From assembly GCA_020629615.1 (NCBI GenBank), contig JAHDCZ010000009.1, forward strand, positions 1 through 53,299: a stretch of DNA of 53,299 nt, in the 5' to 3' direction. Shown in pieces: positions 1 through 53,299 of this stretch; position 1 is the stretch's first letter, and each line of letters opens with the position of its first letter. Source of the stretch: Saprospiraceae bacterium (GTDB lineage: Bacteria > Bacteroidota > Bacteroidia > Chitinophagales > Saprospiraceae). Position numbers and translations under genes: made by a program. The notes below the pieces were generated by a model. It did no database searches. It had not been told where the DNA came from and was given only the letters and a program-made list of their open reading frames with translations.

Positions 1-3000
1 ATTCATCTACATCCACTCCTACTGTCATATTCGCTGGACAATTGATGAATACTGGTGGTGTCGCATCGGTTGCCATGATAATATCTGCCATGTCAGTATT
101 CGTGTTTCCACATTCATCAACCGCAGTCCAAGTGATGGTCACAGTTCCACCACATGCATTTGGAAGCGCGATGAAATTATTGGTTACCGTAACTTCAGAA
201 CACAAATCAGAAGCAACATAACTATCTAGCCATTCAGAAATTACTAATGGATTTGTTTGACAGTCAATATTTAAATTGGCAGGAGCAGTAATGGTTGGAA
301 CTCCAGTATCAGCAAGTGTATAAAACCCCGTTTCGAAAGAAGTATTTCCACATAAATCCGTAGAATAAAAAATATATTCATAAACGGCTGAACCATCGCA
401 TGATTCATCAATCCCTACCAGGCTGTAACTCACTGTTGTAACACCTTGACAATTGTCATTGGCCGAAGCAGCTGTAGAAGCCCAAGTATCTGGATCGGCA
501 ACATTGCATTCGACAGGACCTGGATCAGCAGCTACAATTATAGTCGGTCCTTCAGTATCTAAAAAGTGAACATAAGCAATTTCAGTCACACTCAAATTAT
601 TGCAATCATCCATTGCCGTAAAGGTATACGGAACAGCCTCACTGTTACCACAAAGAGTCAAAGGTGCTCCTGCAACCGCTGAAATATCAACTGAGGCATC
701 ACATTGATCTACAGCCATAGCGCCGCCATTGGATAACAGCCAAGAAGCGATAGCTCCTCCTGGGTCAGCGCTACCATCACATTCTACATAGAGATCACTT
801 GGAGGCACCATAAAGATAGGTTTTTGGGTGTCGTCTATAGTTATGGAAGCTGAACAAGTAGCTTGACGTCCACAATCATCCGTAACAGTAAATACTACAT
901 TTGTTGAAGATCCACAAATTGGAAGTGCTGTAAAGTCCGTCGTAATAACTACTTCACCGCAGACATCATTGGCAAAAGCCGAGTTTAACCAATTCCCTAC
1001 AATTGCCGCATTATTAGTATCTCCGCATTCTAGAGTAATATTGTCAGGACAAGAAATAGTTGGATTTGTTGTATCTTCTATAGTAAAACTCGCTGATGAA
1101 GAATTAGTATTACCACAATCATCTGTAACAGTAAAGGTTACAAATTTAGGACCTGCAATTGGACAAGATACAAAAGAAGAACCATCGTAATCATTAGTCC
1201 AAATCAATTCACTTTCCGTACAATCATCAGAAGCTACGGCACCACCATTGTCCACCAACCAATCAAAAAAGCTTGCCAAGGCATCAGGTCCACATTCTGC
1301 TGAACCATTAGTTGCGCCCATAGTTATTGTTGGAATAGTGGTATCCACCGTTCCAAAACTTGCGGTACAAGAAGAAGAGTTTCCTGCCTCATCAGTTGCA
1401 ACAAATAAATATTGATCTACTTGCGTTTCACCACAAAGCTCTGTTGAAGTTTGTAAAAAATGTTCTATGGTAACTGTTGAGCAAGCCGCGTCATCAACAG
1501 CACTCACTGAAGCTAACCATGTAGTGATTTCAGCCGTATTTCCAGCCCCATCACATTCCACGTCCAGATCGTCCAAAGGACACATTAAAATTGGAGGTTC
1601 GCAATCTTCAACAGTAATTGAAAAGGAACACGAAGCAGATTCTGAAGTTGTTGTATTTGTAACGATATAAGTAACTAAAGTAGTCCCTATATCAAAAGCT
1701 GTTCCATTGATTGTACCTAAAGTTGTAGGTATGGTTGTAGCTCCAGAAGCAAAATGTTCTATCGTGACTACACCTGTACATCCTTCAGAGAAAATAGGAT
1801 CCATTCCCATCGCAGTCCAATCGCATGAACCCATTGGGGCACAAATAACTATATCCATCGGACAAGCGACCGAAGGCATGGAATCATCCACCACCGTAAT
1901 AGTAAAAGTGCAGGTTTCAGTATTTCCACAATTATCTGTGGCAGTATATTCTATGGTGGTAGTGGTTCCAACTACGAATGTAGAACCAGGTGCTGGACCC
2001 ATCGTTCTCGTAAGTGACATAATACCGCAATCATCTGTTGCAATAGGTACCGTATAATTCACAACTGGATCACATACATTTTCAATGCCGTTCACTGTAA
2101 TATCTGTTGGGCAAAGTAAAAAGCTTGGATCTTCTGTATCGTTGACTACTATATCTTGAGTACAACTAGCTGTATTTCCACAAGCATCACTGGTCTCAAA
2201 AGTAACCGTTACTGTACCAGTACAAATATCGACCGAGATTGGATCAAAGTCATTCGTAACAATTAATGCACCATCACAGGCATCATTCGCAAAAGCAGAA
2301 TTCAACCAATTCAAAACCAAAAACCCATTAGCAGGATCACAGGCTTCAAGGTTTAAAGGAGCTGCAGGGCAAGTTAAAGTAGGATCCGTAGTATCTGTCA
2401 CTACTACCTTGGCTGAACAAAAAGCCATATTTCCACAGTCATCCTCTATATAGAAAAATACAGTTACCCCAGTAGCCGAAATAGCATCACATTCAAGTGG
2501 TGGCACTGGTCCTGTATATGAATTTGTCACAGTAAGGGTAGCGTCACAGTCATCCGTAGAAGCCGCTTGTATTGCGGTCATAGCATTACTAAGCCATGTA
2601 TTTATTTCGGTCGAATAATTTCCATCGCATTCTAATATTAAATCTGAAGGACACCCGGCTATAATAGGATCAGAAGTATCGTTTAATATTATCAATGCAC
2701 TACAAGTAGCTGTATTGCCACAATCATCTGTCGCCGTAAATGTAACCATAGTACCGGTAGTACCAGTACAAGATACAGCAGGAATTGTTCCCGTGTAATT
2801 ATGAGTCAATGTTAAACTCGCGTCACAATTATCAGTCGCAATAAAGGTAGTTCCATTTGTTGCATTCGTCAACCAAGTATTAATTTCGGCAGTATAATCA
2901 CCATCACATTCTAAAACAAGGTTTGATGGGCATGCGCTTATTACAGGATCTGTATTATCTACAATTGTATACATAATCATACACATTTCTTGCGCTTCGC

Positions 3001-4366
3001 CTACCTCTATGACATTATTATTATTTGCATCATCCGTAATTACGAAAGTCCTAGTAATTACCAATGGGCTTGCTGCGCAACCTGTTCCTCCATTGTTGGA
3101 ATCACTGGCTGTGATAATCAGCTGCCCACAAGCATCATTAACAACACCCCCTAAGGCTGCAAAAGCCACAGCATCATCTCCAATTGCATCAGTAAAAGCT
3201 GAAGGTATCATTGGTGGACCACCCACCGCTCCTAAAGTTGGGCATTGAAAAGTACCTCCATTCGAATTTGGACAAATGATTTCCAAACTACAACAAAGAG
3301 AACTACAACCATTTAAAGAATACGTAAATGTTTCCTCTATCTCCGTTACCTTCATACATTCATCTTCTGCACTATACGTTCGAGTTACCAAATAATTACA
3401 ACTCCCGGCAGGCGTCTCAACACCTGGAAAATCATCTGAATCCATTAATATAATATCAGGAGTTGCAGTACAATCATCAGTTGCAGAATAAGACAAAGGT
3501 GCAGGGACAAGCACATCTCCTGGCACATCGACACACCCCAAATCTGTAGGACCAATGTCGGAAGTACTTCCGTCCACAACCAATACAGGAAAATCATCGT
3601 CAGGCGGAATAGTAATTGTATGTGATCTCACAACACTCGCGAAACAAGGGTATTGTAAGGTATATGTTCTAGTAATAACTCCTGAAAAACAAGCATCAAT
3701 TGACGCAGGATTTTGAACAACCGAAACTGTAGCTTCATCTATATCACAAGTCGCTCCACCGAGCGCAGTGACTCCGATACTTCCTCCCGCTCCGTTATAA
3801 ACAGTACCGTCCATAGTACCAGAAAAATCAGGAAGAGGAGGTACTTCATCAGGACAATCTAATACTTGATTTGGTGGTGCTACTGGATCGAATTGACAAC
3901 AAGGTTGCACTTCAATAAATATGGAATTAGCGGTAACCGCACCATTTCCATCTCTACATATTACGACCAAAATTTGATTACTATTGGCAGGAGCATTTAC
4001 CGAAGTTCCTCCTCCAGAACACGAATCATCTGAAGTATCGCCCGGCGTATTATTATTATCATAGGCATAAAAATAATCAGCTGATCCCGTATCTGATGCA
4101 CTAACGTTTGCACACATGGCTGCACCAGCAGGAGCTCCGGTTAGATTAATTGCCAATGTTCCGCATTGTTGTGATGTGCCTCCGGTACAAATAACGCAAG
4201 CAGTAGTGGCAGCATTTTGTATCATGAAACCTGTTAGTTCTACCGAGGCTGAACATGTGGTTGCATTGACAGAAAGAGAAACAGATTGGTCAATACTTGG
4301 ACATTGGGTGTTTGCAATTGAAATAAACACAAACATCATTGCGCTTACCAAAAAAATATTTTTCAT
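1..4366 (-). CDS. Giant secreted HYR-repeat protein (N-terminal part, runs off the window)
   Basis: The frame is open from an ATG at 4366 to the window edge, giving 1455 codons with no stop, so the C-terminus is missing. Residues 1-22 form a signal peptide (MKNIFLVSAMMFVFIS...). The rest is a chain of Cys-rich beta-sandwich repeats of roughly 85-110 residues. Each has a CP-x-(N/D)-(I/L)-x-(L/V)-E-C-(D/G) start, an x-NWLNSAFAND-like middle and a T-(A/V)-(T/S)-D-(D/E)-CGN block, then (D/N)DT-x-(D/K)P at the border with the next repeat. That is the HYR (hyalin repeat) pattern of Bacteroidota surface and secreted proteins. Some repeats are close copies: the segments read from about 2281-2313 and 965-998 are nearly identical. 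The protein is probably exported by T9SS, but the sorting domain lies outside the window. Its role is unknown; adhesion is the usual guess for this family. Confidence 0.85.
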   Translation of the reverse strand, partial: MKNIFLVSAMMFVFISIANTQCPSIDQSVSLSVNATTCSASVELTGFMIQNAATTACVICTGGTSQQCGTLAINLTGAPAGAAMCANVSASDTGSADYFYAYDNNNTPGDTSDDSCSGGGTSVNAPANSNQILVVICRDGNGAVTANSIFIEVQPCCQFDPVAPPNQVLDCPDEVPPLPDFSGTMDGTVYNGAGGSIGVTALGGATCDIDEATVSVVQNPASIDACFSGVITRTYTLQYPCFASVVRSHTITIPPDDDFPVLVVDGSTSDIGPTDLGCVDVPGDVLVPAPLSYSATDDCTATPDIILMDSDDFPGVETPAGSCNYLVTRTYSAEDECMKVTEIEETFTYSLNGCSSLCCSLEIICPNSNGGTFQCPTLGAVGGPPMIPSAFTDAIGDDAVAFAALGGVVNDACGQLIITASDSNNGGTGCAASPLVITRTFVITDDANNNNVIEVGEAQEMCMIMYTIVDNTDPVISACPSNLVLECDGDYTAEINTWLTNATNGTTFIATDNCDASLTLTHNYTGTIPAVSCTGTTGTMVTFTATDDCGNTATCSALIILNDTSDPIIAGCPSDLILECDGNYSTEINTWLSNAMTAIQAASTDDCDATLTVTNSYTGPVPPLECDAISATGVTVFFYIEDDCGNMAFCSAKVVVTDTTDPTLTCPAAPLNLEACDPANGFLVLNWLNSAFANDACDGALIVTNDFDPISVDICTGTVTVTFETSDACGNTASCTQDIVVNDTEDPSFLLCPTDITVNGIENVCDPVVNYTVPIATDDCGIMSLTRTMGPAPGSTFVVGTTTTIEYTATDNCGNTETCTFTITVVDDSMPSVACPMDIVICAPMGSCDWTAMGMDPIFSEGCTGVVTIEHFASGATTIPTTLGTINGTAFDIGTTLVTYIVTNTTTSESASCSFSITVEDCEPPILMCPLDDLDVECDGAGNTAEITTWLASVSAVDDAACSTVTIEHFLQTSTELCGETQVDQYLFVATDEAGNSSSCTASFGTVDTTIPTITMGATNGSAECGPDALASFFDWLVDNGGAVASDDCTESELIWTNDYDGSSFVSCPIAGPKFVTFTVTDDCGNTNSSSASFTIEDTTNPTISCPDNITLECGDTNNAAIVGNWLNSAFANDVCGEVVITTDFTALPICGSSTNVVFTVTDDCGRQATCSASITIDDTQKPIFMVPPSDLYVECDGSADPGGAIASWLLSNGGAMAVDQCDASVDISAVAGAPLTLCGNSEAVPYTFTAMDDCNNLSVTEIAYVHFLDTEGPTIIVAADPGPVECNVADPDTWASTAASANDNCQGVTTVSYSLVGIDESCDGSAVYEYIFYSTDLCGNTSFETGFYTLADTGVPTITAPANLNIDCQTNPLVISEWLDSYVASDLCSEVTVTNNFIALPNACGGTVTITWTAVDECGNTNTDMADIIMATDATPPVFINCPANMTVGVDVDE

Positions 4367-4681
4367 TTCAACATTTTGGAAGTAATAAAAACTCTAGAGA
4401 GTATACATCAAAAAACTCTCCATTTTTTTGGTTAGGGGTTAAAAAAATCGCTCTTTCTTTAAAAAGGATTCATATGATTTTGGTAAATGTATAAATAACA
4501 CTTACTAAAAAAGATAAATTACTCACTTAATTGTAAGCAAATTATGAATAATTTTTATGATAATATGTTAATATTTAAAAAATCAAAACAATACGCATGC
4601 ACAAAATTATGATGAATTCTCTAATTTTCTGAAACACAGAAGAAATGCGACTTTAAAAAGTATACGCAAATAATTTATACC
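4367..4681. other. Intergenic region upstream of the HYR gene
   Basis: This 315-base AT-rich stretch separates the nadE stop from the HYR gene start; both genes are on the minus strand. No gene is visible in it. The only structure I see is a 6-bp inverted repeat, GAGAGT at 4397-4402 and ACTCTC at 4415-4420. It would form a hairpin in the leader of the HYR mRNA about 30 nt before its ATG. No convincing Bacteroidota-type promoter could be picked out by eye. Confidence 0.5.
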
Positions 4682-6319
4682 CTAAGATAGATACTTCCCT
4701 ACAATCGGCATCCTCCTTCCCATTCCAAAAGCCTTGGGACTCACCCTCAAAACAGGTGCCGTTTGATAACGTTTGAACTCATTAATATTAACCAATCTCA
4801 AAATTCTTTTGACTAACTTTTCATCATATCCGCTAGCAATTATTTCGGATGGTCCTTTTCTTTCTTCTATATATTGGTATAAAATGGTGTCCAAGATTTC
4901 GTAATCTGGCAGACTATCAGAATCTTTTTGGTTTGGGCGCAACTCGGCAGAGGGTGGTTTTGTGATTGTATTTCGAGGGATGAGCTCTTTGTTTCTGTTC
5001 ATATACTCTGCCAATTCAAATACTTCTGTCTTGTAAACATCTCCTATAACGGATATCCCTCCGCATAAATCTCCATACAAGGTCCCATATCCTACTGCCA
5101 TCTCACTTTTATTTGAAGTGTTTAAAACGATATGACCAAATTTATTAGATAGCGCCATATTAAGCATACCCCGTACACGCGCTTGCAAATTTTCTTCGGT
5201 CACATTAAAAGGCAATTCACCAAAAATTGGTTTTAAAGACAGCATGTATTGTTCGTATATATCTTTAATGGCTATGATATCGTATTGTATACCCAAATTT
5301 TCGGCTAATTGCCTCGCATCATTGACTGAATGATCTGATGAAAACTGGGAAGGCATTAGTAATACACGGACATTATCCCTCCCTAGCGCTTCTGTCGCCA
5401 AAACTGCGGTTACGGCAGAATCTATTCCACCAGAAAGTCCCAAAATCGCTTTTGAAAACCCTAACTTTCCAAAATAATCTTTAATTCCCAACACAATCGC
5501 ATCATGGATTTTTTGAATTTTGGACATGGCTTGCTCTTGCAGGGATTCTCCTTTAATTAATTCTCCTAAATCTATGGTTGACTGAGCTTCTTCAAAATAA
5601 TTAAACTCTTTATAGATATTTCCATTCGGACTCATAGCAATTGAGCCGCCGTCAAAAATCACTTCTGTTTGAGCACCGACATGATTGATATAAAGCATTG
5701 GAATATTATAACGCAAGACATTTTTTCTGATGACTTCTTTTCTTGCACTTTCGTGCGAATAATTAAATGGTGAGGCAGAAACATTGATGATAAAATCGGG
5801 TGCATACTTTACCATTTCATCCAATGGACTTACTGTATATAATGGGTTTTCATTTTCAACATCCCATATATCTTCACAAACTGTAAGTGCAATTTTCTTC
5901 CCTTTGTATTCCACAACATCAAACACAGTTGCAGGTTCAAAATATCGATACTCATCAAAAATATCATAAGTAGGTAGCAAGGCTTTGTGTTGTACATGCA
6001 AGACCTTTTTCTGCGCCAAAAAATATACTGAGTTGTATAAATCCTTCCCCTCTGGTACTGGATTACGTGTCGGCGAACCCACAACTACGGCAATTCCATC
6101 CGCTGCATCTGTTAATGTCTTGATGCTTTCTTCACAATGCACTATAAAATCATCAAACTCCAAAAAATCTCTAGGAGGATATCCGCAGGTTGCTAATTCA
6201 CCAAAGCATACAATATCCGCTCCCTCGCTTTTAGCAACTTCAATAGCATTCAACATTTTCTCCAAATTGCCTTTAAAATTTCCTATATGATAATTTAACT
6301 GAGCACAACTAATTTTCAT
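4682..6319 (-). CDS. nadE: Glutamine-dependent NAD+ synthetase
   Basis: This enzyme makes NAD+ from deamido-NAD+, ATP and glutamine, the last step of NAD biosynthesis in the cytoplasm. Residues 1-250 are a nitrilase-type glutaminase domain with its Glu-Lys-Cys triad visible: E41 in FGELATCGYPPRD, K112 in QHKALLPTYD and C148 in LTVCEDIWD. The synthetase domain follows, with the ATP-binding P-loop LSGGIDSAV near residue 293 and KSEMAVGYGTLYGD further on. At 545 residues it matches the two-domain glutamine-using class; the short NH3-only class has no glutaminase domain. The gene is divergent from dnaX. A 6-bp inverted repeat (CTTAAA...TTTAAG, 6342-6360) lies 23 bp before its start, but no regulator can be assigned. 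Confidence 0.97.
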   Translation of the reverse strand: MKISCAQLNYHIGNFKGNLEKMLNAIEVAKSEGADIVCFGELATCGYPPRDFLEFDDFIVHCEESIKTLTDAADGIAVVVGSPTRNPVPEGKDLYNSVYFLAQKKVLHVQHKALLPTYDIFDEYRYFEPATVFDVVEYKGKKIALTVCEDIWDVENENPLYTVSPLDEMVKYAPDFIINVSASPFNYSHESARKEVIRKNVLRYNIPMLYINHVGAQTEVIFDGGSIAMSPNGNIYKEFNYFEEAQSTIDLGELIKGESLQEQAMSKIQKIHDAIVLGIKDYFGKLGFSKAILGLSGGIDSAVTAVLATEALGRDNVRVLLMPSQFSSDHSVNDARQLAENLGIQYDIIAIKDIYEQYMLSLKPIFGELPFNVTEENLQARVRGMLNMALSNKFGHIVLNTSNKSEMAVGYGTLYGDLCGGISVIGDVYKTEVFELAEYMNRNKELIPRNTITKPPSAELRPNQKDSDSLPDYEILDTILYQYIEERKGPSEIIASGYDEKLVKRILRLVNINEFKRYQTAPVLRVSPKAFGMGRRMPIVGKYLS

Positions 6320-6438
6320 TCTTTTTGTTTTGATCTTACACCTTAAAACAAGGCTTTAAGTATTAGACGAAATTATTGCTAATTTGGTTCATCTGAGCAT
6401 TTTAAGTTCAATTTTACAAGCATACACATTTCTATTTT

Positions 6439-6446
6439 TACCTTTG
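6439..6446 (+). promoter_or_regulatory. Candidate -7 element of the dnaX promoter
   Basis: TACCTTTG matches the Bacteroidota sigma-ABfr -7 consensus TAnnTTTG exactly and lies 20 nt before the dnaX ATG. The matching -33 TTTG is poor: TTTT at 6412-6415 is the nearest, 23 nt upstream. The call therefore rests on the -7 box and its position. Confidence 0.4.
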
Positions 6447-6465
6447 GAGTCCAGAGCAGGTTATT

Positions 6466-8223
6466 ATGAGCAAATTTGTCGTATCCGCTAGAAAATATAG
6501 ACCCCAAACTTTTGATCAAGTTATTGGGCAGAACCATATTTCTGATACATTAAAAAATGCGCTTGTTTCCGAGCAGTTGGCTCATGCATTTCTGTTCTGC
6601 GGACCAAGAGGTGTTGGTAAAACAACCTGTGCCAGAGTTTTGGCCAAGGTTTTAAATTGTGAAAACCTTCAAAACGATCAAGACCCTTGCAACAGTTGTA
6701 GCTCTTGTACCGCATTTAATGACAATGCTTCTTTTAATATTATCGAACTTGATGCCGCCTCAAACAATAGCGTCGATCATATCCGAACATTGATTGAACA
6801 AGTTCGATTTCAACCTCAACAGGGCAAATACAAAGTATTTATCATTGATGAGGTTCATATGTTATCTACCGCTGCTTTTAATGCCTTTCTAAAAACATTG
6901 GAAGAACCACCTTCATATGCTATTTTCATTCTGGCAACAACAGAAAAACACAAGGTCTTACCCACCATTCTTTCACGTTGTCAAGTATTTGACTTTAAGC
7001 GCATCCAGGTCGTTGACATTGTTCATCAATTAGAAAACATTGTAAAAGAAGAAGGATTAACTGCCGAGCCCGAAGCCTTACAAATTATTGCTCAAAAGGC
7101 TGATGGAGCTATGCGAGATGCTTTATCCATATACGACAAAATAGCAAGTAGCTCTAGCAAAGAAATCACATACAAAAATGTCATTAAGAACCTTAATGTT
7201 CTTGACTTTGATTACTATTTTAAAGTAGTGGATGCGTTTGTCAGGGAAGATTTGAACGATGTCCTTCTTATTTTTGATGACATCTTAAAACAAGGATTTG
7301 ACCCTGATTTATTTGTCCAAGGTCTTGGGCAACACTGTCGTGATATTTTGGTAAGTCAGCATCAAAAAACCTTGCAATTACTTGAAGTAGGTGATGGATT
7401 AAAACAGCGCTATACCGATCAATCGCAATTGGCTTCTCGTTCGCTACTTCTAAACGCATTGAACATTTTAAACAAATGTGATGTCGAAATGCAGCGAGCT
7501 CAAAACAAAAGACTTCATGTCGAAATAGCACTGGGAAAAATTACATACGTCCAACGTACTATTGATGGTACGACTTCCGTCGAATCTCACTCGGTAAAAA
7601 AAAACTCTAATCACAAACCAAGTTTAGAAAAAGACCGTAGCCATTCGGATCCCAATGAAAATCAAGAGACCCATTCGGCTCCAGCCAAAACAACAAGTCC
7701 TAAACCCTCTGTTTCTTCTGATACCAGTCCATCTCAGAAAATAGAGAAACCCAAATCTAGTTTATTACTTTCCAAAAAAATATCTGACTTAGGTGCAATA
7801 CGAAGTGAAATAAAACAAGAAGAAGCAGAAAAAGCCGCTAACACTAAGGAATTAAACCTTGAAGATTTAGAAAGTATCTGGAAAAGTTATCAGGAAGAGC
7901 TAAGTTCTAACTCTGCACGCTTGGCTTTGAAAAATGTACACTTAGAAGTTGAAGGAAGTGAAATAAAAGTATTTGTACCTAATTCTGTATCCAAAGATTT
8001 ATTGGTTCAAGAAATTGATTTGATCCAAAAAATTCGTGAGACTTTTAACAAACCAGAGCTAGGATTGAACATTGAAATTGATTTAGAGCGATTTCCGAAT
8101 CAAGAGAATTATGCTCCCAAAAAAATGCTAACCAATCGAGAAAAATATGAGCTTCTCTCCACCAAAAATCCTTTATTAGTGAAACTTAAAAACACCTTTG
8201 ACTTGGGTGTTGATAATCAATAA
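6466..8223 (+). CDS. dnaX: DNA polymerase III tau (and possibly gamma) subunit
   Basis: DnaX is the ATPase of the clamp loader, which places the beta clamp on primed DNA and, as tau, couples polymerase to helicase. The AAA+ module starts near the N-terminus with Walker A GPRGVGKT at residues 46-53, then a Cys4 zinc site (C near 68, then DPCNSCSSC) and Walker B IIDEVHML. The oligomerisation domain III ends near residue 365 (RLHVEIALGKITYV). A polar Ser/Lys/Pro linker at about 370-455 leads to a C-terminal tau-like domain at about 470-585. Nine A residues at 7596-7604 begin at the last base of codon 377, at the start of the linker. Slippage there would end the protein within 2-8 codons and leave only the clamp-loader part (see findings). 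Start ATG 6466 is preceded by a TAnnTTTG box. Confidence 0.97.
   Translation: MSKFVVSARKYRPQTFDQVIGQNHISDTLKNALVSEQLAHAFLFCGPRGVGKTTCARVLAKVLNCENLQNDQDPCNSCSSCTAFNDNASFNIIELDAASNNSVDHIRTLIEQVRFQPQQGKYKVFIIDEVHMLSTAAFNAFLKTLEEPPSYAIFILATTEKHKVLPTILSRCQVFDFKRIQVVDIVHQLENIVKEEGLTAEPEALQIIAQKADGAMRDALSIYDKIASSSSKEITYKNVIKNLNVLDFDYYFKVVDAFVREDLNDVLLIFDDILKQGFDPDLFVQGLGQHCRDILVSQHQKTLQLLEVGDGLKQRYTDQSQLASRSLLLNALNILNKCDVEMQRAQNKRLHVEIALGKITYVQRTIDGTTSVESHSVKKNSNHKPSLEKDRSHSDPNENQETHSAPAKTTSPKPSVSSDTSPSQKIEKPKSSLLLSKKISDLGAIRSEIKQEEAEKAANTKELNLEDLESIWKSYQEELSSNSARLALKNVHLEVEGSEIKVFVPNSVSKDLLVQEIDLIQKIRETFNKPELGLNIEIDLERFPNQENYAPKKMLTNREKYELLSTKNPLLVKLKNTFDLGVDNQ
7596..7605 (+). other. A9 slippery tract in dnaX
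   Basis: Codons 377-380 read GTA AAA AAA AAC, which contains both A AAA AAA and A AAA AAC slippery heptamers. A shift of -1 gives CTC TAA (stop at 7608-7610, a 381-residue product). A shift of +1 or loss of one A reaches TAG at 7625-7627 (386 residues). Both products end just after domain III, where gamma ends functionally in known dnaX genes. The sequence is seen directly; the function is inferred. Confidence 0.5.
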
Positions 8224-8276
8224 TGCTGTGGGGAAATTAAATCAACGAAACACTTTTCTCAAATATTTGTTCTTTT

Positions 8277-8299
8277 CTTGAAATCAAGTTAATTTCAAG
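8277..8299. promoter_or_regulatory. Inverted repeat upstream of the Crp/Fnr gene, candidate autoregulatory operator
   Basis: CTTGAAAT-N7-ATTTCAAG is a perfect 8-bp inverted repeat ending 22 bp before the regulator's ATG. TTGA...TCAA half-sites are typical of Crp/Fnr-family operators. It covers the spacer and -7 region of a plausible promoter (TTTG at 8266-8269, then after 20 nt a degenerate TAATTTCA). Binding there would repress transcription. Confidence 0.4.
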
Positions 8300-8321
8300 C
8301 ATATAAGTCTAATCAACAAGC

Positions 8322-9008
8322 ATGGAAGAGCAGTCATTATGGTATCTTGAAAATATTGACGTTACAGGAATATTCTGTCCTAAAAAATTGGGTGAAAATG
8401 TCAACGAACATCAATCGACTACATTCAAAAAAGGCGAATACATTTATTTTCCAGAGCAAAGCTCAGACAAGGTATTTTTTCTTACTGAAGGTCGCGTTAA
8501 AATAGGAACCCTAAGTGACGGTGGAAAAGAAATCACAAAAGCAATATTAGGAAAAGGCGAAGTTTTTGGTGAGTTGTCGTTGATTGGAGAAGGCTCACGG
8601 CGTGACTTTGCCTATGCTATGGAAGAAACCAAGGTTTGTATCGTAAGCTCTGACGAAATGAAAGGTTTACTCAAAGATCACAATGGATTGAGCATGTTCA
8701 TGATGAAAATTATGGGTTCGCGTGTTCTTGAAATGGAAAACAGGTTGGAGTCCTTAGTATTTAAAGATTCACGAAGTAGAATAGTAGAATATTTGGTAGA
8801 ATCAGTTAAAAAAAGAGGGCAGCGTGTCGGGTATGAATGGGTCGTTAGAAAATTTATAACACATCAAGAAATTGCAAACTTGACGGCGACATCAAGACAG
8901 ACCGTCACCACGGTGCTTAATGATTTAAGAAGTGCCAATCTTATCACCTTCAACAGAAAACGATTATTAGTTCGTGATCTTGAAGCATTGTCTAAAGAAA
9001 TTACTTAA
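8322..9008 (+). CDS. Crp/Fnr-family transcriptional regulator
   Basis: This 228-residue protein has a cyclic-nucleotide-binding-like beta-roll at about 30-135, a long dimerisation helix at about 135-165 and a Crp-type winged helix at about 170-225 (recognition region [14 protein letters not shown]). The phosphate-binding cassette reads [17 protein letters not shown]. The Arg equivalent to E. coli Crp R82 is kept, but S83 is replaced by Asp, so cAMP binding is doubtful. No Cys cluster for an Fnr-type iron-sulphur centre is seen. The gene is followed after 8 bp by pyrD and is probably co-transcribed with it. An inverted repeat at 8277-8299 suggests autoregulation. The target regulon cannot be told from the sequence. 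Confidence 0.9.
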
Positions 9009-9016
9009 AAATCCCT

Positions 9017-10057
9017 GTGTACAAAACTCTTCTTAAGCCCCTACTCTTTAGTTTATCTCCTGAAAAAGCACATCACTTTACAGTAAAGCTTTTGTCGATT
9101 ACGACTAAAATTCCTGGATTATCGAACATTTTTAAAGGCATTTACGCACAGAAAGGTGAGCATTTAAAACGTGAACTTTTTGGTCTTAGTTTTAAAAATA
9201 GCGTTGGTTTAGCGGCAGGTTTTGACAAGGATGGCAAGTACTTCAAACAAATGGAAAACATAGGATTTGGTTTTATAGAAATCGGAACTGTAACGCCCAA
9301 ACCTCAAGTCGGAAATCCTCAACCTAGATTATTTCGGCTTCCCAAAGATGAGGCCTTAATCAATCGTATGGGTTTTAACAACGAAGGTGTTGACGCCTTG
9401 GTTGAAAGATTAAAAAAATATAAAAAGACTGATCTCATTATCGGCGGTAACATTGGAAAAAACAAAACAACTCCTAATGAGAAAGCCATTGATGACTATG
9501 ACATTTGTTTTAAAAAATTATTTCCCTATGTCGATTATTTTGTGATAAATGTTAGTTCGCCCAACACTCCAAATTTAAGAGCCCTTCAAGACAAAGATCC
9601 CTTGACGAAGCTCTTGAGCCATGTTCAAAATTTAAACTTAGGACATCAAAATCCAAAACCCATCTTTCTTAAAATTGCTCCAGATCTCAGTAATGGACAA
9701 TTAGACGATATCATTTCAATTGTCAGAGAGGTAGGCATTACTGGTATCATAGCGACAAACACCACTATTGAACGTAGTAATCTCCAAACAAATCAAAAAC
9801 AAATTGAATCCATCGGAAATGGCGGTCTAAGTGGTAAACCCATTGGCAAGCGCTCGACAGATGTTATAGCATACTTGTATAAGAATAGCAGGGGGCAGAT
9901 TCCGATTATTGGAGTAGGAGGTATTCGTTGTGCTCAAGATGCACAGGACAAAATCAATGCTGGGGCTTGTTTAGTGCAAGTGTACAGTGGATTAGTCTAT
10001 GAAGGTCCTAGTCTTGTCAAAAGGATTTTAAAAGAAGTAAACTTTAACAAAAAATAA
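9017..10057 (+). CDS. pyrD: Dihydroorotate dehydrogenase (quinone), class 2
   Basis: PyrD oxidises dihydroorotate to orotate in pyrimidine synthesis and passes electrons to quinone at the inner membrane. The N-terminal helix region ([17 protein letters not shown]) is the membrane-associating extension that marks class 2. FMN- and substrate-site motifs follow: [47 protein letters not shown] with the catalytic Ser, and the C-terminal IIGVGGI. Length (346) is normal. It starts at GTG 9017, 8 bp after the stop of the Crp/Fnr gene; that start gives the usual N-terminus of the family. A compact terminator lies about 30 bp after the stop. Confidence 0.97.
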
Positions 10058-10086
10058 TCAGCTAGCGATTAGGGGTCTAGGTTTAT

Positions 10087-10109
10087 TTTGCCTTTCGGCG
10101 AATTTTTTT
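10087..10109 (+). terminator. Rho-independent terminator after pyrD
   Basis: The stem TTTGCC/GGCGAA (one T-G wobble) with a TTTC tetraloop is followed directly by seven T residues at 10103-10109, thirty bases after the pyrD stop. Confidence 0.7.
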
Positions 10110-10323
10110 CTAAATTTTTAGGGTATTTTTTAAATGGACTTTTCAGATGCATTATTTACATAGTATATATTAAACATATAAAACTGACTCTCCTACAACT
10201 AATAACACCTTGTTGATAAATCCATAGAATCCCTACCCTCATTTCTACCCTAAAAAAGGGTGTAATAAACACATTATAATATTTTCTGATGGTATCGTTT
10301 TTGGCTTATAGTAAGTGTTCCAA

Positions 10324-10527
10324 ATGAGGAACGATATAACCAATTTTTTTTTACGCTTACTTAAAGAAGTAGGATATGTGTATAGACGAATTTACACTAA
10401 CCAAATACATACTCATATGTTATCACCAAACGACGAACACTTGTTCAAGGATGCGCGCTTTTGGGTGGCGATCCTTTTACTTGGGGCATTACTCAGTTTT
10501 ATGATTTTCACGTATCCTGGAATGTAA
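10324..10527 (+). CDS. Small single-pass membrane protein, function unknown
   Basis: The ATG at 10324 opens a 67-residue frame; a GTG at 10315 would add three residues. The first 45 residues are basic and amphipathic (FFLRLLKEVGYVYRRIY), and the C-terminus is one hydrophobic segment (FWVAILLLGALLSFMIFTY), so the protein is probably anchored in the inner membrane by its tail. I do not recognise a family. Support for a real gene is the clear transmembrane segment, the strong terminator 22 bp after the stop, and the terminator of pyrD before it, which leaves this as its own transcription unit. A T9 run at 10344-10352 lies near its start. Confidence 0.55.
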   Translation: MRNDITNFFLRLLKEVGYVYRRIYTNQIHTHMLSPNDEHLFKDARFWVAILLLGALLSFMIFTYPGM

Positions 10528-10549
10528 CAGAAAGAACACTTTAAATTGA

Positions 10550-10591
10550 AAAATTCCGGAAGGCTTCATAGTTTTCCGGAATTTTCTTTTT
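10550..10591. terminator. Bidirectional terminator
   Basis: A perfect 12-bp stem, AAAATTCCGGAA (10550-10561) and TTCCGGAATTTT (10574-10585), has a 12-nt loop. T-rich tails lie on both sides. It sits between the small membrane gene (plus) and the end of the DUF5723-type gene (minus) and can serve both. Confidence 0.85.
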
Positions 10592-10612
10592 AAGGATAAT
10601 TTAGTTCTATAT

Positions 10613-11920
10613 CTAGATTTTGAATGCCAAGGCCAAGCGCATGTTTGAAAGGCCATACTTGGTAGGTGTAAAGAGACCAATGACGTTGTCAGATGAAGCC
10701 ATTATACATATTCCTCGCCAATTTAATGCAGTAGACAATCCCAAATTAAGAGGACTTTCTTTGGTATAAGCATATTGCGCGCCCAATCTAAAACTGCCAG
10801 AAAACTGTTTTGTTCCGTTTATCGCAAAAGCAATACTTGATTCTTCTAGTAAAGATTCGTAAAAGAAAGTAGCGCCCACTCTTGTCGATGCATTCATCTG
10901 AAAATCGGCACCTAAATATATTTTCAAAGGCAGACTAGTGCTATAGGAATCATTGGTTTCTACTATATCTAATATTTTCTTTAATGAGTCTTCTAGAGCA
11001 ATGGATGTTGTATCTCCGATGTATGATATTAAGTCCACACCTTCATAAGTAGATTCTCCGGAACTCGTTAAATTGCTCGTTCTAAAATCCCAATTAATGC
11101 TACCTACATCCAATACGCTCAAAGAAAGATTCAATCGTTCAGTCATTTTAATATTCAATCCGGCATCGAAAACAAAACCATAATTAGCAGCGAAGAAGTT
11201 TGAATATGAAAATCCGCGAGTACTAATATCAATATCATCAATCGAAGTATAGTCAATCACCCGAGAAGAATTGACCACCAAGTCTGTGTTCAACCTTAAC
11301 TGGTAAATGTCATCACTAGTAAAAACTTTTACATTACCCTGATCAGCAGAAATGTTTTCGACACCTGATAAAAATCTTCCTTTAACACCAAAACTAAAAC
11401 GATTGAAGGATTTGGCCAATCCTAGACTGAACTCATGATAAGATTGTAACGAAAAGCTAGGCGCCACTTCAATTTCTTGTCCTATAAAATTGCCGTTACC
11501 GTAAGCATACAACTCTCCTAATGCCTGATTATAATTTAATTGACCATCGGAGCGCCATCCATATCCAGCCGAGGCCACCATACCCCATTTCTTAAAATAA
11601 AGATTTCCCATTGGACGATCATATGTCCCACGAATAGAATTATTAGATTCCAAATTTGCCGTTAAGGCATCAATATCAACTATGTTATTTCCTTCATTGT
11701 TTGATACAATAATATTTCCCAATTTTGGACCTTTCTGCGCAATACTATATCCTATCCCTGGCAAAACGATTGTCAAGGTAGAATCAGGAATATACGCTGG
11801 TTTTAAATGAGCAGATTGTACATCTGATTCAAAATAATTGATCAAGTCATATTGAGCGAAAGCTCTTGAAGAAATGAATAGCCCAATACTGATTAAAAAA
11901 ATAAGTCTCCTCATAATCAT
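10613..11920 (-). CDS. DUF5723-type outer-membrane beta-barrel protein
   Basis: A 435-residue protein with a signal peptide (residues 1-22, cut after SSRAFA) and a body of alternating amphipathic strands (FSFGVKGRFLSG, LNLSLSVLDVG, RVGATFFYESL), ending in strands and a C-terminal hydrophobic residue (MRLALAFKI). This is the look of a Bacteroidota porin-like barrel; the overall pattern, with an early LKPAYIPDS segment, fits DUF5723. The start ATG shares one base with the stop of the lipoprotein gene upstream (TAATG), so the two are translationally coupled. The role is unknown; the pairing suggests a lipoprotein and barrel acting together at the outer membrane. Confidence 0.75.
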   Translation of the reverse strand: MIMRRLIFLISIGLFISSRAFAQYDLINYFESDVQSAHLKPAYIPDSTLTIVLPGIGYSIAQKGPKLGNIIVSNNEGNNIVDIDALTANLESNNSIRGTYDRPMGNLYFKKWGMVASAGYGWRSDGQLNYNQALGELYAYGNGNFIGQEIEVAPSFSLQSYHEFSLGLAKSFNRFSFGVKGRFLSGVENISADQGNVKVFTSDDIYQLRLNTDLVVNSSRVIDYTSIDDIDISTRGFSYSNFFAANYGFVFDAGLNIKMTERLNLSLSVLDVGSINWDFRTSNLTSSGESTYEGVDLISYIGDTTSIALEDSLKKILDIVETNDSYSTSLPLKIYLGADFQMNASTRVGATFFYESLLEESSIAFAINGTKQFSGSFRLGAQYAYTKESPLNLGLSTALNWRGICIMASSDNVIGLFTPTKYGLSNMRLALAFKI

Positions 11921-13473
11921 TAATTATCCAAAGTGATCTTTGCACCCATTCGTACATCCATACCATAGTTACTATATATCCATAGTGATTCACTATTCTC
12001 CTGATCACTTTGCATTAATACTCTAAACGCTAATCGTTTGGTATCTTTTATTTTTTGATATCTTTCTACATCAAAATCCATTATTGTTGTTATTTCACCA
12101 TTGGTCATCAAAACGCCAGGACTTAATTCTTCTGCCTTTGATAACAACAAAGGATTATCAACAAACATTGAGTCCAATGCTTGTCCATTTTCATCCAAGA
12201 AAAAAGATTGAATAGTCATGTCAATTGGAAAACGATTTTCCGTAATCAATTTAAATTCGATAGATCTCAATTGATCGTATTTGTTCAAATCTAATTCAAA
12301 TGTATCAGCCAAAACAAGATTATTAGCATAACCCAAAAGAGGTAATTCGACGGCAATATCAACTTTATAATAACTTGTGTCCGTGATAAATCCGATTATG
12401 GTGTTATCGTTATCTGGATTCCCCACTGCATCAATATCGTATCGTACCAGTTTTACTTTTTCATTAAAAATCTCTTGAATATTTGAGTTGGCCTGATTGA
12501 ATTCAAATTCACTAACTTTTAATTCTCCAACTTCGCTTAAGCTAGGATAGGCAAAGTCTACACCATCGTCAATCATAGGGCCTTGCATATCGAATGTTTC
12601 ATTTAAAACATTGGTAAGTCTCATCTCATTAAAGTATGCACGTACAGGAAATCCGATTGAATTTTCTACTCTAAAAGTGACCTTCGGGTTTTCAAAAAAT
12701 AATCCTCCACTAACCCAATTGTTGTAAACCCCTACGGTAATAATATCTCCAGATTCTGAATTCGTATTCTGAGTAAAAAATGCTTCAACATAGGAGAAAA
12801 ACAAAAAGTCCAAAACGTAAGTCGCTTCATCCAATTTTACTCGTTCTCCATTTGGAAGCCTAGCGTCATAAATCATGGTCATCGAATTGGTCTCAGTATT
12901 TACTTCCCAACCATCCAATAAAATTCTTTCGGATTCTACGCTATCTGGACTTGAACCATTATATGGAATGGCTAAATCAATCTCAAAAATTTCACCGTCC
13001 TTTGACCATTCAGGTATTCTCAAATTGATGGTTACATCCTCTTCAAAACTGGAAAGAAATTTAAACTTTATTGAGTTTTCTTTAAAAATTGCCTTTTTGA
13101 GAATGAAATCAACATCAAAGGTCAATCCCAAGGTTGTTACCGTATCAGCCATAATCCCATCACTAACCAAAAATCCAGGAACGGGAGGAAAAAGCTCAAT
13201 AGCTTGTCTTCTAATGACTTCTCCTTCATAGAAAACAGTCATCTTCCCATCCGGTTCTATTTTTACAGCTGTATTGTCAGAAGCATTTACTGCATAATCC
13301 ACAATACTCACCTCAGTATTTACTATTGGAAAGGCAATTACTCTATCTTCATTATCAGACCTTACATTACTAAACTCTTCAGAATCTACACAGGAATAAA
13401 AAGACAAACAAAGACCAAATAAGGCTAGGAAGACAAATGGCTTGGGGGTTTTTAATTTCATTTGTACTTGCAT
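11920..13473 (-). CDS. Lipoprotein of unknown function
   Basis: A 517-residue protein with a lipoprotein signal: a basic start, a hydrophobic core, and a lipobox ending in Cys28 (LSFYSC). After the Cys come acidic residues (VDSEEFSN). The body is predicted beta-rich, with no motif I recognise. The start could be Met1 or Met5. It lies 32 bp after the MBL hydrolase gene and overlaps the barrel gene by one base, so the three may form one transcript. A surface or periplasmic partner of the barrel protein is a reasonable inference, nothing more. Confidence 0.7.
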   Translation of the reverse strand: MQVQMKLKTPKPFVFLALFGLCLSFYSCVDSEEFSNVRSDNEDRVIAFPIVNTEVSIVDYAVNASDNTAVKIEPDGKMTVFYEGEVIRRQAIELFPPVPGFLVSDGIMADTVTTLGLTFDVDFILKKAIFKENSIKFKFLSSFEEDVTINLRIPEWSKDGEIFEIDLAIPYNGSSPDSVESERILLDGWEVNTETNSMTMIYDARLPNGERVKLDEATYVLDFLFFSYVEAFFTQNTNSESGDIITVGVYNNWVSGGLFFENPKVTFRVENSIGFPVRAYFNEMRLTNVLNETFDMQGPMIDDGVDFAYPSLSEVGELKVSEFEFNQANSNIQEIFNEKVKLVRYDIDAVGNPDNDNTIIGFITDTSYYKVDIAVELPLLGYANNLVLADTFELDLNKYDQLRSIEFKLITENRFPIDMTIQSFFLDENGQALDSMFVDNPLLLSKAEELSPGVLMTNGEITTIMDFDVERYQKIKDTKRLAFRVLMQSDQENSESLWIYSNYGMDVRMGAKITLDN

Positions 13474-13505
13474 ATCAATAAAACGATTTATAAATAAAAT
13501 AGCTT

Positions 13506-14918
13506 CTAGCCAATTTCAAATTCTTGACCTACCTCTGGAATTTCGACTTTATTATATCCTTTTTCTTCAAGATATAATTTAAATTTTTCTTGCGTATCAA
13601 AATCTCCATGCACCAAAAACAATCGTTTTAGATTTCTTTTTTGATTGCTTATAAAAGTAATGATTTCGTCTCTATCGGCATGGGCCGAAAATGAGTCCAT
13701 AATTTCTACTTTAGCATTGACCATTTTTTCTTCGCCAAATATTTTTAATGTTTCGATTCCATTTCTCAACATCCCTCCCGCAGTATCTGGGCTACAATAT
13801 CCAACAATTAATATTGTTGTTTTTTCATTTTCCATGTTATTAAAAAGATGATGCCTAACTCTACCCGCATTCATCATTCCAGACGAACTAATTATTATCA
13901 TAGGTTGAGTCGCTAAATTCAACTCTTTGGATTCTTCCACATTTCGGATGTAGTTCAAATCATTAAATCCAAAAGGGTTATCATCAATAAGGAGATACTC
14001 ATTCAGTTTATCATCAAAGCACTCAGGATGCGAACCATAAACTTGGGTAGCATTTACGGACAGTGGACTATCAACATAGACTGGAATCTTAGGTAATTTC
14101 CCCGCTGTTTCAAGTTTATCTAACATATAGACAATTTCTTGAGTACGGCCTACACTAAATGCAGGTATGATCAATTTTCCTTTGTTCTCGACACATGTCC
14201 TATGGATTACATCGAGTAATTTATCATTTTGTTCCGGATTTGACTCGTGGTTTTTATCCCCGTAGGTTGATTCGCAAATCAAATAATCAACATCAGGCAT
14301 TCGATGAGGGTCTCGGAGTATAGGACGATTGGGGCGACCGATATCTCCAGTAAAACCGATGGTAGTCACCTTTTCTCCTTCAGTAATTCGCAGTGTTACC
14401 GTGGCACTACCAAGTAGATGGCCAGCATCCGTAAACATCATTTCAACTTCATCACTAATTCGATACCATCGATCGTATCCATAACTCACATATAATTCCA
14501 AGGCAGGCGTCACATCTTCGCTAGTATACAATGGGACACGAAGCGATGAGGTCGCTTTCTTGCGCTTTCTTAGCAATTTCTTATTATACCATTCAACATC
14601 TCTCTCTTGTATTTTGGCACTATCCAATAACATAATAGCACTTAAGCTTCTAGTGGCATGAGTACAATGAATAGAACCATTAAAACCATCTTTTACCAAT
14701 TGCGGAATTCTACCTGTATGGTCAATATGAGCATGAGAAACTATTAAACAATCGATGCTTCTAGGATCAAAATGCCAAGTATTGTTCCATTCCCAGATAT
14801 GTTTTCCCTTTCCTTGAAATAAACCACAATCTAAAAGAATTTTATACCCACTATCAAGAGTAATAAGATGCGAACTACCCGTCACAAATCTTGCTGCCCC
14901 ACAAAATTTAACTTGCAT
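13506..14918 (-). CDS. MBL-fold / beta-CASP RNA-processing-type hydrolase
   Basis: A 470-residue metallo-beta-lactamase-fold protein of the CPSF73/Ysh1-like type. The zinc motif HxHxDH is at residues 62-67 (VSHAHIDHTGRIP). Further metal ligands appear at DAGHLLGSA and in the FTGDIGR loop. The beta-CASP insert spans about 180-370 (FSVGRTQEIVYML), and the RMMBL-like C-terminus keeps SFSAHADRDEI and LVHGD. Family members cut RNA as endo- or exonucleases in the cytoplasm; the actual substrate in Bacteroidota is not settled. It is the first gene of a minus-strand series with the lipoprotein and the barrel, which may be only positional. Confidence 0.9.
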   Translation of the reverse strand: MQVKFCGAARFVTGSSHLITLDSGYKILLDCGLFQGKGKHIWEWNNTWHFDPRSIDCLIVSHAHIDHTGRIPQLVKDGFNGSIHCTHATRSLSAIMLLDSAKIQERDVEWYNKKLLRKRKKATSSLRVPLYTSEDVTPALELYVSYGYDRWYRISDEVEMMFTDAGHLLGSATVTLRITEGEKVTTIGFTGDIGRPNRPILRDPHRMPDVDYLICESTYGDKNHESNPEQNDKLLDVIHRTCVENKGKLIIPAFSVGRTQEIVYMLDKLETAGKLPKIPVYVDSPLSVNATQVYGSHPECFDDKLNEYLLIDDNPFGFNDLNYIRNVEESKELNLATQPMIIISSSGMMNAGRVRHHLFNNMENEKTTILIVGYCSPDTAGGMLRNGIETLKIFGEEKMVNAKVEIMDSFSAHADRDEIITFISNQKRNLKRLFLVHGDFDTQEKFKLYLEEKGYNKVEIPEVGQEFEIG

Positions 14919-15038
14919 ATAATTATATATTATTATGTCCGAAGATATATAAACTCTTAGACCTTTATGAAAATTATACGAATGTCTTCAAAAAACATTC
15001 AATATCAACACTTTAAGAAAATTACATTCGCCATTTTT

Positions 15039-15075
15039 TTGATAAAAGCTATTGTGTTTAGGGGATTTTTATCAA
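15039..15075. promoter_or_regulatory. Inverted repeat upstream of the NUMOD4 gene
   Basis: TTGATAAAA (15039-15047) and TTTTATCAA (15067-15075) are perfect 9-bp inverted arms around a 19-nt spacer. They lie in the divergent region between the MBL hydrolase and the NUMOD4 gene, about 118 bp before the latter's ATG. The site could be an operator or a leader hairpin. The rest of 14919-15192 shows only a short GAATGT/ACATTC repeat. Confidence 0.3.
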
Positions 15076-15192
15076 CTTTACAGGAAAGACCAAAGTTTTT
15101 TATTCGTTAATCAAAAATTGGCAAGAAAAAACAGGAACAACAAACCATAGAACTACTCCATAGAATTAATAAACCTCAAAAAAACCTAAACT

Positions 15193-15756
15193 ATGGGTCA
15201 TATTGAACCAGTTATTCGTGGCGAAAGGTGGAAACAACTTAGTTTTACCGTCCCCATGGGTGACAAAGAATACTTTCTATCCAATCATGGAAGAGTAAAA
15301 TCCGTCGATATTAATACGGGTAAAGAAAGACTCTTAAAAATTTATTACGACCGACTCCAATATGCTCGAGTCAATTTAAAGATTAAGGGAAAAGATATCT
15401 CTTTCTACATTCACAAAAAAATGGCAGAATATTTTCTTAATCCAATAGAAGGAAAAGAAAATATCATTCATAAAAATTTGAATCGGAAAGACAATCGAAA
15501 ATCTAATCTGAAATTGGTATCGGATAAGCAACGTAGAGCTTACGTAAAAGAGCGTGCTGAGAAGTTTGATTTCAAACAGAAGGTCGGTGGTGGCAACTAC
15601 AAATTAACAGAAGCCAATGTTGCAATGATCAAAAAATATTTAAAGACGGGTAAAACACGTAAGAAAATGTTGGCGAAGCGATTTGGTGTTACACACACAC
15701 AAATTAACAGAATAGAATCAGGAGAAAACTGGGGTCATGTAAAACCCGCCAAGTAA
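15193..15756 (+). CDS. NUMOD4 / HNH-like DNA-binding protein
   Basis: A basic 187-residue protein with the layout of homing-endonuclease relatives. An N-terminal NUMOD4-like motif (RGERWKQLSF then FLSNHGRVKSV, residues 9-45) is followed by an HNH-like segment at about 90-112 (IIHKNLNRKDNRKSNL) and a C-terminal helix-turn-helix at about 135-180 (KLTEANVAMIKKYL, then FGVTHTQINRIESGENW). The HNH segment keeps one His and the DNR-x-x-NL end but has Ile where the first His of the usual HH pair stands, so nuclease activity is uncertain. Similar proteins occur as free-standing genes in many Bacteroidota; some may be regulators. No intron, intein or flanking repeat is seen. It converges with the OmpA gene with 2 bp between the stops. 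Confidence 0.75.
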   Translation: MGHIEPVIRGERWKQLSFTVPMGDKEYFLSNHGRVKSVDINTGKERLLKIYYDRLQYARVNLKIKGKDISFYIHKKMAEYFLNPIEGKENIIHKNLNRKDNRKSNLKLVSDKQRRAYVKERAEKFDFKQKVGGGNYKLTEANVAMIKKYLKTGKTRKKMLAKRFGVTHTQINRIESGENWGHVKPAK

Positions 15757-15758
15757 TT

Positions 15759-17498
15759 TTAATTGTCCAGTATTTTCACCTCCGTTCTTCGGTTGTATTG
15801 ATGTTCTTCTTCTGTACAAGGAACCTCATCCGAACAGCGGTTTCGCAATCTGGATTCTCCAAAACCAATGGCAACTATTCTGTTGGAACTGATCCCTTTG
15901 GATATCAGGTAATTCTTAGCACTTGTTGCTCTTTTGTCAGACAACAACTGATTGTAGACATCATTACCTCTAGAATCGGTATGAGCACTTAATTGAACTT
16001 TAATATACGGCTGTTCTTGCATCACCTTACTTAGTGCATCAAGTTCCTTGACTGCTCCTGCTTTTAAATTAGCACTGTTTAAATCATAGTATATATTTTC
16101 AAATACTACAATGGAGCCTTTAGCAGTAGGTATGAAAATTTCTTGTTTTGGCGTAGGAATATTAGGTAAAGTGGAAGATGAAGGAATTATGATTTCTTCC
16201 AGTAGAACTTCATAACTTTCACCATTTTGAGGAATATAAATAAAGCTATTGGACTGAAAACCTTCTTTATTTACTTCTACTAAAAATCGAGATTTGGAAG
16301 GAAGTTCAACACTTGATGTACCATTAACATCTGTTAAAAGGGCACTTGCAAGCTGATCGTCATTATTCAATTTAACAACTACCTCTTTAGAACCATCTTT
16401 GCTATCTATTAATTTCAGGTCATAATCTGAAAGTTTTATTTTCTGTCCAGCAAAACTCAATTGAGACATTGTAATCTTTGCCATTTCTAATGGCAAATTA
16501 TCCTTCTCGTTTTTAATCACAAATTGCACAAAAAAGGAATCTACCTTTTCTTTCTCTATAATGCTGCCAGAAAACTTAAATTGATAGATATCATCTCTAC
16601 CTTTTCCTCCCAGTCTTGAAGACGAAAAGTAGGCCTCTGTTTGATCTCCATTTAGGATCAAACCAAAATCATCATATTCACTATTAATAGGTGAAGGTAG
16701 TTTTTCTCTTTCGCCTAAATTTCCAACTCCAATATCAATGGCATAAATATCTAAATCTTGTTTTTCTTTAAAATATCCGTCGGAAGCATAGAATAATATA
16801 TCACTTTGATGAAGAAAAGGAAACCAATCATTCCCTGCTGAGTTTACAGCAGGCCCAAGGTTGGTAGGAGCAGACCATCCATCCCCAATTTTACGTAACA
16901 AATACAAATCCATTTTGCCAAATCCACCCGGCATATCAGAAGCTATTATAAGCGTTTCTCCGTCCTCGCTAATTGAAGGATGACAATAGTTATAATCTCC
17001 TAATATAAAAGACTCTTCCTTCAAATCGCTCCATGTGCTATCTTCAAGTGTGCTTTTAAAAATCTTTAATCGAAGAATTTTATCCGAACTTTTTTTCAAT
17101 TCTCCTGATTGAATATTAGATCTTGTTAGATATAATGTTTTAAAGTCAGCGCTAAAACTGGCAGGTCCTTCAACATAATTTGAATTAAAGCGTTCGTTAA
17201 ATATTTCGGGTTGTTGGACATCCTTGGACATGTTGACAAACATAATGTCAAATGCTTTTTCTCTATTGGTTAATCCCTTTGATTTTCTTTTCTGTTGATA
17301 CTCAACATACACAATTCCATCTTTGGCGAAAGCCGGCGAAAATTGATTTTGTTTATTATTAATCTGTTTTAAATTTATAATCGCGGCCGACTTAATTTTA
17401 AGTGTATCTAAATACTGTCCGTAGATTTTTTCATTCGTGCCAAACGAAAAAATACAGCATAAAATGAAAAGGGATAATATATTTTTTGGCTTACTCAC
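15759..17498 (-). CDS. PD40-repeat OmpA-family outer-membrane protein (T9SS-associated type)
   Basis: A 579-residue protein with a signal peptide (1-28), PD40/WD40-like beta-propeller repeats at about 50-300 (SEDGETLIIASDMPGGFGKMD; YFSSSRLGGKGRDD), a beta-sandwich linker, and an OmpA C-terminal peptidoglycan-binding domain at about 465-577. The two diaminopimelate-binding residues are present: Asp in SAHTDSRG and Arg 15 positions later in LSDKRATSA. It should sit on the periplasmic side of the outer membrane and hold peptidoglycan. The start is GTG 17498, two bases after the PorP/SprF stop; no ATG gives a signal peptide. The order cargo, PorP/SprF, OmpA is common for T9SS type B loci in Bacteroidota. 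Confidence 0.9.
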   Translation of the reverse strand: MSKPKNILSLFILCCIFSFGTNEKIYGQYLDTLKIKSAAIINLKQINNKQNQFSPAFAKDGIVYVEYQQKRKSKGLTNREKAFDIMFVNMSKDVQQPEIFNERFNSNYVEGPASFSADFKTLYLTRSNIQSGELKKSSDKILRLKIFKSTLEDSTWSDLKEESFILGDYNYCHPSISEDGETLIIASDMPGGFGKMDLYLLRKIGDGWSAPTNLGPAVNSAGNDWFPFLHQSDILFYASDGYFKEKQDLDIYAIDIGVGNLGEREKLPSPINSEYDDFGLILNGDQTEAYFSSSRLGGKGRDDIYQFKFSGSIIEKEKVDSFFVQFVIKNEKDNLPLEMAKITMSQLSFAGQKIKLSDYDLKLIDSKDGSKEVVVKLNNDDQLASALLTDVNGTSSVELPSKSRFLVEVNKEGFQSNSFIYIPQNGESYEVLLEEIIIPSSSTLPNIPTPKQEIFIPTAKGSIVVFENIYYDLNSANLKAGAVKELDALSKVMQEQPYIKVQLSAHTDSRGNDVYNQLLSDKRATSAKNYLISKGISSNRIVAIGFGESRLRNRCSDEVPCTEEEHQYNRRTEVKILDN

Positions 17499-17500
17499 TA

Positions 17501-18463
17501 TTAAAAATATCGCGGATTAATAATTTCTTCCTGATTGTTTCTTTTGTTGAAACAGTAATGCAACATCAACTCAATACTGCCACTATTATGCGTTCGCAAA
17601 TCAGATAGCGTATAATCATAAGCAAATCCCAACATTAATTGAGGATTCAGCTGAAAACCAAATATCAAATCTAACGACTCCCCAATTCCACCATTATTTC
17701 CACCTGTTCTATAAGTCAATCCACCGTGATACTTTTCTTTATAAGTTGCCAAAATATTTAAATCAGCATCAAAAGGAGCATTTTCAACCACCTTTAGTAG
17801 TACCTGAGGCTTCAGGGTCCAATCCGCATTGACGGCAAAGGCAGCTCCACCCATGATATAAAAATGTCTTACTTCACTAGAAAAAATATCATCTTGATCA
17901 AAATCTATATCCGCTTTTGACAATCTTGGGATTGATGCTCCAACGTAATATAAATTCGTTGAATAATAGGCTCCAAAACCAAAATTGACCACATTCTTAC
18001 TTAACACTTCCAACTGTACGGCTTGATCTTGTTCTAATCCTTGAATAGCAATCAAACGAGGATCAGTAAAATCTTGATCAAATCGTCTCAAGGAAGCTTG
18101 AACTCCCATACTAAAGGTTCCCTTTCCTATTTTTAGACGATAAGCATAGATGGCGTCCAAGGTTAGCTTCTCAGTAATACCAATTGTGTTTCTGGCAAGA
18201 TTAAAACCCAATCCTACTTTTTGTCCCGCCAAAGGAGCATTAATACTAAAAAGTTGTGTTGTGGGTGCTCCTTCAAACCCTGTCCATTGATCACGATACA
18301 AAACACTAGCGCAAGCCACTTCTTCGTTCCCTGCGTACGCAGGATTGAGTACCAGCTTATTAAACATAAACTGAGTATACAATTGTTCTTGCTGCGCAAA
18401 TATTCCATTCGCGCAAAGCGAAAAGAAAACAAACCAAAATATATTTATTGCTTTTGTCATCAT
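17501..18463 (-). CDS. PorP/SprF-family type IX secretion outer-membrane protein
   Basis: A 320-residue barrel protein with a signal peptide (1-23, cut at IFAQQ) and the typical PorP/SprF opening: QLYTQFMFNKLVLNPAYAG, then SVLYRDQWTGFEGAPTTQ. Strand-rich repeats follow (GLGFNLARNTIG, FSMGVQASLRRF, LMLGFAYDYTLSDL). Members of this family work with particular type B T9SS cargo proteins, as SprF does for SprB. The start overlaps the cargo gene's stop by 4 bp (ATGA) and its own stop lies 2 bp before the OmpA gene, so the three are coupled. Met1 or Met2 may be the true start. Confidence 0.95.
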   Translation of the reverse strand: MMTKAINIFWFVFFSLCANGIFAQQEQLYTQFMFNKLVLNPAYAGNEEVACASVLYRDQWTGFEGAPTTQLFSINAPLAGQKVGLGFNLARNTIGITEKLTLDAIYAYRLKIGKGTFSMGVQASLRRFDQDFTDPRLIAIQGLEQDQAVQLEVLSKNVVNFGFGAYYSTNLYYVGASIPRLSKADIDFDQDDIFSSEVRHFYIMGGAAFAVNADWTLKPQVLLKVVENAPFDADLNILATYKEKYHGGLTYRTGGNNGGIGESLDLIFGFQLNPQLMLGFAYDYTLSDLRTHNSGSIELMLHYCFNKRNNQEEIINPRYF

Positions 18464-21400
18464 CTTTCTAGAATTAAAAAGCCTTTTAAAATCTCCTGCT
18501 GATCATCAATTTTAATCACGTAATAATATGTTCCAACTGGCAAATCTTGACCTTTATAAGTACCGGCCCAATCATTGCGATAATTTTTTGCCCCAAAGAC
18601 TTCATCACCAAACTGATTAAAAATCTTCACTTCATTATTTGGATAATCGCCTGAACTAAAACAAGGAATGACAAACTGATCATTCATTCCATCATTATTT
18701 GGGGTAATGATGGTTGGTGCAAAGCATTCGCTTTCGTTACCAATAAAAATAAAAATTGTGGCTACATCGCACACATCTGGGCATGCATCACTACAGATTT
18801 TATACGTGACTTCTATCATTCCACTGAATCTAGGATCAGCAGTATACTCAAATATATTTCCTACTATTTCGCCAGTCCCAAAGTCAGGATTATCAACTAG
18901 GGAGACAAAAAAATCAGAAGGTAACAAATCGTTATTTACTATATTAATGGCTCCCGTACTATTGTAATTAACAAACAGAGTATCATTTATTGCATCAGGT
19001 GTATCTTCCAAAACGATGATCGCAGTATCTTGAGAATAATCAAGACAAGACTCAAAAGAATAGGATAAAACAATTTGATATTCACCGAGATCTAAGCCTG
19101 TCACACCAGTTTCTTGTTCGCCTTGATTTAAAAACTCTACATCACTACTTTGAGAAGACCAAGTTATTTGCACATCGGGTGGTCCGTCCATTGCTGATAA
19201 AATTATTTGTGCCTCGTTACAAGTAGAAATAAAATCTTCAAGTAAATCAGCATTAATATTAGGTGCAAGGCTGGTATTAATTTGAGCTTCGATCGACATC
19301 AATGAACTACATCCATTATCCAATCCTTGAACACTTATCGTATTTGTTCCTTCCATCAATAATGGGTTGGTTCCAGAAATCGAAACGCATTGATCCGGGC
19401 TTTCTGTCCACAGGACACCATTAATATAAAAGGAATAATTAACTCCTTCTATCCATGTCTCATTTGACAAGCAAATGGATTGCTCATCCTCGGTATCTAA
19501 ACAAACATTAATAACCGATTGATCTAATATCGGAGTAATAGGTTGATCCAAAATTTCAAATTCGAATGGGTCAGACAACTCAGATCGACAAGCATTAATA
19601 TCAACAAGTACTGTATAATCTCCAACGTTATCAATATCTACATTAGGTATCTCTAAGTCGTCTCCAACAAAAATCTCCGTTCCTTCAAAAAACCAAACAT
19701 AGCTTGCACCTGGAGGACCATTAGAGCTTAACATCAATGTGTCTCCTTGACAGATTAAATTGGTCCCAGCGATTACAGGTTTCACAGGACTAGGCATGAT
19801 ATCTATAAAGAAGGTGTCCGATGGTACAGAAGTACAATTTTCCAAACCTATGGAAAGAATGTAAAATCCTTGATCGCTTTGTGTGGCTTCCGCCGAAAAT
19901 AAATACGATGAATCAGAAGAAACAATTTGACCTGAAGGAGTTTCCCAAATGTATTCAATATCAGGATTAGAATAATTGGATGAATTTAATATTATACTAT
20001 CACCTTCACAAATAACACTTTGTCCATTTATAGATGGCTTTGCTGGGATGTCAACCACTTCAATTGTTGTTTCAATAACTTGTGAAGGACAATTTTGATT
20101 AAACACAATTAAGGTATAAATGCCATTATCCTCGGAAGTGATACTGTCAATAATTGGCATCAATTGATTGGAGGAAAAATTATTTGGTCCTGACCATTGA
20201 TACTCATAATTTCCAGATGGTATCACAGTAGGGAAAAATTGGACCTCCGTAATCCCATCCATACATTCTTCAGAGTTGTTACTTAACGCCGTAATTATGG
20301 GCGGAGTATTAATCACAACCGACGTACTCGATGAACTTTCACAACCAGAATTTGTAACAATCGTCAAAAAATAATCTCCCTCCTGCGCAGGTACTAATGG
20401 ATTTTGTTCCATGTAAATGGTCCCATCTGGAGCTTCCCATAGGTAAGAGGTATTTGGAATAAACGTGGCGTTTAGTTGTAGCATTTCGCCTTCACAAAGA
20501 GGACCATTATTGGATGCACCCACAACAATTTGTTCTTCAACGATTATCTCAAACGGATCAGAAGGATCGGACGAACAAATCCCAATATCACTGACCACAG
20601 TCCATTCTCCGGATAAATTTGTAGTGGCTCCAGGTATACTTAGAGTATTTGAAACTGTGGTATTAAACAATATACCATCACGATACCAAGTGTACAAATC
20701 AGCATTAGCGACATTGCTTACTGTCAGTACAATGGTATTGCCTTGACAATAAACCTCGTCTCCAACTAGTGAAGGTTTTTCAGGTTTATTGAATAAAACA
20801 ACCGATACATTGGCGGTATCAGAGACACAGGATCCCAGGGTTATAACCAATTTATAAAGACCTTGATTTGAAGAAGTGGAATTACTAATCACCTCTGGAA
20901 ATTGACCAGAGGATGAATAATTATTAGGGCCAGTCCATGAATAAGTGTAAGCTGCGTTAAAGACGTCCGTACCCAGAACAATATCATCGCCTTCACAAAT
21001 AGTAATAAAAGGCTCTTGAACGGTGGCCACTGGCGGATCTAATACCATGACCATTTGAGCAGCTGAAGGATTGGTTGTACAATTTTGACTTTCTACAATG
21101 ACATAGTAAAAATGATCACCAATAGTAGGTGTGATTACAATACTAGGTCCAGGAGAAGACTCAATTAAAATTCCTGAAGGGAATACACCTTCGTACCATT
21201 TATAAGTAACATCGCCAGTAAAACTAGTCGCATTCAATAACAATTCATCACCATCACAAACAGATAAGGTAGCAGGTTCCAATACTGGTGTAACCAATTG
21301 TTCTATAAGGACCTCTACAGTTCCCTCTGAAATACAACCATTAAATCCTTCAACAGATAATGTGTAGGTTCCAGAATAAGTAGGATCAGGATTAATGATA

Positions 21401-24400
21401 ATAGGGTTTTCCAAATTGGACGAAAAATTTTGAGGTCCCGACCAATTAAAAGTATAAGCATTAGGAACAGGTGAAGATTCAATATTAGCAAAAAGCTTCA
21501 GTGTATCTCCTTCGCAAATCCCTGCACTGAAACTAGGTTTTAGCACTGTTGATTCAATCTTTACATCACTTTGACAACTACTCGAATTACCAAAAGCATC
21601 GGTGACAGTATAGGTCACTTGGATGGTCTGACCGACGTCCTCGCAAGTAAAATTTGAGGGTGATATATCAGTACTTGCAATAATGCAATTATCATTACTG
21701 CCATTATCTATCTCTTCATCGAGTAAGACATAATCCACTACACCTGAAGGATGAATGAACGCTACAAAATCTTTACATATCGCAAGCGGATCTTGTAAAT
21801 CATTCACTGAAACGAGGAAGCTACAAGTATCTGAATTTTGGCTGTTGTCTTGAAAAACATAAAATACTTCGGTCTCTCCTGAGTTGAAAGAGAGTATTGG
21901 TTGACCCCCATTATTTGGAAACAAAGTACTATCAATTTCAGTTGCGCCTTCTGTATAGTAATAAGGCAAGGCATCACCAAATCGCAATCTTAGTTCTAAG
22001 AAGCTTTGGCCATCATTGGTTTCTCCCATTCCCAATTCTGAACAAGGATTGATACCTCCTCCTTCAACTAAAACATCAATATTTGATACTGCCGTAATAT
22101 TAATTATCCCATCGGCTGCCCAAAGATTAAAATCATCAATTGGTATTTCTATTTGGGTTAAGCCAACAATACCACATTCTGCCCCTATGGTTGTTCTAGT
22201 CAAAAATGATCCGTCGTCTCCATATATGTTGAAGTATTCACCAGAATTGTTAGTGTCTCCTGTTAATAAAATATCCAATTTGGGATCTGACAGATTATAA
22301 AAAAGAGGGCTTACTCCTGTGAATTCAAACTGTTCGTTATTCGCCACGAAAGAGTTGGATATATTATTAAAACTATAAGTTAGTAGCGCATTGGCGGAGT
22401 CTATTGGTAAGGTTTGATCATAATATTTCGAACCAAAGCAATTATCGCTGTAACTAAAGTCATTTGGCAATAAAAGATCAACAGAACAAGAATCGAGTGG
22501 AATATCCATTGTTACATCTTGGGGGCATGAAATTTCTGGTATTTCAATATCTCTTATTTCTATCGTCTGAAAACAACTCGAGGCATTACCGCTACAATCG
22601 GTAAAAATGTGTTCCACTTCATGAACACCCACTTCTAAAGTAGTATCAATGGCCTGATCCGTCGAGGCAGCAAAATAAATTCCTTGATTTATACGTATCC
22701 CATATTCAATAGAATTAACGAGATCAATATCAAAGCTTAATTCTACCGAAACGAAGGAGCCACCGCAAACATCATTGACTGCAAAAACTCCTGATCCACC
22801 GGGATCATTCGGCACCAGCCAAAAACTTATAAAACCATCCCCCCCCCAATTATTGATTTGTTCGGCAGTAATTTCTGATATTTCTACAATTAAATCATCG
22901 CATTGCAACGAAGTCGTTTCTGTAGAATCGATTATAGTTCCATCTTCAGCTTTTAATATAAAAAATTCTGTTGGATCATCAATATCCACATTTGAAAATT
23001 CTAATATTAACGAGACATTTCCATTAGCCTGAGTATTATTTAAATTTAAAGGACCAAACTGGAAATTTAAAGAATCCACAATCACTTGGTTATCTCCCGG
23101 TACAGGAGATTCGATTTGTGCTTCTAGAAGTTGAACAAAAGGTGATTCAGTTTGTCCACAATTATCTTGAACATCTGGTGATTGTATATTCACTTGAGCC
23201 GTGCATTCTCCCGGAAGATTATTTAAAATTAAATCTGATGGGCAATTCGTCACAATTGGAGCTATCGTATCGATCAAACCAAAACTTGCACTGGTAACAG
23301 AAACATTATCACACTCATCATAAAAAACAAAATCTACAGTTTCAAAACGAACGAATGGCTCTAGGTTTGAAGGACATGCAGAGCGATCTAATGTCCCAAC
23401 AGATTCTCCAGGAAATGTGGCTGGATCATCAGGATTGTAACTTCCAGGCACGGCGGCGAAAAACAAGTTCATCCCACAATCAGAAGTGATTTGAGTTCCT
23501 CCCAAAGTATCTAACCAATTTGAAAATGCTTGTTCAATATTAAACAAAGAATCACAAGAGACCATCACATCCTTAGGATGGCTAGTGATCACTGGCGGCA
23601 AATTATCTTCAACTCGTAATACTTGTACAAAAGATGATGAATTACCACATCGATCCGTAATTGTCCACGTTCTTTCAAGATCATAACTGCAAGAAGTACT
23701 CGGTAAACCATCGACATAACTTGCTACAACATCTGAGCAATCATCGATTAGGTTTGTGGGTTGTCCAGCAATACTTAGACTATCTAAAAATTGACACTGG
23801 ACTGTGATATCCGGAGGAATGGTGAACCCTGGAATGATCGTATCAATAACCGTAATTATCTGTGATTGCGAAATAGAATTTCCACAAATATCATTTGCTT
23901 CCCAAGTTCGAGTAATTGTATAATTATAATGTTCACAAGTCAAAGAATCAGGATCTTGAGTACTTGATTCGAAAAAATCTACCGACAATAAACCCTCACA
24001 TACATCAATGGCTTGGATGTTTAAGGTATCCAAAGTAACATTACAATTGATGGTTGTATCTATAGCAATAGTATCAAACACAGGAAGAATCGTATCTATT
24101 ATCGCAAAGTTAGCAGCCGTTGCGGTTAAATTTCCACACTGATCAAGAACCAAAAAGGACACGTTTACATCCCAATCACATGTTGACCGATCGATCGGGA
24201 TATAAGGACCTTCATTAAAGCTTCCAAACCCATTATTGCCATTGCTATCGGACCATAAAAAGTTATCCCATGTAACATCATCAGAACAATTATCTGAAGC
24301 AATCGCTCCTCCATAATTATTGATCCAATTGATCAAACTATCTTGAGTAAACTCATCACACTGTATTTGGACGCTAGTAGGAATGACATCTATTGTAGGA

Positions 24401-24819
24401 TTCAAGGTATCGATACTAGAAAATTTTGCTATCGTACTATCGATACTTAAAAGACCACATGAATCTATTGCACGAAACGAAACAAATACTTCCATAGTGT
24501 TTCCACAAAGAGTATCCGAAGAGTTTTCAAAAATACTGAGTGCTGATGTGAGGCTAGGATTACCAATAAAAGAAACCCCTTGATTATTATCAGTTGCCGT
24601 TGCACCTCCTGCATTGAGATACCATGTTTGTAAATCCGCGCTCAGATCACCACAAGGCAATTCGACAGAAATTGCTGGACTTGTGATAACAGGGGGTTCT
24701 GTGTCAGTATTTTCTGGAATATGACTATCTGGTATTTCAGATGCCCAAAACGAACCACTAAATGAGAGTAGTACAAACAGCGTTAACACTATTTTTTTCA
24801 GGTGGTCCATAAAATTCAT
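18460..24819 (-). CDS. Giant T9SS type B cargo: HYR and Ig-like repeats with gliding-motility C-terminal domain
   Basis: A 2119-residue secreted protein. A signal peptide (about 1-26) leads to HYR-type Cys-rich repeats up to about residue 1080 (VIDTIIPGF, CPSDLILNN). Within these lies a related pair of roughly 140-residue modules (around residues 580-710 and 840-960; NNWGGDGF in one, LWAADGII in the other). About ten Ig/PKD-like repeats follow at about 1090-1940 (ICEGDTLKL, VICEGDSIILNSS, YSWTGPNNYSS), then a cadherin-like domain at about 1945-2030. Residues 2032-2119 are the gliding-motility-associated type B sorting domain (APTIITPNNDGMNDQF, FNQFGDEVF, LPVGTYYYVI). It should be exported through the T9SS. 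PorP/SprF and OmpA genes follow with overlap. A G9 tract at codon 658 is a possible on/off switch. Confidence 0.93.
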   Translation of the reverse strand: MNFMDHLKKIVLTLFVLLSFSGSFWASEIPDSHIPENTDTEPPVITSPAISVELPCGDLSADLQTWYLNAGGATATDNNQGVSFIGNPSLTSALSIFENSSDTLCGNTMEVFVSFRAIDSCGLLSIDSTIAKFSSIDTLNPTIDVIPTSVQIQCDEFTQDSLINWINNYGGAIASDNCSDDVTWDNFLWSDSNGNNGFGSFNEGPYIPIDRSTCDWDVNVSFLVLDQCGNLTATAANFAIIDTILPVFDTIAIDTTINCNVTLDTLNIQAIDVCEGLLSVDFFESSTQDPDSLTCEHYNYTITRTWEANDICGNSISQSQIITVIDTIIPGFTIPPDITVQCQFLDSLSIAGQPTNLIDDCSDVVASYVDGLPSTSCSYDLERTWTITDRCGNSSSFVQVLRVEDNLPPVITSHPKDVMVSCDSLFNIEQAFSNWLDTLGGTQITSDCGMNLFFAAVPGSYNPDDPATFPGESVGTLDRSACPSNLEPFVRFETVDFVFYDECDNVSVTSASFGLIDTIAPIVTNCPSDLILNNLPGECTAQVNIQSPDVQDNCGQTESPFVQLLEAQIESPVPGDNQVIVDSLNFQFGPLNLNNTQANGNVSLILEFSNVDIDDPTEFFILKAEDGTIIDSTETTSLQCDDLIVEISEITAEQINNWGGDGFISFWLVPNDPGGSGVFAVNDVCGGSFVSVELSFDIDLVNSIEYGIRINQGIYFAASTDQAIDTTLEVGVHEVEHIFTDCSGNASSCFQTIEIRDIEIPEISCPQDVTMDIPLDSCSVDLLLPNDFSYSDNCFGSKYYDQTLPIDSANALLTYSFNNISNSFVANNEQFEFTGVSPLFYNLSDPKLDILLTGDTNNSGEYFNIYGDDGSFLTRTTIGAECGIVGLTQIEIPIDDFNLWAADGIINITAVSNIDVLVEGGGINPCSELGMGETNDGQSFLELRLRFGDALPYYYTEGATEIDSTLFPNNGGQPILSFNSGETEVFYVFQDNSQNSDTCSFLVSVNDLQDPLAICKDFVAFIHPSGVVDYVLLDEEIDNGSNDNCIIASTDISPSNFTCEDVGQTIQVTYTVTDAFGNSSSCQSDVKIESTVLKPSFSAGICEGDTLKLFANIESSPVPNAYTFNWSGPQNFSSNLENPIIINPDPTYSGTYTLSVEGFNGCISEGTVEVLIEQLVTPVLEPATLSVCDGDELLLNATSFTGDVTYKWYEGVFPSGILIESSPGPSIVITPTIGDHFYYVIVESQNCTTNPSAAQMVMVLDPPVATVQEPFITICEGDDIVLGTDVFNAAYTYSWTGPNNYSSSGQFPEVISNSTSSNQGLYKLVITLGSCVSDTANVSVVLFNKPEKPSLVGDEVYCQGNTIVLTVSNVANADLYTWYRDGILFNTTVSNTLSIPGATTNLSGEWTVVSDIGICSSDPSDPFEIIVEEQIVVGASNNGPLCEGEMLQLNATFIPNTSYLWEAPDGTIYMEQNPLVPAQEGDYFLTIVTNSGCESSSSTSVVINTPPIITALSNNSEECMDGITEVQFFPTVIPSGNYEYQWSGPNNFSSNQLMPIIDSITSEDNGIYTLIVFNQNCPSQVIETTIEVVDIPAKPSINGQSVICEGDSIILNSSNYSNPDIEYIWETPSGQIVSSDSSYLFSAEATQSDQGFYILSIGLENCTSVPSDTFFIDIMPSPVKPVIAGTNLICQGDTLMLSSNGPPGASYVWFFEGTEIFVGDDLEIPNVDIDNVGDYTVLVDINACRSELSDPFEFEILDQPITPILDQSVINVCLDTEDEQSICLSNETWIEGVNYSFYINGVLWTESPDQCVSISGTNPLLMEGTNTISVQGLDNGCSSLMSIEAQINTSLAPNINADLLEDFISTCNEAQIILSAMDGPPDVQITWSSQSSDVEFLNQGEQETGVTGLDLGEYQIVLSYSFESCLDYSQDTAIIVLEDTPDAINDTLFVNYNSTGAINIVNNDLLPSDFFVSLVDNPDFGTGEIVGNIFEYTADPRFSGMIEVTYKICSDACPDVCDVATIFIFIGNESECFAPTIITPNNDGMNDQFVIPCFSSGDYPNNEVKIFNQFGDEVFGAKNYRNDWAGTYKGQDLPVGTYYYVIKIDDQQEILKGFLILER
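22839..22847 (-). repeat. G9 homopolymer tract in the giant cargo gene
   Basis: Nine G residues on the coding strand encode part of NNWGGDGF (TGG GGG GGG GAT). Losing one G gives ATG GTT TTA TAA, a stop within four codons. Gaining one gives a stop at a TGA fifteen codons after the Asn. No other G or C run in this AT-rich window exceeds six that I noticed. Poly-G tracts of this length are classic slipped-strand phase-variation sites in other bacteria. Confidence 0.6.
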
Positions 24820-24898
24820 TTACTAACAAACTGCTTTAAATATAGTACGATATATAAAGCAAAATCGTTGTTAAATCATCCCAATTAAGATGCTGAAA

Positions 24899-25052
24899 TG
24901 ATTTAAAAACGTATGTTAAAATGATTTGTAAGCGCTTGGAATTCAGATCGAAGCTTTTTTCGAGGTTCATAGCACTAGCTATGGGCTGAGAAAAAGCTGA
25001 TGAGATGAGTTTCAATGACTTGCAAAGGAATTAACAAAATGTTATTAAATCA
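24899..25052. repeat. 154-bp imperfect palindromic intergenic element
   Basis: The sequence is symmetric about 24975.5 over 154 bp. The core is CATAGC-ACTA-GCTATG (24968-24983). Next come AGCTTTTT arms with a one-base offset, then patches such as TTTG/CAAA and TTGGAA/TTCAA with several G-T pairs. The outer ends TGATTTAA (24899-24906) and TTAAATCA (25045-25052) are perfect, and net length is conserved. It would fold as one long hairpin in RNA or single-stranded DNA. It lies between the gltX small gene and the giant cargo gene and fills most of the space. It could be a REP/MITE-like element or a large terminator. Confidence 0.6.
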
Positions 25053-25076
25053 CTTCTCTATATGAAAATACAAAAA

Positions 25077-25253
25077 TCATTCCTCTTCGTTGGAAATCAG
25101 CTTTTTATCTTCCACTTTGTCATTTAAAAACTCATTGATCTCATCTATACCTAGATTTGATTCCAACTCACCAAAAGGATTTATTTTGATATCATAACCC
25201 GATAAGTCTTTATGAACTGTCGGGTTTCCTTTCTTTTTCATTTTTTTAGGCAT
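25077..25253 (-). CDS. Small conserved-looking charged protein overlapping gltX
   Basis: A 58-residue frame: a Lys-rich start (MPKKMKKKGNPTVHKDL), a compact middle (GYDIKINPFGELESNLGI), then DEINEFLNDKVEDKKL and an acidic tail. The ATG lies inside the last codons of gltX, and the 8-bp overlap ATGCCTAA implies translational coupling. No signal peptide or membrane segment is present. It looks like a small cytoplasmic protein with one folded motif. From memory, short proteins with an IxINxFGE...NEFLxxxxxDKKL pattern recur in Bacteroidota, but I cannot verify that or give a function. Confidence 0.65.
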   Translation of the reverse strand: MPKKMKKKGNPTVHKDLSGYDIKINPFGELESNLGIDEINEFLNDKVEDKKLISNEEE

Positions 25254-26793
25254 CGTTTAATTTTGCTTCATAAACCTTATCAAAGTGATCCAGTGCTTTG
25301 TTCATTCGTGTTTTACAAACCTCTTTTCCCAATAAAGCCATGGTACCAAACAAATCAGGTCCTTTCATAGTTCCTGTTATTCCTATTCTTAAAATTGGCA
25401 AAATATTCCCAAATCCTAGTTCATTTTCTTCAACATACGACTTGATAATTTCTTGTGTTCTTTCAGCGTTTGGATATTCTAAATTGCCAAAAAGGTCTAA
25501 AATCTTTAAGAAATAATCTCGATTTTCAGATTTATATTTCTTACGTATCATTTTCTCCTCATACTTTTTCGGCTCTTCAAAGAAAAAGTATCCTTGTGGG
25601 ATAAAATCAGATAGTGTGACCACTCTTTCTTTCATGAGATCAATAAAGGAAAGTATAAAGGAATCCGTAGCATCTGGATAATCTTGAAGAATCGAAGGCT
25701 TTATTAGAGACATGATATTATCATCCGAAGATTGCATAATATATTGTTGGTTAAACCATTTGCATTTATCAATATCAAACCGAGCACCAGATTTAACCAA
25801 TTGAGTTAAAGAAAACTCTTTAATTAATTCTTCTTTACTAAATATTTCTTGATCCGTTCCTGGATTCCAACCTAAAAAAGCGAGAAAATTAATTAGCGCC
25901 TCTGGCATGTAACCATTTTCTTTGAATCCTGGAAATTGCAAATTGCCATCTGAATCATGCCAATCTAATGGAAAAACGGGAAAGCCAAATGCCGCACTAT
26001 CTCTTTTACTCAACTTCCCTTTTCCTACGGGTTTTAGAATTAACGAGAGATGCGCAAATTTTGGAGGAGTCCAGCCCAGAGATCGATACATAAACAAATG
26101 GTGTGCTGTACTTGACAACCACTCTTCACCTCTAATGACATGGCTAATTTCCATTAAGTGGTCATCAACAATATTTGCTAGATGATATGTCGGCATTCCA
26201 TCAGCCTTCATTATAATTTTATCATCTAATTCATTCGTGTTAAACGAAACATCACCACGAACTTCATCAGAAAAACCAATTACTTCATTTTCAGGCATTT
26301 TTAATCTGATGGTCACATTTTGTCCTCGTTCTCGTAACTTCAGTACTTCATCTTCAGACAAAGAAAGACTATTGGACATGGACATTCTAGTTTTGAAATT
26401 GTACTTCACTGATGGTATGCCATCTGCTATTCCTGATTCTCTTAATTTTGTCAGTTCATCAGAACTATCAAAAGCATAATAAGCGTCTCCATTTGCAATT
26501 AATTCCTCAGCATATTTCAAATACAAATCCTTTCGATCCGATTGACGGTAAGGGCCATAGTTTCCGCCAATCCCTGGACCTTCATCTGGTTCGATCCCTG
26601 CCCATTTCAAAGCTTTTAAAATATAATCTTCCGTTCCGGGCACCTCCCGATTGGCATCCGTATCTTCAATTCTCAGGATAAAATCGCCCCCATGCTTTTT
26701 AGCAAAAAGGTAATCATACAAGGCAGTTCTTAAACCTCCAACGTTTAAAGGACCTGTAGGACTAGGTGCAAAACGTACTCGAACTCTACTCAT
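25246..26793 (-). CDS. gltX: Glutamyl-tRNA synthetase
   Basis: GltX charges tRNA-Glu with glutamate in the cytoplasm. The 515-residue class I synthetase shows RFAPSPTGPLNVGG at the ATP site, LRIEDTDANR, the domain with RGEEWLSSTAHHLFMYRSL, and the KMSKS-type loop KGKLSKRD. The first His of the HIGH-equivalent motif (usually PLHIGG) is Asn here, an unusual change at an ATP-contact position. All other landmarks and the length are normal. The helical anticodon-binding region fills the C-terminal third. The stop is overlapped by the small gene at 25077-25253. Confidence 0.96.
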   Translation of the reverse strand: MSRVRVRFAPSPTGPLNVGGLRTALYDYLFAKKHGGDFILRIEDTDANREVPGTEDYILKALKWAGIEPDEGPGIGGNYGPYRQSDRKDLYLKYAEELIANGDAYYAFDSSDELTKLRESGIADGIPSVKYNFKTRMSMSNSLSLSEDEVLKLRERGQNVTIRLKMPENEVIGFSDEVRGDVSFNTNELDDKIIMKADGMPTYHLANIVDDHLMEISHVIRGEEWLSSTAHHLFMYRSLGWTPPKFAHLSLILKPVGKGKLSKRDSAAFGFPVFPLDWHDSDGNLQFPGFKENGYMPEALINFLAFLGWNPGTDQEIFSKEELIKEFSLTQLVKSGARFDIDKCKWFNQQYIMQSSDDNIMSLIKPSILQDYPDATDSFILSFIDLMKERVVTLSDFIPQGYFFFEEPKKYEEKMIRKKYKSENRDYFLKILDLFGNLEYPNAERTQEIIKSYVEENELGFGNILPILRIGITGTMKGPDLFGTMALLGKEVCKTRMNKALDHFDKVYEAKLNDA

Positions 26794-26936
26794 AGCTATT
26801 TTTTCTTCAAATTATTAGTAATTTTGCAGCCATTAAAGCAGCAAACGCTTTGATTTGTCGTTTATAATGAAGTGACCAACCAAAAAAGAACCACAAAGAT
26901 ATTAATATCCCGTTGTCCATCACATGATTTTATAGA

Positions 26937-27584
26937 ATGTATCTTACGAAAACACCTTATTTAATACAAAAGTTATTTCCAAATTTTGTTTGGAAAATGC
27001 CTTCAGGTGAAAAAACCATTTATTTAAGTTTTGATGATGGCCCAATTCCGGAACTCACTCCTTGGGTGCTAGATCAATTAAAGGCGTATAATGCAAAGGC
27101 CAGTTTCTTTTGTGTTGGAGAAAATGTAAAAAACCACCAACAAATTTATCAGCGCATATTACGAGAAGGACATTCTATCGGCAACCACTCAGAAAATCAT
27201 TTGAATGGATGGAAAACGGAAAACAAACCGTATTATAGAAACATTCGTAAGTGTGCAGACCGAATAAATTCTCCTCTTTTTAGACCTCCGTATGGCAAAT
27301 TAAAGCCTGCTCAAATGCTTTTGTTATCACGATATTACAAAATCGTCATGTGGGATGTATTGAGTGGAGATTTTGATCCCACAATTTCTAATCAACAATG
27401 TCTTGATAATGTATTAGAAAACATGGTGGATGGATCAATCGTGGTATTTCATGACAATATTAAATCAAAAGAAAAGCTGCATTTCGTTCTTCCTAAAGTG
27501 CTCGAACAAGGAAAAAGACTTGGATATCATTTTGAAAATCTTTCATGCTTGACTAGCGAGTTAGAACGAAGAAAAACAGCTTAA
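26937..27584 (+). CDS. Polysaccharide deacetylase (NodB domain)
   Basis: A 215-residue single-domain NodB-type deacetylase, which removes acetyl groups from N-acetyl sugars in peptidoglycan or exopolysaccharide. The motifs appear in order: LSFDDGPIPELTPWVLD (catalytic base Asp and metal Asp), HSIGNHSENH (metal His pair), FRPPYGKLKP, VMWDVLSGDFDP, and GSIVVFHDN with the catalytic His. No clear signal peptide is seen: the start MYLTKTPYLIQKLFPNFVW is only weakly hydrophobic. Location is therefore uncertain. It is divergent from gltX, and its stop overlaps the ExbD gene's stop by 4 bp in a convergent arrangement. Confidence 0.92.
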   Translation: MYLTKTPYLIQKLFPNFVWKMPSGEKTIYLSFDDGPIPELTPWVLDQLKAYNAKASFFCVGENVKNHQQIYQRILREGHSIGNHSENHLNGWKTENKPYYRNIRKCADRINSPLFRPPYGKLKPAQMLLLSRYYKIVMWDVLSGDFDPTISNQQCLDNVLENMVDGSIVVFHDNIKSKEKLHFVLPKVLEQGKRLGYHFENLSCLTSELERRKTA

Positions 27585-28024
27585 GGCAATATTTCGTTAT
27601 TGGCGATGTAATTTAGTTTCAAGCTTTCTGCTTTTCTCAGTTGCAATTTTATTTCGTTTACTATTCCCATTTCAACTTCTTTATCCACTTTTAAGGATGT
27701 AGAAATTAAGCTTTGCATTTCATTATCATATCTCGAATTAAGCCCCCTGATCGCTGCTTCAATTTGATCAATATTTATAAAAGAGTCATTTAATTGTATC
27801 ACTACCTTGTTTTTATTTTTTAGCGAATACCCTACATAAATAGTATTGACATATGACTGATGTTTAATTTTAGTTGGCTCCTCAGAAGAGGGAATGTTGA
27901 GATCCATTTTAACTTGACTTTTTCTCAAAACGGTAACAACCATGAAAAAAAACAAAAGCATAAAAATAATATCGGGTAATGCAGAAGTATTAATCTCTGG
28001 TGATTTTCGATTCTTCTTTTCCAT
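27581..28024 (-). CDS. ExbD/TolR-family energy-coupling protein (second copy)
   Basis: A 147-residue ExbD-like protein: a short cytoplasmic start (KKNRKSPEINTSALPD), one membrane helix at about 17-38 with the proton-path Asp18 (PDIIFMLLFFFMVV), and a periplasmic domain with IPSSEEPT and the repeated beta-alpha pattern. ExbD works with ExbB to turn the proton gradient into movement for outer-membrane transport. It lies 8 bp after the other exbD gene. No ExbB is encoded nearby. Confidence 0.9.
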   Translation of the reverse strand: MEKKNRKSPEINTSALPDIIFMLLFFFMVVTVLRKSQVKMDLNIPSSEEPTKIKHQSYVNTIYVGYSLKNKNKVVIQLNDSFINIDQIEAAIRGLNSRYDNEMQSLISTSLKVDKEVEMGIVNEIKLQLRKAESLKLNYIANNEILP

Positions 28025-28032
28025 AGTTTGAA

Positions 28033-28563
28033 TTATTTTTGTGCAATACTATACTCTGCTTCGGAAATTTTGATTTTATATTTTGAAGCCACTATTTTTT
28101 TCTTATCCTGGCTTAAAGCATTAAATGATTTTCCAAATTGTTGGTTGGAATAATCATTTCTTAAAGTTTGATATGCCAATTTTATCTGCGCATACAATTG
28201 TACATAGTCTTCATAAGAAGTTCTTATATCATTCATTAGAGAGATAACGGCATTTTCTGGCTCCCGTGGTTTGAGCATTGATTTTTGCGGATTTTCTACA
28301 AAGTCCATTACTAAGAGCTTAACTTTATTCAAAGCAATGATTTCTCCATTAAGGAGAATTTCATTGTCTTCATTGATCTTTATTTTGAGTAGATTTCTTT
28401 TTGATATTGGTCCAGGTGTGGTGAACTCATGATACTTTGGAAGTATAACCGACACGGCCTTGTCTTGATTAATCTCCGTCGCAACTAAAAAGAAAATCAA
28501 TAAAAGAAAGGCAATATCCGCCATCGCTCCAGTATTGATTTCTGCAGAATGTCTTTTTCTCAT
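28033..28563 (-). CDS. ExbD/TolR-family energy-coupling protein (first copy, long form)
   Basis: A 176-residue ExbD-like protein: RHSAEINTGAMADIAFLLLIFFL holds one membrane helix with the conserved Asp16, followed by the periplasmic domain (VILPKYHEF, LLKIKINEDNEILLNG). A helical C-terminal part of about 70 residues (SYEDYVQLYAQIKLAYQTL...) extends beyond the usual ExbD length. It is found before the second exbD gene and after a tiny two-helix membrane protein. Long ExbD forms of this kind are seen in Bacteroidota, where exbB often comes first; here it does not. Confidence 0.88.
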   Translation of the reverse strand: MRKRHSAEINTGAMADIAFLLLIFFLVATEINQDKAVSVILPKYHEFTTPGPISKRNLLKIKINEDNEILLNGEIIALNKVKLLVMDFVENPQKSMLKPREPENAVISLMNDIRTSYEDYVQLYAQIKLAYQTLRNDYSNQQFGKSFNALSQDKKKIVASKYKIKISEAEYSIAQK

Positions 28564-28644
28564 AAGTAAATTGCTTTACCTATAAGATTCTAAGAAAGAA
28601 TATTTTGGTGTTTAGAATATAAAAGAAAGGAAGGGCATTAAGCC

Positions 28645-28800
28645 TTAAACCCAATCCATTGCATACACAAAAGAAGTTCCAAGGAAAGGTAACATTACCC
28701 AAAACCATTCTGGCATCATCCAAAGAAATGCTATTGTTCCAATTAGAGAGATAATGAACATTAACCAAAATTTTCCAGTAGAACTTGCTTCATTTGCCAT
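28645..28800 (-). CDS. Tiny two-helix membrane protein upstream of the exbD pair
   Basis: A 51-residue protein (MANEASSTGKFWLMF...) made almost wholly of two hydrophobic segments, FWLMFIISLIGTIAFLWMM and EWFWVMLPFLGTSFVYAMDW. In-frame starts up to 28881 exist, but they would add a polar stretch and overlap the divergent mevalonate kinase gene, so the Met at 28800 is preferred. It precedes the two exbD genes on the same strand with an 81-bp gap. No family is recognised. A role as a small partner of the ExbD proteins is only inferred from position. Confidence 0.6.
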   Translation of the reverse strand: MANEASSTGKFWLMFIISLIGTIAFLWMMPEWFWVMLPFLGTSFVYAMDWV

Positions 28801-28863
28801 GGTGTAATTATTTTTCAATTCTGCAACAAAGCTAAAAACATTTTTATAATCTTGCATCAATAA

Positions 28864-29760
28864 GTGAGTAATTTGAAGCATTTCGAGGCAAAGAAATATT
28901 ATTCTAAACTTTTGTTCATTGGAGAATATTCCGTGTTACATGGACATAAGGCGATGGCAGTCCCTCTACGGTCTTACTATGGCTCATGGGTAGAAACCAA
29001 GGATTCTGATGATCGAATTGAAGAACTCCTAGAATATCTTGATAATATTAAATTTGAACAACCTGAATTTGAACTTAAAAGACGGGAAATAAACATCTAT
29101 CAACACCGCCTTCGGTTCGATTCGAATATTCCGTTGGGCTACGGTCTTGGTAGCTCGGGAGCCCTTACAGCAGCGCTTTTTGATCGATTTATTGCTTGTC
29201 CGAGAGGGATTGATTTAGTTTCATTAAAAAATGTTTTAGGACAAATAGAATCTTATTTTCATGGATCTAGTTCAGGTACAGATCCTTTGGTCAGTTATTT
29301 GAATCAAGCTTTTATTTTATCACCAAGTTCGATAGAAATGACGGACGCTACAATAAGCGATAGTTGTTTCGAATTCTATTTGTACGACAGTGGGTTGAAA
29401 CGAAACACTGCAAATTTAGTCCGTAAATATCAATCAATGAGAAAGTCAGATACTAAATTTTTATCTCGTACAAATGATATGGGGCTTTTGAACGACAAAT
29501 TGATTGATGCTCTTGTACTGAAAGATCCCAATAGCTTTCTTGAAAACTTCGTTTCTTTAAGCGAATTACAATTTGAGATCATGAAGGATTTTATTCCGGA
29601 ATTCGTAAAGAAGGATTGGAAGGCAGGATTGGAGAGCAAAGCATTTTATATGAAGTTATGTGGCGCTGGGGGCGGTGGATTCTTTTTGATTTTAAATAGA
29701 TCGGATGATGATCATTTAATGTCATTATTTGGTGATCGCGTTTCTCCTGTTTTTAAATAG
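28864..29760 (+). CDS. GHMP-family mevalonate kinase
   Basis: A 298-residue GHMP kinase. The N-terminus KLLFIGEYSVLHGHKAMAVP is the kinase opening of the mevalonate-kinase group. The ATP loop is PLGYGLGSSGALTAA (near residue 95), the catalytic-site region is ESYFHGSSSGTDPLVSYL, and motif 3 is KLCGAGGGGFFLI. These fit mevalonate kinase, which feeds isoprenoid synthesis in the Bacteroidota that use the mevalonate pathway; other pathway genes are not in the window. An in-frame stop directly precedes GTG 28864, and no ATG lies near, so GTG is the likely start. Confidence 0.85.
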   Translation: MSNLKHFEAKKYYSKLLFIGEYSVLHGHKAMAVPLRSYYGSWVETKDSDDRIEELLEYLDNIKFEQPEFELKRREINIYQHRLRFDSNIPLGYGLGSSGALTAALFDRFIACPRGIDLVSLKNVLGQIESYFHGSSSGTDPLVSYLNQAFILSPSSIEMTDATISDSCFEFYLYDSGLKRNTANLVRKYQSMRKSDTKFLSRTNDMGLLNDKLIDALVLKDPNSFLENFVSLSELQFEIMKDFIPEFVKKDWKAGLESKAFYMKLCGAGGGGFFLILNRSDDDHLMSLFGDRVSPVFK

Positions 29761-29974
29761 GAGATGTGAAGAGATATTAAGATAACCTTGGAATGACTAT
29801 TTTTCTCAATCTTTCAAAAAACACTTAAAGTTTATAATCATTCAATTGTATAAACACATTGGAGGTGACTTTAGATTCTTCCATCGGCCATACACATCGC
29901 ATAACATAATCAGTTTAATATTTAGTCTAGAGCTTCAAGAAGAACATAATAAAACATCCACCTGATAATTAAAC

Positions 29975-32176
29975 CTATTGATTCAGATAAGATAAGAAAT
30001 TGGCTAGATCAGGATATTGCTCTACTTTAAGTGGAAGATCATTCCTCTCTATTCGTATTCCATCAAGATATGCTGTTATTTTGGTATCATTAAGTTCACT
30101 TCGCACCAACAGATCTTTCACTCTTTTTGCCGATTCAAAATCACTCACCAATCCAATGGTATATACATAGGCACCGTTTTCTTCTTCGATGATCACATCG
30201 TCCGATTTAGAGACGATTGGATTTTGATACATTTGATTTACTTTGGCAATCTGAACCCTGTAGGATAAACCCTCCAGATTTGTATAGAATAAATCATTTT
30301 TATAGTCTTTCAAATATTCCGCTACGACGGGCTTATCCTTTATAACTTTCAAGTTTACTTCTTCAGCATTCAAAATATCTATATCAATGCGACGATTTAT
30401 TTTCTCGGCTAAAGCTATTTTCTTGCCAGCCAATTCATTTTTAACAGATGGATAATTGGGTCCACATGCTAATAGTTGAAATCTTTTTGGATCAGATCCT
30501 TGACTAACCATGTAGTCTCTAATTTTCTCAGCTCTTTTTATTGAGAAATAAAGATCATAATTCGGTAATCCTTCGGCAATACTGTGACTCACCAAGCGAA
30601 TTTTAAGATCTGGATAAATGATCATCAAATCTTTTATATCCTTAAATTTTACGAGATTTTGAGGTGTTAAAACATTATCATCATCCCCATAAAAAAATGA
30701 GCTAATTACCACTTCTCTTTGCTTAGTTTCAACAACTTCCTCTTCATTGCTCTCCTCAAGTACTATTTCAGAAAGTGTAGAAGGATCAATTTCTGGATTT
30801 TCAATTAACTGCTCCAAATACTTCTCATAGGAATTTTCAAAATATGGAAAGCTCGATGAATAGGTCAACTGTGTCATATTTTGCTTTGTTAGATAAGCAA
30901 TATATAAGTCGAATCCCCCCTCACCTTTCTTTCTATTCGAGCTTAATGTAGCTGTCATCCCATTGTTGGATAATCGATAATATAAATCATCGGCTGTTGA
31001 ATTGATAGGCAATCCCAAATTTGACAAAGGTTTCCATGAAGACTTCTCTTGATCAAACTGTGTCGAAAAAATATCATACCCCCCAAATCCTTCGTTTCGA
31101 TTTGAGCTCAAAAAAAGTGTTTTCCCATCATTAGATACAAATGGGCTTACTTCGTCATATCTTGAGTTTATTTTTGGTCCCAAATTAAACGGCAATGTCC
31201 AATCACCATCTCTAAAACCAACGACATATAAATCATATCCTCCATAACCTCCAGCTCTTTTGGAAGAAAAAACGAAAGTAGAATCGTCAAACACTGTGAG
31301 ATAGTCATCACCCAACTCTCCAACGATCGGACTAATCAATTGACTAGGAAAAACTCCAGGATCTCTACCGGCTTTGAACGTATCAACTAGAATAGTTCCT
31401 TTCGACAAATCAGTCAAAGATTTCTTATAAAACAAAATTGAACCATCAGAACTAAAATCTAAGATTCTGTCATTTTTTGGGGAGTTTAACAAAGGATCTA
31501 TAGATGACGGATTTTGCCAAATACCGTTTGATGATTCAGCAACAAGTATATCTAAAAAATAAGATCCTAAGATATCATCTTTAAGTCCTTTTTCGTTTCT
31601 CAATCCACCTGTGCTACCCTCACGATTAGAAGAAAAGTAATACCTATCGTTATAATTAGGGCTTTGAATCGCATTGAATTCGTTGTATTTAGAATTTACA
31701 ACGTCTCCTAAATTTTCTACGAATGCAATCTGATCATCATAGGCGTGATCAATCCCGTAAGCACATTGCTTTATTTTTCTAACAATATCTGCACGCTGAT
31801 CTTTGTTCTCCGAGTAACGCAAATACTTTTTAAAAAAGATTGCTGCGTTTTTAAAATCATTCTCAGCAAAATTGGTCAGACCTAAATAATAATAAAGATC
31901 TTTTTTATCAAATCTTAGAGCAACAAGGCGGTTTAAATCTGCTTTGGCTTGCGGAATTTTATGACATTCATAATTACAAATAGCACGATTGTATAAGGCA
32001 TCCTTTGATGTATTAATCTTGTCGTAAATGTTATACAACTTTAAGGCTTGAAAATAATTACCATTTTTAAAGTATCTATCTGCATCCTTCTTAATGGACT
32101 TTTGGCCCATTACATTACCAGCAAAAATCAAAGTAATTGCGACAATAAGAAATTTTATGTTGATAACTCTATTCAA
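29975..32176 (-). CDS. PorE-like protein: TPR, PD40 propeller, OmpA-like and SPOR-like domains
   Basis: A 733-residue exported protein with a signal peptide (1-24, GNVMGQ). TPR-type repeats follow at about 30-130 (YFKNGNYFQALKLYNIYDK), then PD40 propeller blades at about 150-430 (GGYGGYDLYVVGF, FLSSNRNEGFGGYDIF), an OmpA-like domain at about 485-610 and a C-terminal SPOR-like segment at about 635-705 (SYRVQIAKV...). The layout matches the T9SS component PorE. In the OmpA domain the diaminopimelate-binding Asp (usually HTD) is Ile (SHSIAEG), while the Arg 15 residues later (IKRAEK) is kept, so classic peptidoglycan binding may be lost. It starts 10 bp after the E2 gene and is likely co-transcribed. 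The SPOR assignment is tentative. Confidence 0.82.
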   Translation of the reverse strand: MNRVINIKFLIVAITLIFAGNVMGQKSIKKDADRYFKNGNYFQALKLYNIYDKINTSKDALYNRAICNYECHKIPQAKADLNRLVALRFDKKDLYYYLGLTNFAENDFKNAAIFFKKYLRYSENKDQRADIVRKIKQCAYGIDHAYDDQIAFVENLGDVVNSKYNEFNAIQSPNYNDRYYFSSNREGSTGGLRNEKGLKDDILGSYFLDILVAESSNGIWQNPSSIDPLLNSPKNDRILDFSSDGSILFYKKSLTDLSKGTILVDTFKAGRDPGVFPSQLISPIVGELGDDYLTVFDDSTFVFSSKRAGGYGGYDLYVVGFRDGDWTLPFNLGPKINSRYDEVSPFVSNDGKTLFLSSNRNEGFGGYDIFSTQFDQEKSSWKPLSNLGLPINSTADDLYYRLSNNGMTATLSSNRKKGEGGFDLYIAYLTKQNMTQLTYSSSFPYFENSYEKYLEQLIENPEIDPSTLSEIVLEESNEEEVVETKQREVVISSFFYGDDDNVLTPQNLVKFKDIKDLMIIYPDLKIRLVSHSIAEGLPNYDLYFSIKRAEKIRDYMVSQGSDPKRFQLLACGPNYPSVKNELAGKKIALAEKINRRIDIDILNAEEVNLKVIKDKPVVAEYLKDYKNDLFYTNLEGLSYRVQIAKVNQMYQNPIVSKSDDVIIEEENGAYVYTIGLVSDFESAKRVKDLLVRSELNDTKITAYLDGIRIERNDLPLKVEQYPDLANFLSYLNQ

Positions 32177-32186
32177 AGTTTACTCT

Positions 32187-33521
32187 TTACAATTCTTGTG
32201 ACGTATCGAATGCTTCTAAGTAATCCCCTACTCGTCTTAAAAATGATCCTCCTAAGAAACCATCTACCACTCTATGATCATATGACAAGGACAAAAACAT
32301 CATATGTCGGATAGCTATAACGTCCCCATATTCTGTTTCAAGTACTCCTGGTTTTTTCCGTATCGCCCCGGCAGCCATGATTGCGACTTGAGGTTGATTA
32401 ATAATTGGAGTACCCATCACATTTCCAAATGTACCTACATTGGTCAAGGTAAAAGTTCCTCCTTGTATTTCTTCGGGTTTAAGTTGATTTGCTCGTGCAC
32501 GATTAGCCAAATCATTGACACTTTTGGCCAAGCCTACCAAATTGAGATTATCGGCATTTTTAATCACTGGAACAATCAAATTACCAGAGGGCAATGCAGC
32601 CGCCATTCCAATATTAATATCCTTTTTTACAATAATATTCTGTCCATCCACCGAAACATTTATCATCGGAAAATCCCCAATAGCCTTAGCTACAGCTTCC
32701 ACAAAAATTGGAGTAAAAGTGATCTTTTGACCATACTTTTCCTGAAACAATTTCTTTTGTTTATTTCTCCAATTCACAATATTTGTCATGTCCACCTCTA
32801 TAAAAGAGGTCACATGAGGTGATGTCTGTTTTGACATTACCATATGATCGGCAATCAATTTTCTCATTCGGTCCATCTCAATAATTTCATGACCACCAGA
32901 AGAAAAGCTTTGATTTACCGATGCCTTGTTTGTCACTGGCGCTGAAGGTGGCGCAGATACCATTTTGGCAGCTTGAGTATGTCCATTAGCCCCTGATTTG
33001 AGATAAGCCAAAATATCCTTTTTTGTAACTCTGCCCTTTGCTCCAGAACCTGATATAGCGTCCAACTGCACTTGAGATATTCCCTCGGCCTTCGCAATAC
33101 TTCGTACGAGTGGGGAATAAAAACGATTTGACTCACTAGGTTTCAGGACAGCGACAGTCTCTTCGACTGGTTTAGTTTCTATTTTGGAGGCGGCAGGCGC
33201 AGGAGGAGAAGCAGGTAAAACATTTACCTTTTCTTCCTTTTCTTTTTGAGGCTTTGAAGGAGTTGGCGCCGCTTCTTCTCCCTCCGTAGAGATAATTGCG
33301 ATTACTTTTCCGATCTCAACAACGTCATTTTCTTGGTATAAAATCTCCGTTAAAACACCTTCTGTTGGAGAAGGGATTTCTGAATCAACTTTATCGGTTG
33401 CAATTTCTAATATTGTCTCATCCATTGCGATTGAATCACCAACATTTTTGACCCATTTCAAAATGGTTGCTTCCATGATACTCTCACCCATCTTGGGCAT
33501 GATCAGCTCTATTTTTGCCAT
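32187..33521 (-). CDS. 2-oxo acid dehydrogenase E2 (dihydrolipoyl acyltransferase)
   Basis: The E2 core of a 2-oxo acid dehydrogenase complex, which passes an acyl group from lipoate to CoA. The lipoyl domain (1-78) has the lipoate-bearing Lys44 in EIATDKVDSE. A Pro/Ala/Lys-rich linker leads to an E1/E3-binding domain at about 135-175 (SPLVRSIAKAEGI, GAKGRVTKKDIL). The acyltransferase domain ends with the catalytic motif SYDHRVVDG near residue 415. One lipoyl domain and 444 residues fit the branched-chain or general Bacteroidota E2; the substrate cannot be fixed. E1 and E3 genes are not in the window. It lies 39 bp after cinA. Confidence 0.93.
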   Translation of the reverse strand: MAKIELIMPKMGESIMEATILKWVKNVGDSIAMDETILEIATDKVDSEIPSPTEGVLTEILYQENDVVEIGKVIAIISTEGEEAAPTPSKPQKEKEEKVNVLPASPPAPAASKIETKPVEETVAVLKPSESNRFYSPLVRSIAKAEGISQVQLDAISGSGAKGRVTKKDILAYLKSGANGHTQAAKMVSAPPSAPVTNKASVNQSFSSGGHEIIEMDRMRKLIADHMVMSKQTSPHVTSFIEVDMTNIVNWRNKQKKLFQEKYGQKITFTPIFVEAVAKAIGDFPMINVSVDGQNIIVKKDINIGMAAALPSGNLIVPVIKNADNLNLVGLAKSVNDLANRARANQLKPEEIQGGTFTLTNVGTFGNVMGTPIINQPQVAIMAAGAIRKKPGVLETEYGDVIAIRHMMFLSLSYDHRVVDGFLGGSFLRRVGDYLEAFDTSQEL

Positions 33522-33560
33522 ATTATTTTTGTGATTAGGATGAGCGCAAAATTACTCTAT

Positions 33561-34805
33561 TTATTGGGTCATTAAAAATTTTCTAAGCATATTCAAGGCG
33601 TAGGTAGTCGTGTACTCAATATTAAGTTTTCGATCTTTCGCCAATGATAATTTTTTGGTAACCATGTGCGATTTATTTCCACACGCCAGCCAGACTGTTC
33701 CAACGGGTTTTTCGATGGATCCTCCTCCCGGCCCAGCAATGCCAGAAACTGCAACTGCAAGATCTACTTTCAGCTTGTCCACACATGAATGACACATCTC
33801 TATGACGGTATCCTCACTTACAGCCCCATGTTTTTCCAAAGTTTTTGGATTTACATTTAACATTGAAGTTTTGAGTTCATTGGAATAGCATATTAAACTA
33901 CCTTCATAATAAGCAGAGGCACCTGGTACACTTGTAATTCTCTTGGCAATAGCACCACCTGTACAACTCTCAGCTGTTGCAATTTTTTTGTTTTGCCTTA
34001 CGGCTAATGTTTGTACCGATTCTTCCAAAGTGTTTAAATCAAATCCAAATACATATTCTCCAATCCTTTCCAAAATTCGAGTTTCATAGGCTTGTATTAA
34101 TTTTCTGAGCTCTTCTTCATCTTTCCCATTCGCCGAAAGGCGTAACCTCACTGTCCCTAAACTAGGCAAATATGCAATATTGAGTTCTTCTGGAAAATCA
34201 TTGACAATATCATCAATTTCAGTCGCCAAAACTGACTCTCCAATTCCTACGGTTCTAATTGTACGATGTAAAATGATATCTTTTACATAATCTCTTTTAA
34301 GTATAGGTGCAAAATGTTGACTGAAAATAGTTTTCATCTCATAAGGTACGCCAGGGAGTGATAATAACAACTTGTTTTCTTGCTTAAATAACATGCCTGG
34401 TGCAGTGCCGAGATTGTTTTTTAAAATAATGGCTTTGGTAGGCATAAAAGCTTGAATTCTATGAGCTTCTTGCGGCTCGCGGCCGAATTTTTTAAAAATG
34501 GAAACAATCCCATCATAGGTTTCTTGATGAAATTCAAGCGTATCTTCAAAATAATCTGCGATGCATTTTTTTGTGATATCATCTCTAGTCGGTCCCAATC
34601 CTCCTGTAGCAATGACAATCGTTGCATTTTTTAACCCATATCCGATCGCCTCTTTGATTTCTTTTTCATCGTCAGCTACCGACAGTACGCGTCTCACATT
34701 TATTCCCAAATCATTCAATTCTTTGCCCAACCATCCCGAATTGGTATCAATGACTTGCCCGATTAAAAGTTCTTTCCCTATGGTCAATAGTATGCATTCT
34801 GTCAT
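33561..34805 (-). CDS. cinA: CinA-family nicotinamide mononucleotide deamidase / competence-damage protein
   Basis: A 414-residue two-domain CinA. The N-terminal MoCF-type domain (1-170) shows TIGKELLIGQVIDTNSGWL, ATGGLGPTRDDITK and LPGVPYEM, the features of the ADP-ribose pyrophosphatase half. The C-terminal PncC-type domain (about 255-410) has TAESCTGGAIAKRIT, GSLICYSNELK and AVSGIAGPGGG, the nicotinamide mononucleotide deamidase half. The enzyme recycles NMN to nicotinate mononucleotide. Start ATG 34805 overlaps the birA stop by 4 bp (ATGA). Confidence 0.95.
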   Translation of the reverse strand: MTECILLTIGKELLIGQVIDTNSGWLGKELNDLGINVRRVLSVADDEKEIKEAIGYGLKNATIVIATGGLGPTRDDITKKCIADYFEDTLEFHQETYDGIVSIFKKFGREPQEAHRIQAFMPTKAIILKNNLGTAPGMLFKQENKLLLSLPGVPYEMKTIFSQHFAPILKRDYVKDIILHRTIRTVGIGESVLATEIDDIVNDFPEELNIAYLPSLGTVRLRLSANGKDEEELRKLIQAYETRILERIGEYVFGFDLNTLEESVQTLAVRQNKKIATAESCTGGAIAKRITSVPGASAYYEGSLICYSNELKTSMLNVNPKTLEKHGAVSEDTVIEMCHSCVDKLKVDLAVAVSGIAGPGGGSIEKPVGTVWLACGNKSHMVTKKLSLAKDRKLNIEYTTTYALNMLRKFLMTQ

Positions 34806-35569
34806 AATATTGTTTCTATTTCTCTAAAATCAAAAAATCTGGATTCTCCTTCTACATCCATGTGCAATTTGCCTTGAGAATCAATTCCCAAAATCGTGCC
34901 TTCAAAAAGCCTTTTATTGCCATCTCTGTATCGTGATAAAACATTTCTACGATATAAATGTTCCAAATACTCACTTTTCAACTCATTCAAGCGACCATTC
35001 CTAAGCTGCAGGTAATAATATTCAAAATCATCAAAAAGCTGATTTAAAACCTGATCGGTCGGTATGTTTTTACTAGATTCTAGGTAGATCGAAGTAGGAT
35101 TGGGCAATTGTTGGGGAAAATCATATTGATTGACGTTTAAGCCAATTCCCACAACGGATTGTTTAATTTTTTTGGTGCTAAGTTGATTTTGAATCAATAT
35201 TCCACAAATCTTATTGTTTTCAACGTAAATATCATTAGGCCATTTAATGTATATGTTTTTATTAAAAATATAGCGTGATAAAAGTTTTCTAATAGACAAA
35301 GCAGAACAAATACTAAGAAAATAGTGTTCATCAAAGGCGAGGAAGTGTGGTTTAAGTAAAAGTGACGTCAGGAGATTCTCAGAAAATTTACTGTGCCAGT
35401 AGCGTCCAATTTGACCTTTTCCGTCCGTTTGAAACTGGGCTGACAAGCAGGTTCCATCAGGTAAATCGCCCGATTTAAGCAATTCAAAAGCTTTTTTATT
35501 GGTTGAATCTACTTGATCAAATTCAAGATGTAATTGACCAATAAAGAGTGAAACATAATGTAATGGCAA
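34802..35569 (-). CDS. birA: Biotin-[acetyl-CoA carboxylase] ligase
   Basis: A 255-residue BPL/LplA-fold ligase that attaches biotin to the carboxylase carrier protein. It has the biotinyl-AMP loop GKGQIGRYW (usual GRGRxGRxW), KWPNDIYVENNKICGILIQ, GIGLNVNQ, and a C-terminal SH3-like domain (GTILGIDSQGKLHMD). There is no N-terminal helix-turn-helix, so it is not also a repressor as in E. coli. No ATG precedes the conserved region; the best start is TTG 35569. It is the first gene of the birA-cinA-E2-PorE-like series and is divergent from rsfS. Confidence 0.93.
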   Translation of the reverse strand: MPLHYVSLFIGQLHLEFDQVDSTNKKAFELLKSGDLPDGTCLSAQFQTDGKGQIGRYWHSKFSENLLTSLLLKPHFLAFDEHYFLSICSALSIRKLLSRYIFNKNIYIKWPNDIYVENNKICGILIQNQLSTKKIKQSVVGIGLNVNQYDFPQQLPNPTSIYLESSKNIPTDQVLNQLFDDFEYYYLQLRNGRLNELKSEYLEHLYRRNVLSRYRDGNKRLFEGTILGIDSQGKLHMDVEGESRFFDFREIETIL

Positions 35570-35585
35570 TGCGTCTTTATTTTAG

Positions 35586-35593
35586 TAACTTTG
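35586..35593 (+). promoter_or_regulatory. Candidate -7 element for rsfS-ftsH
   Basis: TAACTTTG matches TAnnTTTG exactly, 43 bp before the rsfS start, in the short divergent gap after birA. No good -33 TTTG lies at the right distance. Confidence 0.3.
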
Positions 35594-35635
35594 GTACTGA
35601 TTTATTTATAATAAACTTAAAATTAAACATAGAAT

Positions 35636-36022
35636 TTGAGTAATGATAACGTGGCTATCAAAGATGTAAACAGCCCAGAATATCTAAATGATCTGGTAGT
35701 TGATGCAATTCAAGATATAAAAGGACAAAATATATTAAAATTCGATCTCAGAGAAGTCGATGATACCCCAGCTGATTTTTTTGTAATCTGTGAAGGGGAA
35801 TCATCCACTCAAGTCAAAGCAATTGCAAATAATATTTCAAGAAGATTAAAAACAGAAATTGGTGTTCGACCTAATCATTTAGAAGGAATGGCTACTGCCC
35901 AATGGGTATTGTTGGATTATTTCCATACTGTAGTTCATGTCTTCTATCCTGAAACCAGAAAATTCTACGAATTAGAAGATTTGTGGAGTGATGCGAAAAT
36001 TACCGAATACCAAAATTTATAA
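35636..36022 (+). CDS. rsfS: Ribosomal silencing factor
   Basis: A 128-residue RsfS/YbeB/Iojap protein. It binds uL14 and keeps the ribosomal subunits apart in starvation. Family features are ILKFDLREVDDTPADFFVICEGESSTQVKAI in the first half, then HLEGMATAQWVLLDYFHTVVHVF, followed by the closing FYELEDLWSD. The start is TTG 35636; a GTG at 35651 is the only near alternative. It lies 61 bp before ftsH on the same strand. Confidence 0.95.
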   Translation: MSNDNVAIKDVNSPEYLNDLVVDAIQDIKGQNILKFDLREVDDTPADFFVICEGESSTQVKAIANNISRRLKTEIGVRPNHLEGMATAQWVLLDYFHTVVHVFYPETRKFYELEDLWSDAKITEYQNL

Positions 36023-36031
36023 AATTGAGAT

Positions 36032-36060
36032 TTAAACGTTTCTTAAAACCAAACGTTTAA
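36032..36060. promoter_or_regulatory. 10-bp inverted repeat with 9-nt spacer upstream of ftsH
   Basis: TTAAACGTTT at 36032-36041 and AAACGTTTAA at 36051-36060 are exact inverted copies. Each arm contains the palindrome AAACGTTT, and the two palindromes are 17 bp apart. No T-run follows, so it is not a terminator. Position (24 bp before the ftsH ATG) and symmetry suggest a dimeric regulator's operator. Confidence 0.45.
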
Positions 36061-36083
36061 GTAACAAAAATAAGAACAATTCA

Positions 36084-38027
36084 ATGAGTACGAGTCCCGG
36101 AAATAGAGGTAACGATCCCAAAGGTCCAAAGCGAGTTAATATAAATTCGTATTGGATATATGGAATTATTATTCTTGTCATTTTGGCCATTAATATGTCT
36201 GTTTACTTAACTAATAAGACGCAGACGATCACAATGGGAAAATTTGAGGAAATGGCAAAAGCAGGAGACATTGATAGTGTCTCTGTAATCAACAAACGTG
36301 TGGCAAATGTTTTTATCAAAAAAGAAAGTCTCAACAAAGAGAAGTTTAAAAACATTCAACAAAACACACTCAACAGCAATCAACCACATTATTCTTTTGA
36401 ATTAGGAGACGTAAAATCTTTTGATGATTCAGTCAAAGAACTTCGAAAGCAAGGTATAAATATCGACCCAACGTATCATAGTCCTCCAGACTATTGGGGA
36501 CCTATTTTGGGATGGGTACTTCCCTTTCTTTTACTTATTGGAATTTGGATTTTTATCATGCGCCGAGTTAGTGGGGGTGCCGGAGGACCAGGTGGTCAAA
36601 TTTTTAATATTGGCAAATCCAAAGCGACATTATTTGACAATTCAAACTCCAAAGTAAATGTAACCTTTCAAGATGTGGCTGGTTTAGACGAAGCTAAGGA
36701 AGAAGTGATGGAAGTAGTTGACTTCCTCAAAACGCCCAAAAAATATACCGCTTTGGGTGGTAAGATTCCGAAAGGGGTTCTTTTAGTAGGCCCTCCAGGA
36801 ACAGGTAAAACATTGTTGGCAAAGGCGGTGGCTGGAGAAGCCAATGTTCCATTCTTTTCTATCTCTGGATCTGATTTTGTTGAAATGTTTGTAGGTGTTG
36901 GAGCATCTAGAGTGAGGGATTTGTTTAAACAAGCAAGAGAGAAAGCTCCTTGTATTGTATTTATTGATGAAATTGACGCAATAGGTAGAGCAAGAGGAAA
37001 AGGAGCAATGCAAGGTGGTAATGATGAGAGAGAAAACACGTTGAATCAATTATTGGTTGAAATGGATGGTTTCAGTACTGACAAAGGAGTCATACTAATG
37101 GCTGCAACCAATAGACCGGATATTTTGGATGGTGCCTTGATGAGACCAGGGCGATTTGATCGTCAAATTGGAATTGACAGACCAGATCTCAAAGGAAGAG
37201 AAGCCATTTTTAAAGTTCATTTGAAGAACATTAAAATAGGAGAAGAAATAAAGCCTTCTGTTTTAGCTGAAATGACTCCTGGATTTGCTGGGGCAGAAAT
37301 TGCCAATGTTTGTAATGAAGCAGCACTAGTTGCGGCTCGTAGAAACAAGAAAGCCGTCGATATGGATGACTTCAATCATGCCTTGGACCGTGTCATTGGA
37401 GGATTGGAAAAAAAGAACAAACTTATTTCACCTAAGGAGAAAAAAATAATTGCTTTTCACGAAGCCGGTCATGCTATTTGTGGTTGGTATTTAGAACATG
37501 CCTCTCCTTTGGTTAAAGTAACTATTGTTCCAAGAGGAATCGGCACGTTGGGTTATGCACAGTATTTACCCAAAGAAGAATATATCATTCGGACAGAACA
37601 ACTGAAAGACCGAATGTGTATGACTTTGGGAGGACGTGCGGCAGAAAGCATTGTTTTTGATAAAATATCCACTGGAGCACAGAATGATTTAGATCAAGTC
37701 ACCAAAATGGCATATGGAATGATCTCTGTATACGGTATGAATGATAAAGTAGGAAATGTGTCATTCCACGCTATGTCTCAGGAATCTTATAATAAACCAT
37801 ATTCTGATGAAACGGCTAAATTGATTGATGATGAGGTTCGGACGTTAATTGAATCTCAATATGAGCGTGCTAAAAAATTACTACAAGAAAAAAGAAGTGA
37901 GTTAAATGTTTTGGCAGAGGCTTTGCTAGAAAAAGAGGTGATTCTAAAATCAGATCTGGAGAAGCTTATCGGCGAACGACCTTTTGGGGAAGGCAATATA
38001 GTTGAGCATCCTGTTCACAGTGCTTAG
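36084..38027 (+). CDS. ftsH: ATP-dependent zinc metalloprotease FtsH
   Basis: FtsH is the membrane AAA+ protease that removes damaged or regulated membrane and cytoplasmic proteins. Two membrane helices (about 23-43 and 138-160) flank a periplasmic domain. The AAA module has Walker A GPPGTGKT at about 236-243, Walker [13 protein letters not shown], and the second region of homology [16 protein letters not shown]. The zinc protease site HEAGH is near residue 459, with the third ligand Asp in the region after [13 protein letters not shown]. Length 647 is normal. It follows rsfS, and a strong terminator lies 28 bp after the stop. Confidence 0.98.
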
Positions 38028-38054
38028 AAAACAACTAATTCAAAAAAAGAACTG

Positions 38055-38092
38055 AAAAAGAGGCTGCCTTCTTGAGACAGCCTCTTTTTTTT
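38055..38092. terminator. Bidirectional terminator between ftsH and the response regulator
   Basis: A perfect 12-bp stem, AAAAAGAGGCTG (38055-38066) and CAGCCTCTTTTT (38078-38089), with an 11-nt loop and T/A tails on both sides. It sits between two convergent genes. Confidence 0.93.
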
Positions 38093-38111
38093 AATTAAGT
38101 TTTATACTTTT

Positions 38112-38825
38112 TTATACTTCAGTACTTCGATCAATCAATCGAAAACCATTTCCGTGGATATTGACTATTTCTAAATTTTCATCTTTACTCAGGTACTTTC
38201 TCAACTTGGTCACAAACACATCCATACTTCTTGCTGTGAAATAATTATCTTCTCCCCAAATTTTCGTCAATGCCTCCGATCTTAATAAAACATCATTTTT
38301 GTAAATACAGAACATTCTCAACAAATGTGCTTCTTTTGGTGACAGCTTATCACTGTCAGTTTCTTTTCCATTGGTATAAGTCAGAATACGCAAAGGATAA
38401 TTGAAGTGATATTTGCCTAAATTAAACTCCTTGATGTCATCCTTAGGATCTGGTTTGGCTTCACTTCTTTTTAAAATGGCTTGTACTCTGTACAATAATT
38501 CTTCTGAATTAAATGGTTTGGAGATATAATCATCCGCACCGATTTTAAATCCTTCTAAAACATCTTCTTTTAATGTTTTGGCCGTGAGGAAAATGATTGG
38601 AATATCCTTGTTGTTTTCACGCACTTCACGTGCAAGGGTAAAACCATCCTTTTTGGGCATCATTACATCAAAGATGCATAAATTAAACTCACCCTTAGTA
38701 TAGGCTTCGAGACCTGCTACACCGTCGGTAGCCAAGGTCACATCAAAATCATGCATTTCTAAATATGAACGCAAAACATCTCCAAAATTCTGATCGTCTT
38801 CAACTAATAAGATCTTATTGGACAT
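38112..38825 (-). CDS. OmpR-family response regulator, RprY-like
   Basis: A 237-residue response regulator: a receiver domain (1-122) with acidic pocket ED at 10-11, phosphoacceptor D53 (CIFDVMMPKKDGF), and FLTAKTLKEDVLEGFKIGAD; then an OmpR-type winged helix at about 135-232 (SPKEAHLLRMF, YFTARSMDVFVTKLRKYL). The wording of the receiver closely follows RprY of Bacteroides as I remember it. It is 61 bp after the histidine kinase gene and should be its partner. Confidence 0.93.
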   Translation of the reverse strand: MSNKILLVEDDQNFGDVLRSYLEMHDFDVTLATDGVAGLEAYTKGEFNLCIFDVMMPKKDGFTLAREVRENNKDIPIIFLTAKTLKEDVLEGFKIGADDYISKPFNSEELLYRVQAILKRSEAKPDPKDDIKEFNLGKYHFNYPLRILTYTNGKETDSDKLSPKEAHLLRMFCIYKNDVLLRSEALTKIWGEDNYFTARSMDVFVTKLRKYLSKDENLEIVNIHGNGFRLIDRSTEV

Positions 38826-38886
38826 AAAGTTGTGTTTAAATGTTAAAATTCTTTCTATTAAGATTACAAAAAACGCTTGAAGTCAC

Positions 38887-40329
38887 TTATTTCATTGGAA
38901 AATATAAAATAAAGCTACTTCCTTTACCAAATTCACTTTTGACATCAATCGTGCCTTCATGAGCGTCCATAATTGCTTTTACATAACTTAAGCCCAGTCC
39001 AAATCCTTTGACATCATGTAAATTTCCAGTAGTAACGCGATAAAACTTGTCAAAAATATGTTTCAGTGCTTCTTTTGTCATTCCTATTCCTTTATCAGAA
39101 ACGACAAGTTCAAGCTGATTGTTAAGGTTTCTGGTAGATATTTCAATTTCTGGAGTTTCTTTGGAGTACTTATTTGCATTATCCATCAGATTGTGAATGA
39201 TGTTTGAAAGATGCGTCATATCTCCTTCTAAAATTGATTGCTCTGCTTTTAAATTCATTCTTATCGTACCACTCCGTTTTTGGATGGTCAGATTCATGTT
39301 ATTGACAGCCTGTTGGATTAGTGCATGAATATCTACTGAAGTAAGTTTTAATTGAAAATCTTGCTTATCAATTAATGCCATTTGTAAAACTCTTTCGACT
39401 TGATTGAGCATTCGTTTGTTCTCTTGCTTTATGATGCCGGCAAAGCGTTTAATTTTTTCTTCACTATCAATAATTTTAGGACTCGTGATGGAGTCCGCCG
39501 CAAGCGATATTGTTGCTATAGGAGTTTTAAACTCGTGCGTCATATTATTAATGAAATCGGTTTTCATTAATGAAATTTTCTTCTGCTTAAAGATAATGTA
39601 AACAACATAGGCAAAACAAAAAACAATTAATCCAGTGAAGATGATTGAGCTAATTAAATAAGGTAAAACCGATGACCACAACATACTCGTTTTATTTGGA
39701 AAGTCCAGTTTAAGATAACCTGGCGTATCGATTTCATTGTTGAACAGATTAATTATATATTCCGATTTAGAACCACCCAGACTCAACTCAACAGAAGATG
39801 CTTCTCTATTTGGATTTATTTGAGCCACATAATGACCGTTGATAATGAAGAAACTCTTTTCTTCATTGGAATATACTCCGTAATTATAGTTTACTTTAAC
39901 ACCTTGATCAAATAATTCTTGACGTAAAAAAGTATCTAATTCTTCTTTATTAATATTGACCAATCCGGATGAAGGATTAAAAAAGAGCGCGAGGTCCTTA
40001 CTTTGCCAATTTAATTTTTGTGCCTCCCATTTATCTTTGACTGACATTTCAGGACTTAGTATGTCTATTTTATTCAGAAGATTTCCATCTTTGGAAGAGC
40101 CACTAAAGTATCCGCTTGTAATTGGATCATAGGTTTGGGCATTTTCCATTATCCGATCCCGTACTCGATTCAGAGCTCGATTAACTTTGTCATCAAAGTT
40201 TTTCTCGTCCAAATTAACGGACCATTTTATCCAAAAAAATTGCAAGAAGGCGATTCCTATCAGGGCACTTCCCATAATAATAATGATGACCCAAATCGAT
40301 TTTTTACTCATAATTGCCCGGAATCTCAT
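38887..40329 (-). CDS. Sensor histidine kinase, RprX-like
   Basis: A 480-residue sensor kinase with a membrane helix at about 12-32, a periplasmic sensor of about 190 residues without a domain I recognise, a second helix at about 225-248, the phosphorylated His in NNMTHEFKTPIATI (near 263), and an ATPase domain (NLMDNANKYSKETP, VSDKGIGMTKEAL, VKGFGLGLSYVKAI). Start Met1 or Met7. Together with the regulator next to it, it forms an RprXY-like two-component system. It is divergent from the PDZ protein gene, whose upstream region holds repeated TCATT/AATGA half-sites. Confidence 0.93.
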   Translation of the reverse strand: MRFRAIMSKKSIWVIIIIMGSALIGIAFLQFFWIKWSVNLDEKNFDDKVNRALNRVRDRIMENAQTYDPITSGYFSGSSKDGNLLNKIDILSPEMSVKDKWEAQKLNWQSKDLALFFNPSSGLVNINKEELDTFLRQELFDQGVKVNYNYGVYSNEEKSFFIINGHYVAQINPNREASSVELSLGGSKSEYIINLFNNEIDTPGYLKLDFPNKTSMLWSSVLPYLISSIIFTGLIVFCFAYVVYIIFKQKKISLMKTDFINNMTHEFKTPIATISLAADSITSPKIIDSEEKIKRFAGIIKQENKRMLNQVERVLQMALIDKQDFQLKLTSVDIHALIQQAVNNMNLTIQKRSGTIRMNLKAEQSILEGDMTHLSNIIHNLMDNANKYSKETPEIEISTRNLNNQLELVVSDKGIGMTKEALKHIFDKFYRVTTGNLHDVKGFGLGLSYVKAIMDAHEGTIDVKSEFGKGSSFILYFPMK

Positions 40330-40434
40330 ACAAACATAGGCGATAAAAATTCTTCTTGGTGGAATTTAACGCCTTTTTAACCATCATTCATTGACAAAAT
40401 AAGAATGAACTCTTATAATTTAGTGCAGTTGATA

Positions 40435-40448
40435 AAATGATTTCATTT
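40435..40448. promoter_or_regulatory. Palindromic site in the divergent region between kinase and PDZ genes
   Basis: AAATGATTTCATTT is a 6-bp inverted repeat (AAATGA/TCATTT) with a 2-bp centre, 20 bp before the PDZ gene. Further TCATT/AATGA copies lie at 40383-40410 (ATCATTCATTG and GAATGAAC). Repeated half-sites in a divergent promoter suggest a DNA-binding regulator; the neighbouring response regulator is the obvious candidate. Confidence 0.3.
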
Positions 40449-40467
40449 AATCTATAAAGCAAATAGC

Positions 40468-41229
40468 ATGAAAAAATCTGGAATTACAATACTGATCGCT
40501 TTTTTTACGGCTTGGACAATTACTTCATTCGCGCAAAGCGAACAAAAAAAAATAGAAAGAGAAGTAATAATCATCAAAGAAAAAATTGATGCTAATGGAA
40601 AGAAAACTATTAAAAAATTAGTGAAGCGAGGCTTTGATATTACAGACGAGGATATTGATGTTATGATGCAAGAATTGGATAATGAATTGGATTATAACAT
40701 TGATTCTACAACAACAATTTCTAATAAAGAGATAAGAATAGAAATAGAATCTGATGAAGATCTCTCAGATGAAGAAATAGAAAAAATATTGAAAGAACAT
40801 AAGGCCAATGATCATTTTGAAAACACCGATGACATTGAAATCTCCATCCGTAAATCAAGCGCTGATGGCGAAGAAATCATTGAAAAAATTATTGAACAAT
40901 CAAGTGTTTCGAAAGATGATAAACCTCGTTTGGGCATTTTAATAGAGTCAATCGAAAACGAAAGAGGTGTTACGATACAAGAGGTCTTACCCGATAGTCC
41001 AGCAGAAAAAGCAGGCCTACAGAAAAATGATATCATCCAAGAATTAAATCATCAAAAGATAACTTCAGTCGATGAATTGATGATGATTTTAAAGAATCAA
41101 AAAGAAAAATCTTTACCCATAAAATATCTTCGTGGAAAAGAAAGTACACAAACCATTGTTGAGTTAATTCCCTTCAAGGCTGATCGGATAGAAAAGAAAA
41201 TTATTAAAAAACGAATCGATAAGAAATAA
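40468..41229 (+). CDS. Exported PDZ-domain protein
   Basis: A 253-residue protein with a signal peptide (1-22, SFAQ), a charged helical middle rich in Glu/Asp/Lys (about 25-145) and one PDZ domain at about 150-237 (PRLGILIESI, VLPDSPAEKAGLQKNDIIQELN, SLPIKYLRG). There is no protease domain, so it is not DegP-like; it may be a periplasmic adaptor or an envelope stress sensor. An A9 run near codon 25 (CAA AAA AAA ATA) was noticed. It is divergent from the two-component genes and may be in their regulon, which is inference. Confidence 0.8.
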   Translation: MKKSGITILIAFFTAWTITSFAQSEQKKIEREVIIIKEKIDANGKKTIKKLVKRGFDITDEDIDVMMQELDNELDYNIDSTTTISNKEIRIEIESDEDLSDEEIEKILKEHKANDHFENTDDIEISIRKSSADGEEIIEKIIEQSSVSKDDKPRLGILIESIENERGVTIQEVLPDSPAEKAGLQKNDIIQELNHQKITSVDELMMILKNQKEKSLPIKYLRGKESTQTIVELIPFKADRIEKKIIKKRIDKK

Positions 41230-41256
41230 AAAAGGTGGATGCCAATCACCCACCTT
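41224..41256 (-). terminator. Terminator after sprA
   Basis: AAGGTGG (41232-41238) and CCACCTT (41250-41256) form a 7-bp stem, with two more pairs inside. On the minus strand an uninterrupted T-rich tail follows (41224-41231). It may also stop the PDZ gene on the other strand, where the tail is weaker. Confidence 0.8.
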
Positions 41257-41262
41257 GATATT

Positions 41263-44200
41263 TTAATTTAAGTTGAAAGACACTGTCAATCCACCTTGAT
41301 AAGTTGTTATCGGATAAGCCGTAGTGATGTACGGTTTTTGATTTGAATAATCGAAGAAAAGTCGAAGCGTCAAGTCTTCATTCACCGAATAATCAATCGC
41401 TGGACTTAATCTAAATGTCTTTAATCCACGCTCAGGTTGCGCACTTGTTCCTCTTTCCAAACGATGAATATAGCTCACTTCATCATTAAATGACATTCCA
41501 AAACTAATGGTCAAATCTCTACCTCTAGAAGAATTAACCCCTCGAGAACTACGTCGGTTGTTTCTACCACTATTGTCATCTTCATCGGCTTCCTCTTCTT
41601 GATCCTTTCTAGATTTTCGTTTTCTATTCTTTCCATTATCTCTCGTCAAGAAACTTATATTCACTCCCTTCATCAAGTAACCAAAATTGAAAGTGAACTC
41701 CTCATTCAGAGACTCTTGCAAAATGTTTGTAGCCAAGGATAAATTTAGATTTCTAGATTTTCTCCATTCAAAATCAATCTCCATATCATTCTTGGTCTTC
41801 AAAGAAATCCCGATGATCGGAGCAAACTGTTCGTTGATTTGAATCTCTGGGATTTCAATTCGAGAATAGTAATTTCCATTGATCTTTGTTTCTGAATAAG
41901 GATTTTCAGCATCATATTCTTGATCAGAAAAATAACTATTGACACGCAAAGTGTTTTTATAACTATGCGAAACGTTGAAACTAGAAAAGATCTCTTTGAA
42001 CACTGGCAATTTATTCAGTCCCCTGTATGTCAATGTCCAATTTGGTCTTGGAATATAAGATCGATTACTAATATCAGCATTCAAATCAAGTGAAACTTCA
42101 TTAATGGTTTTTCCTGAATAAGCAGCAATGAAAGAAGGTACAATTACCTCAGAATTAAGCCGTCCATATCCCACCGCAAATTGTGTTGAGTCTACAATTC
42201 CGGCTGGGGATTCATTAACTTCCTGTAATCTCAAACTGGTGTTTCTTCGATTTTGATCGAATGTTTGGAATAAGTCATCGATATCTGTTCCAAACAAAGT
42301 ATTAGCAGTAAAGTAACTCACCTCGTAGGATCCGATATCCATCGCCGCCAATTGCTGGAATTCTTGTACACCTGTATTAGGATTGGTTATATTCTTAAAG
42401 TCCTCAGTGTGATCATTACGATAGGTCTTTTTAAATTCTACATCGATACTAAAGTCTCTAAATGGTTCAATATCCAATCGAGCCTCATAGGATTGATTAG
42501 AAGATTGAGCCACCTGCTGATTGAGCAAAGGATCATCAGTAATCCATCCCTTACCAGCACTTTGGAATAACCAGTTATTACTATTATTTCGGTCAATATT
42601 AGGCTGGATACCTCCTACAAAATCCCATCCAGGAGATGAAAAGCCATCAGACATTCCAAAATTTTCTGGTGTTCCTGTAAAGCCAGGAATAACCGTATAC
42701 AAGTCCTCACGATAAGTCAACTTCACCTTTCTAAGCATCATCAATGGACGAATCAAGATTCGTTCGGCAAGAGAAGGTCCTTTGCTTTCATTCTTCTTTT
42801 TCCTTTCTTTGTCTTTTTCTTTATCAGTTGAAGACAAGGAACTGGAATCTTTTTTACCTGATCTTGATCGCTTTCTTTTTCTACTCTTCTTTCCAGTGTC
42901 AATGGATTTTAGATATCCCCATTTGTTGTATAACTTATCAAAATTAAATGTAGAATTTAAAGATCGACCTTGACCATTTTGAATTACATTTCCTAAGTTC
43001 TCTACACTTAAGGCCGCTGCACTCCAAGCGTAATCCGCATTGTATTGTGCCTTCATCGTGACCCAATCCATCAAAGGAAAATTCTTTAATGGAACATTAT
43101 AGGTTACAGATAAGCTATGGTTGTAATCTTTGTTTCTACCGTAACGATACAAATTGTTTCTCCAGTAATCCGTAATTCTTTGATCTCGCTCTTGATCAGA
43201 TAAGGTAAGTAATTCGGGCTGAACAATTCCTCTTTCATCTTTATACTCAGTGAGCGAACCAAAACCTGTCTTTCTAATCTCATCGATGATCGACATATTA
43301 TTTGCTTCAAAAGAGAGTTTCAAAGCTTTGGTTAAATCCCATTGCAGATTATATCTTCTTTCCCAATTAAATCGTTGATCCCTAAAGTTCAATACAGGTT
43401 GAACAGGCAATCTAAATTCTCTTTCATTTTGTAATCTTCGCAATTGATTACTAAAACTGAAGGAGTTTGGCAACAAATTAAAATTGATCTCTTTGATAAA
43501 CTTCAAGTACTTACTTTTCACAAGTTTACTGAAGGGTTTGATATAATTTGCTTTACGCGAATAGTTATAATCCAATCCGAGCTTTTGGTCTCTTGTTCGA
43601 TCTTTACTTAAAATCGGATCGCGATGATTAGTTTCAGTAAAAGCGTAGGATGCGCTGAAATTGGATATACTCCAAGGTTTGGGTTTGGAAGATTTTGAAT
43701 TTCCCCCGCCACCACGTTTATTATTAGAGACATTTTCTTTTTTGACATTCGTAAAATTGAAGGTCTTAATTGTAGTGACATCATCTGCCCTTTCTCTTAT
43801 TTCATCTGGATTAGTAGAAGCTTCAGCTACCTCATCTACGGTCAAATCCAATTCGTATGGATCAAACTGAGGTTTTATAATATTTGCGGAATATTGAGCA
43901 TAAAATGGAATTCTCAATCCCCAATTATCAGGGAAAAATTTACCCAATTCTAGATTCGTGGCCACATCATAATTAATGATATCTTCTTTCTGTCTTTGAT
44001 CTAATTTTTGATCCAGCGATCCAAATCCAACACTACTGTATCCAGCGGAGGCAGTCAAGTCTCCTAGATCCGCCATTTGAACCTCCAGGTTGGCTAATCC
44101 GGCCCAGCCTCCTCGCTCATCTAATCCCAAAACTCTTAATTCGTTAATCCAAACCTCACCACAAAGTGGTTTTGGGTTGACTTCTACACCATTGTTGTTT

Positions 44201-47200
44201 CGAACCCCTATTTGAATACCTTTGACGTATCCTAAACTAGGGTTTCCAATTATACTTATTTCAGCATCCCTTTCGTGATCCCCAGTCCGATCCACCACCT
44301 TTGAATACTTTGTTGCTGTTGAACCATTTAGATTTCTTTCCTTTTTAAGTTCTGTGAAATCTCTGAGATCAATATCAAACATGTTATTGTCTCTCCAAAT
44401 ATTGGGTTCATTCTGAGCTGAGTCTAACTTGGATAATTCTAATGGAATTTCATATTCATAATAATTGAACTGAAAATCTTTTCCAATTTTAATGAACATT
44501 GAAAGGTCTTCGTCATTCATTTTATTCACCGCATCGATCGCATCCTCGGCATGGACAAACATTTGAAGTCGTTTATACACCCTCATGTCCAAATCGGTCA
44601 ATTTGAAAATAGAAACCTCACATTCATTCGGAAGGTTACAGAAATTCATCTGCAATGATTTCTCATCTTGCAATACGGGCGAATATGTACTAAAAGATCG
44701 CTCTTGAACAATACCTTCTGGCAGCATATAATTAAAGGGTTCTTTGGCAGAGTTTTCTTGTACTCCAACATCACCTATAGCCAATTCTATTACATCAGTA
44801 TCAATAATATCAGAACACAATGGTCTTGATCGTCTCCATTGATTTCTGACAAATTCCAATTCGGCAAATCTGAAAGTTTTCCGCGTTTCAAATTTTTCTA
44901 CAATCATTCTGATAAACTGTATGGATCGTAATCCATCAATCTGTCCTATTGTATCCGTTGGGTTACTGATTGGAATTTGAAATCGATACCATGCCTCAAC
45001 ATCTCCAGTTTCCGGATTACTGACCGTATCTCGTTGTGTGATGTACGGAGAGGCATTCATATCGAGTTCTCCAAAGCCATTATTCACAATGTCAATACTA
45101 TACTCATAATAACCTTCTCCTTGATCTAATGAACGATTGCCATTCATATCTTCAGAATCAGGAATATAATTTGCTCGAAGAATTTGATTATCATCTCGTG
45201 CAGGAGCATTTCCTTCTGGTCCATTTTGTCGTCGATATCGTTTTAACAAATTGGTTTCTCCTTCGTAAACGTTTTCATCACCAAAGTACACAAAATCATC
45301 GCCTGAAGGATCTGCTGTTATTACACTTACAGGAACATTTCCATCCGTGGTCATATCAGTGATATAATCAGTAAATTTTAGATTTTCTTTCGTATTGTCT
45401 AAACCATCAAAACCAACATCTTGGATCGCTCGACTCTCATTATCTTGTTCAAATCCATTGTTAATGGGTATATCATTAGGAACTTCTCCCCAAATCGTAT
45501 TTGAGATTGGCACCAAACTTTGAGGATCTGTTGGTATGGTGTTTTCAAAAAATTGAAGATTATCTCGGAGTATATCTTCTGAGACATTTCCTAAATGGAA
45601 TGATAATTTACCACTTTCACTGATACCATGAGCGGGACCTTCTCGATGTTCAATAAATGGATTTAGCATCCAAAATTCAATATATTCTATATTGGTCGCT
45701 TGAAAATCATTATTATTCAAGCTTTTCATAATTCCAGCCCATCGTGTATCAGGTTCATTTAAAGCGATCCGCTGATTATCAGGATCCCATTCTGCTCCAG
45801 CAGAATAGACCGTTCCATTGGGCGGATCAAAGTTATAAGGGCCTCTTTCACTAGGATAATAACTTAAATCAAAGGTCTGCAAATCAGGAATTTGATCTAA
45901 GGCCAAGTTTCGATCAAACAATTCATTTTGTGTCACTCTTCTGGTGTAAGAATCCTTTGCATCCTCAGTTCCAATAAAATTTCTTTCAATACGATACCAA
46001 TTTAATCTTGCTCGATTAGCACCGTAAGCTAAGTTTATGTTAGGGTCGCTGGCCTCTGGACGAGTAATCGGTGTACTTGCAAGTTTCCACGTGTTTTCTT
46101 GAATCCCAATAGGAATGGCACTGCCTGCCCCTTCGAAGTCATCAATATTTACAACTCCTTCATCTTCACCATTTGCATTGATTTGACCTGAGTGGCCAGG
46201 TTTTATGACCGCGACTTCTCCTGAAAAACTAATATTAGACTTTTCTTTTGTACTGTAAAACGGTAGTTTATCCACCATTTTGGTCACCCATGGAGCTTCG
46301 TTGCTATAATTCAAATCCAATCCAAAAATTCTATTGAATATTGGATCGTCTCCTACATTTACTTTTTGTGTGAATGGTCGTTCAGATAATCTCAAGTAGG
46401 TCGCACCGATATTTAAATTTTTACTCACTTCATAATCGGCTCTTAAACCAAGCATTGTTTTTTGCTGTAAGCTGAATACCGAATTGTCTTCAAAAGAAAC
46501 TCTAATTGGTGTCCCAGAAACCAGGTAAGCATCATTGATAATACGAATTCTCCCGATGCCATAATCAATTTCGTAATCCACTCCCTCGGTTAAAACATCA
46601 CCTCCTGCTCTGACGGTTACCGATCCTTCTGGAATGTTAAAAGCACCCAAAGAAATCTCACTAGAAACACTCGATTTATACCTACCTTTCATGACAAATC
46701 GATTCTTTTCTAAATATTCCCTAGACGCAAAGACCGACTGATCGTAAAGTTCTTGAAAAGAATAGTTCTCATTTCCGACCAACTCCGTCAATGAACTACC
46801 AAAGGGTTCTAAAACAGGAAAAATGATACTTCCGCTCCTAGGAATAATGGTCAATCCAGGCACAAAATCAAAAATTCCATCAGGCTGAGGATCCAATACT
46901 GAATTTAATCGATCCAAATTAAACACATTAAGTAATGGCAACTCTGTTAAAGCTGGTTCTGGAATAAATCTTTTTAAAGAACCATCAGTATTGTCTTCAA
47001 AAAAGATATCAAACTGAAAATCTTCTTGACCAACCTGAGCTGTACCAAGAGGATATACATTTTTCATCATCAAATCCCAAGTTGGTTGATCCACACTTTG
47101 GTTGGAACTCTTCAACATCTTGGTATAGATTACATTCGCAGGTCTTACCACTTCCATCGTATCTTGTCCGTTGACTTCGGTTCCTATACTACTCGTTCCA

Positions 47201-48708
47201 GAATCTTCTGTTAACTCTCCGACTTTATAAACCTCATCACCTCTAAAAGTATAGTTATACTCATACGCAACAGCCAACACTTGATTAGGGCGCAATCGTA
47301 CATTTAGGGAAAGAAAACCCAATTGCGGGTGAAAGGTATATTCATTTTCACTCAATAAACGTCCTTGAAGAATCTCAAAATCCCGAGTTTGCTCCATAGA
47401 ATACGGAGGGAGCTTTAAACGCGTTGAGGTGTTTGATTTATTACGAGTGACATCATCATTTGCCAGCGTTTCGTACAAAGTATTTACGTCATTCTCTGGA
47501 AGCGTATTTTCTTCTACATCTCGCAAGTAAGGCGGAATAATTGTTGAAGGAGGAAAATTTGCAGGGTCACTCGTGTATTTATCAGGATTGGATTCTGCCA
47601 AATCCGACATGGCACAAATGATCTTAGTATTTAAATTAGTATTGACATTATTGGGATCTATAGTTACCCAAACTTGAATTCTATTGACTCGAAATTGACT
47701 ATTTAAATATGGTAGTTCGCTCATAGAGTTTTCAAAGGTTTCCCTATGGTAATGAGAGATAAAAAAGTGTCTATTCTCATCATATTCATCCGGTCTAACC
47801 TCAAATTCTTGAACAGTTGCGCCACCTTCAATGACTAATTCTTCTTGTTTAGATCTTTGTTGAGAAGCTAATCCCGTGATTCGAAGATGCCCAAATTGCA
47901 ATTCAGTTTTTAAACCAAACAACGATTGACTTCCTTGGATCAATTGGCTCCTAAGTGGTAGGCTTACATTACCCGCTTCAATATTTTTGATAATGTCATC
48001 TTCTGAGAAGGTTTCGGTATCGTAGGCAATTTTTATTTTTCGATCGAAGTCGAATGTAGCTTCAGTGTCGTAATTAAAGCCCAATTTTAATTTTTCACCA
48101 ATACTTCCGTCGACATTAATTTGGATTCCCATATCAAAATCAAAACCACCTGTACGCTGCTGTCTAATCGGAATAGTAGGATCCTTTCTTCTTTGATAAT
48201 CCCCACCAAAGGTTAGATCGATACTTCCCTGTGGTTTCAGTTCAACATCGGTCCCTCCAAACAATCGATCGACCAAAGATTTTTTAACATCAATCCTGGA
48301 CATCGGGTCCACTTTTCCAGAACCACTTTTAATTCCGGAGTTCATCCCTCCTAGTTTGGCAAAATAGGCTTGTTCTTGTTGTTTAGACCTCCATTCCATG
48401 TACTCACTAAAAGTCATATACGTTGGAGTTCGATAATATTCGTCACCTATTTTCTCAAGAATAATATAGTTTCCAGTAACCGGGTCGTATTCTACTTCTT
48501 GTGTTATGGTAGACGGAGTGATATCAAAAGGATTATAATAAGAGTCGTTTATGAAATCTCCCTCTCGATCTTTCAGAGGAATTGTATCCACAGCACTCAT
48601 CTGTAGTTCCATGTGAGGTCCAGGCAGCATATTTCCACCATTGAAGCTAAACGCTTCAGTGAATGCAAATAAGCACCATACACACAAGAACAAATTAATA
48701 TACTTCAT
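41263..48708 (-). CDS. sprA: T9SS outer-membrane translocon SprA (Sov)
   Basis: SprA is the very large beta-barrel pore of the type IX secretion system, needed for protein export and, in gliding species, motility. The start at 48708 gives a good signal peptide (MKYINLFLCVWCLFAFTEAFS); an upstream in-frame ATG at 48756 would add 16 basic residues and spoil it. The mature protein (about 2481 residues in all, as in the family) shows SprA patterns: GSIDLTFGGDYQRRKDPTIP, LKLGFNYDTEATFDFD, GRIRIINDAYLVSGTPIRVSF, VVNIDDFEGAGSAIPIG, WINELRVLGLDERGG, and closing barrel strands. Two unusually basic/acidic insertions are read at about 42777-42905 and 41515-41645. ruvA lies directly upstream, an order often seen around sprA in Bacteroidota. 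Confidence 0.96.
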   Translation of the reverse strand: MKYINLFLCVWCLFAFTEAFSFNGGNMLPGPHMELQMSAVDTIPLKDREGDFINDSYYNPFDITPSTITQEVEYDPVTGNYIILEKIGDEYYRTPTYMTFSEYMEWRSKQQEQAYFAKLGGMNSGIKSGSGKVDPMSRIDVKKSLVDRLFGGTDVELKPQGSIDLTFGGDYQRRKDPTIPIRQQRTGGFDFDMGIQINVDGSIGEKLKLGFNYDTEATFDFDRKIKIAYDTETFSEDDIIKNIEAGNVSLPLRSQLIQGSQSLFGLKTELQFGHLRITGLASQQRSKQEELVIEGGATVQEFEVRPDEYDENRHFFISHYHRETFENSMSELPYLNSQFRVNRIQVWVTIDPNNVNTNLNTKIICAMSDLAESNPDKYTSDPANFPPSTIIPPYLRDVEENTLPENDVNTLYETLANDDVTRNKSNTSTRLKLPPYSMEQTRDFEILQGRLLSENEYTFHPQLGFLSLNVRLRPNQVLAVAYEYNYTFRGDEVYKVGELTEDSGTSSIGTEVNGQDTMEVVRPANVIYTKMLKSSNQSVDQPTWDLMMKNVYPLGTAQVGQEDFQFDIFFEDNTDGSLKRFIPEPALTELPLLNVFNLDRLNSVLDPQPDGIFDFVPGLTIIPRSGSIIFPVLEPFGSSLTELVGNENYSFQELYDQSVFASREYLEKNRFVMKGRYKSSVSSEISLGAFNIPEGSVTVRAGGDVLTEGVDYEIDYGIGRIRIINDAYLVSGTPIRVSFEDNSVFSLQQKTMLGLRADYEVSKNLNIGATYLRLSERPFTQKVNVGDDPIFNRIFGLDLNYSNEAPWVTKMVDKLPFYSTKEKSNISFSGEVAVIKPGHSGQINANGEDEGVVNIDDFEGAGSAIPIGIQENTWKLASTPITRPEASDPNINLAYGANRARLNWYRIERNFIGTEDAKDSYTRRVTQNELFDRNLALDQIPDLQTFDLSYYPSERGPYNFDPPNGTVYSAGAEWDPDNQRIALNEPDTRWAGIMKSLNNNDFQATNIEYIEFWMLNPFIEHREGPAHGISESGKLSFHLGNVSEDILRDNLQFFENTIPTDPQSLVPISNTIWGEVPNDIPINNGFEQDNESRAIQDVGFDGLDNTKENLKFTDYITDMTTDGNVPVSVITADPSGDDFVYFGDENVYEGETNLLKRYRRQNGPEGNAPARDDNQILRANYIPDSEDMNGNRSLDQGEGYYEYSIDIVNNGFGELDMNASPYITQRDTVSNPETGDVEAWYRFQIPISNPTDTIGQIDGLRSIQFIRMIVEKFETRKTFRFAELEFVRNQWRRSRPLCSDIIDTDVIELAIGDVGVQENSAKEPFNYMLPEGIVQERSFSTYSPVLQDEKSLQMNFCNLPNECEVSIFKLTDLDMRVYKRLQMFVHAEDAIDAVNKMNDEDLSMFIKIGKDFQFNYYEYEIPLELSKLDSAQNEPNIWRDNNMFDIDLRDFTELKKERNLNGSTATKYSKVVDRTGDHERDAEISIIGNPSLGYVKGIQIGVRNNNGVEVNPKPLCGEVWINELRVLGLDERGGWAGLANLEVQMADLGDLTASAGYSSVGFGSLDQKLDQRQKEDIINYDVATNLELGKFFPDNWGLRIPFYAQYSANIIKPQFDPYELDLTVDEVAEASTNPDEIRERADDVTTIKTFNFTNVKKENVSNNKRGGGGNSKSSKPKPWSISNFSASYAFTETNHRDPILSKDRTRDQKLGLDYNYSRKANYIKPFSKLVKSKYLKFIKEINFNLLPNSFSFSNQLRRLQNEREFRLPVQPVLNFRDQRFNWERRYNLQWDLTKALKLSFEANNMSIIDEIRKTGFGSLTEYKDERGIVQPELLTLSDQERDQRITDYWRNNLYRYGRNKDYNHSLSVTYNVPLKNFPLMDWVTMKAQYNADYAWSAAALSVENLGNVIQNGQGRSLNSTFNFDKLYNKWGYLKSIDTGKKSRKRKRSRSGKKDSSSLSSTDKEKDKERKKKNESKGPSLAERILIRPLMMLRKVKLTYREDLYTVIPGFTGTPENFGMSDGFSSPGWDFVGGIQPNIDRNNSNNWLFQSAGKGWITDDPLLNQQVAQSSNQSYEARLDIEPFRDFSIDVEFKKTYRNDHTEDFKNITNPNTGVQEFQQLAAMDIGSYEVSYFTANTLFGTDIDDLFQTFDQNRRNTSLRLQEVNESPAGIVDSTQFAVGYGRLNSEVIVPSFIAAYSGKTINEVSLDLNADISNRSYIPRPNWTLTYRGLNKLPVFKEIFSSFNVSHSYKNTLRVNSYFSDQEYDAENPYSETKINGNYYSRIEIPEIQINEQFAPIIGISLKTKNDMEIDFEWRKSRNLNLSLATNILQESLNEEFTFNFGYLMKGVNISFLTRDNGKNRKRKSRKDQEEEADEDDNSGRNNRRSSRGVNSSRGRDLTISFGMSFNDEVSYIHRLERGTSAQPERGLKTFRLSPAIDYSVNEDLTLRLFFDYSNQKPYITTAYPITTYQGGLTVSFNLN

Positions 48709-48830
48709 ATTTCTTCGACTAGCAATTCTTCTAAAATGTCGTAAATGGGTTGGCACTATTTTTTAAATACTCGGTTATAACGCAAAAACTATCCATAGAT
48801 TATATATCAATGAGCTCTAAATGTTAAAGT

Positions 48831-49421
48831 CTAAGACAATTTTTTCAATACAAATTTGATTAGGTCTTCTGCTTGACAATCTGTTCCCAATTCGGCGAAA
48901 GCCAGAGAAAGCACTTTATCCACAGCATTCTTTTGAAAACCTAGTGCCATAAGTGCTGCCAAAGCCTCCTCTCGGGAAGAACTACTTCCATCAGAAACTC
49001 CAACATCAATAGTGTCTCCACTCTTTAATACCTTGTCTTTTAAATCCAGAATGAGACGTTTTGCAGTCTTAGGTCCAATGCCTTTTACCTTGTTGAAACT
49101 GGCAACATCTTCCCTTAAAATCGCTTGTTTTACCTCAGCTGAGCTCATATAACTCAATATCACCCTTGCAGTATTTGGCCCAATACCCGAAACTGACAAT
49201 AGCATCAAAAACACTCTTTTTTCTTCTTCATCAGAAAATCCGTAGAGCGTGTGGCTGTCTTCCTTTACATGGAGATGAGTATAAATCAAAACCTCATCCA
49301 GACTCTCAATTTTCGAAAAGGTGTTTAAACTTATGTTGATGTGATATCCAAGCCCATGAGTCTCAACATAGATAAATGCTGGGTTTTTGTGCCGAATATT
49401 TCCTCTTATAAATGCTATCAA
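48831..49421 (-). CDS. ruvA: Holliday junction DNA helicase subunit RuvA
   Basis: RuvA binds four-way DNA junctions and loads the RuvB motor for branch migration. The 196-residue protein has the OB-fold domain (1-63: MIAFIRGNIRHKNPAFIYVE), two helix-hairpin-helix motifs (LLSVSGIGPNTARVIL and FNKVKGIGPKTAKRLILDLKDK), a flexible Ser-rich linker (about 142-150) and the RuvB-contacting domain III (REEALAALMALGF). Length is typical. sprA follows on the same strand after a 122-bp gap. Confidence 0.97.
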   Translation of the reverse strand: MIAFIRGNIRHKNPAFIYVETHGLGYHINISLNTFSKIESLDEVLIYTHLHVKEDSHTLYGFSDEEEKRVFLMLLSVSGIGPNTARVILSYMSSAEVKQAILREDVASFNKVKGIGPKTAKRLILDLKDKVLKSGDTIDVGVSDGSSSSREEALAALMALGFQKNAVDKVLSLAFAELGTDCQAEDLIKFVLKKLS

Positions 49422-49555
49422 AACGCCTATTTGAACATGAAAAAATCAAGCGAAGTTAATAAAAAAAAGTGGTTATATATTAAATATTTTTATAATATGT
49501 TTAATTCTCAATATCAGCATTTCTCAAATTCGTTCGCTTTTGCGAATCTGCCTGT

Positions 49556-49563
49556 TATTTTTG
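49556..49563 (+). promoter_or_regulatory. Candidate -7 element for purD-murF/alr
   Basis: TATTTTTG matches TAnnTTTG, 23 bp before the purD ATG. A TTTG at 49539-49542 is too close (13 nt) for a standard -33 box. A 5-bp hairpin TTCGC-TTTT-GCGAA covers 49534-49547. Confidence 0.3.
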
Positions 49564-49586
49564 TGTTCAAATCAGTATTAGAAATT

Positions 49587-50855
49587 ATGAATATCTTGAT
49601 TTTGGGAAGCGGAGGCAGAGAACATACTTTGGCTTGGAAAATAAAGCAATCGCCCTTATGCGATCAACTTTTTGTGGCTCCAGGCAATGGTGGAACACGT
49701 CTAATCGCCACAAACATAGAGCTACAAGTAAATGATTTTCAAAGAATTGCAAAATTTTGCCTAGCAAATGATGTGGAAATGTTGGTGGTTGGACCGGAGG
49801 TGCCATTGGTATTGGGTATCAAGGACTATTTTGTACAACATCCAGACACAAAACATATTCAAGTCGTAGGACCTTCAAAAGAAAGTGCCCAACTGGAAGG
49901 TAGTAAAGCCTATGCAAAACAATTTATGGCTGATTTTGGAATTCCTACCGCTTCTTACAAAGAATTTGATCACTCTAGCCTCGAAAAAGGCATTCAGCAT
50001 ATCAAAGAAAACAAAGGTCCTTATGTGCTAAAAGCAGATGGTCTAGCAGCTGGAAAAGGAGTGTTGATCATTGAAAATCAAGATAAAGCCATTTCCAGCC
50101 TAAAAAACATGCTTGAAGGTCAATTTGGTAATGCTTCTTCAAAAGTTGTCATTGAGTCATTTTTGGATGGAATTGAATTTTCAGTTTTCGTTTTAACAGA
50201 TGGTGATTCTTATAAAATTTTACCTATCGCCAAAGATTACAAACGAATAGGTGAAGGCGATAAAGGTCTAAATACCGGCGGGATGGGTGCAGTTTCTCCT
50301 GTCCCATTTGTCACCCCTTCGTTAATGGACAAAGTAGAAAATCGAATTATTAAACCTACCATCCATGGGATTAAATCAAGGGATCTTGATTATAAAGGAA
50401 TCGTTTTTATAGGATTAATCTTAGTGGGCAAAGATCCTTACGTTATTGAATACAATTGCCGCTTAGGTGATCCCGAAACAGAGGTTATCCTACCACGTTT
50501 AAATAATGATTTGGTCGCTTTATTCAAAGATTTAGAAAATGGAAAGCTCAATACTCACCAAATCTCGATCAGTGATGATGTCGCAACCACGGTCATGTTG
50601 GTTTCTGGTGGCTACCCGCAATCTTATGAAAAAAACAAACTGATTACGGGCTTAGAAGAAGCATCGGATTTACTTGTTTTTCAAGCTGGAACGAAGTATG
50701 CCGGCGGCAAAACTACTACAAATGGTGGTAGAGTTATGGCCATGACTGCACTTAAAAAAAACCAAGCAGAAGCGTTAAAATCTTCTTTGGCTGGAGCCGA
50801 AAAAATACATTTTGAAGGCAAATATTACAGAACGGATATAGGCTTTGATCTTTAA
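49587..50855 (+). CDS. purD: Phosphoribosylamine-glycine ligase
   Basis: PurD joins glycine to phosphoribosylamine, the second step of purine synthesis. The ATG at 49587 gives the family N-terminus MNILILGSGGREHTLAWKI; the frame is open further upstream, but that part is not conserved-looking. ATP-grasp features follow: SKAYAKQFMADFGIPTA, YVLKADGLAAGKGV, DYKRIGEGDKGLNTGGMGAVSP, FIGLILVG, IEYNCRLGDPETEVILPRL. Length 422 is normal. The stop abuts the murF-alr start directly (TAA then ATG), so the two are coupled. It is divergent from ruvA. Confidence 0.97.
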   Translation: MNILILGSGGREHTLAWKIKQSPLCDQLFVAPGNGGTRLIATNIELQVNDFQRIAKFCLANDVEMLVVGPEVPLVLGIKDYFVQHPDTKHIQVVGPSKESAQLEGSKAYAKQFMADFGIPTASYKEFDHSSLEKGIQHIKENKGPYVLKADGLAAGKGVLIIENQDKAISSLKNMLEGQFGNASSKVVIESFLDGIEFSVFVLTDGDSYKILPIAKDYKRIGEGDKGLNTGGMGAVSPVPFVTPSLMDKVENRIIKPTIHGIKSRDLDYKGIVFIGLILVGKDPYVIEYNCRLGDPETEVILPRLNNDLVALFKDLENGKLNTHQISISDDVATTVMLVSGGYPQSYEKNKLITGLEEASDLLVFQAGTKYAGGKTTTNGGRVMAMTALKKNQAEALKSSLAGAEKIHFEGKYYRTDIGFDL

Positions 50856-53234
50856 ATGAATTATTCTTTCGAAAACATAGCACAAATTGTTAATGGGAAG
50901 ATAATGTCTTCTTTTGATCTTGAAAATCAAATATCACATGTTGTCTATGATTCACGTAAAATAGTACAGGGTGCAGATGCTATCTTTTTTGCCTTTAAAA
51001 GTTCAAAAAACGATGGACACCAGTATATCAAAGATGCTTATCAAAGAGGTGTCAGAAATTTTTGTGTTTCTGATCCTTCAATTCAAATTGCAGATTCCAA
51101 CGTACTCCTTGTCAATGACACTCTATCCGCTTTGCAATCTTGGAGCACCTTCCATAGAAAGCAATTTTCTTACCCTGTTATTGCTATTACGGGTAGTAAT
51201 GGAAAAACCATGATCAAAGAATGGCTATTTCAATTGCTTCATCAGGATTATAACATTGTCAGGAGTCCCAAAAGTTTTAATTCTCAAATCGGTGTACCCC
51301 TCTCCGTTTTAAAAATGGATGCTCATCACGATCTAGCCATTATTGAAGCAGGCATCTCGAAGAAGGGGGAGATGAAAAAACTTGAAAAAATAATTCAGCC
51401 CAAAATTGTGGTGATCAGTAATATTAGATCAGCTCACGATGAAGGATTTGACAATCATCAAGAAAAACTGGAAGAAAAATATCAGCTTACAGAACACTGC
51501 GATTTGGTCATTTTCAACGACCATCATGAAATCATTAAAACTCATGTCCTAAAAACTCGACCTTCTTCTCAATATTTATCGGTTAAGTTACATCAGTTGG
51601 AAGAATATCGTTTAAATTTTGTGGATTCAATATCCAAAGAAAACATCTCTTTGTGTGTGAGTATCATGAAATATTTAGGCATTTCGGAAGAACAAATTCA
51701 AGAAAGATTATTAGTTCTCGAACCCGTAAAAATGCGCTTGGAACTTGAACGTACTCAGGATAATTGTATTCTTATTAACGATGCCTATAATGCCGATTTG
51801 GATTCTTTAAAATATGCCTTGGAATTTTTGGTTCAGCAGAAAGAAAACAGAAAAACCCTGGCCATATTATCCAGCTTCTCGGAAACTGGATTGAATCAAA
51901 AAGAAGTTTTTAAAAAAACTATGGTTTTACTAGAAGAGCATCGTATTAATGAGCTTTTTATACTAGGAGTTGATGAATCTTTGATTTACGAAAATGACTC
52001 AAAAGTACGTGTTATTCCTTTTAGTTCACGAGCTGAATTGTCACAATATATAAGTCTAACTCCAATAGCCAATACCGCAGTTTTGATTAAAGGTGCACGT
52101 CAATTTGAGCTTGAAAGCATTTTCAATCAACTTTCCGTACAAGCCCACCACACAGTCTTAGAAATAGACTTGAATGCTATGGAACATAATCTCGGTATAT
52201 ACTCCAGCTATTTAAAGTCAGGGACCAAAATTATGGCGGTTATTAAGGCGGGAGCTTACGGTTCTGGTGCTGTTGAGGTCGCGCGATTTTTACAACAGCG
52301 GCATGTGGACTACTTGGCCGTGGCGAGAACTGGTGAAGCGATTGAACTGCGAAAAGCAGGTATTCAACTACCCTTGGTAATTCTTAATCCTGAAGAAATT
52401 TCTATCGCACATTTGTTTGACTATCAATTGGAGCCAGAAATCTATTCTATAACGCAACTTCGTTCGATTTTGAGCTTTGGTAAAAAGCCGATAAAAATTC
52501 ATTTAAATCTAGATACCGGAATGCATCGTCTAGGATTTATGGAAGATGAGCTTCCAAAACTAATAAAATTACTGAAACGAAATCCTCAAATAACCATTGC
52601 TTCAATTTTCAGTCATTTAAGTAGTAGTGAAAACGCTCAAGAAGAAAACTATACTAAAAACCAAATCAATTTATTTGACAGCTTGTATCAAGTTTTAGAA
52701 AGTCACTTAAATTATTCTCCGATTAAACACATTTTGAACACGGCTGGGATCATCAATTTTACAAATCAACAATACGATATGGTTCGCATTGGTTTAGGCT
52801 TATATGGCATAGATAGTACCCAAAAAATTCAAGCAAGTCTAGAAAAAGTTCACAGCCTTAAGAGTAAAATTGTTCAGATCAAAAAATTGAAAAAAGGCGA
52901 TAGTATTGGTTATAATCGAGCGGAAATTCTTCCAGAAGATATGACTATTGCCACGGTGCCGGTGGGTTATGCCGATGGGCTCATTCGCGGAAGCGGAAAT
53001 AAAAAATATGCCTTATATGTCAATGGTCAAAAAGCTCCCATTATTGGTCATGTTAGTATGGATTTGTGCACAATTGACATTTCTAAACACGATCAGGTAA
53101 TGGTGGGTAACGAGGTAGTTATTTTTAACAAGGAGCATGATATTGAATCCTTGGCGGAGGCGAATAACACGATTCCGTATGAAATATTAAGCAGAATTTC
53201 GGATCGCGTGAAGAGAATATTTATTCAAACCTAA
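50856..53234 (+). CDS. Bifunctional MurF ligase / alanine racemase fusion
   Basis: A 792-residue fusion. Residues 1-430 are MurF, which adds D-Ala-D-Ala to the UDP-MurNAc-tripeptide: N-terminal substrate domain (VYDSRKIVQGADAIFFAF), ATP loop TGSNGKT at about 112-118, NSQIGVPLSVL, and DAYNADLDSL. Residues 435-792 are a PLP-dependent alanine racemase with the cofactor Lys464 in AVIKAGAYGSG, NLDTGMHRLGF, MVRIGLGLYGI, and the C-terminal domain with the Tyr in SIGYNRAE, plus PVGYADG and GHVSMDLCTIDI. The fusion is common in Bacteroidota and couples D-alanine supply to its use in peptidoglycan synthesis. It directly follows purD. The remaining 65 bases to the window end show nothing. Confidence 0.96.
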   Translation: MNYSFENIAQIVNGKIMSSFDLENQISHVVYDSRKIVQGADAIFFAFKSSKNDGHQYIKDAYQRGVRNFCVSDPSIQIADSNVLLVNDTLSALQSWSTFHRKQFSYPVIAITGSNGKTMIKEWLFQLLHQDYNIVRSPKSFNSQIGVPLSVLKMDAHHDLAIIEAGISKKGEMKKLEKIIQPKIVVISNIRSAHDEGFDNHQEKLEEKYQLTEHCDLVIFNDHHEIIKTHVLKTRPSSQYLSVKLHQLEEYRLNFVDSISKENISLCVSIMKYLGISEEQIQERLLVLEPVKMRLELERTQDNCILINDAYNADLDSLKYALEFLVQQKENRKTLAILSSFSETGLNQKEVFKKTMVLLEEHRINELFILGVDESLIYENDSKVRVIPFSSRAELSQYISLTPIANTAVLIKGARQFELESIFNQLSVQAHHTVLEIDLNAMEHNLGIYSSYLKSGTKIMAVIKAGAYGSGAVEVARFLQQRHVDYLAVARTGEAIELRKAGIQLPLVILNPEEISIAHLFDYQLEPEIYSITQLRSILSFGKKPIKIHLNLDTGMHRLGFMEDELPKLIKLLKRNPQITIASIFSHLSSSENAQEENYTKNQINLFDSLYQVLESHLNYSPIKHILNTAGIINFTNQQYDMVRIGLGLYGIDSTQKIQASLEKVHSLKSKIVQIKKLKKGDSIGYNRAEILPEDMTIATVPVGYADGLIRGSGNKKYALYVNGQKAPIIGHVSMDLCTIDISKHDQVMVGNEVVIFNKEHDIESLAEANNTIPYEILSRISDRVKRIFIQT

Positions 53235-53299
53235 AGAGAAAAGATAATATAGGCGTCTATATATCCGTTAGCGCTTAAATTTGATGTCAAAATTCCTAT

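What the first reader, a model, noticed from the sequence alone, without database searches (positions are those of the whole stretch)
7596..7627. A9 slippery tract in dnaX positioned to make a gamma-like short product
Nine A residues begin at codon 377, just after clamp-loader domain III, and create A AAA AAA and A AAA AAC heptamers. A -1 shift stops two codons later (TAA 7608-7610); a +1 shift or loss of one A stops at TAG 7625-7627. E. coli makes gamma by -1 frameshifting at A AAA AAG in dnaX, and Thermus thermophilus by slippage on an A9 run; both sites lie at the same structural boundary. I know of no established case in Bacteroidota. Caution: A9 and T9 runs also occur elsewhere in this AT-rich window, and chance stops are frequent.
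Basis: partly seen in the sequence, partly recalled or inferred. Interest (0 to 1): 0.7.

Follow-up and report, generated by a model that had tools for sequence, protein, structure and literature searches.

The report
Conserved poly-A slippage switch in dnaX
A run of nine A's in a DNA-replication gene recurs, as nine or more A's, at the same spot in most sampled relatives although the surrounding sequence drifts freely, so it is very probably a built-in slippage site that lets one gene make both a long and a short clamp-loader protein.

Summary
In detail: dnaX (6466-8223) holds A9 at 7596-7604 just after domain III, with nearby stops in both other frames. It is not chance. A run of at least nine A's is there in 26 of 26 readable loci of a 30-genome relatives search and in 46 of 48 other same-class genomes of a separate phylum draw. 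Of 242 distinct loci scanned, the longest A-run near the site is 9-12 in 149, 8 in one, 7 in four, shorter or absent in 88. Flanking columns are near random, all codon phases occur, and A>=9 is five- to ninefold depleted in coding DNA of three genomes.

Of 148 loci with the run analysed in detail, tau is one ORF in 101 (a slip gives gamma) and gamma is the plain product in 47 (tau needs a slip). The states change at least 19 times on a tree. Best reading: RNA-polymerase slippage of the Thermus type, not the E. coli ribosomal element (Rfam RF00382 not found).

A two-ORF A10 type was published in 2013 (PMC3711429), so this is a well-supported new member of a known kind; products are unmeasured. 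In a Bacteroidaceae sample the run is nearly absent, and 43 of 50 loci carry a GGGC-loop-GCCC hairpin nearby, function unknown.

The parts
6466..8223 (+). dnaX, tau reading frame, 585 aa
   Evidence: ORF; Pfam PF13177, PF22608, PF12169; TIGR02397 445.5 bits, cut-off 250
7198..7563 (+). clamp-loader domain III (residues 245-366)
   Evidence: PF12169 match
7596..7604 (+). A9 slippage tract
   Evidence: sequence; longest A-run near this place is >=9 in 149 of 242 distinct loci scanned
7608..7610 (+). TAA, reached in the -1 frame (one extra A or two fewer): ends gamma-like product of 380-381 aa
7625..7627 (+). TAG, reached in the +1 frame (one A fewer or two extra): ends gamma-like product of 386-387 aa
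7605..8220 (+). tau-specific linker and C-terminal part, made only when the run stays in frame
   Evidence: translation; a homologous C-terminal part is found in the shifted frame of 44 of 47 split loci

Best explanation
The A9 run is a programmed transcriptional slippage site. RNA polymerase slips on it and makes dnaX mRNAs with 8, 9, 10 or more A's. Transcripts with 9 or 12 A's give tau (66 kDa); the others meet a stop 3 or 20 bases after the run and give a gamma-like clamp-loader subunit of about 43 kDa, domains I-III plus a short tail. Shown here: presence, position, conservation, scarcity of runs of 7-8, both out-of-frame stops, and repeated interchange with relatives in which gamma is the plain product and tau needs the slip. 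Inferred: that polymerase rather than ribosome slips, that both products are made in useful amounts, and that gamma has a function.
For: Order level: 26 of 26 readable loci, own included, have A9-A11; of the 30 genomes 4 were unreadable (no usable dnaX in 2, N gap at the site, contig end). Phylum draw: 46 of 48 other same-class genomes have A>=9 (one read separately; one genome, G008, is in both samples). All 242 distinct loci scanned: longest A-run near the site >=9 in 149, 8 in 1, 7 in 4, <=6 or none in 88. The next figures are for the 148 loci selected for A>=9: lengths 9/10/11/12 = 41/94/12/1; flanking columns within 30 bases have a majority base of only 0.27-0.50; 26 different four-residue readings in the 101 single-ORF loci; phases 0/1/2 = 28/68/52, so the DNA and not the peptide is kept. 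Elsewhere in dnaX of 151 such loci (3 duplicates in): A7 77, A8 20, A>=9 none in 253,416 bases. Stops in the 101 single-ORF loci: -1 stop within 5 nt in 83 (codon-shuffle null 0.21); both stops within 30 nt in 91. 47 split loci: a tau-like C-terminal part in the shifted frame in 44 of 47 by HMM, wrong frames 0 of 94. At least 19 single/split changes on a 243-row FastTree tree. A>=9 in coding DNA: 4 against 21.9, 5 against 26.1, 1 against 8.7 expected, as expected if such runs slip. RF00382 hits the E. coli control (96.8 bits) but not the window locus nor any of 20 further loci tested.
Against: No RNA or protein data. In split genes tau lies in the -1 frame in 45 of 47, which -1 ribosomal shifting would also give; the two +1 cases (L074, L169) could be homopolymer errors. 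Four loci have a longest run of A7 or A8 in phase 2, where a ribosomal heptamer would fit (L035, L090, L173, L319); L173 also has a -1 stop 2 nt on. Upstream Shine-Dalgarno-like words are commoner than in control stretches (19 of 148 against 0.058). The downstream hairpin test was insensitive: the E. coli control itself scored z -0.39. The run is absent in two same-family genomes of one genus (L033, L035), in 21 of 80 named loci, 20 of them titled as Bacteroidales or families I place there, in all but one of 50 loci of a Bacteroidaceae sample, and in 20 of 40 readable loci from other classes, so gamma by this route is not universal. Depletion of A>=9 could also reflect replication slippage. 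PMC3711429 reports Chlorobium dnaX with A8 and A7.
Confidence: 0.82

Rival explanations
1. -1 programmed ribosomal frameshifting at A_AAA_AAA / A_AAA_AAC, as in E. coli dnaX.
For: In-frame heptamers are present. Tau is in the -1 frame in 45 of 47 split loci. Excess of SD-like words upstream. Four loci have A7/A8 in the fitting phase 2.
Against: The ribosome needs A7 in phase 2 and A8 in phase 1, yet 120 of the 148 detailed loci are in those phases and have nine or more, against four loci in all 242 with a shorter fitting run. The base after the run is C 64, G 50, T 34 rather than mainly G. No RF00382 match. No hairpin excess downstream, though that test is weak.
Confidence: 0.11
2. Neutral or protein-level cause: a Lys-Lys(-Lys) motif in an AT-rich gene, with chance stops.
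For: AAA is the commoner Lys codon (0.75 in this genome); linkers are Lys-rich by eye.
Against: 26 of 26 readable order-level loci keep an uninterrupted run, while 1009 of 3239 Lys codons upstream in the 148 genes are AAG; A>=9 is depleted in coding DNA; phase and peptide vary; stops lie closer than shuffled codons give.
Confidence: 0.03
3. DNA-level phase variation by replication slippage: run length flips between cells, switching tau on and off.
For: Lengths 9-12 and at least 19 single/split changes between relatives.
Against: tau and gamma belong to the replicase (recalled), and some clades keep one state: nine split rows of one genus code form one starred clade. The changes look evolutionary.
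Confidence: 0.04

Closest known systems
Thermus thermophilus dnaX (A9, transcriptional slippage)
   Same: Nine A's in a single tau ORF, with nearby stops in both other frames giving gamma (passages of PMC1088944; section 21 of PMC5009743).
   Different: Different phylum. PMC1088944 places that run seven-eighths through its coding sequence; here it is about two-thirds through (codon 377 of 585). Slippage is not measured here.
Two-ORF dnaX genes of the GeneTack study (PMC3711429, section 23)
   Same: Poly-A (mostly A10) at the gamma/tau boundary, tau in the other frame: like the 47 split loci here.
   Different: The window gene is the single-ORF form. The published set is 17 genes from 12 genera; the genera with ten A's are in a figure not readable here.
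E. coli dnaX -1 ribosomal frameshift element (Rfam RF00382)
   Same: Same gene, comparable boundary, A-rich shift site and nearby -1 stop.
   Different: No RF00382 match; run of at least 9 instead of A6G; a close stop in the third frame too.

Membership tests
Thermus-type dnaX transcriptional slippage | Run of at least nine A's in dnaX at the gamma/tau boundary | tested here: met
Thermus-type dnaX transcriptional slippage | Nearby stops in both non-tau frames | tested here: met
   3 and 20 nt after the run in the window; both within 30 nt in 91 of 101 single-ORF loci
Thermus-type dnaX transcriptional slippage | Kept as nucleotides across relatives | tested here: met
   26 of 26 readable order-level loci; 46 of 48 same-class genomes of the phylum draw
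Thermus-type dnaX transcriptional slippage | Heterogeneous dnaX mRNA and two proteins | not testable with these tools
   No RNA or protein data
E. coli-type dnaX -1 PRF element (RF00382) | Match to the covariance model | tested here: not met
   No hit at E<=1 in L001, the window's own locus; E. coli control 96.8 bits; 0 of 20 other loci at gathering score
E. coli-type dnaX -1 PRF element (RF00382) | Stem-loop 3' and Shine-Dalgarno 5' of the shift site | tested here: inconclusive
   Window downstream 60 nt MFE -3.6; mean z of 147 loci -0.27 against -0.19 in control stretches, but the E. coli control z was only -0.39; SD-like 19 of 148 against 0.058
GeneTack two-ORF dnaX | Zero-frame stop after the run, tau in another frame | tested here: not met
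   The window gene is a single ORF; 47 of 148 loci with the run meet it, one of them (L165) judged on 83 nt only

The most novel reading that the evidence does not exclude
The slippage switch is an old feature of the group, and in Bacteroidaceae it was exchanged for a different device at the same boundary: a short RNA hairpin (GGGC-loop-GCCC, some with UUCG loops) that makes gamma, or sets the gamma/tau ratio, by a route not yet described. In 50 sampled loci 43 have the core (18 of the 20 fetched after the pattern was seen), 3 more have altered but paired stems, 3 have neither, and the one that has A11 lacks the core. Elsewhere the core lies in the linker of 1 of 148 A-run loci.
Probability: 0.2. 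Interest if true: 0.75.

Novelty: new member of a known kind. Interest (0 to 1): 0.6.

Why it matters
Whether gamma is a general part of the bacterial replicase has been debated (PMC5009743, section 21, notes the E. coli controversy). A run held at nine or more A's through deep divergence is evidence that a short DnaX form is under selection in much of this phylum. The natural single-ORF and split forms, plus lineages without the run, give ready comparisons for asking what gamma does. It also warns annotators that split dnaX genes in these genomes are mostly real rather than sequencing errors.

Tried and rejected
tRNA-Lys inventory (relevant to ribosomal shifting): the pattern search and ARAGORN found one tRNA-Lys(CUU) in G031 and were uninformative for the other four genomes; not pursued. 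Folding next to the run: downstream no excess; upstream weak excess (mean z -0.64 against -0.11, 0.13 against 0.06 below -2), perhaps a nascent-RNA hairpin, not strong enough to claim. Exact hairpin word GGGCGTAGCCC as a repeated genome element in 5 genomes: few hits, much like the reversed control. A -1 stop right after the Bacteroidaceae hairpin: not universal by eye, so no simple -1 shift model fits. First pass on minus-strand loci missed runs because whole-genome loci are not reoriented; corrected.

Mended on re-check: 'never 7 or 8' held only because the 148 loci were selected for A>=9. The unselected count shows one A8 and four A7 in 242 loci, four of these five in the phase a ribosomal shift would need; I lowered slippage from 0.85 to 0.82 and raised ribosomal shifting from 0.08 to 0.11. 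The ten named loci had been picked because they show the hairpin; the unselected figure is 43 of 50.

Rows dropped: L031, L034 and L145 as duplicates of L001, L012 and L025, also L276 and L315; L029, L030, L005, L023 unreadable at the site; L086 ends at its contig. L063 was cut short by my own coordinates; its A10 was read and it is not among the 148 or the 242. The 41 other-class loci were chosen by me from the listed matches and are not random; the 80 named loci are the best 80 of 592 in a capped scan; the 50 Bacteroidaceae-sample loci are the best 50 of 60 matches.

Full report
Observation. The window's dnaX is 6466-8223 on the + strand, 585 aa, identified by TIGR02397 above cut-off and Pfam domains. 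A9 lies at 7596-7604, eleven codons past the domain III match. The -1 stop is 7608-7610 and the +1 stop 7625-7627. Transcripts with 9 or 12 A's give tau (66 kDa); 7, 8, 10 or 11 give 380-387 aa, about 43 kDa.

More than chance. In 262 kb of crudely predicted coding sequence from this genome A>=9 occurs 4 times against 21.9 under synonymous shuffling. Stretches of two other genomes of the class show 5 against 26.1 and 1 against 8.7. [quoted passage not shown] Replication slippage could add to the depletion.

Conservation. Thirty relatives were searched. Of these, 26 loci are readable at the site and all 26 carry A9-A11. An evenly drawn phylum sample of 198 genomes contained 48 other genomes of the same class (names withheld); 46 carry A>=9. 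The two exceptions, L033 and L035, belong to one genus of the same family. Of 80 named loci, the best 80 of a capped scan, 59 carry it, including Chitinophaga terrae, Hymenobacter, Terrimonas, Mucilaginibacter, Pedobacter, Rufibacter, Dyadobacter and Aureispira. Of the other 21, 20 are titled as Bacteroidales or as families I place there, and three have under 460 nt after domain III; other loci titled Bacteroidales do carry the run. Of 40 readable loci from other classes, picked by me, 20 carry it. Over all 242 distinct loci scanned, the longest A-run near the site is >=9 in 149, 8 in one, 7 in four and <=6 or absent in 88; five of the 242 have under 200 nt after domain III and one has N's there.

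The DNA is the conserved object. In the 148 loci selected for A>=9, all three codon phases are used (28, 68, 52), 26 different four-residue readings are encoded in the 101 single-ORF loci, and columns within 30 bases on either side have a majority base of 0.27-0.50. Elsewhere in the same genes there are 77 A7 and 20 A8 runs and none of nine or more in 253,416 bases.

Two interchangeable layouts. In 101 loci tau is a single ORF and both other frames close fast: the -1 stop lies within 5 nt in 83 (null 0.21), and both stops lie within 30 nt in 91. In 47 loci the zero frame stops 0-19 nt after the run and tau lies in another frame (45 in -1, 2 in +1; L165 rests on 83 nt). The C-terminal part there matches an HMM built from 90 single-ORF genes in 44 of 47 (not L114, L117, L165), wrong frames 0 of 94. 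On a FastTree tree of 243 rows, many of its forks weakly supported, the layouts change at least 19 times and run/no-run at least 16 times. One added or lost A converts one layout to the other, which is tolerable only if both products are made either way (inference).

Mechanism. Ribosomal -1 shifting on A_AAA_AAA needs A7, A8 or A9 depending on phase. Of the 148 loci, 120 are in the two phases that need fewer than nine, against only four loci in the whole scan with a shorter run that would fit (L035, L090, L173, L319; all phase 2). Those four could be ribosomal sites or chance; L090 and L319 lie 140 and 275 nt downstream. The base after the run is not mainly G (C 64, G 50, T 34). RF00382 detects E. 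coli dnaX strongly but not the window locus or 20 others. These point to RNA-polymerase slippage. Points the other way: the 45 to 2 direction bias in split genes and an excess of SD-like words (19 of 148 against 0.058). The folding test cannot exclude a stimulatory hairpin because its own control failed. I put slippage at 0.82 and ribosomal shifting at 0.11, changed from 0.85 and 0.08.

What is known. Thermus thermophilus dnaX uses A9 slippage (passages of PMC1088944; section 21 of PMC5009743). PMC3711429 (section 23, and passages) described 17 two-ORF dnaX genes from 12 genera, nine with ten A's, and named three Chlorobi with nine, eight and seven; the figure with the rest was not readable here. 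PMC5009743 also notes that one nucleotide can reverse which product is standard (passage). Slippage has been proposed to mend a frameshift in Blochmannia dnaX, at a different place in the tau-only region (PMC3017870, passages). Searches for dnaX with frameshifting or slippage and Bacteroidetes, Flavobacterium, Bacteroides or Chlorobium (the 20 of 30 listed too) showed, by listings and the passages read, no paper on Bacteroidota dnaX recoding other than possibly PMC3711429; the one flavobacterial-endosymbiont paper listed mentions dnaX only in a presence table (PMC3971599, passages). Only open-licence papers are held. Hence: new member of a known kind, with class-wide evidence that I did not find in print.

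Side finding. Sampling 61 genomes of the family of L179 (titled Bacteroides sp.) and reading 50 loci shows one A-run of nine or more (L296, A11, split). GGGC-N3/4-GCYC lies within the first 90 nt of the linker in 43 of the 50, 18 of the 20 fetched after the pattern was seen. With ten named loci that I had picked for showing it, there are 51 distinct loci with the core; it lies 39-57 nt into the linker with GGG always in codon phase, and occurs 3 times in 99,224 nt elsewhere in those genes. The next pair outward forms in 30 of 51 against 21.9 in column shuffles, reached by 1 of 2000; the second outward 15 against 10.4 (62 of 2000); pairs further out show no excess; shuffles ignore relatedness. 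L283, L291 and L301 have different but paired stems. L289, L314 and L325 have neither hairpin core nor run. There is no Rfam match at the hairpin in the four loci tested (L276, L288, L290, L319). Its function is unknown.

Noticed in passing
L276-L325 (family sample around L179), 39-57 nt after the end of the domain III match: Short conserved hairpin GGGC-N3/4-GCCC in dnaX near where relatives have the A-run, with varied loops (UUCG, GCAA, GTA) and some altered but paired stems; GGG always in codon phase; by eye mostly followed by a K-P-x-F peptide.
   Followed up: partly
window 40544-40552: A second A9 run, 76 nt into an ORF (40468-41229) for a protein with a signal-like start that looks PDZ-like by eye (recalled, no call); one A fewer or one more truncates it after 28 or 40 residues. 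Probably incidental.
   Followed up: no
L005 (G001, same genus), at the dnaX site: A run of N's covers the linker at the slippage site, so of the two same-genus genomes only L002 could be compared (A10, single ORF).
   Followed up: no
L033 and L035 (same family, one genus): The only two of 48 other same-class genomes of the phylum draw without A>=9; tau is a single ORF there, a natural loss. L035 has A7 in the phase that a ribosomal shift would need.
   Followed up: partly
L132, 283 nt after the end of the domain III match: A10 with a -1 stop 3 nt later, but far downstream in the linker: the site seems to have moved.
   Followed up: no
L173, 74 nt after the end of the domain III match: A7 in phase 2 followed by G, with a -1 stop 2 nt on: resembles a ribosomal shift site more than a slippage run.
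   Followed up: no
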